A stretch of 64,000 nt of DNA from Thermotoga sp. KOL6 (GTDB lineage: Bacteria; Thermotogota; Thermotogae; Thermotogales; Thermotogaceae): NCBI RefSeq assembly GCF_002866025.1, contig NZ_LNDE01000001.1, forward strand, positions 62,001 to 126,000, in the 5' to 3' direction. Below, in pieces: positions 1-64,000 of this stretch. The stretch's first letter is position 1. Each line of letters starts with the position of its first letter. The notes beneath the pieces were generated by a model. That model worked only from the letters and a program-made list of their open reading frames with translations. It was not told the origin of the DNA and made no database searches. A program made the position numbers and the translations under genes.

Positions 1-2707
1 TTGGGATGATATCATCAGAAAATCTGATTCTTGAGAAAAGATACGATCCTTTCGGAAGATCTATCGTTTCTTTCCCGTTCAGGAATCTCAAAAGGTAAAA
101 CTCCCTTTCGAAAGAAAATTGCTCGATTGGTAAGATCATGGAAACTGCGTCATTCCATTCATCTCCTGTGGTCACAAACTTGATTTTGGCATCTTCGGAA
201 GGAGTTATAGCTTTTACAGTCCACACTTCTATGTGCGATGAGTTCGGTTTCATGACAAAATCTTTCACCGATTTTCCTTCAACGAATTTCAAGTTTTCTG
301 GAAGTTCTACCCACAACCTCACGTTCAATTCGCTTTCAGTCCTGTTGAAAACAGTTGCAGATAGTTGAATAACATCTCCTTCTCTCAAAAAAGAAGGTAG
401 ATGGGGTAATACGTAGAATTTTTTGGAAACCACCATTTTTCCTTCAGCTTGAGCGAATTGATCCCTCGAAAAACCATAGGCCGTGGCCTTGAATGTTGTG
501 ATACTATCAGGAACCTTAAAACTGACTTTGGCGATCCCATTTTGAAGTTCTAGAGAAGGTATCCAGAGGGCGGTATCTGGAAAGTATTCTCTAACGTTTA
601 GTTTGGTTGGAAACGCTCTTTGTTTAAAGTCTGCAAACTTTTTTTCTTTGGGCAGCGCCGCGAGTTGTTCTCTGAAGGAATTTCTCGAAACATAGAGCCT
701 CCAAGTGCGCACGAAATCGTAGTAAACTTGGGGATAATCCAGAGATGGATAGAGAAAGTCTTCGAGGTTGGGAGGTTCTGTTCCAACGAGAGCGTATATT
801 GCTTCATCTACCAAGAAAAGACACACTTTATCGACATTGGATCTTATTGTAATCTGGGCCAAATCCCCTGGTTCGTATTGATCTTTGTCAAAACTCAATG
901 TCATTTCGGTGGAATTTGTAGAAAGAATGGCATCTAACTTCTCGGTACGGAAAACTCGGAAATCATCTTCGTACCCGATGAAAACGAGGAAGAGGTTTTT
1001 TTCGATGAGTTTTTCGGGAATGTCGAGATCTAATTCGACGGAGCCATTGAAAGTGAGGGGAATCGTTTCATGTATTTTGCTCGAGATAATTCCCAAAACT
1101 CCCGTTACCCGACCCGGAGCGAGAAATCGAACATGTAACTTGTCGCCAGGTTTTACCTCTTTTTTTTCTGGAAGGATCACAAATTCCCTACTCATGTTGG
1201 CTTCATGGTATGCATATATATAGATGTAAGTTTTTGCTTTTCCGAAGGACAGTTTTACTCTGTAAGTTTTCGATTCTCTGGGAACGAAGTTGACCAACGC
1301 TTTGCCGTTCACCACGCTTACTGTACTCGTCGAATCTTCACACGTGACATTGAGATTGCCGTTCAAAGGATTTCCTTCGAGGTCTGTTACTCTCACCGTG
1401 ATATTTACAGGTTTTCCCGGGACCGCGAAAAACGATTGATCGGATGGTAATATTAAGACATCATCTGCGTACACTTTTACAGTCTTTGTTTCTTCAATCT
1501 GCCGTTGGCTTTCATCCACGGCGATTACTTCTATTTTGTAGATCCCTTGAAAACCATCAAGGATTTTCACACCAACATTGAGAATCCCGTTGTTATCTGT
1601 GAAATCTACCTTTCTATAAGCTAGAAAGTTTTCTCCGGATTCGGAAAAGGCATAAACGTAAAGAGCAACCTGCGCTCGTACAACTGGCTGATCGTTGAAG
1701 TATTTCACCTTGATTCGACAGTTTATTGTTTCATTTGACAAATAAACATCCTTATCTGTTTCTATTTCTGCTTTGTATTCGGGTTTTCTATACTCCTCCA
1801 CCAAAAAATATTCACTGTATTCTCTCCCGTCTCTCTCGACTTTCACTTTGTACAATCCAACGGGGGCAGTCTCCGGAAGTTTTACAGATCCGTAGAACCC
1901 TCCCAGTTCGTCTGTTTTGAATTGGGACTTATAGACTTCGTTATCTTTCGTATCAAAAATGGTAACAGTTACTTCTGTTTCTTCGATAGCTCTGTAAACA
2001 TCTCCATCGTTCTTGAAAAATTGTCCTCTGAAATGAACGATGTCTGAAGGTTTGTAGATAGGTCTATCGGTGATGAAGAAGAGTTTTTCATCTCTATAGT
2101 TAACTGGAAAGACATTGACTTCTCCAAAGAACCTTTCGTTGCCGTATTTTACGTATATACTGTCGAATTCTTCGGTGAGTATGACCTTTCCGTCATTACC
2201 CGTAAAAGCTCTTCCAACAAATTCCGCGTTTTTAAACAGTATCACTTCCGCGTTTTTAACGAATCCATTGTTTACGTCAAGAACATAGAGCACTGTTTTT
2301 TGACCATCGGAAAAGTAAACTATGTCCAAAGTTGTAACGATATAAAGAGCTTTGTCCAGGAGAACCTCTTTTCTGTTCTCAAAGTGAGACAGGGTAACAA
2401 AATAAAGTCCCGGTTCTCTCAGGGTGAATGAAAATGTTTTCGTTCCCCTTCTTGAAGAATAAACCGTTCTTTGAGCAATACCATATCTTTTAAATTTTCT
2501 GAAGTCGAAATTTTCTGGATCTAGAACGGCTTTGAGAAAATCTTCTTCGTTTTCGACCCTCCAGATTGTCAAAACAACATTTTCCTGTCCGGAAATGAGG
2601 AATTGTATCCTTCCATCTCTCAAGATGGGATTTCCATAAAAGAAAGCGTATCCTGCAAAAAGATTGGCTACCGTAAAAATGAACAAAAAGAACAACCATT
2701 TTCTCAT
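1..2707 (-). CDS. Alpha-2-macroglobulin-like envelope protein, C-terminus cut by window edge
   Basis: I translated this frame on the minus strand: it starts at ATG 2707 with MRKWLFFLF, a short signal peptide, and stays open to base 1, giving about 902 residues. An MG2-type motif (TDRPIYKPSD) falls near residue 210, and the conserved A2M motif (TALWIPSLEL followed by KVPDSITTFKA) near residues 710-745. Bacterial A2M proteins sit in the periplasm or on the envelope and trap proteases. The thioester region (CxEQ) would lie beyond the edge, so I cannot say whether it is trapping-competent. A G-run Shine-Dalgarno lies about 7 nt before the ATG. It is divergent from gdhA. Confidence 0.85.
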   Translation of the reverse strand, partial: MRKWLFFLFIFTVANLFAGYAFFYGNPILRDGRIQFLISGQENVVLTIWRVENEEDFLKAVLDPENFDFRKFKRYGIAQRTVYSSRRGTKTFSFTLREPGLYFVTLSHFENRKEVLLDKALYIVTTLDIVYFSDGQKTVLYVLDVNNGFVKNAEVILFKNAEFVGRAFTGNDGKVILTEEFDSIYVKYGNERFFGEVNVFPVNYRDEKLFFITDRPIYKPSDIVHFRGQFFKNDGDVYRAIEETEVTVTIFDTKDNEVYKSQFKTDELGGFYGSVKLPETAPVGLYKVKVERDGREYSEYFLVEEYRKPEYKAEIETDKDVYLSNETINCRIKVKYFNDQPVVRAQVALYVYAFSESGENFLAYRKVDFTDNNGILNVGVKILDGFQGIYKIEVIAVDESQRQIEETKTVKVYADDVLILPSDQSFFAVPGKPVNITVRVTDLEGNPLNGNLNVTCEDSTSTVSVVNGKALVNFVPRESKTYRVKLSFGKAKTYIYIYAYHEANMSREFVILPEKKEVKPGDKLHVRFLAPGRVTGVLGIISSKIHETIPLTFNGSVELDLDIPEKLIEKNLFLVFIGYEDDFRVFRTEKLDAILSTNSTEMTLSFDKDQYEPGDLAQITIRSNVDKVCLFLVDEAIYALVGTEPPNLEDFLYPSLDYPQVYYDFVRTWRLYVSRNSFREQLAALPKEKKFADFKQRAFPTKLNVREYFPDTALWIPSLELQNGIAKVSFKVPDSITTFKATAYGFSRDQFAQAEGKMVVSKKFYVLPHLPSFLREGDVIQLSATVFNRTESELNVRLWVELPENLKFVEGKSVKDFVMKPNSSHIEVWTVKAITPSEDAKIKFVTTGDEWNDAVSMILPIEQFSFEREFYLLRFLNGKETIDLPKGSYLFSRIRFSDDIIP

Positions 2708-2738
2708 GATTTTGTCCCCCCACGGTTTCATTTCTTAT

Positions 2739-2747
2739 ATGATAACA
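2739..2747 (-). promoter_or_regulatory. Candidate extended -10 for the A2M gene
   Basis: On the minus strand this reads TGT-TATCAT, an extended -10 with five of six matches to TATAAT, about 32 nt before the A2M start codon. No good -35 is seen 17 nt upstream. Confidence 0.4.
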
Positions 2748-2918
2748 CAATGTTCAATGTTATGTTAAAGTATATTTCCAACATAGCAATTAAATTTCGT
2801 CAGTTTCTCATCGAAGTTGTCGATTTCTGCATGAGATAGATTTTTCTCCTTTATTTGTGAAATGAATATCTATATCTTTACATGAATATTTATTGTTTTA
2901 ACAAATTGTGACCAAAAA

Positions 2919-2927
2919 TGATACAAT
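2919..2927 (+). promoter_or_regulatory. Candidate extended -10 for gdhA
   Basis: Reads TGA-TACAAT and lies 54 nt before the GTG start of gdhA. The -35 region is weak. The 273-nt divergent spacer (2708-2980) is AT-rich and holds no convincing ORF; it also contains a loose inverted repeat TATGTT/AACATA (2761-2766, 2780-2785) of unknown meaning. Confidence 0.4.
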
Positions 2928-2980
2928 ATATGACGGTATAGGAATATTCAACATACACATTGTATTAGGGAGGGATAGGA

Positions 2981-4231
2981 GTGCCTGAGAAAAGCCTTTA
3001 CGAAATGGCAGTGGAGCAATTCAACCGCGCAGTGAAGTACACAGACGTGGAACCAGATCTTGCAGAGATTTTGAGAAGGCCAAAGCGCGTTCTTGTAGTT
3101 GAGTTCCCTGTAAAGATGGATGACGGACACATTGAAGTTTTCACAGGATATCGTGTACAACACAACATCGCCCGGGGTCCCGCAAAAGGGGGAATAAGGT
3201 ACCATCCTGATACTAACCTAGACGAAGTGAAAGCTCTGGCATTCTGGATGACTTGGAAAACGGCCGTCATGAATCTTCCCTTTGGTGGCGGGAAAGGCGG
3301 TGTGAAAGTCGATCCTAAAAAACTTTCCAAATCAGAGCTTGAAAGACTCTCAAGAAGATATTTCTCGGAGATCCAAATAATGATAGGACCGCACAACGAC
3401 ATACCGGCTCCGGATGTTAACACCAACGCCGATGTTATGGCATGGTTCATGGATACCTACAGTATGAACGTAGGATACACCGCTTTGGGAGTTGTTACAG
3501 GAAAACCGGTGGATCTCGGTGGGTCAGAGGGGCGAGAAGAAGCAACCGGTCGTGGTGTAAAAGTATGTGCAGGTTTGGCGATGGAGACTCTGGGCATAGA
3601 TCCCAAAAAAGCTACTGTTGCGGTTCAGGGTTTTGGTAATGTGGGTCAGTTCGCTGCCCTTTTGATTGCCAAAGAACTCGGATCGAAAGTAGTAGCTGTG
3701 AGTGATAGTAAAGGAGGTGTTTACAATCCCAGCGGTTTCGATGTGGAAGAACTCATCAAATACAAACACGAAGAAGGAACCGTTGCCACTTATCCGAAAG
3801 GAGAAAGGATAACGAACGAAGAACTGCTGGAACTCGATGTGGACGTTTTGGTGCCTGCCGCTCTCGAAAACGCCATTCACAAAGGTAATGCTGAGAGAAT
3901 AAAGGCCAAAGCGGTTGTCGAAGGAGCCAACGGTCCTACTACAAACGAAGCAGATGAAATACTTTACAAGAGGGGTGTGTTGGTGGTACCTGATATACTT
4001 GCCAATGCTGGAGGTGTCACTGTTTCCTACTTCGAATGGGTTCAGGATCTTCAGGCTTTCTTCTGGGACATTGATCAAATAAGGAACGCGTTGGAGAAGA
4101 TGATGAAGAAAGCGTTCACCGATGTCATGAAGATAAAAGAAAAGCATAACATCGATATGAGAACAGCTGCCTACATACTCGCGATAGAAAGAGTAGCCTA
4201 TGCTACGAAGAAGAGAGGAATATACCCATGA
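2981..4231 (+). CDS. gdhA: Glutamate dehydrogenase
   Basis: 416 residues, the full length of hexameric bacterial and archaeal GDHs. It interconverts glutamate and 2-oxoglutarate plus ammonia in the cytosol. The substrate-binding lysine motif (PFGGGKGGVKVDP), the catalytic-Asp motif (PAPDVNT) and the Rossmann dinucleotide fingerprint (GFGNVGQ) are all visible. The GTG start is set by GGAGGGA about 6 nt upstream. It matches T. maritima TM1015 from memory. It stands alone, divergent from the A2M gene and closed by a strong hairpin. Confidence 0.97.
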   Translation: MPEKSLYEMAVEQFNRAVKYTDVEPDLAEILRRPKRVLVVEFPVKMDDGHIEVFTGYRVQHNIARGPAKGGIRYHPDTNLDEVKALAFWMTWKTAVMNLPFGGGKGGVKVDPKKLSKSELERLSRRYFSEIQIMIGPHNDIPAPDVNTNADVMAWFMDTYSMNVGYTALGVVTGKPVDLGGSEGREEATGRGVKVCAGLAMETLGIDPKKATVAVQGFGNVGQFAALLIAKELGSKVVAVSDSKGGVYNPSGFDVEELIKYKHEEGTVATYPKGERITNEELLELDVDVLVPAALENAIHKGNAERIKAKAVVEGANGPTTNEADEILYKRGVLVVPDILANAGGVTVSYFEWVQDLQAFFWDIDQIRNALEKMMKKAFTDVMKIKEKHNIDMRTAAYILAIERVAYATKKRGIYP

Positions 4232-4246
4232 AAACAAACAAGTGAG

Positions 4247-4273
4247 GAAGCCCCACCCTAGAGGTGGGGCTTC
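4247..4273. terminator. Bidirectional intrinsic terminator between gdhA and the zincin gene
   Basis: An 11-bp perfect stem (GAAGCCCCACC / GGTGGGGCTTC) with a 5-nt loop sits 15 nt after the gdhA stop and 1 nt after the end of the converging gene. On the minus strand it is followed by a T-rich run. It probably serves both convergent genes. Confidence 0.8.
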
Positions 4274-4274
4274 T

Positions 4275-6788
4275 TCAGCGGACGATCAAAATGGGAGAAA
4301 AGCCATGTGGACTTGTACTCACTCCAATGTAGAAACCACTGAAGAGTTTTTCCTCGCGAGGAAAGCAAACGTAAACTCCCCCCATCAGATAGAACTTGAA
4401 TTTGTTCATGTATGTTTCTAAAAATCCGTGGTCGTAAAGTATAAACCCATCGTAACTGTTTGAAAACATTCCCAAAGTATTCCCTATATTTCTCACAAGT
4501 CCACTAGGAAATTCCATCTGGCATTGAAAAAGAGTAGAAGCGATGGAGAGGTCGAGATTGTAATCTCTGAGATCCAATTTGAACCGATATTTTGCTGAAA
4601 AACTGCTATCTTTTCCAAAGGAAATTCTCATTCTTCCTAATAAGTAAAAACTGTTAGGAGAGAACATTCCAAAGACATCGTCAGTGCTAGAGGATAAGAA
4701 TGTTCTCAAAGAAAACGGTGAGTTGAAAATGTAACTTTCTATATCGAAACCGAACGCCAAATCGTTTAAGCCCGTTTTTAAAGAAATATCAGAAAGGATG
4801 GTATTGGTCGAGCCAATGCTCAGATCGAATATGAAATGCATTCTGGAAGAAGGAGATAAAGAAATCTCTCCCAAAACCAGCGAAAGCTCCAATCTGTAGT
4901 CCCAATTTGGACAAGAAATCCAACCAGCCGCTGTGAAGTTTTCTTTCGTGGTTATGAAACCCACGTGCTGACTAAACTTTTCCCCTTGACCTATGGAGGG
5001 CAGCAAAAACAAGTGTGTGTCGTTCTCCACATTGGAAAATCCAAGCAACATAGAAAATTTATCATCAAAAAACAGTGGGATTCGAACAGTGGGGATGAGA
5101 AACTTTTTCAATCTGAACATAATCTCGTTGGAAACCCCGTATTTTCTCTCTTTGATATCGAAAGAATGTTTTTTCGCCGAGAATATCGTCTCAGGTTGGA
5201 TTTCCAAGCTTTTTCTATAGATTCCCATTCCTCCCGTTTTTCCAGAGGGAGCGTAACCAATGTAATAAAGATCATTGTTGAGTATCACAAAATCACTGAG
5301 TAGAGTTTTTTCAGCAAGTTTGTAGAGTTTTTTCGACTTCAGATCGTAATAATAGGGCAGTGTGTAGTTGTCTTCTATTTGGATGAAAGTTACTCCATTT
5401 TTCCAAAATCTTACGTAAGGCCCTTTCATTTTACCGTTGTCGATTATTAGAAGGGGATTTCCTGTTCGCATGTCGATGACGATCAGTTTGTTGTCAAGGG
5501 TTAAAAACGCAACAAAATTTTCTGTAACATCGATATATCTGATGAAACCATCGAAAGTGTATTCAAAGTTCGGTCCTGCAATTTTGCTTTTCATTGTTTT
5601 CGTGTTGTAAGTGACGGTATAAATTCTTCCGTTGTGCACACCAAAACAGCTAATATTTCCCTTCGCAACAATTTTTTTCTTTACAACGTCCCATAATACA
5701 TTCTCGTATCGATCGAAAACAAGAGCTTTACAGAGAGCATAAATTTTTTCACCATCATATTTCACATCAACAACATTTCTCAATGGAATCTCGAGTGTTT
5801 TACTGCCGTTCAAATTTATGAATTTGAGAGACTCTTTGATCAATTCTGTGTACGAGGTGGACGGACCATAATCCTTGCTCAGAATAACCAGATTCTTTTT
5901 GTAAAAATCGATTTTATAAAATCTTGTGTTTTCTGCTCTGTAGAAAAGATCGTCTCGATTGTACTCGAGCTTTGTAAGAGAGGAAATCCAATCCATGTAA
6001 ATCTTTTCGAGAGTTTTTCCAAAGACTTTTTCATAAAAGTCTTTGTATCCTTCAAATGTCAGTATGATTCCTCCAAATGGTTTCGATGACTCTCTGAAAA
6101 ATTCCTTTACCTTTTCTAACCCATACGTTTCCACGAGATATTCATAGAATCCTGCTGTGAAGTTATAGTACAAAAGACCGTTTCTAAAATCGTCATCAGG
6201 TTCAATTTCTTTGTAATTGAACGACGGAAAATTTTGTAGAGAATAATAAAAGAGCCCTTGAGAAAAGAAGGGGTTGTTCAATCGACCGGAAGATTTTGAA
6301 AAAGCACTTTCGTTGAAAACAGACACGCCTTCTACCAGGCCACTAAAAAGCTGTGGATAAAAAGGGATTCCCATCAAGTTGGTGATGAGTTTTTCTAACT
6401 CATCTTGGTAAGTAAGATGGCACATGTGTGAAAACTCATGGATCAAAACGTATGTATACCAATCTTCCAAGGGAAGCTGAAAATGATACCATCCTTCGGG
6501 AGGCCACATGTAGATCACTATCGTTTTGTGTGGAAAGGGCATTGTATATCCATTAGAGACAGTACCTTTCTCCTTGAGGACGATCGTTATACGACCGGGA
6601 TCATTTCCCACAAGTTCTATCACTTCAGGCCGAATCTTCTCGAAAATGTTTCCCACGAGGATAGCTGTATTGTAATACCCATTAGGATACAGGATATCTG
6701 CGTGTTCAAAGTGAAGAACACCACCGACCAAATTTCCGACAAAACACAGAACAAGAATAAGGAAGTAAAGAGATCTCTTCTGAAGCAC
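4275..6788 (-). CDS. Exported zincin-like protein with propeller-like middle and possible C-terminal beta-barrel
   Basis: About 837 residues. It begins with a signal peptide (LQKRSLYFLILVLCFVGNLVGG). A zinc motif H-E-F-S-H lies near residue 117, and a third-ligand Glu in LVEG about 32 residues later, the gluzincin / peptidase-MA pattern. The middle is rich in short repeated strands of propeller type. The last 250 or so residues alternate polar and aromatic residues and could form an outer-membrane barrel. An in-frame ATG at 6797 directly abuts AGGAGG with no spacer; GTG 6788, nine nt after that Shine-Dalgarno, is the better start. The substrate is unknown. Confidence 0.75.
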   Translation of the reverse strand: MLQKRSLYFLILVLCFVGNLVGGVLHFEHADILYPNGYYNTAILVGNIFEKIRPEVIELVGNDPGRITIVLKEKGTVSNGYTMPFPHKTIVIYMWPPEGWYHFQLPLEDWYTYVLIHEFSHMCHLTYQDELEKLITNLMGIPFYPQLFSGLVEGVSVFNESAFSKSSGRLNNPFFSQGLFYYSLQNFPSFNYKEIEPDDDFRNGLLYYNFTAGFYEYLVETYGLEKVKEFFRESSKPFGGIILTFEGYKDFYEKVFGKTLEKIYMDWISSLTKLEYNRDDLFYRAENTRFYKIDFYKKNLVILSKDYGPSTSYTELIKESLKFINLNGSKTLEIPLRNVVDVKYDGEKIYALCKALVFDRYENVLWDVVKKKIVAKGNISCFGVHNGRIYTVTYNTKTMKSKIAGPNFEYTFDGFIRYIDVTENFVAFLTLDNKLIVIDMRTGNPLLIIDNGKMKGPYVRFWKNGVTFIQIEDNYTLPYYYDLKSKKLYKLAEKTLLSDFVILNNDLYYIGYAPSGKTGGMGIYRKSLEIQPETIFSAKKHSFDIKERKYGVSNEIMFRLKKFLIPTVRIPLFFDDKFSMLLGFSNVENDTHLFLLPSIGQGEKFSQHVGFITTKENFTAAGWISCPNWDYRLELSLVLGEISLSPSSRMHFIFDLSIGSTNTILSDISLKTGLNDLAFGFDIESYIFNSPFSLRTFLSSSTDDVFGMFSPNSFYLLGRMRISFGKDSSFSAKYRFKLDLRDYNLDLSIASTLFQCQMEFPSGLVRNIGNTLGMFSNSYDGFILYDHGFLETYMNKFKFYLMGGVYVCFPREEKLFSGFYIGVSTSPHGFSPILIVR

Positions 6789-6879
6789 AATGTACATCCT
6801 CCTAACGAAGAAAAACGCCCAGTGTTCGAAAACCGGTCGCGATTTCTTTGGGATTTGAGCTACACGTAACTATCTTACC

Positions 6880-7965
6880 TCAATTTAAAGACATTCGTGG
6901 ATGTCTGATATCTCTAGGACATGGAGAAGGTTTTGCGAAAAGATATCCTTGCATGAATCTAACACCTAGCTCTTTCAAAGTTTTGAATTCTTCTAATGTT
7001 TCCACTCCTTCTGCAACGACCATTATACTCTCTTTATCACAGAGAGATGTCAGAGCCGCAACTACATACCTTTTTAAGCGATCTTGGTGAATATTCCTGA
7101 TAAGTGTTAAATCAATTTTCACGATATCTGGTCGAATCTTCACTATACGATTCAGTGACGAATATCCTTTACCAACATCATCTATAGCAATTTTTATTCC
7201 TTTCTCTTTTAAGGGTTTGATAACAAGCTCTATTACTTCATCAAAGTCTAACTCTCCGGCTTCTGTTATTTCTAAATGAATCTTCTTCAACAAATCAGGG
7301 CTTGGTGGTTTTATAATATCTTCCACGATGTATTTCGCATCAACAAGAAGATCCGGTGGAAGATTAATACTCAATGGTTTATCAAATTTCAATGAATAAT
7401 AACTTTCCACAGCCTTTTTAATAGATAATCTGTTGATGTGACAATTGACATCTAGTTTTTGAGCTAGAGAAAAAAGTTCGCTCGGCGGAATCAAATTTCC
7501 TCCCTCGTTTATACCTCTTGAGAGGCTTTCGTAAAAGACTACCTCTTTTGTTTCAGTGTCAACAATAGGTTGAAAGAACGTAACAAGAGACTCATTTTCT
7601 AAAACAAATTTTAGGGTTTTCCCTCTTCTGAGATTCAACCAGTATTCGAATGTCCTCATCTTTCCTAGAGAGTCTAGAGTGAAAGATTCGTCTCTTGAAA
7701 GAGGTAAGATCATAATCCTTCGAAGTTCTTCTGGGGTAAAATCCCTGGATACAAGAGCTACATCGAGAAATTCGAGAAAATCTGCTTCAAAGATAAGATA
7801 ATTTTCTGTCACATTTACACAGATGCTATCATGAAAGATTTCTTTGAATTTTGAAAGAAGATAGTGCTTGTATTCTTTCCATTGAGTAAAAACAACCACT
7901 TTCAATTTTCCGGAAGGAATCTCTGGTATCAGACTTCCACAACATTCCGCCTTCGCATCTTTCAT
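6880..7965 (-). CDS. EAL-domain cyclic-di-GMP phosphodiesterase
   Basis: About 361 residues: a roughly 120-residue N-terminal domain with no family I recognise, then a complete EAL domain. Catalytic signatures are present: ESL (EAL position), NLPP, EITE, DDVGKGYSSL, KID, AEGVET and QGY. The domain is therefore probably active, opening c-di-GMP to pGpG. ATG 7965 is preferred because GGGGAGG lies about 9 nt upstream; earlier in-frame ATGs at 7992 and 7983 overlap that ribosome site. No transmembrane segment is seen, so it is probably cytosolic. Its promoter lies some 340 nt upstream. The zincin gene follows after about 90 nt. Confidence 0.88.
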   Translation of the reverse strand: MKDAKAECCGSLIPEIPSGKLKVVVFTQWKEYKHYLLSKFKEIFHDSICVNVTENYLIFEADFLEFLDVALVSRDFTPEELRRIMILPLSRDESFTLDSLGKMRTFEYWLNLRRGKTLKFVLENESLVTFFQPIVDTETKEVVFYESLSRGINEGGNLIPPSELFSLAQKLDVNCHINRLSIKKAVESYYSLKFDKPLSINLPPDLLVDAKYIVEDIIKPPSPDLLKKIHLEITEAGELDFDEVIELVIKPLKEKGIKIAIDDVGKGYSSLNRIVKIRPDIVKIDLTLIRNIHQDRLKRYVVAALTSLCDKESIMVVAEGVETLEEFKTLKELGVRFMQGYLFAKPSPCPRDIRHPRMSLN

Positions 7966-8313
7966 AAGATCATCCCTCCCCATTTCTCCCAAAATTTATA
8001 AAAATACTCTATCTTCATTAATCTACTGAAATATCAAATATCTATCTTACAAGTACTTCGAAAGCGGAAAGCGCTTTGTCTTTGGAACTTGGAACGGTGT
8101 TTGTACTCTACATCCTGGCGGATCCTTTCTTTGTGATAAAACACAGTTTCCTGGAATTTTTCGGTTTGTATTTCGCAGGTGTGAATATCACTTGTGGAAT
8201 CTTATCGATCTGGGATTTTCAAAAAAGGATATTCTCGTGTGATGTCCTTGGTGGGAAGTATATCCTCATAAAAAAAGGCGGGTATCTTTTCCTTTTTGGA
8301 GTTGCTATCATGT
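7966..8313 (-). other. Long leader or degenerate gene upstream of the EAL gene
   Basis: About 340 nt separate a near-perfect promoter from the EAL start. On the minus strand one frame runs almost the whole length with only two internal stops: an ATG at 8311 opens 31 codons, and the last stretch reads SKDKALSAFEVLVR. On the plus strand the same DNA is open and hydrophobic for 117 codons (8022-8375) but has no ribosome site. No known riboswitch fold was recognised. A decayed gene or a structured leader are both possible. Confidence 0.4.
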
Positions 8314-8343
8314 ATTATACCACAAATCACTCCAAGATGTCAA
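8314..8343 (-). promoter_or_regulatory. Near-consensus sigma-A promoter for the EAL gene
   Basis: On the minus strand: TTGACA (8343-8338), an 18-nt spacer, then TATAAT (8319-8314) preceded by TGG, an extended -10. This is the best match to consensus found in the window. It points toward the EAL gene, with a start near 8307. Confidence 0.85.
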
Positions 8344-8375
8344 GTATCAATTTGTTCAACTACCCTTTGTTGTAA

Positions 8376-9275
8376 TCATTGTACACCATTTTTTTCATCT
8401 TTGCAACCCTTTAATTCAATACCTAGTTCTTTACTTTCTGGGAACGCCTCAACCGTTCCAAGCTTGCAGCAGGTTAAAGCACCGCATTTGTTTGCAAAAT
8501 ACAGGATATTTTCTATTGAAAATCCCTTCAGCAATCCGTAGATGCAACCAGCTGTAAAAGCATCTCCTGCTCCTGTCGTATCGACAACTTCGACACGGAA
8601 CGGTTTTTGATGAATGATCTTTTCTTGATCTGCATAAACACTTCCTTTTTCTCCTAGCTTTACGAACAACCTCCTGACGCCGTGTTTCAAAAGATACTTG
8701 ATCGCTTTGGTTAGGTTACTTTCTTTTGTTGCCCTGAGAATTTCTTCTTCGTTCAACGACACATAGTCAAGGCCTACCAGAAGTTCGTTGTCGACGGGAT
8801 CTGTTAATTCCACGAACAGCGTTTTTTTGAGGCTTTTCAAATACGAAAGTATCGCGGTTGACACACTAGTTTGATAGTACACGATTTCTGCACCTAGAAG
8901 TTCCTTTTCGAACCTTTGCACATCTTCCACAGAGAGTTCTGCATTGGCACCGAGATAATTGAACATCGTGTTGTTTCCAAATTTGTCAACTATCACAAAC
9001 GTGAAACCAGTCTTCGCTTCTTCCCTCATTGTCAGGAAAGCTTTTACTTCGAAATCCCTGAGCATTTTAGAGACGTATTTTCCGTTTTCATCGTTTCCTA
9101 TTGCACCTATCAGAACGGAACTCACATCGAGCTTTCTCAAAGCAACAGATACGTTCGCTGCTTTTCCACCTAGGGATACCTTCACGTAATTCGAAATGTG
9201 ATTACTGTTTATCTTTATCTCATCAACTGGGTAGACGATATCCACGTTTATCTTTCCAACGCAAGCAACTTTCAT
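8376..9275 (-). CDS. PfkB-family carbohydrate kinase
   Basis: 299 residues. Both family signatures are present: the N-terminal glycine motif (SLGGKAANVSVALRKL) and the C-terminal anion-hole/catalytic motif DTTGAGDAF with its Asp base. It phosphorylates a sugar or nucleoside with ATP; ribokinase is the nearest general type, but the substrate cannot be read from sequence. Its ATG overlaps the TGA of the upstream TPR gene (ATGA), so the two are probably translated together. Confidence 0.88.
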   Translation of the reverse strand: MKVACVGKINVDIVYPVDEIKINSNHISNYVKVSLGGKAANVSVALRKLDVSSVLIGAIGNDENGKYVSKMLRDFEVKAFLTMREEAKTGFTFVIVDKFGNNTMFNYLGANAELSVEDVQRFEKELLGAEIVYYQTSVSTAILSYLKSLKKTLFVELTDPVDNELLVGLDYVSLNEEEILRATKESNLTKAIKYLLKHGVRRLFVKLGEKGSVYADQEKIIHQKPFRVEVVDTTGAGDAFTAGCIYGLLKGFSIENILYFANKCGALTCCKLGTVEAFPESKELGIELKGCKDEKNGVQ

Positions 9276-10018
9276 TTTAGTTTGGACAACTCCTCCTGAG
9301 CCTTCTGTGCCGCCTCTTCGTGGGTTTTAACAAGCCAAGGATGAGGCTCCATTGAAATAACTTTCTGGAACATCTCTTTGGCCCTTTCATAGTCTTTCAT
9401 TTTTAGATAGAGATATCCCATTTCTAGATAGATGTTAGAGTAATTTGGTGTGAGTTGTAGGGCTTTTTCAAAGAACTCCTCTGATTTTTTGTAATTGTAC
9501 AATGGCCAAGGAACATCTCTGTACCTCATACCCATGGCTATATATGCAAAAGTTTTGTAGAGTCTACCTTCTTCTTCCTCTTCGTTTAGAAGTTTAATCG
9601 CCTTTTTTATGTACCCATCGAAATCTCCTAACATAAAAAGACTTTTGATGATCCCCTTGTATTGTGCGAGTCTTCCAATTGCTGCACCTGCTATGTAAGA
9701 AGCTCTCCCATTACTCGGATCGAGTTTCAAAGCTTTTTCCGCTAGTCTTCTCGCAACTTCGTAAATCTCTTCCTTTTCTTCAGGTTTCACACCCCACAGA
9801 CCGTATTCAAGATAAGCATCCGCCAAAATAGTCAAGAGTTTCGCATTTTGATCGTGATCTTCTGTACTTTCTATAGCCTTGATCACGAAAAGTATTTTCT
9901 CGATATCGTGATCACGTCGTGCTTCGTAGAATAAATTGTTCAGCTGATCAACATCCAAAGCAACTACTAAAGAAACAAATAAAATCATTAGCAGAAAGAT
10001 CCCCTTCTTTGTTTTCAT
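9272..10018 (-). CDS. Exported TPR-repeat protein
   Basis: 248 residues with an N-terminal signal peptide (MKTKKGIFLLMILFVSLVVA). Tetratricopeptide helices are visible around residues 95-120 and 175-230 (for example NIYLEMGYLYLKMKDYERAKEMF). TPR proteins are scaffolds for protein contacts; the partner here is unknown. A GGGGG-type Shine-Dalgarno precedes the ATG. It is the first gene of a two-gene unit with the PfkB kinase. Confidence 0.8.
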   Translation of the reverse strand: MKTKKGIFLLMILFVSLVVALDVDQLNNLFYEARRDHDIEKILFVIKAIESTEDHDQNAKLLTILADAYLEYGLWGVKPEEKEEIYEVARRLAEKALKLDPSNGRASYIAGAAIGRLAQYKGIIKSLFMLGDFDGYIKKAIKLLNEEEEEGRLYKTFAYIAMGMRYRDVPWPLYNYKKSEEFFEKALQLTPNYSNIYLEMGYLYLKMKDYERAKEMFQKVISMEPHPWLVKTHEEAAQKAQEELSKLK

Positions 10019-10053
10019 TCGTCACACCCCCATAAATCCGTGTTCATAGTTTA

Positions 10054-10062
10054 ATTCTAGCA
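10054..10062 (-). promoter_or_regulatory. Candidate extended -10 for the TPR-kinase unit
   Basis: Minus-strand TGC-TAGAAT, about 36 nt before the TPR start codon. The -35 region is only T-rich and overlaps the tail of the glutaredoxin terminator. Confidence 0.45.
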
Positions 10063-10083
10063 AATTCGAGAATTATAAAAAAC

Positions 10084-10109
10084 AAAAAGGGGGCATATAC
10101 CCCCTTTTT
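10084..10109 (-). terminator. Intrinsic terminator after the glutaredoxin gene
   Basis: Stem AAAAAGGGGG / CCCCCTTTTT with a 6-nt loop, followed by a T-rich tail on the minus strand. It lies 16 nt past the glutaredoxin stop codon. Confidence 0.85.
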
Positions 10110-10125
10110 TGTTTTTAAAGGCGGT

Positions 10126-10368
10126 TCACGAGATACCTAGAAGTCTGTCAATTTTTGCTTTGTCAAAACCTATAACGATTTTGTTTCCTATCTCGATCAC
10201 GGGAACACCCATCTGTCCTGTCTTTTTCACCATGAGCTCAGCTTCCCTTGGGTTTCTAGAGACGTCAACCTCTTTGAATTTCAAACCCAAGGATCTGAAA
10301 TATTCCTTTGCTTTTCTACAGTAAGGACATGTGGGTGTTGTGTAGATTTTTATTTTCAAGTGTTGCAT
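10126..10368 (-). CDS. Glutaredoxin-like small thiol-disulfide protein
   Basis: 80 residues, a single thioredoxin-fold domain. The redox motif CPYC lies near residue 14, and the cis-proline motif GVPVIEIGNKIVIGF follows, as in NrdH/Grx-like proteins. It probably passes electrons to a cytosolic reductase; the partner is not in the window. GGAGG is 7 nt before the ATG. It is a single-gene unit with its own promoter and terminator. Confidence 0.9.
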   Translation of the reverse strand: MQHLKIKIYTTPTCPYCRKAKEYFRSLGLKFKEVDVSRNPREAELMVKKTGQMGVPVIEIGNKIVIGFDKAKIDRLLGIS

Positions 10369-10408
10369 CCGTTCACCTCCATCTTTTCTACCTTTTTAGT
10401 CTAGATTC

Positions 10409-10437
10409 ATTTTAGCACATCTTTTGCCTATTTTCAA
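10409..10437 (-). promoter_or_regulatory. Promoter of the glutaredoxin gene
   Basis: Minus strand: TTGAAA (10437-10432), 17-nt spacer, TAAAAT (10414-10409) with TGC just before it (extended -10). Confidence 0.75.
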
Positions 10438-10479
10438 CTGTTTCTAAAGCAATCGAAAAGTACTGATAACGAACTTCTA

Positions 10480-10488
10480 TGATAGAAT
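10480..10488 (+). promoter_or_regulatory. Candidate extended -10 for the MFS gene
   Basis: Reads TGA-TAGAAT, 32 nt before the SD-supported ATG at 10521. It covers an upstream in-frame ATG (10479), which is therefore an unlikely start. Confidence 0.45.
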
Positions 10489-10520
10489 CCTCTTGCATGC
10501 CTCACTTCAGGAGGGATTGT

Positions 10521-11627
10521 ATGAAATTACGGCTCATGATCATAGAGTTTCTCGTTTACGGTTCAATGGCTGTTTATTCCCTTTTGAGCCAATTTCTTGC
10601 AAATGAAGGACTCACTAAGTCCCAAATAGGCATATTGATGGCCATCATGCCACTTTCCTCTTTGTACGCAAATCATTTGAACTTCGACATTGCGTCTTCT
10701 ATTGGAAGAACGAACTGGTTGAAGAAAGTCGTTTTGGCCTCTGGAATTCTTTTTTGGGGGTTGTTTCTCTTTGAACGTTTCCCCATGAAATTCATTTTCA
10801 TGGTCACTTTCGCTTTTTTCTTTTCCGCCGTCGCACCGCTTGCAGAGTCCGTTATCGTCGACATAACTCATCAATCGAAAATGAATTATGGAAGGATTAG
10901 ACTCTTCGGAACTTTCGGTTTTTCGTTTTCTGCTCTTTTAATGAGCGTTTTGATCAGGATAGGATTCGTCACCATCTTTGTGGTTTTTTCCTTTTTGATG
11001 ATTCTAACGTTTTCCATTTTGAAAGGAATGAACGAGGTAGAACTCGGCGAAGAAGAAAAGAGTAGGAGTAAGAAACCGTTGCCGATGTTCTTTTGGTTAC
11101 TTTTACCAGTTGTCATCTTTGGAATAGCGGCGAACAATTTCAATTTCGTTTTCTTACCCGTTCTCATGGAGGAAAGAAGTTACGACGTTTCTCTCGCAAG
11201 CGTGGCGTTTTCTTTGATGGCGATTACGGAAACTCCCTTTCTGCTATGGGCTGATATGATAGTGCAAAAACTCGGTGTTCCTTTCATGCTCGCCTCTGGT
11301 GTTTTCGTTATCGGATTGAGAAATCTCTTGGTCACCATGGTACATTCTCCCTCAACACTTTTGTTGATCCAGTTGCTTCAAGGATGGACTTACATAGTGA
11401 TCTACTATTCTATGATGTTCCTAATTCGAAGCTTTGGTCCAGCAAGAATCAGAGCACAGAAATATTTTTGGATTTCCATGGGGATAGGACCGTTTTTAGG
11501 ATCTTCCTTTGGTGGCCTTATCGCAGAGAAATTGGGATTGATGAGCACTTACACTGTTTTTGGCTTAGTTCCAATGATCGTCTCGTTTCTCATATTTCTT
11601 TTCTTCAGGAAGGTTTGGAAGATCTGA
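10521..11627 (+). CDS. MFS transporter (LacY-like type)
   Basis: About 368 residues with 11-12 hydrophobic segments, starting MKLRLMIIEFLVYGSMAVYS. The mid-protein charged loop (residues about 170-190) divides two six-helix bundles, as in the major facilitator superfamily. The N-terminal half resembles the nucleoside/lactose-permease-like branch. The substrate cannot be assigned. AGGAGGG lies 6 nt before the ATG at 10521. Its 3' end overlaps the converging manC gene by 23 nt. Confidence 0.85.
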   Translation: MKLRLMIIEFLVYGSMAVYSLLSQFLANEGLTKSQIGILMAIMPLSSLYANHLNFDIASSIGRTNWLKKVVLASGILFWGLFLFERFPMKFIFMVTFAFFFSAVAPLAESVIVDITHQSKMNYGRIRLFGTFGFSFSALLMSVLIRIGFVTIFVVFSFLMILTFSILKGMNEVELGEEEKSRSKKPLPMFFWLLLPVVIFGIAANNFNFVFLPVLMEERSYDVSLASVAFSLMAITETPFLLWADMIVQKLGVPFMLASGVFVIGLRNLLVTMVHSPSTLLLIQLLQGWTYIVIYYSMMFLIRSFGPARIRAQKYFWISMGIGPFLGSSFGGLIAEKLGLMSTYTVFGLVPMIVSFLIFLFFRKVWKI

Positions 11628-12618
11628 GCTTCTTCGTAACTTCCCGTACTCTCTGGGCAGTTTCTTCTCTGCACACTAGAATACCGTTCGGACTGTCTAT
11701 TACTATAATATCGGAAAGACCAACTACAGCTATTGGTTTGTTGAACGGCTTTACAAATACTCGCTCACTGTCCACAAGTATCACATTTTCTGATTCTTCT
11801 GTGTATCCTTCTATCTCTCTCACAGAAGACCAGTTTCCTACATCAGACCATTCGAAATCAGCCTTTACAACTCTCACTTTTTTCGATCTTTCCATGACGG
11901 CGTAATCCACGCTGATCTCTGGCACTTTTTCGTAAGCCTTTTTCAAAGCTTCAAAATCTCTTGGATCAACATCTTTGAGATGTTCGTAAATGGCAGGTTC
12001 ACAGATTCGAACTTCATCTATGAATTCTCCTCCTTTCCATAGAAACATTCCACTGTTCCACAAATAATTTCCACTTTCGATGAACTTTTTCGCCGTTTCC
12101 AGGTCGGGTTTTTCTTTGAATTGAGCAACGTTGTGAACACCTTCTTCGAGTTGCGAACCAACCTCTATGTAACCGTATCCCGTTTCAGGCCTCGTTGGAA
12201 CTATTCCAAAAGTAAACAATCCTCCGTATCTTTCCAGTGCAGTCACCGCTTTATTAACTGTTTCCCAGAATTTTTCCGTGTTTGGTATCCTGTGATCCGC
12301 GGGCAAAACGAGAACTGGTTCGTTTTCCTCAGCCAGTTTTGTTCCAATGAAACACGCTGGAGCTGTGTTTCTTTTCATAGGCTCTGCGATTATGTTTTCT
12401 TTCGGAAGTTCATAAAGTTCTTCTCCGGTTCTTTCAACGTAGTCTTTATAGGTTACTACGAAGACATCCTTTGGATTCATCTCCTTCAAAACACGTTCGA
12501 AGGTCCATCTGATGAGACTTTTGTCTCCAAAAAGTCTGAGAAACTGTTTTGGCATGTCTGGAGTTGAAAACGGCCAGAATCTTTCTCCGGAGCCCCCTGC
12601 GAGAATCACTACTTTCAT
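11605..12618 (-). CDS. manC: Mannose-1-phosphate guanylyltransferase
   Basis: 337 residues. It makes GDP-mannose from mannose-1-phosphate and GTP. The nucleotidyltransferase signature GGSGERFWP is at the N-terminus; NLWNSGMF-type and EKPDLETA motifs follow. There is no C-terminal phosphomannose isomerase domain, as in the T. maritima enzyme TM1033 (from memory). ATG 12618 sits 8 nt after AGGAGG; an in-frame GTG at 12627 overlaps that site. It is divergent from wecB with 44 nt between starts; together they suggest surface glycan synthesis. Confidence 0.95.
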   Translation of the reverse strand: MKVVILAGGSGERFWPFSTPDMPKQFLRLFGDKSLIRWTFERVLKEMNPKDVFVVTYKDYVERTGEELYELPKENIIAEPMKRNTAPACFIGTKLAEENEPVLVLPADHRIPNTEKFWETVNKAVTALERYGGLFTFGIVPTRPETGYGYIEVGSQLEEGVHNVAQFKEKPDLETAKKFIESGNYLWNSGMFLWKGGEFIDEVRICEPAIYEHLKDVDPRDFEALKKAYEKVPEISVDYAVMERSKKVRVVKADFEWSDVGNWSSVREIEGYTEESENVILVDSERVFVKPFNKPIAVVGLSDIIVIDSPNGILVCREETAQRVREVTKKLRSSKPS

Positions 12619-12640
12619 GCTTTTCACCTCCTCATGTAAA

Positions 12641-12649
12641 ATTTTAACA
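12641..12649 (-). promoter_or_regulatory. Candidate extended -10 for manC inside the divergent spacer
   Basis: Minus strand TGT-TAAAAT. It overlaps a palindrome, TAAAATTTTA (12637-12646), so a -10-like hexamer is present on both strands. The whole manC/wecB spacer is 44 nt and also holds both Shine-Dalgarno sites. Confidence 0.35.
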
Positions 12650-12662
12650 GGAGGTGTTGGAC

Positions 12663-13802
12663 TTGATCAGAGTTTTGAGTGTATTTGGTACAAGACCCGA
12701 AGCGATAAAGATGGCTCCGCTTTTGAAGAAACTAGAGGAAGAACCGAGTATAGAAAGCATTGTTTGCGTTACGGCGCAGCATAGAGAGATGCTCGATCAA
12801 GTGCTAGAAGTTTTTCAGCTAGAACCTGATTTCGATTTGAACATCATGAAAGAACGACAATCACTCGTGGATGTAACAGTGAACGCCCTCAAAGGGCTTT
12901 CACCTTTGCTGATGGAAACGAAACCGGATATCGTTTTGGTACAGGGTGATACCACAACCACTTTTGCGGGAGCCCTTGCCGCTTTCTACCAAAAGATACC
13001 AGTAGGTCATATTGAAGCTGGCTTGAGAACAAATGATAGGTATTCCCCTTTTCCGGAAGAGATCAACAGAAGAATAGTCGGAGTTCTCGCTACCCTTCAT
13101 TTCGCTCCCACAAGAAGAAATAAAGAGAATCTTTTGAAGGAACATGTCATCGGAAAAGTCTATGTTACTGGAAACACGGTGATAGACGCATTGAAGTATA
13201 CTGTGCAGGAACATTACGTGTTCAAGAATGAGGTCTTGAGAGATATAGATTTCTCTGATGGAAGATACATTCTTCTCACTTCTCATAGAAGGGAAAACTT
13301 GGGGAAACCTCTTGAGAACATCTGTAAGGCTGTGAAAAGAATAGTTGAAGAATTTGAGGATGTGAAAGTTATCTATCCGGTTCACATGAATCCTGAGGTG
13401 AGGAGAATCGTGTTTCCAATGTTGGGAAATGTGGAGAAAGTTATCCTGATAGATCCCATAGATGTGATAGATATGCACAATTTAATGGCTCGTTGCTACC
13501 TCGTTATGACTGATTCCGGAGGTTTACAAGAAGAAGCTCCTGCCCTCGGAAAACCGGTGGTGGTTTTGAGGAAAGAAACGGAAAGACCCGAGGCAATAGA
13601 AGCAGGAGTCGCTGTACTTGGAGGTGTTGAGGAAGAGAAGATTTTCGAGGTCACAAAAAGAATTCTCAATGATAAAAGAGTTTATCGTAGCATGGCAAAA
13701 GCTGTGAACCCATTCGGTGATGGTAAAGCCTCAGAACGAATTGTAAAAGCGATACTGCATGAATTCGATCTTTCCGGGCCTCCTGAAGAGTTTATTAACT
13801 GA
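12663..13802 (+). CDS. wecB: UDP-N-acetylglucosamine 2-epimerase (non-hydrolysing)
   Basis: 379 residues. It interconverts UDP-GlcNAc and UDP-ManNAc for surface polysaccharide. Family motifs are clear: FGTRPEAIKMAPL at the start, QGDTTTTFAGALAAF, HIEAGLRTND, SHRRENLG and TDSGGLQEEAP. TTG 12663 lies 8 nt after AGGAGG (12649-12654); the earlier in-frame GTG at 12654 overlaps that site. It ends exactly where converging hisIE ends. Confidence 0.95.
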   Translation: MIRVLSVFGTRPEAIKMAPLLKKLEEEPSIESIVCVTAQHREMLDQVLEVFQLEPDFDLNIMKERQSLVDVTVNALKGLSPLLMETKPDIVLVQGDTTTTFAGALAAFYQKIPVGHIEAGLRTNDRYSPFPEEINRRIVGVLATLHFAPTRRNKENLLKEHVIGKVYVTGNTVIDALKYTVQEHYVFKNEVLRDIDFSDGRYILLTSHRRENLGKPLENICKAVKRIVEEFEDVKVIYPVHMNPEVRRIVFPMLGNVEKVILIDPIDVIDMHNLMARCYLVMTDSGGLQEEAPALGKPVVVLRKETERPEAIEAGVAVLGGVEEEKIFEVTKRILNDKRVYRSMAKAVNPFGDGKASERIVKAILHEFDLSGPPEEFIN

Positions 13803-14393
13803 TCATTTTTTTCTTCTTTCCAGTTCTTTCATGACATCTTGAATGGTAATTCCCGATTCTACCATGAGAACTGTAAGGTGATAGAGCATATCCGCTATTT
13901 CCCAGACTAAATTTTCTTTGTCATTTTGAAGATAGCCCAATATCACTTCAATCGCTTCTTCTCCGAATTTCTTCGCGATCTTTCCCTTTCCTTCTTTAAA
14001 AAGCTTCACTGTATAAGATCCTTCTGGCATCTCTTCCTTTCTTTTTTTCACCAATCTGTACAATTCCAGCCAGAAAATAGAAGTGCTGCTGTCCTCAAAT
14101 TTGTGTTCAACTTTGAAAAAACAAGACCTGTTTCCCGTATGACAAGCCACTTTGTCTTCAGGGAAATCCACTATATACAGGTATGCATCATCATCACAAT
14201 CTCTTCTTATTTCGACTACTTTCATCGTATTTCCGGATGTTTCACCTTTTTTCCAGATTTTTTGTCTTTCTCTGGAAAAAAAGTGAGCGTATCCTGTCTT
14301 CTTAGTCAGCTCCAAAGCTTCCTCATTTGCGTAGGCAAGCATAAGAATTTCACCTGTTGTTCTTTCCTGAACCACGACAGGATAAAGTTCCAT
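13803..14393 (-). CDS. hisIE: Bifunctional phosphoribosyl-AMP cyclohydrolase / phosphoribosyl-ATP pyrophosphatase
   Basis: 196 residues. The HisI half comes first ([30 protein letters not shown] with zinc cysteines). The HisE all-helical half follows ([26 protein letters not shown]). It carries out steps 2 and 3 of histidine synthesis. The ATG 14393 overlaps the hisF TGA (TGATG). It is the last gene of the his operon. Confidence 0.97.
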
Positions 14394-15154
14394 CACATTC
14401 CCTCCATCCTCACACTTATCCCGTGATCTTTCAGAAATTTTTTTAGTTTCTTCACATCTATCTCTCGAAAATGAAAAACAGAGGCTGCAAGGGCAGCATC
14501 CGCGCCAGCGTTGAAAGCTTCGAGGAAATGTTTCATTTCTCCTGCTCCGCCGGAAGCAATGATGGGAAGGCCTGTAAGAGATCTTACAAATTCTATCATT
14601 TCCACATCGTATCCCATCTTTGTTCCGTCTCTGTCTATGCTAGTAAGAAGGATTTCACCTGCCCCTCTCTTTTCGATCTCTTGTACCCAATTTTCCAAGA
14701 GAATACCAGTGTTTTTCTTTCCAGAGTAAGTGAATACGACAAATTTTCCATCGATTCTTTTGGCATCTATTGCCACGACCACCGCTTGACTCCCAAAGGT
14801 TCGGGCGATCTTCGTGATGAGTTCGGGTTTTTCAACTGCCGCCGTATTTATGCTCACTTTGTCTGCACCGCGTAGGATCAACTCAGAGGCAGTCTCAAAA
14901 TCGTGTATTCCTCCACCCACTGTAAAGGGAATATCTATTTCTTCCGCTACCTTCTCAACCAATTCGAGCATGGTTCTCCTCTTTTCTACAGAAGCTGTTA
15001 TATCGAGGAAAACAAGCTCATCGATTCCTTCTTCAGAATAAAGCTTTCCGAGTTCCACTGGATCTCCACTATCTCGAAGGTTTTCGAAATTCGTTCCTTT
15101 CACCACCCTACCATCTTTCACATCAAGACAGGCTATTATCCTCTTGGCGAGCAT
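14393..15154 (-). CDS. hisF: Imidazole glycerol phosphate synthase cyclase subunit
   Basis: 253 residues, a TIM barrel. Catalytic Asp11 ([10 protein letters not shown]) and the second acid near residue 130 (VVVAIDAK) are present, as are the phosphate-binding glycines ([15 protein letters not shown]). It uses ammonia from HisH to form IGP and AICAR. The ATG overlaps the end of hisA by 32 nt. The sequence is close to the T. maritima protein but has many substitutions. Confidence 0.98.
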
Positions 15155-15869
15155 ACTTTTTCATCACCTCAACTGTGAGAATTCCTTCCAAAAAAGCTCT
15201 TCCCACGATTACACCCTCCAGCAGTCCGTTTGTTCTTTTGTGAATCTCCAAAGCCTTCTTTAAAGAAGTTTCAGACGATATCCCACCCGCAGCTATCACT
15301 TTCAATCCGGTTTCAACAGCGATTTTTTCTGTTAAAGAAAAATCATGAGTTTGGAGAGTACCGTCCTTTTCCACGTCTGTGTGTATAACCTCATCGAGTC
15401 CCCACTTTTTTAACTCTTCAAGGAGGATAATGGGATCTGTTTCTTTTTCAGACAACCAACCTTTGTACGCTATCTTTCCACTTCTTGTGTCCAGACTGAA
15501 AACAGGGTCTATTCCTATCTCTTTTAGCTCCCTCAAGAAGCTCGGATCTTCTAATACTTTCGAACTCACGATTTGTCTTTTAAATCCCATGTTCAACAAC
15601 GATTTTGCGTATTCTATTGCTCTGATTCCTCCGCCGATCTGGATACAACCAGCGTACGGTGAAAGCTTTTTCAAAACGGTGAAATTCGCACCACTACCGT
15701 CTATCGCTCGAGAGAGATCCACTACGTGAATCAAAACAAATCCTTCTTTCACTAAATGAGATACCATTTCAACTGGATCTTTTTCATAAAAAATGACATC
15801 ACTTTTCCTTCCTTTCATCATTCTTACCACTTTACCCTCATAAAGGTCTACTGCTGGAATAACGAACAT
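15123..15869 (-). CDS. hisA: ProFAR isomerase
   Basis: 248 residues, a TIM barrel paralogous to HisF. Catalytic acids Asp8 ([10 protein letters not shown]) and the one near 127 (FSLDTRSG) are visible. It performs the Amadori isomerisation of ProFAR to PRFAR. The C-terminus (about seven residues, QEDNSLS) runs past where the T. maritima protein ends in my memory, creating the 32-nt overlap with hisF. Its start overlaps hisH by 22 nt. Confidence 0.97.
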
Positions 15870-16453
15870 TCGATCACCCTTTCGAGAAGTTTTCGACCGA
15901 TTTTCGAGCTTTTTTCAGGATGAAATTGGAAACCCAGTATTTTGTTCTTTCTGACAGCAGATGGGAAAATTTCTCCATCGTATTCTGTGGTTCCCAGAAC
16001 GTATTCTTCGCCACAGACAACTCTGTAGGTGTGAACGAAATAGTAATATCCGCTCGGGAACGACCTATCTTTGAATAAAACCTCGTTCCATCCCATATGA
16101 GGGAGTCTTTTGCTACTGAGTTTTACTACACTGCCTTTTATTAGAGAAAGTCCGTCTATTTCAGGTGCTTCTTCGCTTTTTTCAAAGAGGAGTTGCATTC
16201 CAAGACACACACCCACTATGTATTTCCCAGATTCAACATGTTGCCTTATAAAGTTGATCAAATCGCTCTCTTTCAGTCTTTTCATTCCTTCTCTAAAATG
16301 CCCAACGCCCGGGATGAACAAAAGGTCGTAGAAACCTGTCGGTGCCTCCACGAGATCAATGGAGATCCCGTCGTATTTTTCTGAAGCTTTTTTCACACCC
16401 CGATAAAGATTCATGATGTTACCTGGTCCAACTGATATTATTCCTATTTTCAA
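15848..16453 (-). CDS. hisH: Imidazole glycerol phosphate synthase glutaminase subunit
   Basis: 201 residues, a class I glutamine amidotransferase. Nucleophile Cys83 lies in [10 protein letters not shown], and the His/Glu pair in FHPEKS. The oxyanion-strand motif IPGVGHF is also present. It supplies ammonia to HisF. The start overlaps hisB by 4 nt. Confidence 0.97.
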
Positions 16454-17037
16454 TCTATCACACCCTTGGTAGTCCTCGTCTCAGAACTTTCTAAAGCTCG
16501 GGCAATGGCGAGGCCGAAAGATTTCATAGCAGATTCAGAGATGTGATGATCGTTCCTTCCAAAGAACTTGAAGAAATGGACAGTAATACGAGCATGATTC
16601 ACAAAACCTTTCATGAATTCTTCAAAACCCTCAACGGGCATGTCTTCTATTTTCTCCACGGAGAATTCAAAGTTTTTCTGGAAAAAAGGCCTTCCAGAAA
16701 GATCCACGTAACATCCGATCAGCGCTTCGTTCATAGGAATAGTGGCTTCTCCGAATCTTCTTACTTTTGTGTAGTCAAAGAGCTCTCTGAACGCTCTCCC
16801 AAGGGAAATACCAAAATCCTCTATTAAGTGATGAAGAATACCATCTTTGCTCTCACACGTGCTGATTCTCAACCCCAAACCCGAAAAATGGCAAAAGGTG
16901 TTCAGAAGGTGGTCAAAGAAATTCACACCAGTACTCCCATCCAACCTTCCTCGAACAGTGTCGAGCGTTATGGAAATTTCGATTTCGTTGGTATTCCGCT
17001 GAACAATTACACCGTTTTCCACTCTCTCTATCGTCAT
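16450..17037 (-). CDS. hisB: Imidazoleglycerol-phosphate dehydratase
   Basis: 195 residues, the monofunctional dehydratase without a phosphatase domain. The metal-binding histidine motifs [18 protein letters not shown] and [13 protein letters not shown] are present. GGAGGGG lies about 6 nt before the ATG, inside the end of hisC (4-nt overlap). No histidinol-phosphate phosphatase gene is found in the operon, so that step must be encoded elsewhere. Confidence 0.97.
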
Positions 17038-18041
17038 TTGAACCCCTCCAATTCTCTTAATATGGCATCATTCTCTTCGCGTGTTCCAACTGTGATTCTA
17101 ACACCTTCTTTGAAGACACGAACGGCTATACCTTTGCAGCGAAAAAGATCTACCAGTCTATTTCTTTTCTCCCCTTCCAGGAAGATGAAAACGAAATTTC
17201 CTCGAGAATCTGTGATGGAATATCCCATCTCTTTCAAGACTTTTTTCATTCTCTCCCTTTCTTCCACTATGAATTGGACTCTGTCTTTGAAAATATTCAC
17301 ATGATCCAAAGCAACTTTGGCAAAAGTTTGAGAAACGTAACTCACATTGAAAGGAAGCCTCACTCTGTTGTAAGCGTCTATGAACTTTTCAGATGAAAGC
17401 ACATAGCCAATCCTCTGAGCAGCGAGAGAAAAAGCCTTGGAAAATGTTCTTAATATTGCGATATTATCGTACTCTTTAAGAAGATCTATGTAGCTCCTCC
17501 CGTGAAATTCGTAATACGCTTCATCGAGTGCCACGAAAGCTCCCGTTTGCAAAATCCTCTCAATTTCATCTTTTTCGAAAATATGACCCGTGGGATTGTT
17601 TGGATTGGGAATAAAAACGACGTCACCTTCTCCGACTTCTACTTCCGGCAAGTGAAATCCTTCTTTGAGAGGAACTTCTAAATACTTCATTCCCACCGCT
17701 TTGGCAAAGATCTTGTAACAGCTGTAAGTGGGAGGGAAGAAGACCACTCGATTGAACATCAGCATCATGACATATATGATCTCATCTGCTCCGTTTCCTA
17801 TAGAAACGTTTTTCTTAGTAAGGAAATCTTTCTCCACATAGGAAAGTAGTTTTTCTATGAGTTCCTCGTCTGGTGAGTCATAGTATATCCTCATTTTGTC
17901 GCTGTCTAATTTTCTGAAGACTTCTTTCGTGAGTTCTTTTGGAAAGGAGAAAGGATTTTCATTCAGCGCCAAATAGATTCCGGTCCTTTCTTCTGTAGTG
18001 TAGGGATAAGCACTTTTTGATATCACATCGAGAGGATTCAC
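17034..18041 (-). CDS. hisC: Histidinol-phosphate aminotransferase
   Basis: 335 residues, the same length as T. maritima HisC from memory. It is a PLP fold-type I enzyme: LALNENPF near the N-terminus, [17 protein letters not shown] and the PLP lysine in [13 protein letters not shown]. The frame is open upstream to 18122, but GTG 18041 (product begins with NPLDV) has a Shine-Dalgarno and overlaps the hisD TGA as GTGA. It transfers the amino group from glutamate. Confidence 0.97.
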
Positions 18042-19324
18042 AACATATCCCTCCTCACATCGACTGCCCGCGCGTGAGCCTCGAAACCCTCCCACCTTGC
18101 CATTTTCGAGTATATTCTCCACTTTTCTTCAAAGGCTTCTTTTGAAACGTGCGTAACGAAGATCTTTTTCGTGAAGTCTGATACTCTCAAACCTGAAGAA
18201 AATCTTGCAGATCGGAATGTAGGAAGAACGTGGTTTGGGCCTATACCGTAATCTCCAACAGATTCGCAAGTGTATTTCCCCAGAAAGACGGATCCCGCGT
18301 TTTTTACATAACCGAGGTATTCAAAAGGATTCTCTACGAGTATTTCCAAATGCTCTGGAGCAATGAGGTTGGATATCTGAAAGGCTCTTTTTAAATTCTC
18401 GACAAGAATGACGATACCAAAATTCTGAATAGAGGCTTCTGCTGTTTTCTTTCTTTCCACCGGAAGAGATAAGAGTTGTTTATTTATCACTTCTGGTAGC
18501 TTCTCAAACACTTCCAATGAGGTCGTTATGACCACACTCATAGCACTCTCATCGTGTTCTGCTTGTGAAAGAAAATCTGCCGCCACGAAATCCAAAGGGA
18601 CACTGCCATCGGTGACGATTGCGATCTCACTGGGACCAGCTATCGAGTCTATACCCACATCTCCAAAGACGCGTTTTTTGGCAAGGGTAACAAAGATCCC
18701 ACCCGGTCCCACAATTTTGTCAACAGGTTTCACTGTGTTGGTCCCGTAAGCAAGAGTTGCTATTGCATGAGCGCCTCCCATTTTGTAGATTTCTTTCAAA
18801 CCGAGAATTTCACAAACTTTCAGAATGTATGGAGAAATTTTTCCGTTCTCGTTCGGTGGTGTGGTGACCACAATCCTCTCTACTCCAGCGATCATCGCAG
18901 GGACAGCACACATGAGAAGAGTAGAAAAATATGAAACCTTTCCTCCAGGAACGTATATCCCCACGCTATTCAAGGGTACAACCATTTCTCCCAAAAAACT
19001 TCCATTCGATGTTGTGAAAAAGAAAGAATTTTCCTTCTGCCTCATATGGAATGTTTTTAAATCTTCTACCACTGTTTTCACAGTCTCGATGAACTCTTTT
19101 TCCACTCTTGCTTCTTTTATCTCTTCATCGGTAACTAAGAGATGATCAACTGTTATTGGATACTTTTCAAATTTTCTAAGAAATTCGCTGAGAGCATTGT
19201 CTCCCTCCATCTTCACCTTTTGGACGATTTCTTCAACTTCTTTCTCTATCTCTGAGACGGACTTCATTCTTTTCTCAAGAAGTCTCAAAATATCAGAGTC
19301 ATTGGGATTTTTCACCTTTATCAA
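18038..19324 (-). CDS. hisD: Histidinol dehydrogenase
   Basis: 428 residues. It performs the last two NAD-linked oxidations of histidine synthesis. Visible motifs are [17 protein letters not shown], the zinc-ligand stretch [11 protein letters not shown], and APEHLEI. The TTG start at 19324 follows GGGAGG by about 9 nt and lies within hisG (26-nt overlap). Confidence 0.97.
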
Positions 19325-19922
19325 TTTCCATCACCTCCCGAATCTTTTCAAGAAAAGTGACAATTTCTTTTCTTTTCGTTCTGTAACTGACTGGATTCAC
19401 AACAACGTGCGTTCTTATGATGAATATCTCATCCAAAACTTCCAAATTGTTCTCCTTCAAAGTTCTACCGGTTTCCGTGATATCAACGATGAGATCAGAT
19501 AATCCCGCGATTGGAGCAAGCTCCACAGAACCTTTCAAAGAGATGATCTTGCAATGCCATCCTTTTGTTTCACAATACCTTCTGGTGATGCGTGGAAATT
19601 TGGTTGCTATTCTTTTTTCTCCCTCAGGCATTTTCTGCCCCTTTGGTGCTGCAAGGACCATCTTACTCACATTTGTAGGGATAAAAAAAGGTTGAATGAG
19701 ATTCGTCTCCCTTTCTAAAAGAACATCCGTCCCACAAAAACCGATATCCGCAGCCCCTTGGATGAGGTATGTGGGAACGTCAAACGGTCTCACCAAGAAG
19801 CATCTTAAGTCTTTCCCTTCGAGAAGGATGGAAGATTCCTTCTCAAATGAGTATCCTGCTTTTTTCAAATATTCCATTACAGATTTTTCCAATCTTCCTT
19901 TTGGTACAGCCAACTTTAACAT
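19299..19922 (-). CDS. hisG: ATP phosphoribosyltransferase, short form
   Basis: 207 residues, the short HisG that lacks the regulatory C-terminal domain and needs HisZ. The start AVPKGRLEKS and the PRPP-binding loop DLIVDITETGRTLKENNL are diagnostic. It commits ATP and PRPP to the pathway. GGAGGGG precedes the ATG. The start overlaps hisZ by 7 nt. Confidence 0.97.
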   Translation of the reverse strand: MLKLAVPKGRLEKSVMEYLKKAGYSFEKESSILLEGKDLRCFLVRPFDVPTYLIQGAADIGFCGTDVLLERETNLIQPFFIPTNVSKMVLAAPKGQKMPEGEKRIATKFPRITRRYCETKGWHCKIISLKGSVELAPIAGLSDLIVDITETGRTLKENNLEVLDEIFIIRTHVVVNPVSYRTKRKEIVTFLEKIREVMEIDKGEKSQ

Positions 19923-20740
19923 GTTTTCCCCTCCAGAAAGATGGAACCACCTACTCCTTTTTCACCGTTTGTTGAGTACTCCCCACCTGCAGCTACAAGC
20001 TTGGAAGAAAACACGTCGTAAACGATGAAAATGATTCCGCTGTACTCTTCCACAGTTCTTGCGAGTGTGAGATCCACTTCAACGGAAATCTGTTTGAATC
20101 TTCTCTGAAGGAAAGACGCTACTTCAATGAGTTCTTCTTTTACCGAAGCGGGAAGGTCCATTCCATCGAGGTTTTGAGGAGAGCGCCTGTAGATACTATC
20201 CTCGATGATCTTCTCAATCTTCGAAAGATCGATATCTTTTACACGAGATAGAAACTCTATCTCCGCCAAATTTTTTGCATCTATGAGGTCCAAGATTCTT
20301 TCATGGATCTCTTCGGGGACCCCTTCCAACAAATCTTCATAAACTTTCGTGTGTCCGATTTCCACTATCAAAGGTCCGGTAAACTTTTTTACAGTGGTTT
20401 CTAAGAGGATTTCGAGTACTTCCAGAGTATCGCTCAAAGAATTCCTGGGAATTTTTTCGAGACCTAAATGATATTCAGCTACCAGATCGCTTCCAAGGTA
20501 TCTGTAAACGAAATCTGCGTACCAAACTTTAACTGGTGATCCAGGTAGATGCTTTTTGCGATAATTAAGAATCGATTTCGTAAAATCTGAACGAATTGAG
20601 TAGAGGTTTCCTTTTCTGTCGATGAAAAAATCGGTTGTCTCTGTAATCGCTTCTGAACGCTCAAGGGCAGGCACGAAAAATGGTTTGTAACCAGATTTTG
20701 AGGCTTTTCTGTAAAAAGAAACTACCATTTCGAAATCCAA
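19916..20740 (-). CDS. hisZ: ATP phosphoribosyltransferase regulatory subunit
   Basis: About 274 residues, a catalytically dead class II aaRS-like paralogue of HisS. It pairs with short HisG and gives histidine feedback control. Recognisable motifs are VPALERSEA, SIRSDFTKSIL and ARTVEEYSGIIF. TTG 20740 is 8 nt after GGGAGG. An in-frame GTG at 20749, the position that would match the start I remember for T. maritima, overlaps the ribosome site. It is the first structural gene after the attenuator. Confidence 0.92.
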   Translation of the reverse strand: MDFEMVVSFYRKASKSGYKPFFVPALERSEAITETTDFFIDRKGNLYSIRSDFTKSILNYRKKHLPGSPVKVWYADFVYRYLGSDLVAEYHLGLEKIPRNSLSDTLEVLEILLETTVKKFTGPLIVEIGHTKVYEDLLEGVPEEIHERILDLIDAKNLAEIEFLSRVKDIDLSKIEKIIEDSIYRRSPQNLDGMDLPASVKEELIEVASFLQRRFKQISVEVDLTLARTVEEYSGIIFIVYDVFSSKLVAAGGEYSTNGEKGVGGSIFLEGKTC

Positions 20741-20765
20741 GCAGTTCACCTCCCTAAAATAAACG

Positions 20766-20793
20766 AAAAGGCCACGTCTTTTTCGACGTGGCC
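20766..20793 (-). terminator. Attenuator terminator in the his leader
   Basis: Perfect 9-bp stem GGCCACGTC / GACGTGGCC with a 6-nt loop, followed by TTTTCGTTTATTTT on the minus strand. It lies between the leader peptide stop and hisZ, 26 nt before the TTG. Its 5' arm competes with upstream GGCCCG (20840-20835). Confidence 0.85.
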
Positions 20794-20794
20794 C

Positions 20795-20840
20795 GTACGA
20801 TTTCTCACCAAGTATTTCCCGGTGGAGAAACCGCCGGGCC
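20795..20840 (-). promoter_or_regulatory. Alternative stems of the his attenuator
   Basis: Three mutually exclusive pairings are visible. P1: CCCGG (20838-20834) with CCGGG (20822-20818). P2: 20832-20821 with 20809-20799, eleven pairs and one bulge. P3: GGCCCG (20840-20835) with CGGGCC (20795-20790). P2 and P3 stack into one long hairpin that removes the 5' arm of the terminator; P1 prevents it. This is the architecture of a ribosome-controlled attenuator. Confidence 0.7.
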
Positions 20841-20894
20841 TTTTCGATGATGGAAATGTTCAGTTAGTGTTTTGGATTCGATCCATGTCCTCAT
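20805..20894 (-). CDS. His operon leader peptide (29 codons, HFHH)
   Basis: ATG 20894 opens 29 codons ending at TGA 20805. Residues 13-16 are His-Phe-His-His (CAT TTC CAT CAT), placed just before the first attenuator arm. AAGGAGG (20913-20907) lies about 12 nt upstream, a little far but strong. The stop codon falls inside the 3' arm of P2, so a finished ribosome would block the antiterminator. It is inferred to sense charged tRNA-His. Confidence 0.72.
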   Translation of the reverse strand: MRTWIESKTLTEHFHHRKGPAVSPPGNTW

Positions 20895-20920
20895 TTCCTT
20901 TCCGTACCTCCTTGGACTTT

Positions 20921-20929
20921 ATTCTACCA
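20921..20929 (-). promoter_or_regulatory. Candidate extended -10 of the his operon
   Basis: Minus strand TGG-TAGAAT. The expected transcript start, near 20914, falls right at the leader Shine-Dalgarno. No convincing -35 is present. Confidence 0.5.
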
Positions 20930-20978
20930 TTTTTGTTTGTAAATTCACCATTTTGAATAACTTTTTTAAAAAACTCGG

Positions 20979-20987
20979 TGTTAGAAT
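20979..20987 (+). promoter_or_regulatory. Candidate extended -10 for the ArsB/NhaD-type gene
   Basis: Reads TGT-TAGAAT, 26 nt before the ATG at 21014. The his promoter lies about 50 nt away on the other strand. Confidence 0.45.
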
Positions 20988-21013
20988 TATCCCGTGACAA
21001 GGAGGCGGATAGA

Positions 21014-22279
21014 ATGAATGAAGCACTACTCGTGATAATTTTCGCAATCCTTGCGTATTATTTCATAATCTTTGGGAAAATAGCCAAATCTGTCATAACA
21101 CTTCTGATAGCCCTCTTCCTCATGGCCATTCGTGTGGTGGAAGGGTTAGAGCTCAAGAACATAGGAGAAGTAGTTGATTTCAACACACTTGGGCTTCTTT
21201 TTGGTATGATGATCATCGTTCATATTTTGAAAGGAACCGGTTTCTTCGAGTATCTCGCCATTTCTGCAGTTAAGATTTCGAAAGGACGATTTTGGTTACT
21301 TTTCGGTTTTCTCATGGTTCTTACAGCAGTAACTTCCGCTTTTCTAGACAATCTCATAACGATTATCTTGCTTTCTCCTATCTTGTTCCTGATTTTGGAC
21401 ACTATGGAAGTAAATCCCGTACCATTTTTCCTTATGGCGATTTTTATCGACAACATAGGAGGTATGTCCACACTTATTGGAAGTCCTTTGAACATCGTTC
21501 TTGGTTCGATCAGTGGCCTGAGTTTCAATGACTTTTTGAAGAACATGGGTCCCGTCGCCGTTCTTATGTTCATAATAGTTTTTTTCCTGTTCAGAAGATA
21601 TACGAAACTCGAGGAAAAATCCCTTGAAAAGTTGAAGAACCTCGAAAACGTGGATCCTACCAGATCGATCACGGATCCTGTGGTTCTCAAGAAGTCGTTG
21701 TTCGTTTTTCTTTCAACTCTGGTGTTGTTTGGCCTTCATTCCGTGATAGAAGTGGAGCTTTCTCTCATAGCACTCATTGCAGCATGTGTCTTGTTGTTGA
21801 TTCTCGGCAAAGATTTTGAAAAAGTTTCTGAAGGAATTGATTGGGACACACTGTTTTTCTATGTAGGACTCTTCATCATTTCTTATTCCTTGGAACAAAT
21901 TGGTGCCATGGAGGCACTTGCCAATTTCTTGAAAATGTTTTCCTTCAACAGATATCTCTTCATTTTTGTGGTAGTTTGGTTCTCTATTTTCGCTAATGCC
22001 TTTTTGAGTGCTGTTCCGGCTACTTTGATTTTGGCGCCCACATTGAAGATTCTCGTTTCTCAAGGTTTCCCAACTTCCCTGTGGTGGGTGTATGCTATCG
22101 GAGCAAATCTCGGCACGAATCTCACTCCATTGGGAGCTGTTCAGAATATAGTGGGGCTTTCTCTCTTGGAGAAGTACACCGGGCACACTGTAAATTTCAA
22201 GGAGTTTCTCAAAACCGCGTGGAGTTACATGTTCATACCGTTTGTTGTAGCGACTCTCTACTCATTTATCATATTTTAA
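21014..22279 (+). CDS. ArsB/NhaD-type ion transporter
   Basis: About 421 residues with roughly 11 hydrophobic segments. It belongs to the ion transporter (ArsB / NhaD / CitMHS) superfamily: the paired re-entrant motifs SAFLDNLITIILLSP and GANLGTNLTPLGAVQN are visible. It could expel arsenite or exchange Na+ for H+; sequence alone does not choose, and no arsR or arsC is nearby. AAGGAGG is 8 nt before ATG 21014; an upstream in-frame start at 20978 lies in the promoter. The 3' end overlaps the converging hydrolase by 18 nt. Confidence 0.82.
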   Translation: MNEALLVIIFAILAYYFIIFGKIAKSVITLLIALFLMAIRVVEGLELKNIGEVVDFNTLGLLFGMMIIVHILKGTGFFEYLAISAVKISKGRFWLLFGFLMVLTAVTSAFLDNLITIILLSPILFLILDTMEVNPVPFFLMAIFIDNIGGMSTLIGSPLNIVLGSISGLSFNDFLKNMGPVAVLMFIIVFFLFRRYTKLEEKSLEKLKNLENVDPTRSITDPVVLKKSLFVFLSTLVLFGLHSVIEVELSLIALIAACVLLLILGKDFEKVSEGIDWDTLFFYVGLFIISYSLEQIGAMEALANFLKMFSFNRYLFIFVVVWFSIFANAFLSAVPATLILAPTLKILVSQGFPTSLWWVYAIGANLGTNLTPLGAVQNIVGLSLLEKYTGHTVNFKEFLKTAWSYMFIPFVVATLYSFIIF

Positions 22280-23119
22280 GAAACGAACAACTCTCCTCAC
22301 TATGTATCTCCTGAAGAAATAGGATCCTTTGTGTCCTGTTGGAAGAAAAACGGTTTTCTTGTTCTTGAGATGTTTATGCAGAGATGCGTAAGAGCGGTAT
22401 GGTATTACCCGATCGAAAAGAGCCCAAAAGAAAAGGATTTTCTGATCGACGAATGGAGCATAAGACAACGGATCATAAAAGTAACAAGCCACTGGAGATT
22501 TTTCTCTAATGTCTTCTAATTTTTGAAAGGATGCTACCACTTCGAAAGAGTCTTTTCTGTTTCTAATACAATCTTTCTCGGATCTGCAACCGAATTCGTT
22601 ACTCTTTTCTTTGTACAACATCCTCAATTTCTCTGTGTAAGGTGAGTACCAGTTTATCCATCTCCAGTCTCCTCCGGAGCAACATACAATACCCTTTTCG
22701 ATACGCTTTTCTCTCGCGAGCGAAAGGATCGTGATCATTCCTCCAAAACTGAATCCCATCATAGCTATGGGTCCGCCGTTATCTTTCCTCACAACATCAA
22801 CCAAATCCAACACATCTTGGACAGCTTCATCGAATCTCTTCACACAGTAAAATGGTGAAGGATGATAAAAGGGTTCTCCACCATTCCAACCTGTTGGAGC
22901 ACGTTTTTCATGGTATGGAAGAACAAGGAACCACGTCTTTATGTTGTATCTCTTGAATCTTTCGCCAAACCACAAAAGATACGGAATGTTTCCATTCCCA
23001 ATCCCGTGAACGAAGATCAGGTTATGTTCAACCTTCTCTGGTTCGAAAACATAAACGCGCACGACTTTACTCTCTTTTACAACGGGTTCGTAAGAACTCT
23101 CAAATGTTATCAGTTTCAA
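22262..23119 (-). CDS. Alpha/beta-hydrolase, probable esterase
   Basis: About 285 residues. The fold is clear: oxyanion HG motif (FVHGIGNGN), nucleophile elbow GFSFGG, acid in FDRVIP and catalytic His in TGHKG. An insertion between the nucleophile and the acid carries two cysteines (GCRSEKDC). The substrate is unknown. TTG 23119 is 8 nt after GGAGG; GTG 23128 overlaps it. It is divergent from minC with a spacer under 60 nt. Confidence 0.85.
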   Translation of the reverse strand: MKLITFESSYEPVVKESKVVRVYVFEPEKVEHNLIFVHGIGNGNIPYLLWFGERFKRYNIKTWFLVLPYHEKRAPTGWNGGEPFYHPSPFYCVKRFDEAVQDVLDLVDVVRKDNGGPIAMMGFSFGGMITILSLAREKRIEKGIVCCSGGDWRWINWYSPYTEKLRMLYKEKSNEFGCRSEKDCIRNRKDSFEVVASFQKLEDIREKSPVACYFYDPLSYAPFVDQKILFFWALFDRVIPYRSYASLHKHLKNKKTVFLPTGHKGSYFFRRYIVRRVVRFLKYDK

Positions 23120-23149
23120 TTCGGACACCTCCGATTAATATTTTAAACG

Positions 23150-23158
23150 TGATAGAAT
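23150..23158 (+). promoter_or_regulatory. Candidate extended -10 for the minC operon
   Basis: Reads TGA-TAGAAT, 18 nt before the minC ATG and directly upstream of its GAGAGGTGAGAGG ribosome site. Confidence 0.45.
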
Positions 23159-23176
23159 CTAAAGAGAGGTGAGAGG

Positions 23177-23809
23177 ATGATAGACTTCAAAATGACGAAA
23201 GAAGGGCTCATTCTTCTAATCAAAGATTATCAAAATCTTGAAGAACTGCTGAATGAGATTTCAGCACGTGTCACTCAAATGGGAAACTTTTTCGCCAAAG
23301 GAGATAGAATCTCCCTCATGATAGAAAACCACGCCAAACACTCCCAAGACATTCCGAGGATCGTGTCTCATCTCAGAAGGCTCGGTTTGGAAGTTTCTCA
23401 AATACTCATCGGAACTGCTTTGGGAGGAAAAGAAGAGAAACTGAAAGTGGAATCCAAAACGACTGTGGAAAGTGCTGGAAAAGTGATCAAAAAGAACATT
23501 CGTTCAGGGCAAACAGTTGTCCATTCTGGTGACGTGATAGTTTTTGGCAACGTGAACAAAGGTGCAGAAATTTTGGCGGGTGGATCCGTCGTTGTGTTCG
23601 GGAAGGCTCAGGGGACTATACGAGCCGGTTTGAACGAAGGAGAACAAGCAGTTGTGGCTGCTCTCGATCTTCAACCTTCTCTCATCCAGATCGCAGGTTT
23701 CATAACACATTCTAAAGGTGAAGAAAACATCCCGTCGGTTGCGCATGTAAAAGGAAATCGAATAGTAATCGAACCTTTTGATAAGGTGAATTTCGAAAGG
23801 GGTGAATGA
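23177..23809 (+). CDS. minC: Septum site-determining protein MinC
   Basis: 210 residues, the same length as T. maritima MinC. An N-terminal alpha/beta domain is followed by a right-handed beta-helix with repeated glycine turns (GDVIVFGNVNKGAEILAGGSVVVFGKAQGTIRAG). It inhibits FtsZ assembly away from midcell. No minD or minE is adjacent. It is the first gene of a nine-gene plus-strand operon. Confidence 0.97.
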   Translation: MIDFKMTKEGLILLIKDYQNLEELLNEISARVTQMGNFFAKGDRISLMIENHAKHSQDIPRIVSHLRRLGLEVSQILIGTALGGKEEKLKVESKTTVESAGKVIKKNIRSGQTVVHSGDVIVFGNVNKGAEILAGGSVVVFGKAQGTIRAGLNEGEQAVVAALDLQPSLIQIAGFITHSKGEENIPSVAHVKGNRIVIEPFDKVNFERGE

Positions 23810-23810
23810 T

Positions 23811-24809
23811 TTGGAAACAAAAAAACTCTTGATGAACCTTTCCAACATTGATGGGCCTTCAGGTTACGAGGAAAAGGTGGTGTCTTACATAAAATCTCTT
23901 GTCGAATCTGAAATGAACGACGTGAGAATCACTAAACAGGGAAGTCTCGTTGGGTACAAAAAAGGTTTGGGGAAAAGGAAACTCGCTTTCTTTGCGCACG
24001 TTGATGAGATAGGTTTCGTCGTCTCTAAAGTTGAAGGAGAATTTGCTCGATTGGAACCCATTGGTGGAGTAGATCCAAAAGTGGTTTGTGCTTCAAAAGT
24101 GCGTATTTATACGAAAAACGGTCTCACTCGTGGAGTCATAGGTATGCTCGCTCCACATCTACAAACTTCAGAATCCAGAAAAAAGGTACCCTCTTTCGAT
24201 GAATTGTTTGTTGATCTTTCTCTATTTGATATTCCTGTTCATGTAGGGGATGTTGCAGTGATAGATCAGGAAGCTTTCGAAACGAATGGAAAGATAGTAG
24301 GAAAAGCGTTGGACAATAGAGCAAGTTGTGCTGTCCTTGTGAAAACATTGGAATTTCTCACCAGGTACGAGCATTCTTGGGATGTGTACTTTGTATTCTC
24401 CGCACAAGAAGAGACCGGATGTCTTGGTGCCCTTACAGAAGCTTACAGAATAGATCCAGATGTTGCTGTAGTGATGGATGTAACCTTTGCTTCGGAACCT
24501 CCCTATCACGATCACATAGAGCTCGGAAAAGGACCTGTGATCGGTCTCGGCCCGGTTGTAGACAGAGCTCTCGTTCAGAAGATTTTACAAATCGCTCAGA
24601 AACACAACGTGCCAATTCAGGAAGAGGCAGTTGGGGGAAGATCTGGTACTGAAACGGACTTCGTTCAACTTGTTCACAAAGGAGTTAGAACCGCATTGAT
24701 CTCTATTCCCTTGAAATACATGCATACTCCTGTAGAAATGGTGGATCCTCATGACGTTGAAGAACTTGCACGGTTGCTTTCTGTGATAGCAGTTGAATTG
24801 GAGGTGTGA
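23811..24809 (+). CDS. M42-family aminopeptidase, first copy
   Basis: About 332 residues. Dinuclear-metal ligands and general base are visible: AHVDEIGF, DNRASCA, QEETGC, MDVTFA and YMHTPVEM. M42 enzymes form dodecameric tetrahedra that trim short peptides. TTG 23811 follows AGGGG by 8 nt; GTG 23802 overlaps it. The minC TGA is just upstream. Confidence 0.93.
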   Translation: METKKLLMNLSNIDGPSGYEEKVVSYIKSLVESEMNDVRITKQGSLVGYKKGLGKRKLAFFAHVDEIGFVVSKVEGEFARLEPIGGVDPKVVCASKVRIYTKNGLTRGVIGMLAPHLQTSESRKKVPSFDELFVDLSLFDIPVHVGDVAVIDQEAFETNGKIVGKALDNRASCAVLVKTLEFLTRYEHSWDVYFVFSAQEETGCLGALTEAYRIDPDVAVVMDVTFASEPPYHDHIELGKGPVIGLGPVVDRALVQKILQIAQKHNVPIQEEAVGGRSGTETDFVQLVHKGVRTALISIPLKYMHTPVEMVDPHDVEELARLLSVIAVELEV

Positions 24810-24812
24810 AGA

Positions 24813-25829
24813 GTGTATCTTAAAGATCTCTCAACCTTATCAGGTGTTTCAGGGGACGAAGGAAAAGTTAGAGACTTCATAAAATCAAAGGTGGAGAATT
24901 TTGCAGATGAAATAATCGTTGACAAGTTAGGAAACCTCCTTGCGTTGAAAAAGGGGAAGGATTCTTCCAAAAAATTCTTGATTTCCGCTCATATGGATGA
25001 AGTAGGATTCATAGTGAGCAAAATCGAAAAGGATGGGAGAGTGGCGTTTTTACCGGTAGGGGGAGTGGATCCCAGAATACTCCCCGGGAAAGTCGTCCAA
25101 GTAAAGGATTTGAAGGGAGTTGTGGGATACAAACCCATACATCTCCAAAGGAATGATCTCGAATCTTCTCCAAAGTTCGAAGATCTGAGAATAGATTTTG
25201 GTTTTTCTTCTTCAGAAGAGGCGAAAAAATACATATCTATTGGGGACTATGTTTCATTCGTGAGTGAATATGTAGAAGGGAAGGAAAGAGTTGTAGGAAA
25301 GGCTTTCGACGACAGAGCAGGGTGTTCTCTTCTCATAGATATCTTGGAGAAAGATATTGTACCTGCGTACGACACCTATTTTGCTTTCACTGTTCAAGAG
25401 GAAACGGGGCTTAGAGGAAGTGCAGTGGTCGTTGAAGAAATAGAACCCACGTGTGCTTTAGTTGTGGAAACCACAACGGCCGGCGACAATCCAGAGTTAG
25501 AAGATCGAAGATGGGCCACCCATCTTGGAGATGGTCCGGCGATCACCTTTTATCATAGAGGATACGTTGTTCCAAGAAAGATTTTCCAAACTATAGTGGA
25601 CACAGCGAAAACCCTGAGGATACCGTTTCAGATGAAGAGGCGGACAGCGGGAGGAACTGACGCTGCTCGATATGCGAAGACAGCTTACGGGGTACCAGCA
25701 GGAGTCGTATCCATCCCTTCGAGGTACATTCACAGTCCAAATTCGGTTCTGGATCTGAAAGATTACGAGAACACCTTGAAACTTGTCATAACCCTCATTG
25801 AAGAAGGAAAAATCGTGGAGGTGAGCTGA
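24813..25829 (+). CDS. M42-family aminopeptidase, second copy
   Basis: 338 residues, a diverged paralogue of its neighbours. Metal and catalytic motifs are intact: AHMDEVGF, DDRAGCS, QEETGLRG, ETTTAGDNPE and YIHSPNSV. Position 3 of the dinuclear site reads VVETT rather than MDVT, which may shift substrate choice. GTG 24813 is 8 nt after GGAGG. The stop overlaps the next start (TGATG). Confidence 0.93.
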   Translation: MYLKDLSTLSGVSGDEGKVRDFIKSKVENFADEIIVDKLGNLLALKKGKDSSKKFLISAHMDEVGFIVSKIEKDGRVAFLPVGGVDPRILPGKVVQVKDLKGVVGYKPIHLQRNDLESSPKFEDLRIDFGFSSSEEAKKYISIGDYVSFVSEYVEGKERVVGKAFDDRAGCSLLIDILEKDIVPAYDTYFAFTVQEETGLRGSAVVVEEIEPTCALVVETTTAGDNPELEDRRWATHLGDGPAITFYHRGYVVPRKIFQTIVDTAKTLRIPFQMKRRTAGGTDAARYAKTAYGVPAGVVSIPSRYIHSPNSVLDLKDYENTLKLVITLIEEGKIVEVS

Positions 25830-26824
25830 TGAGAGAGATGATAAAAAGATTGACAGAGGCATTTGGACCGAGTGGCCGAGAAGAAGAAGTGAAGAGGATC
25901 ATTTTAGAAGAGTTAGATGGTTACATAGATGGTCACAGGGAAGACGGTCTTGGCAACCTCATTGTTTGGAAGGGATCCGGTGACAGAAAAATAATATTGG
26001 ATGCCCACATTGATGAAATCGGTGTAGCGGTCACAAATATAGACGAAAAAGGGTTCCTGATGGTAGAACCTGTGGGCGGGATGTCTCCTTACATTGTACT
26101 TGGGAAAAGGATACGATTTGAAAGCGGAGTTATTGGTGTGGTTGGAATGGAAGGGGAAACATTAGACGAAAGACAAAAAAATGTGAAAAACCTTTCTTTT
26201 GACAATTTGTTCGTTGACATCGGTGTGAATTCACGCGAAGAAGCTGAAAAAGTTTGTCCTATAGGAAGTTTTGGTGTTTACGATAGCAGTTTCGCCGAAG
26301 TGAACGGGAAGTACATTTCTAAGGCGATGGACGACAGAATTGGATGCGCGGTGATCGTAGAAGTTTTTAAAAGAGTAAAATCAAGTGCTACTTTGTACGG
26401 TGTTTTCAGTGTACAAGAAGAGATAGGGATAGTCGGTGCTTCCGTTGCGGGATACAACCTACAAGCGGACGAAGCCATTGCTATAGACGTAACAGATTCT
26501 GCGGACACACCAAAAGCGATCAAAAGGCACACCATGAAACTTTCCGAGGGGCCAGCCTTAAAGGTAAAAGACAGAGCATCGATAAGCAGTAGAAGAATAT
26601 TGGAAAAATTGATCGAGACGGCTGAGAAGTTCAACATAAAATACCAGATGGAAGTCTTGACTTTTGGGGGCACGAACGCGATTGGATATCAAAGAACAAG
26701 AGAAGGAATTCCGGCTGCCACTTTGTCTATACCTACTCGTTACATTCATTCACCCAATGAAATGGTCTCTCCAAGCGATGTGGAAAGTGCTGTGGAATTG
26801 CTGGTCAGATATCTGGGGGAATGA
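25829..26824 (+). CDS. M42-family aminopeptidase, third copy
   Basis: 331 residues. Ligands are intact: AHIDEIGV, DDRIGCA, QEEIGIVG, AIDVTDSAD and YIHSPNEM. It corresponds by order to T. maritima TM1050, a cobalt-dependent leucyl aminopeptidase in my recollection. GGAGG lies 7 nt before the ATG. Three tandem paralogues with different pockets suggest coverage of different N-terminal residues. Confidence 0.93.
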   Translation: MREMIKRLTEAFGPSGREEEVKRIILEELDGYIDGHREDGLGNLIVWKGSGDRKIILDAHIDEIGVAVTNIDEKGFLMVEPVGGMSPYIVLGKRIRFESGVIGVVGMEGETLDERQKNVKNLSFDNLFVDIGVNSREEAEKVCPIGSFGVYDSSFAEVNGKYISKAMDDRIGCAVIVEVFKRVKSSATLYGVFSVQEEIGIVGASVAGYNLQADEAIAIDVTDSADTPKAIKRHTMKLSEGPALKVKDRASISSRRILEKLIETAEKFNIKYQMEVLTFGGTNAIGYQRTREGIPAATLSIPTRYIHSPNEMVSPSDVESAVELLVRYLGE

Positions 26825-26827
26825 AAA

Positions 26828-27526
26828 ATGGCAAGAGTGACCCTCTCTGAGGGACAATCACGGTTTCTCTTTTGGTTCATAGTCGTTGTATTTTCGGCGG
26901 TCATAGGGCTTATCTCCTACAATCTTTATTTGAAGTGGAAGTTGAAGAACGTACGGGTAGAGATCGTGGAGATAAAGCCCGTCGTGATAAATATACCAGA
27001 GGAACTAAAGATACCAGTTGAAACGACTCCTCCGACGCCCCTTTTGGTTGAATTTGAAGAGTTTGACTATGAAAAATTGAGGAATGAAATGGCCGATTTC
27101 GTATCCGAAGAACAAACTGTTTCTTCTTTTGTCGTAAATAAAGATGATGCATTGAGAATCATTAGAAGGTCAGGTCTTCCGTATCTGATCTCTCCAGTTT
27201 CAACTGACACATACTCCGTGGTTCTTCTCGGAGAGTTCGAAGATTTTTCTCAAGTGGCTCAGAAATCTTTGTACGGAGTCTTCGTAATAACGACTGTCTC
27301 TGAAAACCTTTCTAAGGAACTTTCTTACGATTTGAGAGTAGCGGGATATCCTTCCTACGTTTACGCATTTTCAAGGGGAAACATAAAATACTATTCTGTT
27401 GTCGTAGGAGCCTTTCCCACTCTCAAGCTAGCCGAAGATTATTTTGAGAAGCTCGATTGGAATGATATTATGGAACGAATGGGTACAAAGAAACCAGGAT
27501 ACGCTGGGAGGCTGATCTCTCCTTGA
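26828..27526 (+). CDS. Single-pass membrane protein with SPOR-like C-terminus
   Basis: 232 residues. One transmembrane helix near residues 13-32, a proline-rich linker, and a C-terminal segment (ELSYDLRVAGYPSYVYAFSRG ... YYSVVVGAFPTLKLAEDYFEKL) resembling a SPOR peptidoglycan-binding fold. That would fit a cell-envelope role near MinC and OmpH/Skp. The family assignment is by eye. It overlaps the start of comEA by 4 nt. Confidence 0.65.
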   Translation: MARVTLSEGQSRFLFWFIVVVFSAVIGLISYNLYLKWKLKNVRVEIVEIKPVVINIPEELKIPVETTPPTPLLVEFEEFDYEKLRNEMADFVSEEQTVSSFVVNKDDALRIIRRSGLPYLISPVSTDTYSVVLLGEFEDFSQVAQKSLYGVFVITTVSENLSKELSYDLRVAGYPSYVYAFSRGNIKYYSVVVGAFPTLKLAEDYFEKLDWNDIMERMGTKKPGYAGRLISP

Positions 27527-28068
27527 AGATAAAACAATCCCATCACAGAATAGCTTTACTGTTGGTCTTGGCCTTCTTTATTATCCTGGGGATAGTGACT
27601 GACAAAGAGAGTATCCCTGCTGACAAAAAGGTTGATTCTCAAAAACTCATACCTTTCCCTATAGATTTAAACAGTGCCTCCATCGAGGAACTTACTTCTA
27701 TACCAGGTATAGGTCCTGTGAAAGCACAACGTATAGTTGAATATAGAGAAACACACGGTGGTTTTTCCAGCGTGAAGGATCTCATTAACGTTTCTGGCAT
27801 TGGAGAAAAAACACTGGATAAAATATCAAAGTACATCACCGTCAAAGGAGTTGAACAACTCTCTAAAAACACAGTCACAAAACTGAACATCAACACAGCC
27901 ACTTCTGAGGAGTTGGAGAGGCTTCCTTACATCGGTGAAGTAAAAGCAAAGGCTATTCTTGAGTACAGAGAAAAGCACGGTCCTTTCTCTTCTCCCGAAG
28001 AACTTTTGAATGTACCAGGTATCGGTGAGAAAATTTTAGAAAGAATAAGAGGAAAAATCACATTCTGA
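27523..28068 (+). CDS. comEA: ComEA-like helix-hairpin-helix DNA-binding protein
   Basis: 181 residues: a signal-anchor (IALLLVLAFFIILGIV) followed by two helix-hairpin-helix modules (LNSASIEELTSIPGIGPVKAQRI and LNINTATSEELERLPYIGEVKAKAI). ComEA binds incoming DNA during competence; here the doubled HhH unit is unusual against the common single one. The TTG start follows GGGAGG by 11 nt. Confidence 0.85.
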   Translation: MKIKQSHHRIALLLVLAFFIILGIVTDKESIPADKKVDSQKLIPFPIDLNSASIEELTSIPGIGPVKAQRIVEYRETHGGFSSVKDLINVSGIGEKTLDKISKYITVKGVEQLSKNTVTKLNINTATSEELERLPYIGEVKAKAILEYREKHGPFSSPEELLNVPGIGEKILERIRGKITF

Positions 28069-28082
28069 AAGGAGGAAGTAAC

Positions 28083-28589
28083 ATGAAAAAATTCTTTTTG
28101 CCACTCGTATTGGTAGGGATTCTTCTTACAACACTCCTCATTTCCCAAAGTTCTACTGGTTCTTCTCTGAGAGTAGCATACGTTGATATTAAGAAAGTAA
28201 CGGAAAGTTATTACAAATGGCAAGAGTTAAACGAGAAATACAAGAGAGACTTTTCTTTTTATCAAAACAAGTTGAAAGAAATGGAAGAAGAGTTGAAAAA
28301 GATGCAAGAAGAAAACAGACCTCAGGAGGAGATTCTGGCGAAACAGAAGGAAATCCTCTCCAAAAAAACGGAGTACGAAAATCTTCTCAAATCGGAGTAT
28401 CAACCCAAGATTCAAGAGATAATGAATGAGGTATTCGAGAAGATTCGAGAATACGCAAATGTGATGGGGTACGACCTTGTTTTCAACAAACAGGTTATTA
28501 CTCTTGGTGAATCTGTTCCAGTTATTGTCTTTGGTAAACCTGTTTTTGACATAACAGAACAGCTGATTGCATATATGAATCAAAAATGA
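28083..28589 (+). CDS. OmpH/Skp-family periplasmic chaperone
   Basis: 168 residues: a signal peptide, then VAYVDIKKVTESYYKW and a long coiled coil (about residues 50-115), the plan of Skp tentacles. Skp escorts outer-membrane proteins, which in Thermotoga would be toga proteins. AAAGGAGG precedes the ATG. It overlaps lptB by 4 nt. Confidence 0.88.
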   Translation: MKKFFLPLVLVGILLTTLLISQSSTGSSLRVAYVDIKKVTESYYKWQELNEKYKRDFSFYQNKLKEMEEELKKMQEENRPQEEILAKQKEILSKKTEYENLLKSEYQPKIQEIMNEVFEKIREYANVMGYDLVFNKQVITLGESVPVIVFGKPVFDITEQLIAYMNQK

Positions 28590-29299
28590 CAGAGGTTTTG
28601 AAATGTGTTGATCTGAGAAAGAAATTCGGAAAAAGAGTTGTTGTCGACCGAGTGAATTTCGAGTTTCGCAGGGGAGAAGTGGTTGGGCTTCTCGGACCGA
28701 ACGGTGCCGGAAAGACGACCATCTTTAACATGATACTTGGTGTTGTTGTACCTTCCTCTGGAAAGATCTTTTTCAGGAATATAGACATAACGAAACTACC
28801 GGTTTACAGGAGAGCGAGGCTTGGAATAACATATTTGCAACAGGAAACTTCTGTATTTGGAGGACTCACTGTCAGAGAAAATATAGACCTCGTTCTCCGG
28901 TTCCATGAAAAAAACAGAGAGAGAAGAGAAAAGAAGATAGAAGAACTTTTACACGAGTTTCACTTGAAACCCTTGGAAGATCAACCGGCGAGTTTTCTAT
29001 CTGGTGGAGAGAAAAGAAAATTGGAGCTCGCAAGAATGATGTGTTTGAATCCTTCCTTTGTTCTTTTAGATGAACCGTTCAGTGGAATAGATCCCAAGAC
29101 GGTTAAAGAGATCCAGAAAATGGCTTTAGAGTTGAAGCACAAAAATTTCGGTGTTGTCATCACAGATCACAATGTAGATGAGCTCGCAGAGGTTTCGGAT
29201 AGAATATACGTGATACACAAAGGACAAATTCTTGCGGAAGGAGAACCTGAAAAAGTTCTCGAAAACGAACTGGTAAAGGAGGTGTATTTGGGATCTTGA
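28586..29299 (+). CDS. lptB: LptB-like ABC transporter ATPase
   Basis: 237 residues. Walker A GPNGAGKTT, Q-loop YLQQE, signature LSGGEKRKLELAR, Walker B FVLLDEPF and the H-loop TDHNVDE are all present, with the LptB-type layout. LptB powers lipopolysaccharide export; Thermotoga is not known to make classical LPS, so the cargo may be another envelope lipid or glycan. The ATG overlaps the ompH TGA, and there is no clear Shine-Dalgarno, so coupling is likely. Confidence 0.88.
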   Translation: MTEVLKCVDLRKKFGKRVVVDRVNFEFRRGEVVGLLGPNGAGKTTIFNMILGVVVPSSGKIFFRNIDITKLPVYRRARLGITYLQQETSVFGGLTVRENIDLVLRFHEKNRERREKKIEELLHEFHLKPLEDQPASFLSGGEKRKLELARMMCLNPSFVLLDEPFSGIDPKTVKEIQKMALELKHKNFGVVITDHNVDELAEVSDRIYVIHKGQILAEGEPEKVLENELVKEVYLGS

Positions 29300-29820
29300 A
29301 AAAAATTGGTGTGATAGGGTATTCAGGCCCGATTGACAAACCACCCGTTCTTGAACTCAAAGATCTCTGCTTAGAACTCGGGAAGAGGTTAGCCCGAAAG
29401 GGCTATGTGATTTTCAACGGGGGAAGAGATGGGGTTATGGAACTCGTGTCACGTGGCGCTCATGAAGAGAGAGGAACTGTTATTGGTATACTTCCTTACA
29501 AGGATCATGGAAATTCTTATCTTTCTGTTGCTGTGAGAACTGGCCTTGATTTTCAAATGAGGTCTTTCATACTTTTGAGAAACGTTGATGTGGTGGTTTC
29601 TATCGGTGGTGAGATAGGAACCGCGATAGAGATACTAGGAGCATATGCCATGGGCAAACCTGTGGTATTGTTCAGAGGTACAGGTGGTTGGACTGACAGA
29701 TTTTCTCAAGTTTTGATAGATGGAAAATATCTTGATAACAGAAAGATAGTAGAGGTTTTTCAAGCATGGACTCTGGATGAAACTCTAGAAATCATTGAGG
29801 ATCTTCTACCTCTTTCTTGA
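29296..29820 (+). CDS. LOG-like Rossmann-fold protein (TIGR00725 type)
   Basis: 174 residues with GYSGPID at the N-terminus, FNGGRDGVMELVSRGA, and SIGGEIGTAIEILGAYAMGKPV, the nucleotide-binding pattern of the lysine-decarboxylase-like / LOG superfamily. T. maritima TM1055 is a structural-genomics target of this family from memory. It may hydrolyse a nucleotide 5'-monophosphate, but this branch is not characterised. Its 3' end overlaps cutA by 29 nt on the other strand. Confidence 0.85.
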   Translation: MKKIGVIGYSGPIDKPPVLELKDLCLELGKRLARKGYVIFNGGRDGVMELVSRGAHEERGTVIGILPYKDHGNSYLSVAVRTGLDFQMRSFILLRNVDVVVSIGGEIGTAIEILGAYAMGKPVVLFRGTGGWTDRFSQVLIDGKYLDNRKIVEVFQAWTLDETLEIIEDLLPLS

Positions 29821-30106
29821 GCCAAATTAGATACTCTGGAAGCACGTTTTCGATTCTCAAAGTGAAAATCGCAGGTACCTCATAAGGATGGAGTTTCTTG
29901 ATTTCTTCGTAAAGAGTGCTTTCTTTTTCTTCTGTAGTTTTGAAAATGATCGCCCACTCTCTGTCTTCTACAATCTTCCCTTCCCAACGATATCCAGATC
30001 TTAGTTCGAAAACATTGAAACAAGCGATTAATCTTCTCTCCAGAAGCTTCTTTCCCACTTCAATAGCAGATTCTTCGTTTGGAAACGTTGAATAAACGAT
30101 TATCAC
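29792..30106 (-). CDS. cutA: CutA1 divalent-ion tolerance protein
   Basis: 104 residues. The trimeric CutA1 motifs are visible: VYSTFPNEESA, LIACFNVF, YRWEGKIVEDREWAIIFKT and LHPYEVPAI. The physiological role is unsettled; copper tolerance is the classical view. GTG 30106 follows GAGGAGGG and lies 2 nt from the channel gene stop, so it is the second gene of a two-gene unit. Confidence 0.95.
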   Translation of the reverse strand: MIIVYSTFPNEESAIEVGKKLLERRLIACFNVFELRSGYRWEGKIVEDREWAIIFKTTEEKESTLYEEIKKLHPYEVPAIFTLRIENVLPEYLIWLKKEVEDPQ

Positions 30107-30107
30107 C

Positions 30108-31106
30108 TTATCCCTCCTCTATCAAGTTATGGATCTTTTCGAAATGCTCGTTCTTTCCCACTACCATGAGTCTATCTCCTTCCAGAATTTTTGTATCGCC
30201 GGTTGGGTTGAATATGACATCGTTTCCTCTTCTAATGGCAATGACAATGGCCCCCACTCTTTTCCCAAGATTTATTTCTCCCAAAGTTTTGTTAGCAACG
30301 GGACTGTTATTGGGTATCAAAACTTCTTCTATTCTGAAGGATTCTTCACCGAAGGACAGAATATCCAAAAAGCTGATAGTTTTCGGATTAAGCGCCATCT
30401 GAGCCAATCGAATACCTGCAAGTTCCGAAGTGGCGATTACCTTGTCCGCTCCCGCATACACGAGTTTACTTAAGGCTTTCAAGTCAGAAACCCTCGAAAC
30501 GATCTCGAGATTTGGATTCAAAGATTTTGCGGTGAGAACCACAAACGTGTTCTTCGCATCGTCTGGAAGAGTAACTATTAGAGATTTTGCTCTGTCTACA
30601 CCAGCTCTTAGAAGGATTTCCTCTTCTGCAGCATCACCCAAAACATAAGGAAATTCCGCTCCAAGAAAATCTTCGAGCTTGGCAATAGCCTCTTCGGACG
30701 TATCTATGACAACAAACGGCTTTTTTGCTTTCATGATTTCGAGTGTTGTGTGTCTACCCGTCCTCCCAGCTCCAACCACTATGAAGTGGTCTGTCAACTT
30801 ACCTATCATTCTTTTCAGCCTCCTATTTTTAAAATACCGTCCCACATGCCCTTCGACGATCAAAGATGTGATCGAAGTGAAACCGTACAGTACGATCGTC
30901 ACACCGGCACCGATGAGAATAGCAGAGACCACTTTGCCAGCCTGGGAAATAGCTTCCGGAAGCGAGTATCCAACAGTAGACACTGTTATCAACGTGAAAT
31001 AAAAGGATTCAAAAAGTCCCCATCCTTCTGTTAAATGAAACGCCACAGTTCCAAATATGAATACAAAAGTTATCATAAAAACAAGTATCAAAATGTTTTT
31101 CCCCAT
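30108..31106 (-). CDS. Potassium channel with RCK (TrkA) domains
   Basis: 332 residues: two transmembrane helices around a pore loop with selectivity filter TVGYS, then TrkA-N (VVGAGRTGRHT with dinucleotide-binding glycines) and TrkA-C. This is the MthK/Kch plan. It would pass K+ under ligand control by the RCK ring. The N-terminal helix (NILILVFMITFVFIFG) is also the membrane signal. It is cotranscribed with cutA. Confidence 0.92.
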   Translation of the reverse strand: MGKNILILVFMITFVFIFGTVAFHLTEGWGLFESFYFTLITVSTVGYSLPEAISQAGKVVSAILIGAGVTIVLYGFTSITSLIVEGHVGRYFKNRRLKRMIGKLTDHFIVVGAGRTGRHTTLEIMKAKKPFVVIDTSEEAIAKLEDFLGAEFPYVLGDAAEEEILLRAGVDRAKSLIVTLPDDAKNTFVVLTAKSLNPNLEIVSRVSDLKALSKLVYAGADKVIATSELAGIRLAQMALNPKTISFLDILSFGEESFRIEEVLIPNNSPVANKTLGEINLGKRVGAIVIAIRRGNDVIFNPTGDTKILEGDRLMVVGKNEHFEKIHNLIEEG

Positions 31107-31133
31107 TCTTGTTTGTTCCCTCCCTACGAGGTA

Positions 31134-31142
31134 ATGATATCA
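31134..31142 (-). promoter_or_regulatory. Candidate extended -10 for the channel-cutA unit
   Basis: Minus strand TGA-TATCAT, part of the palindrome ATGATATCAT (31134-31143), 28 nt before the channel ATG. The rest of 31107-31267 holds only AT-rich spacer; no gene is supported there. Confidence 0.35.
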
Positions 31143-31267
31143 TCATCAACACGGTATGACTATGAAGGTCCAGTGCTTTCAATGGTTGTGTAGAAGAGCC
31201 TATTAAAAAAAAAATTACAGGGGAATCACATCTGGTAGGATTATAAATAGGAAAGAGAGCAACAATC

Positions 31268-31289
31268 AAGGGGAGCCTTTGCTCCCCTT
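31268..31289 (-). terminator. Intrinsic terminator after spoVS
   Basis: Stem AAGGGGAGC / GCTCCCCTT with a 4-nt loop, directly after the spoVS stop. The following minus-strand sequence (GATTGTTGC) is only moderately T-rich. Confidence 0.7.
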
Positions 31290-31290
31290 C

Positions 31291-31554
31291 TCAGCTTTTC
31301 GGAAAGACTATAAATTTGATGGCAGTTCTTCTTTCGTTTTCAATCTCAACGTCTGTGAAAGCAGGAACGAAGACAAGATCAATCCCGCTTGGAGCAAGAT
31401 ACCCCCTCGCAATGGCGATGGCTTTCACCGCTTGGTTCACTGCTCCCGCTCCAATTGCTTGAATCTCCGCTCTTCCGTGTTCCCTCACCACACCTGCAAT
31501 CGCTCCCGCAACTTTGTTGGGATCAGACTTCGATGATACTTTCAAAACTTCCAT
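31291..31554 (-). CDS. spoVS: Stage V sporulation protein S homologue
   Basis: 87 residues, nearly the canonical SpoVS length, starting MEVLKVSSKSDPNKVAGAIAGVVRE and containing IGAGAVNQAVKAIAIARGYL. SpoVS is an Alba-like fold and likely nucleic-acid binder. Thermotoga does not sporulate, so its role here is unknown. A GGGGG Shine-Dalgarno lies upstream of the ATG. Confidence 0.95.
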   Translation of the reverse strand: MEVLKVSSKSDPNKVAGAIAGVVREHGRAEIQAIGAGAVNQAVKAIAIARGYLAPSGIDLVFVPAFTDVEIENERRTAIKFIVFPKS

Positions 31555-31593
31555 GTGACAAACCCCCTTTGTTGTGTGATCTCACTCGCTTTT

Positions 31594-31602
31594 ATTTTAC
31601 CA
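31594..31602 (-). promoter_or_regulatory. Candidate extended -10 for spoVS
   Basis: Minus strand TGG-TAAAAT, about 40 nt before the spoVS ATG. No clear -35. Confidence 0.45.
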
Positions 31603-31606
31603 CGCC

Positions 31607-32834
31607 TCAACGTTTTCTTTTGAAAATGTTCAAAGTGTTCAATTTGTCTTTCAACCAAAGGACGACAACCGTGAAAAAAGATTCTTTAACAATTTGAACT
31701 AAAGTTGTTTCTTTGGGTGTTCCAAAGTCCACTCTGGATATCCTGAATGCAGACCAGATTCTCAAAAGGAAAGATATCAACATCGCGAGCCTTATAGAGG
31801 AAATCCCAAACGGAAGATTCATATTTTCGAAGCCAGAGACGATTATTCTAGAAACCAACGCCCCTAAGAATAGAGAAATATTGGATAGACTGTTGAAGAC
31901 AGAAAAGGCCTCTGATCTCAGAGATTGTGGAGCGTTGTACATGAGTGTGTAGAAAATGAGCTGGATGGTACCAGCTACCACGAATACATCTATTAATACT
32001 TGCAAGAAAAAGATATAAAGAAAAGAGTTAGGTATGAGAGCCCAAAGTAGAATGATCGTTGCATGGATCCAAAGACACAATTTCAGAAAATACTGAAATC
32101 CATATTTGTCGCCTAGTTTCCCCCAAAACGGTTGGAATAGTGTCCCGACAAACATACCAACAGCATTTAAAACACTTATCTGAAGATAGTTGAGATTTAT
32201 CTCCTTCAAAAGCATCACGTTTATGTACACAGTCCCAACACCTACTGCGAAGTTCCAAAAAACAAAACCCCACAAAAAATTTCTGAAATGTTCCTCTTTA
32301 CAACAAAAACTTTACCGCTTTTGTCATCGTTATAGATGCTCCTCTTGGTTCGTAAGGTGGTTCGTATTGTATCTTCAAAAAATAACCACTCAGGAAACCC
32401 AAACTTCCTGCTACAAAAAACAATGTACCGAATCCTTTCCAGTTTTCACCAAGTGAATCTAGAATAGCCTCTGCGGTGAACATGGCAGGGATCTGTACCA
32501 AACCGTGAATGAAATTTCTAAAACCGAAGTAACTTCCTATCATATTCTTGGGTACAAAATCAGCCATTCAGCTTTGCCACAATGGAGCTGAGATAGATCC
32601 GGCTATTTGAATGTAGAAATAAAGAATGTAAGCAAGACATGTTTGAAAAAGGAAAAAAACGAAAAGCAAAATAAACGTTCTAGCGATCCACATCAATGGC
32701 GCTATCAATTGCTTTCGAGATCTAAGAAGATGTGAAAAGGGAAGCGTTATTATTTGAAGGGCGTTGGCTAAGTAGGGAATGGAGCCAAAAAGTCCTATCC
32801 ATTTCCTCCTTGGTTCGTTGTAGACTCTACTCAT
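31607..32834 (-). pseudogene. Decayed MFS transporter gene
   Basis: Three minus-strand pieces form one MFS protein. Piece 1 (32834-32571) ends SAPLWQS at a TGA (32570-32568) where relatives have Trp, and piece 2 continues in the same frame with MADFVPKNMIGSYFGFRN, the usual loop 2-3 motif. Piece 2 ends at a frameshift in the A5 run 32305-32309; dropping one base joins it to EEHFRNFLWGFVFWNF and piece 3 (ending 31607). The first transmembrane helix also appears to be missing, with a TAA upstream of ATG 32834. Two independent lesions argue against sequencing error. Confidence 0.8.
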
Positions 32835-32892
32835 AGTAACACCCGAAAATTAATAGATCGATTCGAGATAATGCGTGTTAAAGAAGAGAGAT

Positions 32893-34587
32893 TCAACTGT
32901 TGGACCACAGTTTCCTCAAAACGTGTGCAGATAATTTGGGTTGTCTATCCCTTGTGAACACACCTTTGTGATTCAAAATAGGTCTTCTTACGTTCTGGGG
33001 AGTTTTGAAATCCGCGAAAGCCCAAGGATGTGCTCCTATGATGTAATCTTTTCTCATGAGTAGTTCCACGGTTTTCTTGATGAGTTCCGCTTGATATTCT
33101 TCGGAAAACATTTGGGGCGGGTCGTAATGGAATCCTGCTATAGCGTCTGCACCGAACTCCGTTATAAAGATCGGTTTTTTATGTCTTTTGTAAAGTTCAT
33201 CCAAATCTTTTTCTAGTGCTTTCAATCCTTCCTCTATTCTTCCTTGATGCACATACCACCCATAATATCTATTCACACAGATTATGTCAAAATGTCTCAA
33301 GGCAACGTCTCTCGTCCTTTCATCAGGTGTATCCATCATACTCACCATAACCACCGGGCGAGTTCTGTCAAGGTTTTTTGCTGTTTTGTAGAGCATCTTG
33401 AAAAATTTATCCGCTTCAGGATAGTTTGATTCCGGTTCGTTTGCAACGCTCCACATGATCACACTGGGGTGGTTCTTGTCTCTGTCTATTATTCTTTTCA
33501 GATTTTCAACGGCCAAATTCTGGGTTTTTGTATTGTAATGATGCCTCGTTATCCCAACGTGAGGAGCTTCATCTATCACAAGCACACCCAACCTATCTGC
33601 AAGATCCAACCATTCTTCGCTATAAGGATAATGTGATGTTCTGAAAGAGTTCGCGTTTATCCATTTCAGAAGATTGAAATCCTTCACCATGAGTGGATAG
33701 AACGTTCCCTGCCCCAAAACGGGAAATTCTTCGTGCTTTCCAAATCCCTTAAGAAAGATTGGTTTCCCATTCAAGTAGAGTCTTTTCTCGTCCCAACTTA
33801 TCACTCTGATTCCAATTTCCAGTTCGTATTCGTCTTTCTCCATTATTTCTAATTTGAGTGGATAGAGATGCGGAACCTTTGGACTCCAAAACTTGACATC
33901 TCTCAAAGTGAATTCTTCTTCAAGGTGTGTATTGATAAGCTTTACCTTTTTTTCTATACCCCCAAACGTGATCTTCATCTCTTCACCCATAGCTTCCTCT
34001 GAGACCATCACTTTTACTTTCACCTTTCCCAATTTTTCCTCCATGTTGGATTCGGATGTATCCACCCACACATCTACTATCCTAGAATGTTCTGTGAACT
34101 CCATCATCACGGGCCTTATGATTCCACCATACGGAAAAAAGTCGAAGTTCGCAGCCGGAAAACTTCCGAGAAATCCAACAGTATGTGTACCCTCCTCTGG
34201 AATCTTCGAAGGGAAACCACCCATTTTCAAATGGTTTTCGACAACCACCTTCAGTTCGTTTTTTCCCTTTCTTACTTTTCCAGTTATGTCAACTTCGAAA
34301 GGGAGATATCCAATGTGATTTTCTTTCACTTTCTCCCCATTGATAAAAATCACACAGTCCGTGTTCACCGCCCCAAAGTAGAGCCTGATATGTTTATCAA
34401 CGAATTTCTCCGGAACAAAGAAATCGGTGCTGTAAACAAGAGGGCCTTCTTCATAGCACAAATCTTGGTATTGTTCATTCCAACTTCCAGGGACCGCTAT
34501 TGGCCTCTCTTCGTTGTTTACTTTGAGAGTCCATATCCCATCCAAGCACAGAACCATCCTCATCGAGTTACTCTTTGGCCTCAGCAC
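32893..34587 (-). CDS. uidA: Beta-glucuronidase, GH2 family
   Basis: 564 residues, full-length GH2: sugar-binding jelly roll (VPGSWNEQYQDL), Ig-like middle domain and TIM barrel. The acid/base Glu is in SVANEPES and the nucleophile Glu in ITEFGADA. It releases glucuronic acid from plant and glycan conjugates. GTG 34587 follows a GGGGGG ribosome site. It lies downstream of the DeoR regulator and upstream of the decayed MFS gene, so the partner transporter may have been lost. Confidence 0.95.
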   Translation of the reverse strand: MLRPKSNSMRMVLCLDGIWTLKVNNEERPIAVPGSWNEQYQDLCYEEGPLVYSTDFFVPEKFVDKHIRLYFGAVNTDCVIFINGEKVKENHIGYLPFEVDITGKVRKGKNELKVVVENHLKMGGFPSKIPEEGTHTVGFLGSFPAANFDFFPYGGIIRPVMMEFTEHSRIVDVWVDTSESNMEEKLGKVKVKVMVSEEAMGEEMKITFGGIEKKVKLINTHLEEEFTLRDVKFWSPKVPHLYPLKLEIMEKDEYELEIGIRVISWDEKRLYLNGKPIFLKGFGKHEEFPVLGQGTFYPLMVKDFNLLKWINANSFRTSHYPYSEEWLDLADRLGVLVIDEAPHVGITRHHYNTKTQNLAVENLKRIIDRDKNHPSVIMWSVANEPESNYPEADKFFKMLYKTAKNLDRTRPVVMVSMMDTPDERTRDVALRHFDIICVNRYYGWYVHQGRIEEGLKALEKDLDELYKRHKKPIFITEFGADAIAGFHYDPPQMFSEEYQAELIKKTVELLMRKDYIIGAHPWAFADFKTPQNVRRPILNHKGVFTRDRQPKLSAHVLRKLWSNS

Positions 34588-34618
34588 AGTGATTCCCCCC
34601 TGTTAAAGCCTTGTTGTT

Positions 34619-35377
34619 TCAAAATACCATTTTTACTCCTTTTTCTACGAACAATCTATATTGATCCTCTATAGGTTTCTTCTCTGTGATCAGACAATCA
34701 ATTCTTTCTGTCGGCAAGAGATGGATTAAAGACCTTTTTCCTATTTTGCTGGAATCTGCTAGTACGTAAACTTCTTCTGATCGCTCAATGAACACGCTCT
34801 TTATTCCCATTTCCATCGTGTTTATCTCATATGTTCCTTCCTTTGCTGTTACACCTCTACAGGAGACAAAAGCTTTCTTCACAGACATTCTTTTTCCGCT
34901 TTCTATTGTTAGAGCTCCCTCCACCGACATGCTCTCCGGATTCACTTTTCCCATGAGAAGAAAGACACTCACATTGGGATTTTTTGAAAGTTCCATAGCA
35001 ATGGGGATACTGTTGGTAATAACATGAACACGCTTTTTAGATAGGGCGAGATATCTTGCAAATACGTAAAGAGTCGTACTTGCGTCAAGGAAGATGATAT
35101 CGTTATCTTCAACGAAATTTAAAGCTAGTTCTGCAATCCTTTCCTTTGCCTCTCGGTTTACATGAAGGCGTTTCATAAAATCAGATTCTTTTTCGAAATA
35201 ACTTACTCTTTTTATCCCTCCATGCACTTTTTTCACCAGATTTTCTTTGACTAATTCTGCAACATCTCTTCTCACCGTAATCATGGAAACACCGAGTTCT
35301 TTTTGTAGATCTCTCATACTTACAAAATCTTGACTTTCGATTATCTCAAGAATTTTTTTCAATCGTTTTTCTCTCAT
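34619..35377 (-). CDS. DeoR/GlpR-family sugar regulator
   Basis: About 252 residues. An N-terminal winged helix (RLKKILEIIESQDFVSMRDLQKELGVSMITVRRD) is followed by a DeoR sensor domain that binds a phosphosugar (DASTTLYVFARYLAL, ADSSKIGKRSL). ATG 35377 sits after GAGGTGG. It is divergent from rhaD, so it probably controls the rhamnose genes, the uidA unit or both. Confidence 0.9.
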   Translation of the reverse strand: MREKRLKKILEIIESQDFVSMRDLQKELGVSMITVRRDVAELVKENLVKKVHGGIKRVSYFEKESDFMKRLHVNREAKERIAELALNFVEDNDIIFLDASTTLYVFARYLALSKKRVHVITNSIPIAMELSKNPNVSVFLLMGKVNPESMSVEGALTIESGKRMSVKKAFVSCRGVTAKEGTYEINTMEMGIKSVFIERSEEVYVLADSSKIGKRSLIHLLPTERIDCLITEKKPIEDQYRLFVEKGVKMVF

Positions 35378-35419
35378 AATAACCACCTCAATTTTCTATC
35401 TTTATCTTCTTTTTAAACG

Positions 35420-35428
35420 ATTTTATCA
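35420..35428 (-). promoter_or_regulatory. Candidate extended -10 of the deoR-type gene
   Basis: Minus strand TGA-TAAAAT. It overlaps one arm of the inverted repeat TTTATCAC / GTGATAAA (35422-35429 and 35458-35465). Confidence 0.4.
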
Positions 35429-35437
35429 CAAGTATTG

Positions 35438-35467
35438 TTGACTTTATAGATCAATTCGTGATAAAGT
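35438..35467 (+). promoter_or_regulatory. Candidate rhaD-rhaB promoter
   Basis: TTGACT (35438-35443), an 18-nt spacer and TAAAGT (35462-35467) with TGA just before it. The second arm of the inverted repeat, GTGATAAA, covers this -10, so a bound regulator would block it. Confidence 0.45.
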
Positions 35468-35552
35468 TATGCATAGATTAGTATCGATAACATGGTCGAA
35501 GTACGATTAAATATTTTTAACTGATGTGTCTTCAAGGAAGGAGAGAAAAGCG

Positions 35553-36263
35553 ATGAAAGAAACAATACGGGCAATCCAAAAGGTAGCGTATTGGCTTGCT
35601 ATAAAAGGCCTTTCTGAAGCGAACGCTGGAAACATTTCGGTACGAATAGACGAAGTTCCCAATGGATTGGAAGTGAAATCCGTAGAAGAGTACGGTTTCG
35701 ATTACAACGGCCCTGAAATGTTTATCCTTGTAACAGCCACAGGCTCCAGGATGAGAGAAATTTATGAGGATGATAGCAAGATCTGTCTTGTGCACGTTCT
35801 TCCCGGTAAAACTTACGAAATTCTTCACGGTGAAGGAAAACCAACGAGTGAATTTCCTACCCATCTCATGATTCATGCGCGGTTCAAGGAAGCCGGCTCA
35901 AAGAAAAAGGCCATCGTTCACACTCATCCGTTGAATCTTCTTACGTTGATGAATCTTTCTGATTTTCACGAACTTATCCCGAAAATGATGAAAATACACC
36001 CAGAAGTGTTGATTTTCTTCCAAAACGGTATCTCTGTTGTCGAGTTTGAGAGGCCTGGAAGCGTAGAACTCGGTTTGAAAACGGTCGAAAAGTCTGAGGG
36101 AAAGGATGCTGTTTTATGGGATAAACACGGAGTAGTGGCTTTTGGAAGAGATGTTGCGGAAGCCTATGATAAAATAGAAATTCTCGAGAAAGCGGCAGAT
36201 ATTTTACTGAAAATTTTGAGCCTTGGGCGTGATCCTACAGGCGTTCCGGGGGGATGGTTATGA
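35553..36263 (+). CDS. rhaD: Rhamnulose-1-phosphate aldolase
   Basis: About 236 residues, a class II aldolase/adducin fold. Zinc ligands appear in HTHPLN and in DKHGVV, and the NAGNIS motif lies near the N-terminus. It splits rhamnulose-1-phosphate to DHAP and lactaldehyde. ATG 35553 follows a GGAGAG-type site; the upstream in-frame start at 35526 lacks one. It overlaps rhaB by 4 nt. Confidence 0.93.
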   Translation: MKETIRAIQKVAYWLAIKGLSEANAGNISVRIDEVPNGLEVKSVEEYGFDYNGPEMFILVTATGSRMREIYEDDSKICLVHVLPGKTYEILHGEGKPTSEFPTHLMIHARFKEAGSKKKAIVHTHPLNLLTLMNLSDFHELIPKMMKIHPEVLIFFQNGISVVEFERPGSVELGLKTVEKSEGKDAVLWDKHGVVAFGRDVAEAYDKIEILEKAADILLKILSLGRDPTGVPGGWL

Positions 36264-37693
36264 AGGCTCTCGCCGTGGACATCGGTGCCACGAACGGTAA
36301 GATTTATGAGGTGGAGTTAAGAGACGAATTAACCGTTAAAGAACTCAGAAGATTTCGAACGGGAGGAACATTATTGCCTGGGAAAGACAGAGAACATTTT
36401 TTTTGGGATCTTCCCAGATTTTATGAAGAAATAAAGAATGTCTTAGAATTCTCTAGAGTCCAGTCTATTGGGGTAGATACATGGGGAGTTGATTTTGGAC
36501 TTCTCGATGAAAGAGGAAGACTCGTTTCACTTCCTTACCACTACAGAGATATTAGAACAAAAGGAATCATGAACAAGGTTTTCGAAGTTGTCTCGAAAGA
36601 AGAAATTTATAGAGAAACGGGGATACAGTTCATGGAAATAAACACGCTTTACCAGCTCTACTCGATGATACTTTCCAAAGATCCTCAACTGGAAGTAGCA
36701 AGACACTTTCTAATGATACCCGACATCCTCAATTTTTGGCTTTCCGGTGAGATAGTGAGTGAATACACTATTGCAACTACCTCTCAGTGTTACAGCGTTC
36801 CAAAGAAAAAGTGGGCGTTTAATCTCTTAGGTAAACTTTCTATTCCTTTAGAAATCTTTCCACACGTTGTTTCACCTGGAACCGTTCTTGGAAAGTGTAG
36901 GATGAAAAAGGGTGTAAATGTGGTTGCTACTACCTGCCATGACACCGCCTCAGCTGTTGTCGCTGTTCCTTTTGAAAAAGAGGGTATATACATCAGTTCT
37001 GGAACGTGGTTTGTTATAGGAACTGAGTTGGAAGATCCCCTTCTCACAGAAAACGTTATGAAGAACAATTTTACGAACGAGGGAGGGTATAAAAAAATAA
37101 GATTCCTCAAAAATACAACAGGCTTGTGGCTTTTAGAGGAGTGTAACAAACTGTGGAAAAAAGATTACGAAACAATCATAAGGGCAGCAGAAAATGCACC
37201 GAAATTTCAGGCATTCTTAGATCCAGATAGTCAGATGTTTTTGTATCCAGGGAATATGCTTAGAAAGATGGAAACTTATCTTAGAAAGACTGATCAAAGG
37301 ATAATCGAAGGAATCGGAGAAATCTCTCGGCTCATTTTCGAGTCATTGGCGTTCAATTGCAGATGGATTGTCGAACAAGTGGAAGAGCTAGTTGGGAAAG
37401 AATACGACAGAATCCACGTGGTAGGAGGTGCTGTGAGAAACGAGCTTTTGATGAGTTTTATAGCAAGTGCAACCGGAAAGATTGTAATTGCTGGACCTAT
37501 TGATGCTACTCCTATTGGAAACGCTCTCGTCCAATTCATCGCTACGGGTAAAATAGAAGATCTCGACGAAGCAAGAGAAATTGTAAGGAGGTCGTTCAAA
37601 CTGAAAACGTTTGAACCGAGAGACACGGAGGAATGGGACGAAAAATACGAAAAGTGGCGAAAGTACAAGTCGAACCCTGAAGAAGTTCTATAA
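36260..37693 (+). CDS. rhaB: Rhamnulokinase
   Basis: About 477 residues, an FGGY-family kinase. Visible are the N-terminal phosphate loop (AVDIGATNGKIYEVEL), GVDTWGVDFGLLDERG, the ADP-site SSGTWFVIG and the C-terminal HVVGGAVRNELL. It phosphorylates rhamnulose. ATG 36260 lies after GGGGGG; ATG 36254 is too close. No rhamnose isomerase gene is present in the window. Confidence 0.95.
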   Translation: MKALAVDIGATNGKIYEVELRDELTVKELRRFRTGGTLLPGKDREHFFWDLPRFYEEIKNVLEFSRVQSIGVDTWGVDFGLLDERGRLVSLPYHYRDIRTKGIMNKVFEVVSKEEIYRETGIQFMEINTLYQLYSMILSKDPQLEVARHFLMIPDILNFWLSGEIVSEYTIATTSQCYSVPKKKWAFNLLGKLSIPLEIFPHVVSPGTVLGKCRMKKGVNVVATTCHDTASAVVAVPFEKEGIYISSGTWFVIGTELEDPLLTENVMKNNFTNEGGYKKIRFLKNTTGLWLLEECNKLWKKDYETIIRAAENAPKFQAFLDPDSQMFLYPGNMLRKMETYLRKTDQRIIEGIGEISRLIFESLAFNCRWIVEQVEELVGKEYDRIHVVGGAVRNELLMSFIASATGKIVIAGPIDATPIGNALVQFIATGKIEDLDEAREIVRRSFKLKTFEPRDTEEWDEKYEKWRKYKSNPEEVL

Positions 37694-37720
37694 CTTTTTG
37701 AAAACATCTTGCTTTTCTCT

Positions 37721-37807
37721 TCAACGTTTTTTCACGATGAACTTTGGTTTCCTTCCAAATCTAAAGATCTTTCTCAAGAGGAACAAAATCGGACATTTAA
37801 AAGCCAT
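37721..37807 (-). CDS. Small basic 28-residue protein after the PP-loop gene
   Basis: ATG 37807 is 4 nt past the PP-loop TGA and 7 nt after AAAGGAG, an excellent ribosome site. The product begins MAFKCPILFLLRKIF and ends KPKFIVKKR: one short hydrophobic patch with a strongly basic tail. I recognise no family. The rest of the 118-nt convergent gap (37694-37811) has no clear terminator. Confidence 0.5.
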   Translation of the reverse strand: MAFKCPILFLLRKIFRFGRKPKFIVKKR

Positions 37808-37811
37808 TCTA

Positions 37812-38747
37812 TCACTCCTTTGAATAATCGATCACCTGGAAGGTTCTCAACTTGTTATTTCTTGATTCTCTCCATTCTATTTCTACTATAGGAAAAGCGA
37901 ATTCCGGCTGAAGCCTTCCTTCTTTAATCCATTTCCTTGCTTCTTCGTTCCGATAAATGGAAGGATTTGCGAGAACGACTAGTTTCAAGGGCCTATCCAC
38001 GATATCCACTTTGTCTACCACTTTTTCTTTTGAAAGCTTTTCAATTATCTCATCCATGATCCTTTTTGGAGGTGACGGTTTTACGTTCACTAAAGCGATA
38101 TTTTTGGAGAGAGGACCTACGATTTTCACGTTTGCGAGCTTTGGTTTTATACCGTGCTTTTCCAGTATATCTAAAAGGATCTCGTTCGTACTCGAAACGG
38201 CTTTACCGTGGTAATTTGGATTTATGAGCATCTTCAGAAGATGCTTTAGTTTGCAACCTTCTCTCCCAGCTGATTCTCCTATTTTTTTCACGTTTATACC
38301 AAGGTGTCCTATCATTGCGTTTATTTCAGGCTTTCCAATTCTATAAAGAGGGGAATACACCCCATCGAAAATTTTCAACCCTGTTTTTCCCCAACTGTCA
38401 GATGCGTTTGCACCGCTTGCGACAAGGTGGTTACCTGCGTATGTTTTTACAAGCCGTGTCTTTACATCTCTAGTACAGGCATTACAGGAAGGCCCGAACC
38501 TCCAAACCTTTTCTTGAAGGCCATTAGAGGGAATAAAGGTATGTTTCAATCCGTTTTCCTGTGCAAACTTTCTAACAATCTCACGAGATTTTTCGTAAGT
38601 GTAAGGTCCCCAATCGACAGTGACAAGTTCAACTCTTTCAGGACCAAGGGCCATTTTCGCTAAGACTGCAACTAACGAACTGTCCTTACCTCCTGAAAAA
38701 GCTACATAAAGCTTCCCCTCTTTCACGGTGTTTTTTATGTCTTCCAA
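37812..38747 (-). CDS. PP-loop ATPase (ExsB/TtcA-like), function unassigned
   Basis: 311 residues. The ATP-pyrophosphatase loop FSGGKDSS is at residues 17-24. A CxxC-type cluster (SCNACTRDVKTR) and a later cysteine (REGCKLK) resemble sulfur-transfer or Fe-S PP-loop enzymes such as TtcA. The C-terminal 100 residues are not familiar. It may modify tRNA or assemble a cofactor. TTG 38747 follows GAGG. Confidence 0.75.
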   Translation of the reverse strand: MEDIKNTVKEGKLYVAFSGGKDSSLVAVLAKMALGPERVELVTVDWGPYTYEKSREIVRKFAQENGLKHTFIPSNGLQEKVWRFGPSCNACTRDVKTRLVKTYAGNHLVASGANASDSWGKTGLKIFDGVYSPLYRIGKPEINAMIGHLGINVKKIGESAGREGCKLKHLLKMLINPNYHGKAVSSTNEILLDILEKHGIKPKLANVKIVGPLSKNIALVNVKPSPPKRIMDEIIEKLSKEKVVDKVDIVDRPLKLVVLANPSIYRNEEARKWIKEGRLQPEFAFPIVEIEWRESRNNKLRTFQVIDYSKE

Positions 38748-38755
38748 GATTTCCT

Positions 38756-39229
38756 CTACAATTTCTTCAGTTCGAATTTCACCTCACCTCCGTCTATTAT
38801 GAGAACACCGTAAGAACCTTCAGCCAAACTTCCAGGATTCAAAAATCTGACACCCGCCTTCATTGTGTCCTCTGGTTCGTGAGTATGTCCGAAAAGAATT
38901 ACTTTGGGCTTTTCTTTGAACAATTTAAGAAGACGTTCCTTCAAATCCCAAGGCGCGCCCCAGCCATGGCACATACCTATAGTTACTCCTTCGATCAACA
39001 ACATCTTGGAAAATGGTAAATGTTCTTTAACATCTGGGTAATCCATGTTCCCGTGAACACCATAGAATTCTTTAGAGAGTTTTTCCAGAAGAATCACTGT
39101 ATCAAGATCCACGTAGTCCCCAAGGCCTATTACACCGTCGTAATCTTTCAAATAATCCAGGACTTCATCGGGAAGATTCGCCATTCTTACAGGAATGTGC
39201 ATGTCAGAGATCACCAAAAATTTCTTCAT
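38756..39229 (-). CDS. YfcE/MJ0936-like metallophosphoesterase
   Basis: 157 residues, a compact calcineurin-fold phosphodiesterase. Metal ligands: SDMHIP, GLGDYVD, GNMD, CHGWG and GHTHEP. The substrate is unknown; family members cut phosphodiesters in vitro. It lies between panC (4-nt gap) and the PP-loop gene (8-nt gap) in the twelve-gene operon. Confidence 0.9.
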   Translation of the reverse strand: MKKFLVISDMHIPVRMANLPDEVLDYLKDYDGVIGLGDYVDLDTVILLEKLSKEFYGVHGNMDYPDVKEHLPFSKMLLIEGVTIGMCHGWGAPWDLKERLLKLFKEKPKVILFGHTHEPEDTMKAGVRFLNPGSLAEGSYGVLIIDGGEVKFELKKL

Positions 39230-39233
39230 ACAA

Positions 39234-40076
39234 TCACCCCAGGATCGTGTTGTCTATCAATCGAGCCTTCCCAACCCATGCGGCAATCGCAACTATCACT
39301 CTACGGTCAATTTGCTCGACCGGCTCCAAAGTTTCTTCATCGGCAATCTCCACATAATCTATCTTTACCTTATCAAACTTGGAAAGATGCTTGATCATTT
39401 CCTCTTTTATACGATTTGCATTTTTCTCGCCGTTCATGAAGAGATTCTCCGCAATTTTCAAAGATTGGTAAAGTGCTAGTGCTTGCGTTCTTTCGTCGGG
39501 GGACAAATACACGTTTCTCGAGCTCATAGCCAGTCCGTCCGGTTCTCTCACTATTGGACACTCGATCATTTCAACATCCATGTTCAAATCTCTCACCATT
39601 CTTCTCAACACTCTGAACTGTTGTGCATCTTTTTGACCGAAATATGCTCTGTGAGGTTTTACGATGTTGAAAAGCTTTGCAACCACAGTGCACACTCCTC
39701 GGAAATGTCCAGGTCTAGATTTGCCGCAAAGGTGTCTTGAAAGCATTGTTTCTTCTACATAGGTCGAAAAATCTGAAGGATACATTTCTTCAACAGAGGG
39801 GTGAAAAACACAATCCACTTTCTCTTCCTTGAGAAGTTTCTTGTCTCTCTCAAAATCTCTTGGATATCTTTCGTAATCTTCGTTGGGACCGAATTGGGTA
39901 GGATTCACAAAGATACTCACTACAACCACATCGTTCTCCTCGCGCGCTCTTCTAACAAGGGAAAGATGCCCTTCGTGAAGATAACCCATGGTGGGAACGA
40001 AACCAATTGTCTTTTTTCTTTCTCTCATTTCTTCTGAAAAGCGCTTCATCTCCTCTATAGTTTCTATTACCCTCAT
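39234..40076 (-). CDS. panC: Pantothenate synthetase
   Basis: 280 residues, the same as the T. maritima protein. HIGH-like motif [32 protein letters not shown] and KDAQQFRVL are diagnostic. It condenses pantoate and beta-alanine with ATP. ATG 40076 follows GGGGAGG by about 7 nt; the frame is open upstream to 40100. It overlaps DUF501 by 4 nt. Confidence 0.97.
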
Positions 40077-40585
40077 TTTTCCGCCTCCCCAGTTTTGCAA
40101 ATACCGTTTTCACAGAACTTGTTTTCGATGAGATCCCAAATCATCTTTCCTACAGGATTCTCCACACCAGCCAAATAATCCGCAAGATGAAGATGTAAGC
40201 ATTTCAATTTCGAAAAATCTTTGATACCCCCTGTTCCTACCCTTTTCAAGACTTCTCTAAAGGGATGTCCAATCGGTAGTAGTTTTTCTCTCCTTTTTAT
40301 AATCTCAATATGTGCTCTTTTCATTTTTTCATAAAAATTTCGATCCCTCGAAATTCGTTCTTCGATCTTTCTTATGAATCCTTCACTTTCTATTCTGGAA
40401 ACTTCCTTTCTCAAATGAGGGCAGGTGAGCCAGTACAAGGTAGGGAAAGGCTTTCCGTCTTTTATTGGAAAGCTCTCTACAACAACAGGATATCCGAAAG
40501 GACAGCGAAATACCACTTCTTTCATGTTCGTGATAGATCTCCCGAGTTGCCATTCTACAATCTTTTCATCACGAGAGTGACCCAT
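40073..40585 (-). CDS. DUF501-family protein
   Basis: About 170 residues from ATG 40585; ATG 40618 is an alternative, and neither has a strong ribosome site. The conserved features are [24 protein letters not shown] and [11 protein letters not shown], with several Cys/His that might bind metal. In other bacteria DUF501 often lies near enolase or ppx genes; here it sits between prmA and panC. Function unknown. Confidence 0.8.
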
Positions 40586-41355
40586 TCTCTCTCTTGCTTC
40601 CTTTCCACCGTGTTCCATCCTTCTTTGTATGCCTTTTCTTTGATCATGTATTCCTTTCTTTCTACAACTCCTGAAAGAATAAGAACAGAATTCTCATGGG
40701 TGACCCTGTTCACTTCTGTAAGCAGTTTCAAAAGAACTTCTGCAAGTATGTTTGAAACCACAATGTCGTAAACACCATCAACCTTGGAGAGGAGATCAGA
40801 ATTTTTCACTATCACGTCTACATCGTTCTTTTCTACGTTTTCTTTAGCAACTTCAACTGCTTGATCGTCTACATCAACCGCTATCACCAAGGATGCTCCA
40901 AGTTTTTTTGCTATGATGGCGAGAATACCTGTACCAGTACCAACATCGAGAACTTTGTCGTTTTCCTTGAGATACTTTTTCAAAAAGTACGCACTCATTC
41001 GAGTGGTTGGATGAAGACCCGTGCCAAAGGCAAGACCTGGTGAGAGTTTTATCACTATTTTCCCATATTCGTACTCTTTTAGCTTCTCTGTAGGATCTAT
41101 GATGATCCCCTCAGTTATTTCAAAAGGTTCCAATTCGACAGTCCAATCGCCCGGTGAAGTGATTCTTTCTTCTAAAGTGTCTAGATTTTTCAAAAAATCA
41201 GGAAGAGTCTCTCCTTCTCGGAGATACACCTTGAGAAACTTGTTACCTTTTTCGTCCTCTTCTATAGCAAAATTGAAAAATTCTTCTCTATAAAATGTAT
41301 CGACAAGCTTTTCTTCATCTTCCTTCAGAGAGAAGATGATTTCCTTAAACTTCAT
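40555..41355 (-). CDS. prmA: Ribosomal protein L11 methyltransferase
   Basis: About 266 residues. SAM motif [31 protein letters not shown] and VSNILAEVL (NPPY-like) mark PrmA. It trimethylates L11. The start MKFKEII matches the T. maritima protein from memory; the in-frame ATG 41391 would add 12 residues. Both ends overlap neighbours (11 and 31 nt). Confidence 0.93.
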
Positions 41356-41776
41356 CGATCTTTTTGATTCTCCTTTCGTGTCTTCCTCCATCGAAAGAAG
41401 TCGAAAGGAAAGTATCGACTATCCAGAAGGCGAGTTCTGCTCCTATAAGTCTTCCAGGGAGAACAAGGATATTGGCGTTGTTATGAGATCTTGCAAATCT
41501 TGCCATGTCAGGAAAAAGGCAGAGTGCTGCCCGTATGCCTTTATATCTGTTCGCAGCTATGGACATACCGAGACCAGTTCCACAAAGAAGGATTCCATAA
41601 TCTACTTCGTTGGATAGAACTGATTGTACGACCTTTTTTGCGTAATCTGGATAATCCACCGATTCTTCGGTGTACGTACCATGATCCAATACATCGATCC
41701 CTTTGTTCAACAAGTAATTCTTTACCTTCTCTTTGAGCTCGAAGGCTGCATGATCTGAAGCTATAGCGATTTTCAA
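41345..41776 (-). CDS. rpiB: Ribose-5-phosphate isomerase B
   Basis: 143 residues. [24 protein letters not shown] and [12 protein letters not shown] identify RpiB; the catalytic Cys is in LLCGTG. It interconverts ribose-5-P and ribulose-5-P in the pentose phosphate pathway. It overlaps the STAS gene by 4 nt. Confidence 0.97.
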
Positions 41777-42114
41777 CTTTTTCGCACCTCCTCCAAGGCT
41801 TCTGATATAGTGTCGTATATTTTCACGATCCGATTAAGACCGGTGATTTCAAGGATCCTTTCCACTTTCTCACTCGGTGATACCACGGCAAAGAATCCCC
41901 CCGTACTGTTTATACTCTTTAGAATGTTCACGATAACTCCAAGACTGAAACTGTCCATACTTTCTACATCGGACAACACGAGCAATATTTTGTTGTAACC
42001 CTTATTCAAAAACTCGTCGAGCACCCACTTTTTGAACAAATGAGCATTTTCTATGCTGAGTTCTCCTTTCGGAATGAGTATTACAACGTCGTTCTCAATT
42101 CTGTAAGGAAACAT
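41773..42114 (-). CDS. STAS-domain anti-anti-sigma-factor-like protein
   Basis: 113 residues, one STAS domain. The phosphorylatable serine site reads SDVESMDSFSLGVIVNILK, as in SpoIIAA/RsbV-type antagonists. Its kinase partner (SpoIIAB/RsbW type) is not in the window. In T. maritima such proteins pair with remote switch kinases. It lies 11 nt after lexA. Confidence 0.9.
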   Translation of the reverse strand: MFPYRIENDVVILIPKGELSIENAHLFKKWVLDEFLNKGYNKILLVLSDVESMDSFSLGVIVNILKSINSTGGFFAVVSPSEKVERILEITGLNRIVKIYDTISEALEEVRKS

Positions 42115-42125
42115 GTTCTCCCCCC

Positions 42126-42719
42126 TCAGAGTTTTCGGAATACACCGACAACTTTTCCAAGTATTTTAACACTCTCTGCTTTAAAATACATGGAACTCAT
42201 TTCGCGGTTCGCAGGTCTTAATTCAACAGTATTTCCCCTTTGAAAAAACTTTTTCAAGGTAACCTCTCCATCTACCATTGCCACCACAATATCACCATTC
42301 TGCGCCCATTCCTGTCTTCTCACCAAAACTAAGTCACCCTCACAGATATGTTCTTCTATCATACTGTCTCCCTTCACCCTCAAGAGAAAATGGTCGTATC
42401 CGTTCGAAAGAAAACTCTTGGGAACCTCCATGAAATCTTCGAGATACTCAACTGCTTCCCTTTTCTCACCAGCTCTGATTTCGCCGATCAACGGCACTTT
42501 ATTTCTGATGCTCCTTGTGATCTTCAAAGCTCTAGGTCTTCCATTCTTTCTTTCTATGTATCCTTTCTTCTCCAGTGCGATCAAATGAAGAAGGGCACCA
42601 CGCGGTGTAATTCTAAAACGTCGAGCTATTTCCCGCACTGAAGGGGGGAAGCCGTTCTTCTCTATGAATTCCTCTATAAAAAGCAATACGTTTTTTTGAC
42701 GCTGAGTGAGTTCTTTCAA
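42126..42719 (-). CDS. lexA: LexA repressor
   Basis: 197 residues. An N-terminal winged helix (QKNVLLFIEEFIEKNGFPPSVREIA) is followed by the S24 autoprotease: cleavage site Ala-Gly in EIRAGEK, Ser in GDSMIEEHI and Lys in EVTLKKFF. It should repress SOS genes until RecA-stimulated self-cleavage. It overlaps archease by 4 nt, so its operon also carries gyrA and metG. Confidence 0.96.
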   Translation of the reverse strand: MKELTQRQKNVLLFIEEFIEKNGFPPSVREIARRFRITPRGALLHLIALEKKGYIERKNGRPRALKITRSIRNKVPLIGEIRAGEKREAVEYLEDFMEVPKSFLSNGYDHFLLRVKGDSMIEEHICEGDLVLVRRQEWAQNGDIVVAMVDGEVTLKKFFQRGNTVELRPANREMSSMYFKAESVKILGKVVGVFRKL

Positions 42720-43090
42720 ATGTCGAACACCACCTTTGTCTTCAAGGTTCCATTGCCTCTCTCGAACTTCAACAAGTGGTATGTCAAAGCTTTTATCTCC
42801 GTTCCCTCTCTACGCTTGATTTTTCTGAACACTACTTTTATTCTGTTCCCATTAATCTCTAGTCTCCATGGAGCCCAGTTTTTAGATATTTCCGCTATCC
42901 AATCGTTCACTATGTCGAAAAAGTTATCCTCTGTTTCTTCGAAAATATAAAACTTCTCTTTTTTTTCTTCGTTCACCTCGATTCCTTCTACTTCTAAGAG
43001 GATATTTCTTACCTCTTGTAACAAATCCAAAAAAGATTCTCCGGAGATTTCATAAGCGATGTCGGCAGTGTGTTCGAGCGGTCTTCTCAC
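42716..43090 (-). CDS. Archease
   Basis: 124 residues. HTADIAYEI at the N-terminus, DIVNDWIAEI and IKALTYHLL are archease signatures; T. maritima TM1083 is the structural example I remember. Archease activates the RNA ligase RtcB, which is not in this window. GTG 43090 overlaps the gyrA TAG by one base. Confidence 0.93.
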   Translation of the reverse strand: MRRPLEHTADIAYEISGESFLDLLQEVRNILLEVEGIEVNEEKKEKFYIFEETEDNFFDIVNDWIAEISKNWAPWRLEINGNRIKVVFRKIKRREGTEIKALTYHLLKFERGNGTLKTKVVFDI

Positions 43091-45501
43091 TACTTCACCA
43101 CCGCCACTTTAGAAATAGAATCATCACCGAGCTCTATAAGTTTTACTCCTTTGGTTATTCTGCCGATGATACCTATGTCCGAAACGGGAATCCTTATCAT
43201 CATACCGTTTTTGGTGACTACTACTATCTCTTCGTCCCCCCTTACGTATCTCACTGCTACAACGTATCCTGTTTTCTTCACATCCGAGATGTTCCTAAGG
43301 CCGGTTCCTCCTCTTTTCTGTATCCTGTAAAGCTCGACTGGAGTGCGTTTTCCAAAACCTTTTTCTGTCACTGTGAGGATTTCACCTTCGTTTTCAGAAG
43401 GAACCACATCCATGCTCACAACCTCATCATCCGGTTGAAGTTTTATGGCTTGAACACCCGCGGCGTTTCTTCCCATTCTCCTAACATCGCTCACGGGGAA
43501 CCTGATCACCATTCCCAACTTCGTTGCCACCACGAGGCTTCCCCTTTCTGAGTCTATAACTCTAGCACTTATAATTTCGTCGCCAGCTTCTATTCGAATG
43601 GCTCTAACACCTCGGTTGCTAGTGGCGTTTTCGAACTCTTCCAAAGCGGTTCTCTTGATTTTTCCATGTTTTGTGACGATCACAAGATCCTTTCCTTTCC
43701 CGTTCAAAGGCGCAAGAGCTACAACCTTTTCTGTTTCTTCAAGATTCAAGAAGGCAGAGATATGTCTCCCCCTAGTATTTCGCCCTGTGGTTTCTATTTG
43801 GTAATTTTTGAGGACATAAGCCTTTCCCAAATTCGTTATGAAGAGAGTGGAAGAAATATTCTTCGTGACCACAACGAATTCTACCTCGTCGTCTTCGGAT
43901 AGTTTTGAAACAGTGATACCTTTTCCGCCACGTCTTTGAGATCTGTAGCTGCTAAGGGGGGTGCTTTTCAAGTATCCTTTGTGGCTCAAAGTGATCACAA
44001 TATCTTCTTCCGCAATGAGTTCTTCCATATCGTATCTGAGTTCTTCGTCTGTGATTTTGGTCCTTCTTGGGTCACCGTAACGTTCCTTAAGATATTTGAA
44101 TTCCTTTTTCATTATTTCCTTGACTTTTACGTCTTTTTCAAGAATTTCTTTCACCTCAGATATCTTTTTCACTAGTTCGGAGTATTCATCTTGAAGTTTT
44201 TCTATCTCGAGTGAAGTAAGTCTCGAGAGCCTCATATCAAGAATAGCTTTCGCCTGAGCCTCTGTTATTTCGAAGGTCTCCATCAGTGCTCTTCTAGCGG
44301 TTTCCACATCTTTGCTACTCCTGACTATGTCCACCACCACACCAATGGCTCTCGCTGCTTTCAACAATCCTTCCACAACGTGGGCTCGTTTGGAGTACTG
44401 TTCATATTCGTATTCGGCTCTCCTTCTTATGACTTCGAAACGATGCTCCAGAAAAGCTTCTAGTAATCCTTTCAGATTCATCAGCCTAGGTCTCTTGTTT
44501 TTGTCTATAACCAACATCTGCACGTTGAAATAGTCTTGAAGAGAGGTTTTTTTGTAGAGGTTATTTATCACCACTTCTTCGTTGGCATCTTTCGGAATTT
44601 CTATAACCACTCTCATTCCACGCTTATCTGATTCATCTCTGATATTTCTCACAGGAAGCGAATCGTCATTTCTCACTATTTTCGCAATCTGTTCGATGAG
44701 ACCTGCTTTACTCACTCCATAGGGGATTTCGGTGATAACGATCTTCTTTACCTTTTTTCCTTCCTCAACATGAACTTTCCCTCTGACAACTATCCGTCCT
44801 CTTCCCTCTTCGTAAACACTTCGTAGTTCAGAACCGTTCACAACAATCGCACCCGTTGGGAAATCTGGTCCTTTTATGAATTGCATTAGTTCTTCAACGG
44901 TTGCTTCAGGATGATCTATCAAATAAATCAACGCGTCAACGGTTTCAGACAGATTGTGAGGAGGTATGTTGGTGGCCATTCCAACAGCGATCCCTGAAGC
45001 TCCGTTTATTATCAAATTTGGCACCTTAGAAGGGAGAACCTCAGGTTCTTTCAAAGTTCCATCGAAATTGTCTATCATGTTCACTACGTTCTTCTCTATG
45101 TCTTCGAGCATTTCTTCTGCGAGTTTGGTGAGTCTTGCTTCCGTGTATCTCATGGCAGCGGGAGGATCTCTGTCTATGGAGCCAAAATTTCCTTGCCCTT
45201 CTATGAGGGGATATCTCATCGTGAAAGACTGTGCCATTCTCACGAGCGCGTCGTAGACAGGAGCATCCCCATGGGGATGGTATTTACCCATAACTTCTCC
45301 AACGATTCTTGCACTCTTCTTCGTTGGAGAGTTATGGGTAAGACCGAGTTCATACATTCCATACAAGATACGCCTCTGAACAGGTTTGAGCCCATCTCTC
45401 ACATCTGGAATGGCCCTTCCTACAATAACACTCATCGAGTAGAGGAGATAAGACTCGACAAGCTCATCCTCTATAGGTTTGTCTATCAGAAACTCCGGCA
45501 T
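43090..45501 (-). CDS. gyrA: DNA gyrase subunit A
   Basis: 803 residues. The breakage-reunion domain has the active-site Tyr in [10 protein letters not shown], and the C-terminal domain has six repeated blades ending with a GyrA-box region ([10 protein letters not shown]). With GyrB, encoded elsewhere, it introduces negative supercoils. GGAGGGA lies 7 nt before the ATG. It is 13 nt after metG. Confidence 0.98.
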
Positions 45502-45514
45502 TCACATCCCTCCA

Positions 45515-47404
45515 TTAAGACACCTTGGCACCAGGTGTGATCTCTCCATCTACTGTTAAAAGTCTCAGTGTATCGTTCGATTTCGCTGCAAGTAACATTC
45601 CTTGAGATTCGATTCCCATGAGTTTGGCTGGTTTCAAATTTGCAACGACAATAATGGTTTTACCCACAAGCTCTTCTGGTTTATAATATTCGGCTATTCC
45701 TGCAACTATTTGTCTTCTTTCCGTTCCGAGATCAACAATCAACCTTATGAGTTTTTTAGAGTTCGGCACTTTCTCTGCTTCAAGTACTTTTGCGGTTCTC
45801 AAGTCTACTCTTGCAAAATCATCTATGGTGATCAGATTTTCCCCAACCGACACAGTTTCCACCACCTTTTTAAATGTCTTAGTATCTATCTTTTTGAAGA
45901 GAGGGTCCCCATGAGTCACGTTAGATCCCGATTTCAATACCCCCCAAGTCTCCAGGTGCTCCTGGGAAGGTTTCTCATCGAACGAAACTCTCCTGAAAAC
46001 CTCTTCAGAGGTATCGGGCATCATAGGAAGTGTCATGAGTGCTACTTTGAAGACAGCCTCGAGAGAGTTGTAGAGAACGGTGTTCAATCTTTCGATCTTT
46101 CCTTCTTTACTCAGAACCCACGGTTTGGTGTCGTTGAAGTATTTGTTAATGTCTGCTATGAACTCCCAAACTTTATCCAGGGCTTCGGTGAGTCTGTAAG
46201 AATCCATGAGACTGTAATAATTTCCTTTCGTTTCGAGAAATCTTTCTTTTATCCATCTGTCAATGCTCTCTTCTTTTGAAGGTTTTGGAAGTTTTCCGCC
46301 GAGGTACTTATTTATCATCGCTGTGATCCTGTGTAAGAGATTTCCATAATCGTTTGCAAGATCTGAGTTTAATCTGTGAACCAACCTTTCTTCCGAGAAA
46401 TCTCCGTCCTTTCCGAAAACAATATCCCTTATCAAGTAGTATCTAACCACGTCGTTTCCATAACGGTTGACAAAAAATCGTGGATCTATGGCATTTCCAA
46501 GTGATTTACTGATCTTTTGGCCGTTCACAGTGAGCCAACCATGAGCAAAAACCTTTTTCGGAAGTGGCAATCCGACCGACATCAACATAGCAGGCCAAAT
46601 AATAGAATGAAATCTATTTATCTCCTTTCCTATAAGGTGTAGATCGGCAGGCCACCATTTGTTGAACATTTCATCGTTCCACCCATATCCGATCGCGGAA
46701 ACGTAGTTTATAAGAGCATCCACCCAAACGTAGATCACGTGATCAGGGTCGTCTTCCACAGGAACCCCCCATTTGAACGACGTCCTGGTGATACTCAAAT
46801 CCTTGAGTCCACCCTCCAGTATCTTCAGCATTTCGTTTCGGCGAAAATCGGGTTCCACGAAGTCAGGATGTTCCTCGTAGTATTTCAGAAGAGCATCTCT
46901 GTATTTGGAAAGCCTGAAGAAGTAATTTTCCTCCTCTACCCACTTGACAGGTCTTTTACATTCAGGACAGAAACGCTCATCACCGTCTTTTATAACCTCA
47001 TCATCGTTCCAAAAAGTCTCGCACGGGACACAATACCATCCTTTATAAACGCCTTTGTAAACGTCTCCGTTTTCTTTCATTTTCGCAACGAATTTCTGAA
47101 CAGTTTTCATGTGTGTCTCATCTGTAGTCCGAATGAAATAATCGTTGGTGATTTTCAATTCTTTCCACAATTGTTTAAATTTTTCTGCAAGTTCATCACA
47201 AAATTCTTGAGGATCTTTTCCCGCTTTTTGAGCAGCTTGCAAGACCTTTTGTCCATGTTCATCGGTACCGGTCAGAAAGAAAACATCGTATCCCATGAAA
47301 CGTTTGTAACGAGCGATGATATCAGCTACAATAGTGGTATAGGCGCTTCCTATATGCGGTTCGGAGTTCACATAATATATGGGAGTAGTGATGTAGAATT
47401 TCAA
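45515..47404 (-). CDS. metG: Methionyl-tRNA synthetase
   Basis: 629 residues. HIGH motif HIGSAYT, the zinc-knob cysteines CVPC and CPEC, and KMSKS motif KISKSLGN are present. A C-terminal OB-fold tRNA-binding domain (FARVDLRTAKVLEAEKVPNSKKL) completes the bacterial form. TTG 47404 lies 7 nt after AGGAGG. It is the first gene of the long minus-strand operon. Confidence 0.98.
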   Translation of the reverse strand: MKFYITTPIYYVNSEPHIGSAYTTIVADIIARYKRFMGYDVFFLTGTDEHGQKVLQAAQKAGKDPQEFCDELAEKFKQLWKELKITNDYFIRTTDETHMKTVQKFVAKMKENGDVYKGVYKGWYCVPCETFWNDDEVIKDGDERFCPECKRPVKWVEEENYFFRLSKYRDALLKYYEEHPDFVEPDFRRNEMLKILEGGLKDLSITRTSFKWGVPVEDDPDHVIYVWVDALINYVSAIGYGWNDEMFNKWWPADLHLIGKEINRFHSIIWPAMLMSVGLPLPKKVFAHGWLTVNGQKISKSLGNAIDPRFFVNRYGNDVVRYYLIRDIVFGKDGDFSEERLVHRLNSDLANDYGNLLHRITAMINKYLGGKLPKPSKEESIDRWIKERFLETKGNYYSLMDSYRLTEALDKVWEFIADINKYFNDTKPWVLSKEGKIERLNTVLYNSLEAVFKVALMTLPMMPDTSEEVFRRVSFDEKPSQEHLETWGVLKSGSNVTHGDPLFKKIDTKTFKKVVETVSVGENLITIDDFARVDLRTAKVLEAEKVPNSKKLIRLIVDLGTERRQIVAGIAEYYKPEELVGKTIIVVANLKPAKLMGIESQGMLLAAKSNDTLRLLTVDGEITPGAKVS

Positions 47405-47436
47405 GATGTCACCTCCTGTTCTGCCTTATCTATTCA

Positions 47437-47446
47437 ATGATATCAT
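47437..47446. promoter_or_regulatory. Palindrome ATGATATCAT with divergent extended -10s
   Basis: In the 60-nt spacer between metG and the DUF4438 gene. Each strand reads TGA-TATCAT, an extended -10 with five of six matches, so one palindrome may serve both promoters. A regulator site is an alternative. Confidence 0.4.
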
Positions 47447-47464
47447 ATCGTGGAGGTGGTCTTT

Positions 47465-48316
47465 ATGCGAACCAACAAAGATAAAATCGTACGAATCTCG
47501 GTCATGGGCGAGATAGCTCCCGCTAAGATGCGTTCTCCTTACAGCATAACCACGGAAGGAACGGTGAAAGTAATACCGGTACTCGGCGGGATCACTTACA
47601 ACGTGAAAATTGGATATAGTGCTTACGGATGGGAAGGGGATCATGTGGAACCAGGAGTATCTGTTGCAGCGAGAAGAAAGGAAGAAGAAATTCCACTTAT
47701 GACGTTATCCTGCATAGGAAACGAAGCTGTTGTTATGTCTGGAGATGCGAAGGGCAGTAGAGGAATGGTAACAGGAAAACACGGTGGAGTTAACCACGTC
47801 ATAGTGCACTTCGAAGATGAGGTGTTGGAAAAACTCATGGTGGGCGATAAGATTCTAATAAAGGCGTGGGGACAGGGCTTAAAGTTAATCGACTATCCCA
47901 AAGTGAAGGTTATGAACGTAGATCCTGATCTTTTGGAAAGGATCGGTATAACTGAAGAAAATGGTAAATTACGAGTACCAGTCGTGGCTAAGATTCCTGC
48001 CCACTTTATGGGGTCTGGAATCGGAGCATCGAGCAGTGCTTCAACGGATTACGATATAATGGCGTTGGATTCCAGAGAATTTGGTGTCGAAGATCTCAAA
48101 CTAGGAGACTTAGTGGCTATAATGAACCATGATAATTCCTATGGTGTGGGAAAATACAAGAGAGGATCGATTTCCATAGGGGTTGTTGTACACTCAGCAT
48201 GTGTATCGGCAGGGCATGGACCCGGAGTTGTTGTGATAATGACAGGAGAAGAATCGGTGTTGGTACCAGAGATAGCTGAAAAGTCGAATATTTCTGAGTG
48301 TTTGAACCTGAGGTGA
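47465..48316 (+). CDS. DUF4438-family protein
   Basis: About 283 residues starting MRTNKDKIVRISVMGEIAPAK. Long glycine-rich segments (GWEGDHVEPGVS, GGVNHVIVHF, HFMGSGIGASSSA) mark a family I remember as DUF4438, with a T. maritima structure (TM1086) but no known reaction. GGAGG lies about 9 nt before ATG 47465. It opens the 19-gene plus-strand run. Confidence 0.8.
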   Translation: MRTNKDKIVRISVMGEIAPAKMRSPYSITTEGTVKVIPVLGGITYNVKIGYSAYGWEGDHVEPGVSVAARRKEEEIPLMTLSCIGNEAVVMSGDAKGSRGMVTGKHGGVNHVIVHFEDEVLEKLMVGDKILIKAWGQGLKLIDYPKVKVMNVDPDLLERIGITEENGKLRVPVVAKIPAHFMGSGIGASSSASTDYDIMALDSREFGVEDLKLGDLVAIMNHDNSYGVGKYKRGSISIGVVVHSACVSAGHGPGVVVIMTGEESVLVPEIAEKSNISECLNLR

Positions 48317-48320
48317 GAAG

Positions 48321-48989
48321 ATGTTTCCACTCTACGATATTCTTCCGAGTAGAAAGAAACCGTACGTGACCGTTGCTTTGATTCTGATAAACATAGTTGT
48401 TTTTGTCTACCAACTTACATTGGGTGACAGAGAGCTTCTCGTCTTCATGTACAAATACGGATTGGTACCGGCACGTTATACGGTTGACAGAGTGAGGGAA
48501 GCATTGGGATTCTCTCTCTTCCCTTTCATAAGTCATATGTTTCTCCACGGTGGCTTCTGGCATATACTGGGTAACATGTGGTTCCTTTGGATTTTTGGAG
48601 ATAACACCGAAGACGAAATGGGTCACTTTGGTTACGCTCTCTTTTATTTATCGGCTGGCGTATTTGCCGCATTGGTTCAGTTTGCATTCTTTCTTCATTC
48701 AACAACCCCCATGATTGGGGCTTCTGGAGCTGTTTCTGGAGTGATGGGGGCTTATTTCGTGCTCTTTCCTTACTCGAGAATTGTGACACTCTTTCCGTTT
48801 TTCTTCTTTCTAACCCTAGTGGAAATCCCTGCTTTTTACTATCTTCTAATATGGTTTTTTATACAAGTCATGAACAGTCTTGTCGGAACGTATGGAGTTG
48901 CTTGGTGGGCACACATAGGAGGATTTGTCTATGGGATGTTATGGGGGTATATTTTAAGGATGAAAAGAATACACAGGTACAGATATTGA
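48321..48989 (+). CDS. Rhomboid-family intramembrane protease
   Basis: 222 residues with about six transmembrane helices. The catalytic dyad is Ser in GASGAVSG and His in AWWAHIGGF; HMFLHGGFWHILGNMWFLWIFG is the conserved L1-loop region. It cuts membrane proteins within the bilayer. Substrates are unknown. GAGGTGAGAAG precedes the ATG. Confidence 0.93.
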   Translation: MFPLYDILPSRKKPYVTVALILINIVVFVYQLTLGDRELLVFMYKYGLVPARYTVDRVREALGFSLFPFISHMFLHGGFWHILGNMWFLWIFGDNTEDEMGHFGYALFYLSAGVFAALVQFAFFLHSTTPMIGASGAVSGVMGAYFVLFPYSRIVTLFPFFFFLTLVEIPAFYYLLIWFFIQVMNSLVGTYGVAWWAHIGGFVYGMLWGYILRMKRIHRYRY

Positions 48990-49008
48990 GAATCGGAGGA
49001 GAAGACGT

Positions 49009-49437
49009 ATGTCCAAAAGGAAAAATAAATACATAGTCGTTTTTGGATGTGGCAGGTTGGGAGCTCTTGTTGCAAATCTCGCCTCGGTAGAAGGACATAG
49101 CGTGGTCGTTGTGGACAAAAATGAGTATGCTTTTCACAGGTTGAATTCGGAGTTCTCCGGTTTTACAATAGTTGGAAATGCTGCAGAATTTGAAACACTC
49201 AAGGAAAGTGGCATGGAAAAAGCCGACATGGTTTTTGCCTTTACAAACGACGACAGTACGAATTTTTTCGTTGCGATGAACGCGCGATATATGTTTAACG
49301 TGAAAAATGTTGTAGCAAGAGTGTACGACCCTGAAAGGACTAGAATTTTCGAAGATAGTGGGATAAAAACGATATGTCCCGCCAATCTAATGATGGAGAG
49401 GATCAGGGAATACATCGTGGGGAGTGAGCAAGGTTGA
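49009..49437 (+). CDS. TrkA-N (RCK) subunit without TrkA-C
   Basis: 142 residues, just one Rossmann RCK domain (VVFGCGRLGALVANLA, VVVDKNEYA). There is no TrkA-C domain. It overlaps the next, longer TrkA gene by 4 nt, suggesting a mixed RCK ring gating the adjacent TrkH. Confidence 0.9.
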   Translation: MSKRKNKYIVVFGCGRLGALVANLASVEGHSVVVVDKNEYAFHRLNSEFSGFTIVGNAAEFETLKESGMEKADMVFAFTNDDSTNFFVAMNARYMFNVKNVVARVYDPERTRIFEDSGIKTICPANLMMERIREYIVGSEQG

Positions 49438-50090
49438 AGATAATCATCATAGGCGGTGAAACAACAGCCTATTATCTGGCACGATCCATGAGTTTTCGAA
49501 GGTACGGAGTTGTGATTATAAACAAGGATAAGGATCTGTGCGAGGAATTCGCCAAGAGATTGAAAGCTACAGTGATACACGGAGATGGCAGTCAAAAAGA
49601 AGTTCTCAGAGACGCAGAGATTTCAAAAAGTGATGTGGTAGTAGTTTTAACTCCAAGAGACGATGTCAATCTTTTCATATCCCAGCTGGTGATGAAAGAG
49701 TTCGGTGTGAGACGTGTGGTCAGCCTAGTGAACGATCCGGGAAATATCGAAATTTTCAAAAAGTTGGGGATCACAACCGTTCTGAATCTTACAACCCTGA
49801 TAACGAATACTATAGAAGCATTGATATTTCCTGAGGAGTTTTCAAGTATCATACCTTTAGAGCAAGGGATAGAATTTCTGAACGTAACGATAGATGAAAA
49901 CAATCCAATCGTTGGGAGAATGTTGAAAAATTTGAATCTTCCAAGAGAGAGTATCGTTGCAGCCATCGTGCGGGGAGGAGTTTTGGTGGTCCCAAGAGGT
50001 GATACAGAGATTCTTCCAGGTGACAAATTGTACGTGATCACTAATTCGGCGACAAAAGAGGAAGTGGAAAACATACTCCTTGGAAGGTGA
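49434..50090 (+). CDS. TrkA-like RCK subunit with TrkA-C
   Basis: 218 residues: TrkA-N (IIIGGETTAYYLARSM, with an atypical glycine loop GGETTA) and TrkA-C (LNVTIDENNPIVGRMLKNLNLP ... PGDKLYVITN). The TTG start at 49434 follows GGGGAG. Together with the 142-residue partner it should bind nucleotides and gate the K+ pore. Confidence 0.92.
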   Translation: MKIIIIGGETTAYYLARSMSFRRYGVVIINKDKDLCEEFAKRLKATVIHGDGSQKEVLRDAEISKSDVVVVLTPRDDVNLFISQLVMKEFGVRRVVSLVNDPGNIEIFKKLGITTVLNLTTLITNTIEALIFPEEFSSIIPLEQGIEFLNVTIDENNPIVGRMLKNLNLPRESIVAAIVRGGVLVVPRGDTEILPGDKLYVITNSATKEEVENILLGR

Positions 50091-50095
50091 AAGAA

Positions 50096-51595
50096 TTGGA
50101 AGATGTATTGGCCAGTACAAAGCACAGACTCAGAGTTTCGTTCTGGTACGTAGGGCAATTGCTTGCATGGTTTCCCGCCATTCTTCTATTGCCGGTTGTC
50201 TTCGTGATCTTCTATCCCGAAGAATGGAAATACATCACTGCGTTTCTTGTACCGGCTGTAGTTTCGTTCGTTTCAGGATACTTACTCAAAAAAATTTCTA
50301 AATTGAGCAATGGCCATGTAGTTGGCTACCAGGAAGGAGCAGTGATAGTTGTCACAACATGGATTGTGGCGATTTTGCTATCGGCTTCCCCGTTCATAAT
50401 TACCGGCTTTTTGAATTTTCACCAAGCGATTTTCGAGGCAACCAGCGGATGGACTACCACTGGTCTCACTATGTTCCCAGATGTTGAAAGTTTGCCACAT
50501 GTTCTTCTTGTCTGGCGAAGCATTATGCAGTTCATAGGGGGAGCTGGTTTCGCTGTGATAATGCTTGCTACACTTATAGGACCTCTCGGTGCTTCACTTT
50601 ACGGATCTGAGGGAAGGGTAGACAACATTCTTCCCAATGTGACACAATCCACAAAGGTGATAATGATCATATACGTGACGTATGCTGTGCTAGGAATGGT
50701 GCTTCTTCATCTTGCAGGCATGCCTTGGTTCGATGCTTTCAATCATTCACTCACTGCTCTTGCAACAGGTGGTTTCTCAGTAAAGAACACGAGCATAGGA
50801 TTTTATAACAGTGTTTCAATAGAAACGATAACGATCGTTTTAATGATCCTTGGAGGAACGGGATTTGGTATTCATTACACACTTTGGAAAGGTAACTTCA
50901 AAGCGTTTTTGAGAAACGGAGAACCATGGCTAATGGGAACAACCATTGTTCTTGCAACAGTTTTTTTGGTTCCCCATGCAAGTAAGGTGTTCCATGAAAA
51001 TGCTCTCAGATACACTATCTTTCAAGTAGTATCAGCGATTACAGGAACTGGATTCTCAAACACTGATCTCGTACCGTGGGTGGCTCTTTTTCCTTTAGGT
51101 GTGTTCTTACTCACTGTTATCATGATGCTCGGGGGTATGATGGATTCGACTGCCGGAGGTTTGAAACAATTCAGGGTGTTTGTAACTCTCAAATTATTGG
51201 TTCGAGCGATTCGAGATTTTGTGGGTCCAAGAAGAAAAGTAGGAAAGATCATGGTCTGGAAAGGAGAAAGCAGAAGGACGATCGATGAAAATATCATAAA
51301 GGATATGTTCATCTTTTTCGGTATATACGCTTTGACTTATTTACTTGGTACGTTGGTCCTCATGAGCTACGGATACGATCCTCTTGTCTCCATGTTCGAG
51401 TTCTCTTCCGCAATGAACGGTGTGGGGCTCTCCGTCGGCCTCACAAGTCCCGATCTCCCTGTTGGAGTTCTTTGGACAATGACTTTGGGAATGTTCCTCG
51501 GAAGATTGGAATTTCTCGTTGTCTTTTATGCGCTTGCGAGAATTATCAGAGATCTGAAAATTCTTCTAACGGAGAATGGAGGTGAAATCAATTGA
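50096..51595 (+). CDS. TrkH/KtrB-type potassium uptake membrane subunit
   Basis: About 499 residues with four pore-loop repeats: TSGWTTTGLT, LATGGFSV, ITGTGFSNTD and MNGVGLSVG. Each has the filter glycine. TTG 50096 fits the AAGG site better than GTG 50087, which overlaps it. It is followed immediately by hisS. Confidence 0.93.
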   Translation: MEDVLASTKHRLRVSFWYVGQLLAWFPAILLLPVVFVIFYPEEWKYITAFLVPAVVSFVSGYLLKKISKLSNGHVVGYQEGAVIVVTTWIVAILLSASPFIITGFLNFHQAIFEATSGWTTTGLTMFPDVESLPHVLLVWRSIMQFIGGAGFAVIMLATLIGPLGASLYGSEGRVDNILPNVTQSTKVIMIIYVTYAVLGMVLLHLAGMPWFDAFNHSLTALATGGFSVKNTSIGFYNSVSIETITIVLMILGGTGFGIHYTLWKGNFKAFLRNGEPWLMGTTIVLATVFLVPHASKVFHENALRYTIFQVVSAITGTGFSNTDLVPWVALFPLGVFLLTVIMMLGGMMDSTAGGLKQFRVFVTLKLLVRAIRDFVGPRRKVGKIMVWKGESRRTIDENIIKDMFIFFGIYALTYLLGTLVLMSYGYDPLVSMFEFSSAMNGVGLSVGLTSPDLPVGVLWTMTLGMFLGRLEFLVVFYALARIIRDLKILLTENGGEIN

Positions 51596-52851
51596 AATAC
51601 AAGAAGATAAAAGGTACAAATGATCTTTTTGGTGAAGACGTATGGTATTGGAGGTTTGTAGAGAATACTTTTAGAGAAGTTTGTGAAAGCTTTGGGATGG
51701 AGGAGATTAGAACCCCTATCTTTGAACAAACTGAACTCTTCATAAGGAGTGTCGGAGAAGAGTCCGATATTGTTCAGAAGGAAATGTACACCTTTCAAGA
51801 CAAAGCAGGGAGAAGCATAACGCTGAGGCCAGAAGGAACTGCTCCTGTTGTGAGAGCCTTTCTGGAGAATTCTCTGGTGAACAGGGGATTTCAGCAAAGG
51901 TATTATTACATAGGTCAAATGTTTCGTTATGAAAAACCTCAGTCTGGAAGGCTGAGACAGTTTCATCAAGTGGGATTCGAAATCATAGGTTCAGAATCTC
52001 CGAAGGCGGATTTCGAGATGATTCTGGCAGTTGATATCTTTTTGAAAAGATTAGGGCTCCGCAAATATTCTATTCACCTGAACTCTATAGGCTGCCCTGA
52101 GTGCAGAAAACAATATCGAGAGGTCCTTAAAGAATATTACAAGCAATATTTGGATGAACTTTGCGAGGATTGTAAGAGACGATACGAAAGGAACGTTCTC
52201 AGGCTTCTCGATTGTAAAGAGGATCAAAAATTCGCGCTGAACGCTCCAAAGAGTGTGGATTATCTCTGTGATAACTGCAAGAAGCATTACGAGAAATTGA
52301 AAGAGTATCTGAACACCTTCGAAATTGAATATGTGGAAGATCATACTCTCGTACGGGGTTTAGATTACTATACTCGAACGGTTTTTGAAGTGAGGCATGA
52401 AGGCCTCGGTGCACAGAACTCTATTGCCGGTGGTGGCAGATACGATGGTTTGTTTTCGGAGTTGGGAGGTTCTTCTATCCCTGCTCTGGGTTTTGCTGCC
52501 GGAATAGAGAGATTGGTGCTCGCCCTTAAATCAGAAGGTATAGAGGTTCCAGTAGAAAACGTCCACTATCTCTACGTTGCCACCATAGGCGAAAGAGCCT
52601 TCAAGGAAGGGGTGAGTTTGGCGATTGATCTAAGAAAAAAGGGATTCAGAGTAGATATGGACATCATGGAGAGAAAGCTCTCTGGACAATTGAAGCATGC
52701 AAACAGAATGGGAGCAAGGTATGTGATCATAATTGGTGACGAAGAGTTAGAAAAAGGAATCGTCATACTTCGAGATCTCGAAACGGGGGATCAGGTTGAG
52801 GTGGACAGACAGTTTGCTGTGGAATACATCTCTGAAAGAGTTTTGGAATAA
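51592..52851 (+). CDS. hisS: Histidyl-tRNA synthetase
   Basis: 419 residues, class II aaRS. Motif 2 (RYYYIGQMFRYEKPQSGRLRQFHQ), the histidine-specific RGLDYYTRTVFE, and motif 3 (ALGFAAGIERLVLAL) are visible. TTG 51592 lies about 9 nt after GGAGG and overlaps the trkH stop. Extra CxxC pairs (IGCPECRK, CEDCKR, CDNCKK) between motifs 2 and 3 look metal-binding. Confidence 0.98.
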   Translation: MKYKKIKGTNDLFGEDVWYWRFVENTFREVCESFGMEEIRTPIFEQTELFIRSVGEESDIVQKEMYTFQDKAGRSITLRPEGTAPVVRAFLENSLVNRGFQQRYYYIGQMFRYEKPQSGRLRQFHQVGFEIIGSESPKADFEMILAVDIFLKRLGLRKYSIHLNSIGCPECRKQYREVLKEYYKQYLDELCEDCKRRYERNVLRLLDCKEDQKFALNAPKSVDYLCDNCKKHYEKLKEYLNTFEIEYVEDHTLVRGLDYYTRTVFEVRHEGLGAQNSIAGGGRYDGLFSELGGSSIPALGFAAGIERLVLALKSEGIEVPVENVHYLYVATIGERAFKEGVSLAIDLRKKGFRVDMDIMERKLSGQLKHANRMGARYVIIIGDEELEKGIVILRDLETGDQVEVDRQFAVEYISERVLE

Positions 52852-52860
52852 TGCTATACT
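52832..52860 (+). promoter_or_regulatory. Candidate internal promoter at the end of hisS
   Basis: CTGAAA (52832-52837), 17-nt spacer and TATACT (52855-52860) preceded by TGC. It would start transcripts of the two nitrilase-like genes. Confidence 0.5.
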
Positions 52861-52878
52861 TGAAATGGGTGGGACAAA

Positions 52879-53400
52879 TTGAAAATTTTGGTAGGTTCAA
52901 CAGTTTCTTTGGAAGAGTTTGAAAGAGTCGATCTTTTCATTTCTTGGTTAGATATAATACCAAGCAACGCCAATTTTTCCGTTGTAGGAACGGAAAAATT
53001 CTTTATAGTGGGCAGGCAAGGAAAGGAGTGGAAAAAAGGATACGAATTCGGTATAGCGGATGTTGGATTGAAAGTTTTCGTGGTAGGGGGGGAACTCTCT
53101 CTTTATCCGGAAGCATTCTACATAGCTAAAGAAAGTGGAGCGAAGCTTCTCATCGGATTTTGTGACGTCCAAAATTTTGTAGATTTCAATTTCATCAAGG
53201 CAAAATTTTGGGCTCATACCCAAGAAACGGAAGTTGCATCGATAGCGCTTTTGAATTTCCAAGGTAAAGTTCACAACAACATTTACTTTCCTCTCGAAAA
53301 AACCAGGAATCGAACGGGTATCGTGGCGGAAGGTGTGGCACCCGTTTTTATCGAGTTTGAAGAAAATTCTTTCTCTTCAGGAGATTATAAAAATGTTTGA
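52879..53400 (+). CDS. Nitrilase-like protein lacking the catalytic Cys, first copy
   Basis: 173 residues; no close family recognised. The layout ELSLYPEAFYIAKESGAKLLIGF followed by KFWAHTQETEVASIALLNFQGKVHNN resembles the second half of a C-N hydrolase (C-x-D-x-x-FPE, then the TE-A-N stretch), but the position of the nucleophilic Cys reads Gly and the first half is very short. A non-catalytic or structural role is inferred. TTG 52879 has a weak GGGTGGGA site. Confidence 0.5.
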   Translation: MKILVGSTVSLEEFERVDLFISWLDIIPSNANFSVVGTEKFFIVGRQGKEWKKGYEFGIADVGLKVFVVGGELSLYPEAFYIAKESGAKLLIGFCDVQNFVDFNFIKAKFWAHTQETEVASIALLNFQGKVHNNIYFPLEKTRNRTGIVAEGVAPVFIEFEENSFSSGDYKNV

Positions 53401-54223
53401 GAATCTATTTTGGAGGATGGCAAGAAAGAAGCTTGTCCCAAAGAGAAAAATTTCAAGAACACACCGTGAAAGAAACGGTGTGAAAAGGGTGGTTTGTGTT
53501 TCGTTCCCTCTGAATCAAACGTTCAGGTCCGCTGACGAATTCATAGATTCTCTCATGGAAATCATAAAGGAAGATTTGTTCTTTATCGATCTTTTGATAT
53601 TTCCAAGACTAACTGGTAATCTCCTTATGGGCGTTTTTCCTTTCAAAACCGGAAAATTCGAAAAGCTAGAACCTTTCTATACGGATCTGCTTCGTTACAT
53701 ATCAAGAAATTTAAATGTTCCTGTGATATCACCTGGTGTGGAAACTTTCAAGATGCTTTCTGATGTCCTTGTGGTGAGAAATGGAGAAATCGTAAAAAGA
53801 TACATTCCACAAAGCAAACGAGTAATCGTAGACCTGGGAAATTGGTTCGTATCGATCCTTGGAAAAGAGGATATCTTCTCCTCCAAGGTCTTGAGACCTA
53901 TGGTAGAAAAAGAGGTGTTCACATTCATACACTTCGATTTGGAAACAGAAGAGAAAGACTGGTGGGAAGAAAAGAAAGGATTATGGGCCAGGTCCCAAAG
54001 TCTTGAAGTATTCGGTGTGAAACTTTCTCCTAGAGGGACATTTTTCAACAATTCGTATCACGGAAAGAGTTACATAAGTGCTCCAATACCTCTAACTCCA
54101 AATTTGACAGGTTTTTTGCGGCAGAATGGTGGTGTAAAGATATCCGCTGATCTCGAAATCAATCTTCTAAAAGAGAGAAGACATAAGATAGATGCAGTGA
54201 GGTATTTTCTGTTCAGAAGGTGA
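53393..54223 (+). CDS. Nitrilase-like protein lacking catalytic residues, second copy
   Basis: About 276 residues from ATG 53393, which overlaps the previous stop. IIKEDLFFIDLLIFPRLTG matches the nitrilase LIVFPE strand but with Arg for the catalytic Glu. LWARSQSLEVFGVKLSPRG resembles the ARAxEN segment, and HGKSYISAPIP the GxSxIxxP end. No Cys occupies the nucleophile spot. The two adjacent genes look like tandem degenerate members of the same superfamily. Confidence 0.5.
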   Translation: MFENLFWRMARKKLVPKRKISRTHRERNGVKRVVCVSFPLNQTFRSADEFIDSLMEIIKEDLFFIDLLIFPRLTGNLLMGVFPFKTGKFEKLEPFYTDLLRYISRNLNVPVISPGVETFKMLSDVLVVRNGEIVKRYIPQSKRVIVDLGNWFVSILGKEDIFSSKVLRPMVEKEVFTFIHFDLETEEKDWWEEKKGLWARSQSLEVFGVKLSPRGTFFNNSYHGKSYISAPIPLTPNLTGFLRQNGGVKISADLEINLLKERRHKIDAVRYFLFRR

Positions 54224-54229
54224 AAAGAG

Positions 54230-54616
54230 TTGGTTTTTCTTTATTTCGATGGATCAAGTAAACCCAACCCCGGGAAAATGAGAATAGGTTTTGTCATATT
54301 GGATGAAAACGGAAACGTCTTGAAAAGATGCTCGAAAACTCTCGCCTATGGAACCAACAACATGGCGGAGTATTTAGCTCTCTTGGAAGGGCTGGAAGAG
54401 GTATTGAGATTTGGAGAAAAAGAAGTGGTAGTTCGAGGAGATTCTCGACTTGTGATAAAGCAATTGAAAAATGAATACAAAGTGAAATCAGAGAATTTGA
54501 AACCAATCTATGAAAAAGTAAAGAACATCTTGAAAAAATTTGAGCGTGTTCACCTTGAGTGGGTAAGCGAGAAAGAGAACAAACTAGCACACGATCTTGC
54601 AAACATGGAGGTGTAA
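54230..54616 (+). CDS. Ribonuclease H-like protein
   Basis: 128 residues. DGSSKPNPG (first Asp), NMAEYLALLEGL (Glu), VRGDSRLVIKQL (second Asp) and a late Asp in LAHDLAN make a complete four-acid site. It cuts RNA in RNA-DNA hybrids. It lacks the basic handle of E. coli RNase HI, as in the archaeal-type (Sto-like) enzymes. TTG 54230 lies 9 nt after AGAAGG. Confidence 0.9.
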   Translation: MVFLYFDGSSKPNPGKMRIGFVILDENGNVLKRCSKTLAYGTNNMAEYLALLEGLEEVLRFGEKEVVVRGDSRLVIKQLKNEYKVKSENLKPIYEKVKNILKKFERVHLEWVSEKENKLAHDLANMEV

Positions 54617-54619
54617 AAC

Positions 54620-56260
54620 ATGTTGGTGGATCTCATTAGAGAAAAAGTCACAAAAGTAATCACAGAGTTATACCAAGTGAAAATCGATTTTGAGGTTGAA
54701 ATACCACCTAAGAAAGATTTTGGGGATCTCTCCACCAACGTTGCTATGAAACTTGCCAAGGTTTTAAAAAGAAACCCACGAGAGATAGCCCAAGAGATAA
54801 TGAGAAAACTTGAGAAAGATCACACATTCAGCAAAACAGAAACCATGGGACCTGGATTCATAAACTTTTTTCTATCGAATGAAGTGTTGCAAGAAGTTGT
54901 TGGAACGATTCTCGTCCAAAAGGAAGCTTATGGGAAAGAGAATGTTGGAGATGGAACGAAGGTTCAATTTGAATATGGTAGTGCCAATCCTACGGGACCT
55001 TTCACGGTGGGTCACGGTAGGCAGATCGTGATAGGAGATGTGTTGTCAGAGGTATTCAAAGAGCTTGGTTACGATGTCACGAGAGAGATGTACATAAACG
55101 ATGCCGGAAAACAGATAAAACTTTTGACACAATCTTTATGGGTACGGTACAACCAACTTCTTGGAGTTGAAAAAGAGATTCCAGAAGGAGGTTACAGAGG
55201 AGAATATCTCGTGGGGATAGCGAAAGATCTGATAAAAGAAGTGGGCGATAAGTACAAGAACATTTGGAATGAAGAAGTGGAAGCACTTTTCAGAGAAATA
55301 GCTTTGAACAGGATACTTTCCAGCATGAAAGATACTTTGAAAAGAATAGGTTCTTCGTTTGATGTTTACTATTCCGAGAAAAGCCTAATAGAAGATGGTA
55401 CTGTAGAGGAAGTTTTGAGCTTTCTAAAAGAGAAAGGTCTGGTTTATGAGAAAGAGGGTGCTTTGTGGTTGAAAGTGTCTGTCTTCATAGAAGAAGACGA
55501 CAAAGTTCTCGTTAGAAGTGACGGAACGTACACATATTTCATGACGGATATAGCCTACCATTACAAGAAGTACAAAAGAGGATTTAAAAAAGTCTACGAC
55601 ATATGGGGAAGTGACCACCACGGTCATATTCCTCGTATGAAAGCCGCTATGAAGGCTTTGGAAATACCTGATGATTTCTTCAACGTAATACTCCATCAAT
55701 TCGTTACGTTGAAACGTGGTGGAGAAGTAGTTCGAATGTCTACAAGGGCTGGAGAGTTTATCACACTGGATGAGCTCCTAGATGAAGTTGGAAGAGATGC
55801 AACTCGGTATTTTTTCGCGATGGTAGATCCAGATACTCACATGGTATTTGATATAGATCTTGCCAAGGCGAAAACCATGGATAATCCTGTCTATTACGTT
55901 CAATACGCTCACGCAAGGATTTCGAATCTCTTCGTCAACGCAGAGAAAAAAGGTATCACATTTGAAGAAGGAAAACATCTTGAGCTTCTCGGAAACGATG
56001 AAGAAAGAACATTGATGAGGAACCTTGGAATGTTCAGTACCGCGTTGAAGGAAACCGCTACGATGTTCTCTCCCAACAGACTAACAAACTATCTTCAGAG
56101 ATTGGCAGAATCGTTTCATGTGTTTTACACAAAGCATGTCATCGTCGATCCTGAGAATATACCTCTTTCAAATGCGAGGTTGAATCTCTCACTCGCAACT
56201 AAGATCGTCTTAAAGAAAGGTTTGGATTTGTTAGGAGTTTCAGCACCGGAGAGGATGTGA
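54620..56260 (+). CDS. argS: Arginyl-tRNA synthetase
   Basis: 546 residues, class Ia. The N-terminal Add1 domain, the HIGH-like [11 protein letters not shown] in [15 protein letters not shown] and the C-terminal DALR anticodon domain are present; the KMSKS motif is degenerate (VVRMSTRAG), which is common in ArgRS. Confidence 0.97.
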
Positions 56261-56263
56261 CAA

Positions 56264-57583
56264 ATGTTGGAACGAGTGAAGATAGACAAGATGGTCAACG
56301 GAGGATACGGTCTAGCCCATCTCTCCAATGGAAAGATAGTCTTCGTTGAAGGGGCTTATCCAGGAGAAGAGGTATTGGTGAAGCCTGTCCGAGAAAAGAA
56401 GGATTTCTCTTTCGGAAAAGTGATTTCCTTCCTCAGAGAATCAAAAAGCAGGGTAAAACCTGCTTGTAAGTACTTCGGGCGATGTGGTGGTTGTCATTGG
56501 ATGGACATGAAATATGAAAATCAACTTATTTACAAAAGAGAAATTCTCATAGATCTTTTCGAACGTTCGGGGATAGCAGTTAATGTAGAAGAAGTTGAAC
56601 CCAGTGATCTTGTGTATCATTACAGAACGAAGATGGAGTTTCATTTTCAGGGTAGAAAACTGGGGCTGAAACAACGTAAATCTGATACAGTAATTGATAT
56701 AAAATCTTGCGAAATTGCACCTGAAGATACTACCGAAGTTTTGCAAACGGTCAGGGAAGCGGTTCAAGTGATGAACATTCCCACTTACAACTGGGCAACG
56801 AGGAAGGGGATTTTGAAACACCTTGTCGTCAGATATGCGTTCAGTACAGATCAACTCATGATCATCTTTGTAACGAAGACGGAATCGTTTCCATGGGGTC
56901 GAAGTTTGGTGCAAGCAATATTGAGAAAAGTTCCCAAGGTGTACTCTATAATTCATGTTATGAATTCGAAAGATTCTGTCATTTTGAGAGGTCCTTACAG
57001 AACTCTTTATGGAGAAGGAATTATTGTTGAAGAATTCGATTGGGAAAGATTTCAAATTCCTCCAACCGCCTTCTTTCAAAGCAATTACTCCGTTACATCC
57101 AAATTGATAGACCATGTATACAAAGAATTAGCCCTTCAAGGAAATGAAACGGTTCTCGACCTTTATGCGGGGATCGGAACTTTCTCCATCAGAACATCCT
57201 TTTCTTCTTCAAGAGTGATATCTGTCGAATCGAGTAGGATCGCTGTAAAAGCAGGAAAAGCTAATGCAAATGTAAACGGTAGAAGGAACATTGAATATGT
57301 GGAAAGCGATGTTTTAGAATTTTTGAGATCCTATCATGGGAGGGCAGACAAAGTAATATTGGATCCTCCCAGATCTGGGACAAGCCTGGAAACGGTTAAA
57401 GAAATCCTCAGACTCTCTCCTGAGAGGATCGTTTACGTCTCATGCGAACCTTCCACCCTTGTCAGAGACGTTAAATATTTTCTGGAGGGAGGATATTCAA
57501 TAGAACGAGTGAAGCCTTTTGACATGTTTCCTCAGACTTACCACGTTGAAACCGTTGTCACTCTAGCGAAGGAGGAACAATGA
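56264..57583 (+). CDS. 23S rRNA/tRNA m5U methyltransferase (RlmD/TrmA family)
   Basis: 439 residues. An N-terminal TRAM domain is followed by an Fe-S cluster site (CKYFGRCGGCHW, plus a later Cys in IKSCEIAP), SAM motif VLDLYAGIGTFSI and the catalytic-Cys motif YVSCEPSTLVRD. It methylates a uridine to m5U; rRNA versus tRNA cannot be chosen by eye. It overlaps the next gene by 4 nt. Confidence 0.93.
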   Translation: MLERVKIDKMVNGGYGLAHLSNGKIVFVEGAYPGEEVLVKPVREKKDFSFGKVISFLRESKSRVKPACKYFGRCGGCHWMDMKYENQLIYKREILIDLFERSGIAVNVEEVEPSDLVYHYRTKMEFHFQGRKLGLKQRKSDTVIDIKSCEIAPEDTTEVLQTVREAVQVMNIPTYNWATRKGILKHLVVRYAFSTDQLMIIFVTKTESFPWGRSLVQAILRKVPKVYSIIHVMNSKDSVILRGPYRTLYGEGIIVEEFDWERFQIPPTAFFQSNYSVTSKLIDHVYKELALQGNETVLDLYAGIGTFSIRTSFSSSRVISVESSRIAVKAGKANANVNGRRNIEYVESDVLEFLRSYHGRADKVILDPPRSGTSLETVKEILRLSPERIVYVSCEPSTLVRDVKYFLEGGYSIERVKPFDMFPQTYHVETVVTLAKEEQ

Positions 57584-58149
57584 TGTTAGGGATAGGACTC
57601 TCTTTGATATTTGCCGTGCTGTCTTGGAAAGACGGTGTCCTCTTGTCAATACTTGTTCCTTTACTTTCTGGTCTCTTTCTTTGGAGCAAAGAAGATAAGA
57701 GTAAAACCATATTCAACATCAGTCTCGTTTTTCTTCTAGTTCTTGAAGGTTTTGAATACATAAAGAAAATCAACTACGACACTGCAGAAATGTATCTCGC
57801 GTTTTCTTTTATTCCGTTGGTAATGGGTGACTTTATGAAAAAAAGAATAGTCAGATCCGCTTTGAAGATCGTATTTTGGATACTTGTTGCCGTATCCCTT
57901 TGGAAAGTAGCGAGCCTAAAATACCCAAAAACTTCTTATCTTGTTTTCCTTGTTGTGGCTTTCATATCTTTGAGAGATATTTTCAGGAGGGAGAAAGATG
58001 GTAGAGAGGTACGTTTTGTCACCGATGAAGGATCTGTGGACGGAGGAAGCAAAATACAGAAGATGGCTGGAGGTGGAACTCGCAGTAACGAAGGCTTACG
58101 AGGAATTGGGGATGATACCAAAAGGAGTCACCGAGAAAATAAAGAGTAA
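57580..58149 (+). CDS. Small integral membrane protein overlapping purB
   Basis: 189 residues. About 130 residues hold four or five hydrophobic segments (for example GIGLSLIFAVLSW, VFWILVAVSLW, TSYLVFLVVAFISL). The last 50 residues (from about REVRFVTDEGS) are Gly/Arg-rich and read out of frame across the first 152 nt of purB. No family recognised. The true protein may once have ended near purB; AG-rich coding sequence leaves this frame open. Confidence 0.6.
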   Translation: MMLGIGLSLIFAVLSWKDGVLLSILVPLLSGLFLWSKEDKSKTIFNISLVFLLVLEGFEYIKKINYDTAEMYLAFSFIPLVMGDFMKKRIVRSALKIVFWILVAVSLWKVASLKYPKTSYLVFLVVAFISLRDIFRREKDGREVRFVTDEGSVDGGSKIQKMAGGGTRSNEGLRGIGDDTKRSHRENKE

Positions 58150-59293
58150 AGTTGAAATAGATGTGGAATTGTTTAAAAGAATAGAAGAGAAGACCAATCA
58201 CGATGTGGTGGCTTTCGTGGAAGGAATCGGAACAATGATTGGCGAGGATTCCAGGTATTTTCATTACGGACTTACCTCATCGGATGTCGTAGACACAGCC
58301 AATTCTTTGGCTCTCGTTGAAGCAGGTAGGATTCTTCTTAATGTTCTAAGAAAGCTGTGTGAAGTACTTTGGGAAGCTGCAAATCGCTACAAGTACACTC
58401 CCATTATTGGTAGAACGCATGGCGTACATGCTGAGCCTACTTCTTTTGGGTTGAAGATACTCGGTTGGTACTCGGAAATGAAGAGAAATACGGAACGTCT
58501 GAAGGAAGCAATAGAAGAAGTGGCCTTTGGGAAAATAAGTGGTGCCGTCGGAAATTATGCAAACATACCACCTGAAGTAGAAGAAAAAGCTTTATCCTAC
58601 CTTGGACTCAAGCGAGAACCAGTCTCTACACAAGTTGTTCCAAGAGACAGACATGCTTTCTATCTGTCAGTTTTGGGCATCGTAGCAGCTGGTATAGAAC
58701 GAATGGCTCTCGAGATAAGGCATCTTCAGCGAACAGAAGTTCTCGAAGTGGAAGAACCTTTCAAAGAGGGTCAAAGAGGCTCAAGTGCCATGCCCCATAA
58801 AAAAAATCCTATTACGTGTGAACGCTTGACAGGACTTTCAAGGATGATGAGAGCGTACGTGTCTCCTTCCTTTGAAAACATTGCTCTCTGGCACGAGAGA
58901 GACATATCACATTCTTCCGTAGAAAGATACATTTTTCCAGATGCCACACAAACTCTTCATTATATGATCGTCACTGCAACAAAAGTGATAAAGAATATGA
59001 AGGTGAACGAAGAGAGAATGAAGAAAAACATCGATCTAACAAAAGGACTCGTCTTTTCACAAAGAGTTCTTCTAAAACTCATAGAAAAAGGACTTACAAG
59101 AAAGGAAGCTTACGATATAGTACAGAGAAATGCTTTGAGGACCTGGAACTCAGAAAAAAGTTTCCTTGATCATCTCGTCGAAGACGTTGATGTGAAGAGG
59201 CTGATCACTAAAGAAGAACTCATGGAACTTTTCGATGCATCTTATTACTTGAGACATGTAGATTCCATTTTCAAACGATTTGAAGAGGAGTGA
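57998..59293 (+). CDS. purB: Adenylosuccinate lyase
   Basis: 431 residues, fumarase/aspartase superfamily. Signature GSSAMPHKKNP is intact, with the histidine in GRTHGVHAEPTSFG. It acts twice in purine synthesis, releasing fumarate from SAICAR and adenylosuccinate. AGGAGGG lies before the ATG. purA follows after 5 nt. Confidence 0.98.
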   Translation: MVERYVLSPMKDLWTEEAKYRRWLEVELAVTKAYEELGMIPKGVTEKIKSKVEIDVELFKRIEEKTNHDVVAFVEGIGTMIGEDSRYFHYGLTSSDVVDTANSLALVEAGRILLNVLRKLCEVLWEAANRYKYTPIIGRTHGVHAEPTSFGLKILGWYSEMKRNTERLKEAIEEVAFGKISGAVGNYANIPPEVEEKALSYLGLKREPVSTQVVPRDRHAFYLSVLGIVAAGIERMALEIRHLQRTEVLEVEEPFKEGQRGSSAMPHKKNPITCERLTGLSRMMRAYVSPSFENIALWHERDISHSSVERYIFPDATQTLHYMIVTATKVIKNMKVNEERMKKNIDLTKGLVFSQRVLLKLIEKGLTRKEAYDIVQRNALRTWNSEKSFLDHLVEDVDVKRLITKEELMELFDASYYLRHVDSIFKRFEEE

Positions 59294-59298
59294 AGTGA

Positions 59299-60492
59299 AT
59301 GAACAGAGTGGTCGTTGGCCTTCAGTGGGGAGACGAAGGAAAAGGAAAAGTTGTGACCTATCTCTCCAGATATCATGATATCGTTGCGCGATTTTCAGGA
59401 GGAGCTAATGCAGGTCACACGGTGAATTATGGCACGTTCAAAATGGTGCACCATCTTCTTCCTTCTGCGGATTTTACTAAGAACATAGGAATAGCGATTG
59501 GAAGCGGGGTTTTACTCGATCTTCAAGTGTTCGCAGAAGAGATAGAAGAACTGAGAAAGAGATTTCCCGATTACTCGGGAAAGATTCTCGTATCCGAGAA
59601 CGCACACGTTGTTCTACCCGTTCATAAAGAAATGGATAAAAAAATAGACGAGCTGTTAAAAATAGGAACTACGAAGAGGGGAATTGGACCCGCATGTTCC
59701 GACAGAGTTATGAGATCAAATGTCAGAATTTCTGAACTCAGCGACGAGAAGAAAGCAAAAGAGTTGCTGGAAAAGAATCTCTCTCTTAAAAAGTTGTACG
59801 GTCTTAACTTTGATATAGAAATTGTTTTAGAAGATCTTCTGGAGTTTTACGAACTCATAAAACATTTCGTGATCTCTCCAATTCAGATGAAAAGATATTT
59901 AGAGGAAAGTTCTATTCTTTTTGAAGGTACCCAAGGGGTCCTTCTCGATATCGATGCAGGGACGTATCCTTACGTTACCAGTATGAACTGTTCCTCTGCT
60001 GGTGTGAGTGCAGGAATGGGATTTCCAGTGAAAGTGGACGAGATCTTAGGGGTCTTCAAGGCTTACACGACCAGGGTGGGTGAAGGTCCTTTCCCAACAG
60101 AACTCGTTGGAAAGGAAGGAGAAGCGTTGAGACGAGCAGGACATGAATACGGATCAACAACCGGCCGCCCAAGGAGATGTGGTTGGCTCGATCTCCCTCT
60201 CCTCAACTACGCGATAGAAATGGCGAACGTTGACACACTTGTTATGACGAAAGCAGACATTCTGAACGGTTTTGAAGAAATAAAAGTGTGTGTCAGGTAC
60301 AAAGATGGAAAAGAGCTTCTTTCGCTGAAAGGTCTAGAGAAGAAAGAACCAGTGTACGAGTCTTTCACTGGTTGGAGAACACTTGAGGACAGCTCATTCG
60401 AGCGCTTTGTGAATTTCATAGAGAGAGAGACAGGAAAACCGATAAGGTACATATCAACCGGCGAAAAGGTTGAAGATATTGTGGAGGTGTGA
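59299..60492 (+). CDS. purA: Adenylosuccinate synthetase
   Basis: 397 residues, shorter than the usual 430. The P-loop WGDEGKGK, GGANAGHTV and TTGRPRRCGWLDL identify it. It converts IMP to adenylosuccinate with GTP and aspartate, directly before PurB's second step. Confidence 0.97.
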   Translation: MNRVVVGLQWGDEGKGKVVTYLSRYHDIVARFSGGANAGHTVNYGTFKMVHHLLPSADFTKNIGIAIGSGVLLDLQVFAEEIEELRKRFPDYSGKILVSENAHVVLPVHKEMDKKIDELLKIGTTKRGIGPACSDRVMRSNVRISELSDEKKAKELLEKNLSLKKLYGLNFDIEIVLEDLLEFYELIKHFVISPIQMKRYLEESSILFEGTQGVLLDIDAGTYPYVTSMNCSSAGVSAGMGFPVKVDEILGVFKAYTTRVGEGPFPTELVGKEGEALRRAGHEYGSTTGRPRRCGWLDLPLLNYAIEMANVDTLVMTKADILNGFEEIKVCVRYKDGKELLSLKGLEKKEPVYESFTGWRTLEDSSFERFVNFIERETGKPIRYISTGEKVEDIVEV

Positions 60493-60495
60493 AAC

Positions 60496-61437
60496 GTGTC
60501 TGTCAACTTGAAAGGGAAGTCTCTTCTCACGCTTTTAGATTTCACCCCAGAGGAGATAAGATATTTGCTCGATGTGGCAAAGCAAGTGAAAATGGAAAGC
60601 CGTTCTAGATTGAAACAAGAGAGATTCAAAGGAATGACTCTTGCCATGATATTCGAGAAAAGATCCACACGAACACGACTCGCTTTCGAGACAGCTTTTG
60701 CTGAAGAAGGGGGACACCCCATATTTCTTTCCTTAAACGATATCCATCTCGGTGTAAAAGAATCTCTTGAGGATACCGCGCGTGTTCTTGGTAGAATGGT
60801 GAATGCCATCATGTTTCGTGGATACAAACAGGAGACCGTCGAAACACTCGCAAGATACTCGGGGGTGCCCGTTTACAATGGCCTCACGGATGACTTTCAT
60901 CCCACACAGGCACTTGCCGATCTGATGACGATTGAAGAAAATTTCGGAAGTTTGAAAAGAATAAAAGTTGTCTTCATGGGAGATACGAGAAACAACGTGG
61001 CAACTTCTCTCATGATAGCCTGCGCAAAGATGGGAATGAATTTCGTTGCGTGCGGTCCAGAGGAGTTGAAACCGAATCCAGAGATACTCAAAAAATGTGA
61101 AGAGATAGCCAAAGAAAACAATACGAGCGTGGAGTTTATTCCGGATCCCAAACTCGCTCTGAAAAACGCAGATGTGGTTTACACGGATGTTTGGGTATCG
61201 ATGGGAGAAGAGAAAGAGGCCAAAGAAAGGATGTCCATTCTGAAACCGTATCAAGTGAACGACGAAAAAATGGATATGACAGGAAATCCAGACACTATTT
61301 TCATGCATTGTTTACCAGCTGTAAAGGGGCAGGAAGTAACTTACGAAGTGATTGAAGGAAAACAGAGTAGAGTGTGGGATCAGGCGGAGAACAGGAAGCA
61401 TACGATAAAAGCGGTCATGATAGCTACTTTACTGTGA
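60496..61437 (+). CDS. argF: Ornithine carbamoyltransferase
   Basis: 313 residues. The carbamoyl-phosphate motif FEKRSTRTRLAFE and the catalytic-Cys motif MHCLPAVKG mark an OTCase; DDFHPTQALADLMT also fits. It makes citrulline for arginine synthesis. The GTG start at 60496 lies 3 nt after the purA stop. Confidence 0.97.
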   Translation: MSVNLKGKSLLTLLDFTPEEIRYLLDVAKQVKMESRSRLKQERFKGMTLAMIFEKRSTRTRLAFETAFAEEGGHPIFLSLNDIHLGVKESLEDTARVLGRMVNAIMFRGYKQETVETLARYSGVPVYNGLTDDFHPTQALADLMTIEENFGSLKRIKVVFMGDTRNNVATSLMIACAKMGMNFVACGPEELKPNPEILKKCEEIAKENNTSVEFIPDPKLALKNADVVYTDVWVSMGEEKEAKERMSILKPYQVNDEKMDMTGNPDTIFMHCLPAVKGQEVTYEVIEGKQSRVWDQAENRKHTIKAVMIATLL

Positions 61438-61446
61438 GGTGAAAAC

Positions 61447-63707
<2,261 letters not shown>

Positions 63708-63709
63708 AA

Positions 63710-64000
63710 TTGAAAATCGTTGTTCTTTCAGACACTCACGGTGAATTTTCAGCAACCAAAAGGGCACTTGAGCTTGCAGGAAAGTTCGATGAAATTTGGC
63801 ATCTTGGTGATGTTTTGTATCATGGACCTAGGAATCCTCTACCTGCTGATTACAATCCGAAAGAGTTGACATCACTCCTGAAGAGATACCGTGTTAGATA
63901 CATCCGTGGGAACTGTGATGCGGATGTAGATGTAAGATTCCTTGGTATTCCAGAGATGCCAAGGATAGGAATGGAGTTTCTCGAAGATGTAAAGGTACTT
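63710..64000 (+). CDS. YfcE-like metallophosphoesterase, C-terminus cut by window edge
   Basis: I translated it from the edge sequence. It begins KIVVLSDTHGEF, with WHLGDVLYH and RGNCDADVD, all metal-binding calcineurin-like motifs. TTG 63710 is 7 nt after AAGGAGGG; ATG 63704 is very close to that site and overlaps the permease stop. About 97 residues are visible. Confidence 0.88.
   Translation, partial: MKIVVLSDTHGEFSATKRALELAGKFDEIWHLGDVLYHGPRNPLPADYNPKELTSLLKRYRVRYIRGNCDADVDVRFLGIPEMPRIGMEFLEDVKVL

Follow-up and report, generated by a model that had tools for sequence, protein, structure and literature searches.

Why should a transcript that leads into the histidine biosynthesis operon first encode a short peptide containing His codons and then an intrinsic terminator? 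This arrangement stands upstream of hisZ in the 64,000-nucleotide stretch of Thermotoga sp. KOL6 DNA analysed here (the window). A first-pass annotation of the locus had described an extended −10, a Shine–Dalgarno sequence (SD), a 29-codon open reading frame (ORF) with CAT TTC CAT CAT, three stems and a terminator, and had read them as an attenuator controlled by the ribosome. All of these parts are present, at the positions collected in Table 1.

A leader ORF with His codons precedes a complete his operon

Three of the four control codons (CAT at 20858, 20852 and 20849, with TTC at 20855) specify histidine, and the ORF that holds them sits before the his operon, as in the leader peptides of attenuators. 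The AAGGAGG lies 12 nt from the leader ATG, which is a long spacing, and a second purine run, GGAAAGGAA, is closer to the start codon. When upstream regions were compared, TGNTAGAAT was found at the same position in five same-genus leaders; no clear −35 match was seen upstream of the leader's extended −10, and a simple sigma-70 scan did not report this −10. GGAAATG, which spans the leader ATG, is complementary to CATTTCC within the His-Phe-His codons (window 20902–20850, minus strand), and their pairing may be an extra control of leader translation or mere chance.

Only 11 nt separate the T-run of the leader from the SD of hisZ. We named hisZ from Pfam and from its match to 1USY, the regulatory subunit of ATP phosphoribosyltransferase; the best NCBIfam match, TIGR00443 hisZ, falls under the curated cut-off of that model. 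The longest hisZ ORF begins at GTG 20749, inside the SD (window 20738–20754, minus strand); the TTG at 20740, which is conserved, is more likely to be the true start, and the TTGGATTTC that follows the SD is common to relatives. The his genes after hisZ are close-packed or overlapping, and together they form a complete his operon 3′ of the leader.

Table 1 Features of the his leader locus and the operon behind it (window coordinates)
Feature	Position	Strand	Basis
Extended −10 TGGTAGAAT, putative leader promoter	20921–20929	−	Sequence
SD of leader ORF, AAGGAGG	20907–20913	−	Sequence
Leader ORF, 29 codons + TGA, MRTWIESKTLTEHFHHRKGPAVSPPGNTW (ATG 20894; TGA 20807–20805)	20805–20894	−	Sequence; H-runs in the same place in relatives
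Control codons CAT TTC CAT CAT (His Phe His His), region A	20847–20858	−	Sequence
Pre-emptor stem A:C, His codons (20864–20843) with stop-codon region (20812–20792)	20792–20864	−	Duplex energy
P1 hairpin, CCCGG (20838–20834) with CCGGG (20822–20818)	20818–20838	−	Sequence
Antiterminator B:C = P3 + P2; P3 arms GGCCCG (20840–20835) and CGGGCC (20795–20790); P2 arms CGGTTTCTCCACC with GGTGAGAAATCG, 12 bp, one bulge	20790–20840	−	Fold; 15-sequence alignment
Intrinsic terminator GGCCACGTC-GAAAAA-GACGTGGCC-TTTT (arms 20793–20785 and 20778–20770; TTTT 20769–20766)	20766–20793	−	Sequence; 15-sequence pairing
hisZ, likely start TTG 20740, SD GGGAGGTG (20754–20747)	19916–20740	−	Pfam PF13393; PDB 1USY, E = 2e-127
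hisG, hisD, hisC, hisB, hisH, hisA, hisF, hisIE	13803–19922	−	ORFs and NCBIfam

The folding energy of the leader lies 4.5 s.d. below that of shuffled sequences (z −4.5; 0 of 200 shuffles as stable). When shuffling was confined to the stretch that separates His codons and terminator, a ribosome stalled at His still gave the low terminator probability in 1/200, 0/200 and 1/200 cases for the window (G000), G004 and G026, respectively. By a simple survey, no other terminator of the 64-kb window is both preceded by a short ORF with an SD and followed by a gene, and a covariance model of the leader (below) has a single match in the window's genome at E ≤ 0.1. Upstream of trpE and ilvB, the two other regions inspected in that genome, no attenuator-like leader was seen.

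Related leaders keep the His run while the rest of the peptide drifts

We searched 61 genomes for HisZ, 60 of them relatives and one that of the window, and compared the regions upstream. A covariance model, R1, built from 15 Thermotogales class I his leaders with the window's included, matched 16 of 103 Thermotogota genomes at E < 1e-13. The leader stands upstream of hisZ in 15/15 genomes with context examined; in the sixteenth, G001, leader and hisZ are on different contigs, and its leader was detected even though absent from the 15 building sequences. The window leader scores 92 bits over positions 1–98, a match to the whole model that stands directly before hisZ, a score that follows by construction from its place in the model. 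A DNA pattern search of genome contigs returned 53 loci, among which only L040 (Pseudothermotoga sp.) and L069 (Thermotogota bacterium) match R1 strongly; the rest, at 13–27 bits, were taken as chance.

The window peptide reads HFHH. Among the five other same-genus leaders (for example, MRIQRRIIKMFASIHHHHRFGPAVSPPGVWR) four have HHHH and one HCHH. Leaders of family f2 genus g9, which includes one Pseudothermotoga sp. genome, contain ...LNLVHHHVFDPVASPPGVA, those of family f3 ...NLHHHQNAPGVTPPGSF and those of family f6 ...EIHHHNRFCPAG...; the N-terminal half of the peptide varies between families and the His run is kept, as HHHH, HCHH or HHH in all related leaders. Whether relatives retain the His run and the stem pairs was a point on which the first-pass annotation had staked its reading, and they do retain both, with compensatory changes in the stems. 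In one genome the his leader is duplicated around an N-run (L014, G020:C10, about 53303–53494) and occurs again at a contig end (G020:C17:1–71), which is probably an assembly artefact and possibly a true tandem copy.

Antiterminator and terminator share a strand and co-vary

The annotation had proposed three competing stems. Their arms are present, but P2 and P3 are not independent and stack as one antiterminator helix, and the set lacked a further stem, between the His codons and the stop-codon region, which we call the pre-emptor. Across an alignment of 15 sequences (A1), 96.7% of antiterminator cells are intact, 17 of them compensatory, and sliding the pairs by 1–3 columns lowers this to 27–66%. 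All terminator cells are paired in the 15 sequences, with three positions changed on both sides; P1 is paired in 97% of cells and nearly invariant, and is thus without covariation support. The antiterminator and terminator have the GGCC strand in common, making the two folds mutually exclusive. Within it, column 93 (C/U/G) matches both column 23 of the antiterminator and column 112 of the terminator (each G/A/C) in 15/15 sequences, so that both alternative folds have been kept through the same changes; kinship among the sequences inflates such covariation counts, and the three states of column 93 stem from different families.

Because the MAFFT alignment A1 places the TGATGGTG segment about three columns off between families, we computed the pre-emptor duplex of each sequence separately and set it against a simple mononucleotide shuffle. 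The stem pairs CACCATCACG with CGTGATGGTG in G026 and CCACCATCAAAA with TTTTGATGGTGG in G038, and most class I relatives have duplex energies between −16.7 and −25.9 kcal/mol, with weaker values of −11.7 in G003 and −3.8 in G047. The window's pre-emptor is imperfect, at −12.9 kcal/mol. The RNAalifold consensus fold comprises part of the pre-emptor with P1 and the terminator. When growing transcripts were folded, the pre-emptor of most species formed before the antiterminator was complete and was back in the most stable state once the terminator was whole; in the window it appeared only briefly and was then outcompeted by the antiterminator. On these calculations, the stem is predicted to act as a protector, or pre-emptor, as in classic attenuators.

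Predicted termination depends on ribosome position

We modelled the leaders by equilibrium folding with an assumed ribosome footprint of −14 to +15 of the P site and parameters for 37 and 70 °C. With a ribosome stalled at the first His codon, the predicted terminator probability in the window was 0.04 at 37 °C and 0.10 at 70 °C, and with the ribosome at the stop codon it was 0.90 at both temperatures. Two steps of the mechanism put forward in the first-pass annotation thus hold in the model: a His stall frees the antiterminator, and a ribosome at the stop codon makes the P2 3′ arm unavailable, which favours termination. A third step, that RNA left untranslated would form P1 and terminate, failed for the window, whose ribosome-free RNA is predicted to form the antiterminator, leaving the terminator a probability of 0.18 at 37 °C and 0.05 at 70 °C. 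A protector stem that gives termination without translation was therefore not found in the window by equilibrium folding; we treat such a stem as a common feature of ribosome-mediated attenuators, not a defining one.

The ribosome-free value is 0.88–1.0 in most class I relatives (0.59 in G003 and 0.51 in G047), and the terminator that the free RNA of most relatives forms depends on pairing between the His codons and the stop-codon region as well as on P1. For stalled, stop-codon and free states the probabilities were 0.04, 0.82 and 0.89 in G004 and 0.05, 0.51 and 0.99 in G026; in family f2 the stop-codon state reached just 0.26–0.51. Calculations on the full transcript were unresponsive to stalling in G038, G040, G051, G094–G099 and G043, because their terminator is very stable, and responded in the wrong direction in G047.

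In a 70 °C scan of ribosome positions through the ORF, with values near the stop excluded since P3 there closes over the ribosome in a way that may not be physical, the antiterminator kept the terminator strand sequestered up to the entry of the last His codon into the A site and largely released it from that point. This switch point was seen in the window, G002, G004, G006, G010, G022 and G026, and release came one codon later in leaders of a second type (G060, G085 and G096); G038, G040 and G099 showed no clean switch point in the scan. Equilibrium folding of this kind supports the attenuation mechanism without proving it.

A TnpB gene separates leader and hisZ in a genome of Thermotoga maritima or a very close relative

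G006 has a HisZ that agrees with PDB 1USY, the T. maritima protein, at every one of 273 residues, so that G006 is T. maritima or very close to it. In this genome the leader is intact, and a gene for an IS605-type TnpB (Pfam OrfB_IS605 and Cas12f1-like TNB; L022 82–1299, minus strand) lies between the leader terminator and hisZ, so that switch and hisZ are about 1.4 kb apart. Part of a similar TnpB gene is found at a contig edge upstream of hisZ in G001 (L007 68–679). Expression of hisZ may be changed in strains with the insertion. Distance filters of the kind used in attenuator surveys would, we infer, miss a leader like that of G006, which suggests why the family may have been overlooked.

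Differently folded His leaders in other Thermotogota

HisG is present in 34 of the 103 genomes, and 26 of these 34 have a His leader (counting G001, where it is inferred across the contig break). Besides class I, ten further HisG-positive genomes have differently folded leaders with HHH or HHHH before hisZ, followed by a terminator. Type II leaders occur in nine genomes of family f9 (HHHTWRGRVNTCHVCC-like), and the type III leader of G051 reads WHHHHSN. Both types resemble class I in standing before hisZ with HHH or HHHH and in a terminator strand common with the antiterminator; their RNA sequences and stems are unlike those of class I. In type II leaders CATGTATG, within the ORF, forms the pre-emptor with the His codons and those following them; these leaders are too alike for covariation, with 0 pairs changed on both sides. 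One type II leader, otherwise confined to family f9, is on a 5-kb contig of a family f3 genome (L017, G043:C153), reflecting either bin contamination or transfer. No His leader was seen in the examined stretch before the his genes of G024, G049, G055, G059, G086, G101 and G102, and in G053 these genes are too close to a contig edge to judge.

Weak R1 matches (L093–L106, from families f5 and f9, and G014 of f2) are attenuator-like, with short SD-preceded ORFs and GGCC-type terminators. The genes behind them, amino-acid and peptide transporters among them, encode an aspartate kinase (L099), an APC permease (L095), SBP_bac_3 amino-acid binding proteins (L098 and L100), an SBP_bac_5 protein (L101), a citrate synthase (L102) and a Xaa-Pro dipeptidase-like amidohydrolase (L093); at L096, a 188-residue protein without assigned identity follows a leader with ...MAMIMCIYAPGGSPGF. 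A tentative reading, to which we give somewhat less than an even chance, is that leader-peptide attenuation is old and widespread for amino-acid genes of Thermotogota beyond his, with the window species a variant that has largely lost its pre-emptor and would read through when untranslated.

Proposed mechanism and alternatives

We are highly confident that the window leader is a ribosome-mediated transcription attenuator coupling the his operon to charged tRNA-His; it is real and conserved, and very probably functional. RNA polymerase would transcribe the leader with a ribosome following behind. When His-tRNA is short, the ribosome would halt on the His codons, letting B:C pair and take up the terminator's outer GGCC, and transcription would continue into hisZ. 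When His-tRNA is plentiful, a ribosome at the stop would cover the P2 3′ arm, the antiterminator would be blocked and transcription would end near 20766. Without a translating ribosome, most relatives would be expected to terminate through the His-codon/stop-region pairing, and the window species, with its weak pre-emptor, is predicted to read through. The replacement of one His control codon by Phe in the window counts against this assignment.

That replacement also bears on the best-surviving alternative, that the attenuator is decaying in the window species and its regulation is leaky or being lost. The HFHH of the window, set against the HHHH of four of its five same-genus counterparts, would fit such decay, as would the weak pre-emptor and a free RNA predicted to form the antiterminator. 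However, three His codons are left, no stem is disrupted, and the predicted difference between the stalled and stop-codon states ranks among the largest of the set; we consider decay improbable.

Less probable again, and in our view a long shot, is a free-standing gene for a small protein with its own terminator, hisZ being transcribed from a separate promoter and the arrangement being incidental. Such a gene would account for a terminator directly 3′ of a short ORF with an SD, and for the 1.4-kb insertion that parts leader from hisZ in G006. We reject it on the 11-nt spacing to the hisZ SD, on the conservation between families of the His run and not of the N-terminal half of the peptide, and on the covariation of the antiterminator strand with the terminator; three differently folded leader types, all with His runs before hisZ, also argue against it. 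A riboswitch or T-box sensing histidine or tRNA-His directly, with the ORF as a by-product, would likewise account for a strong RNA structure, terminator and antiterminator included, upstream of an amino-acid operon, but is rejected as very improbable because Rfam covariance models gave no family at gathering score in the window or ten loci (T-box RF00230 and RF00514 included) and because translation frame, SD and His codons persist as the remaining peptide drifts.

Comparison with known attenuators

Taking the leader to be an attenuator, its his control is apparently new for Thermotogota. The first-pass annotation knew of none in Thermotogales, and in open-access full text we found no description of a Thermotogota leader-peptide attenuator (one relevant survey is outside that scope); the main text of a paper on T. 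maritima genome organisation mentions neither attenuation nor histidine (PMC3636130). The kind itself is known outside Proteobacteria, as his leader-peptide attenuators have already been predicted in Firmicutes, namely in the Bacillus cereus group, Peptostreptococcaceae and Erysipelotrichales (PMC9413887; PMC2965389). Ribosome-mediated attenuation is hereby extended to a deep-branching, largely thermophilic phylum, in which coupled transcription, translation and RNA hairpins must function at high temperature. The aligned family also offers natural variants (HHHH, HCHH and HFHH, pre-emptors both strong and weak, and in one genome a transposon that parts switch from operon) that make the contribution of each part testable.

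Like that of Thermotogota, the enterobacterial hisL leader (RF00514) encodes tandem His codons, can fold into an antiterminator or a terminator, and precedes a complete his operon, under the same starvation logic. In the enteric scheme the partner of the pre-emptor is the antiterminator's 5′ arm, whereas in the class I leaders it is the 3′ arm, with the pairing running across the leader stop codon. The two have no sequence or covariance-model match, and RF00514 found nothing within 20600–21100 even at E ≤ 10. The enteric leader has seven His codons (PMC3896937), compared with three or four in Thermotogota. The Firmicutes leaders, also outside Proteobacteria, have runs of three to five His codons before his genes (hisZ in Bacillus) and are likewise without an RF00514 match (PMC9413887); they belong to another phylum, and the likeness is one of description between two sets of predictions. 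The mechanism is thus of a known kind, and the RNA family that carries it in Thermotogota is new and absent from Rfam.
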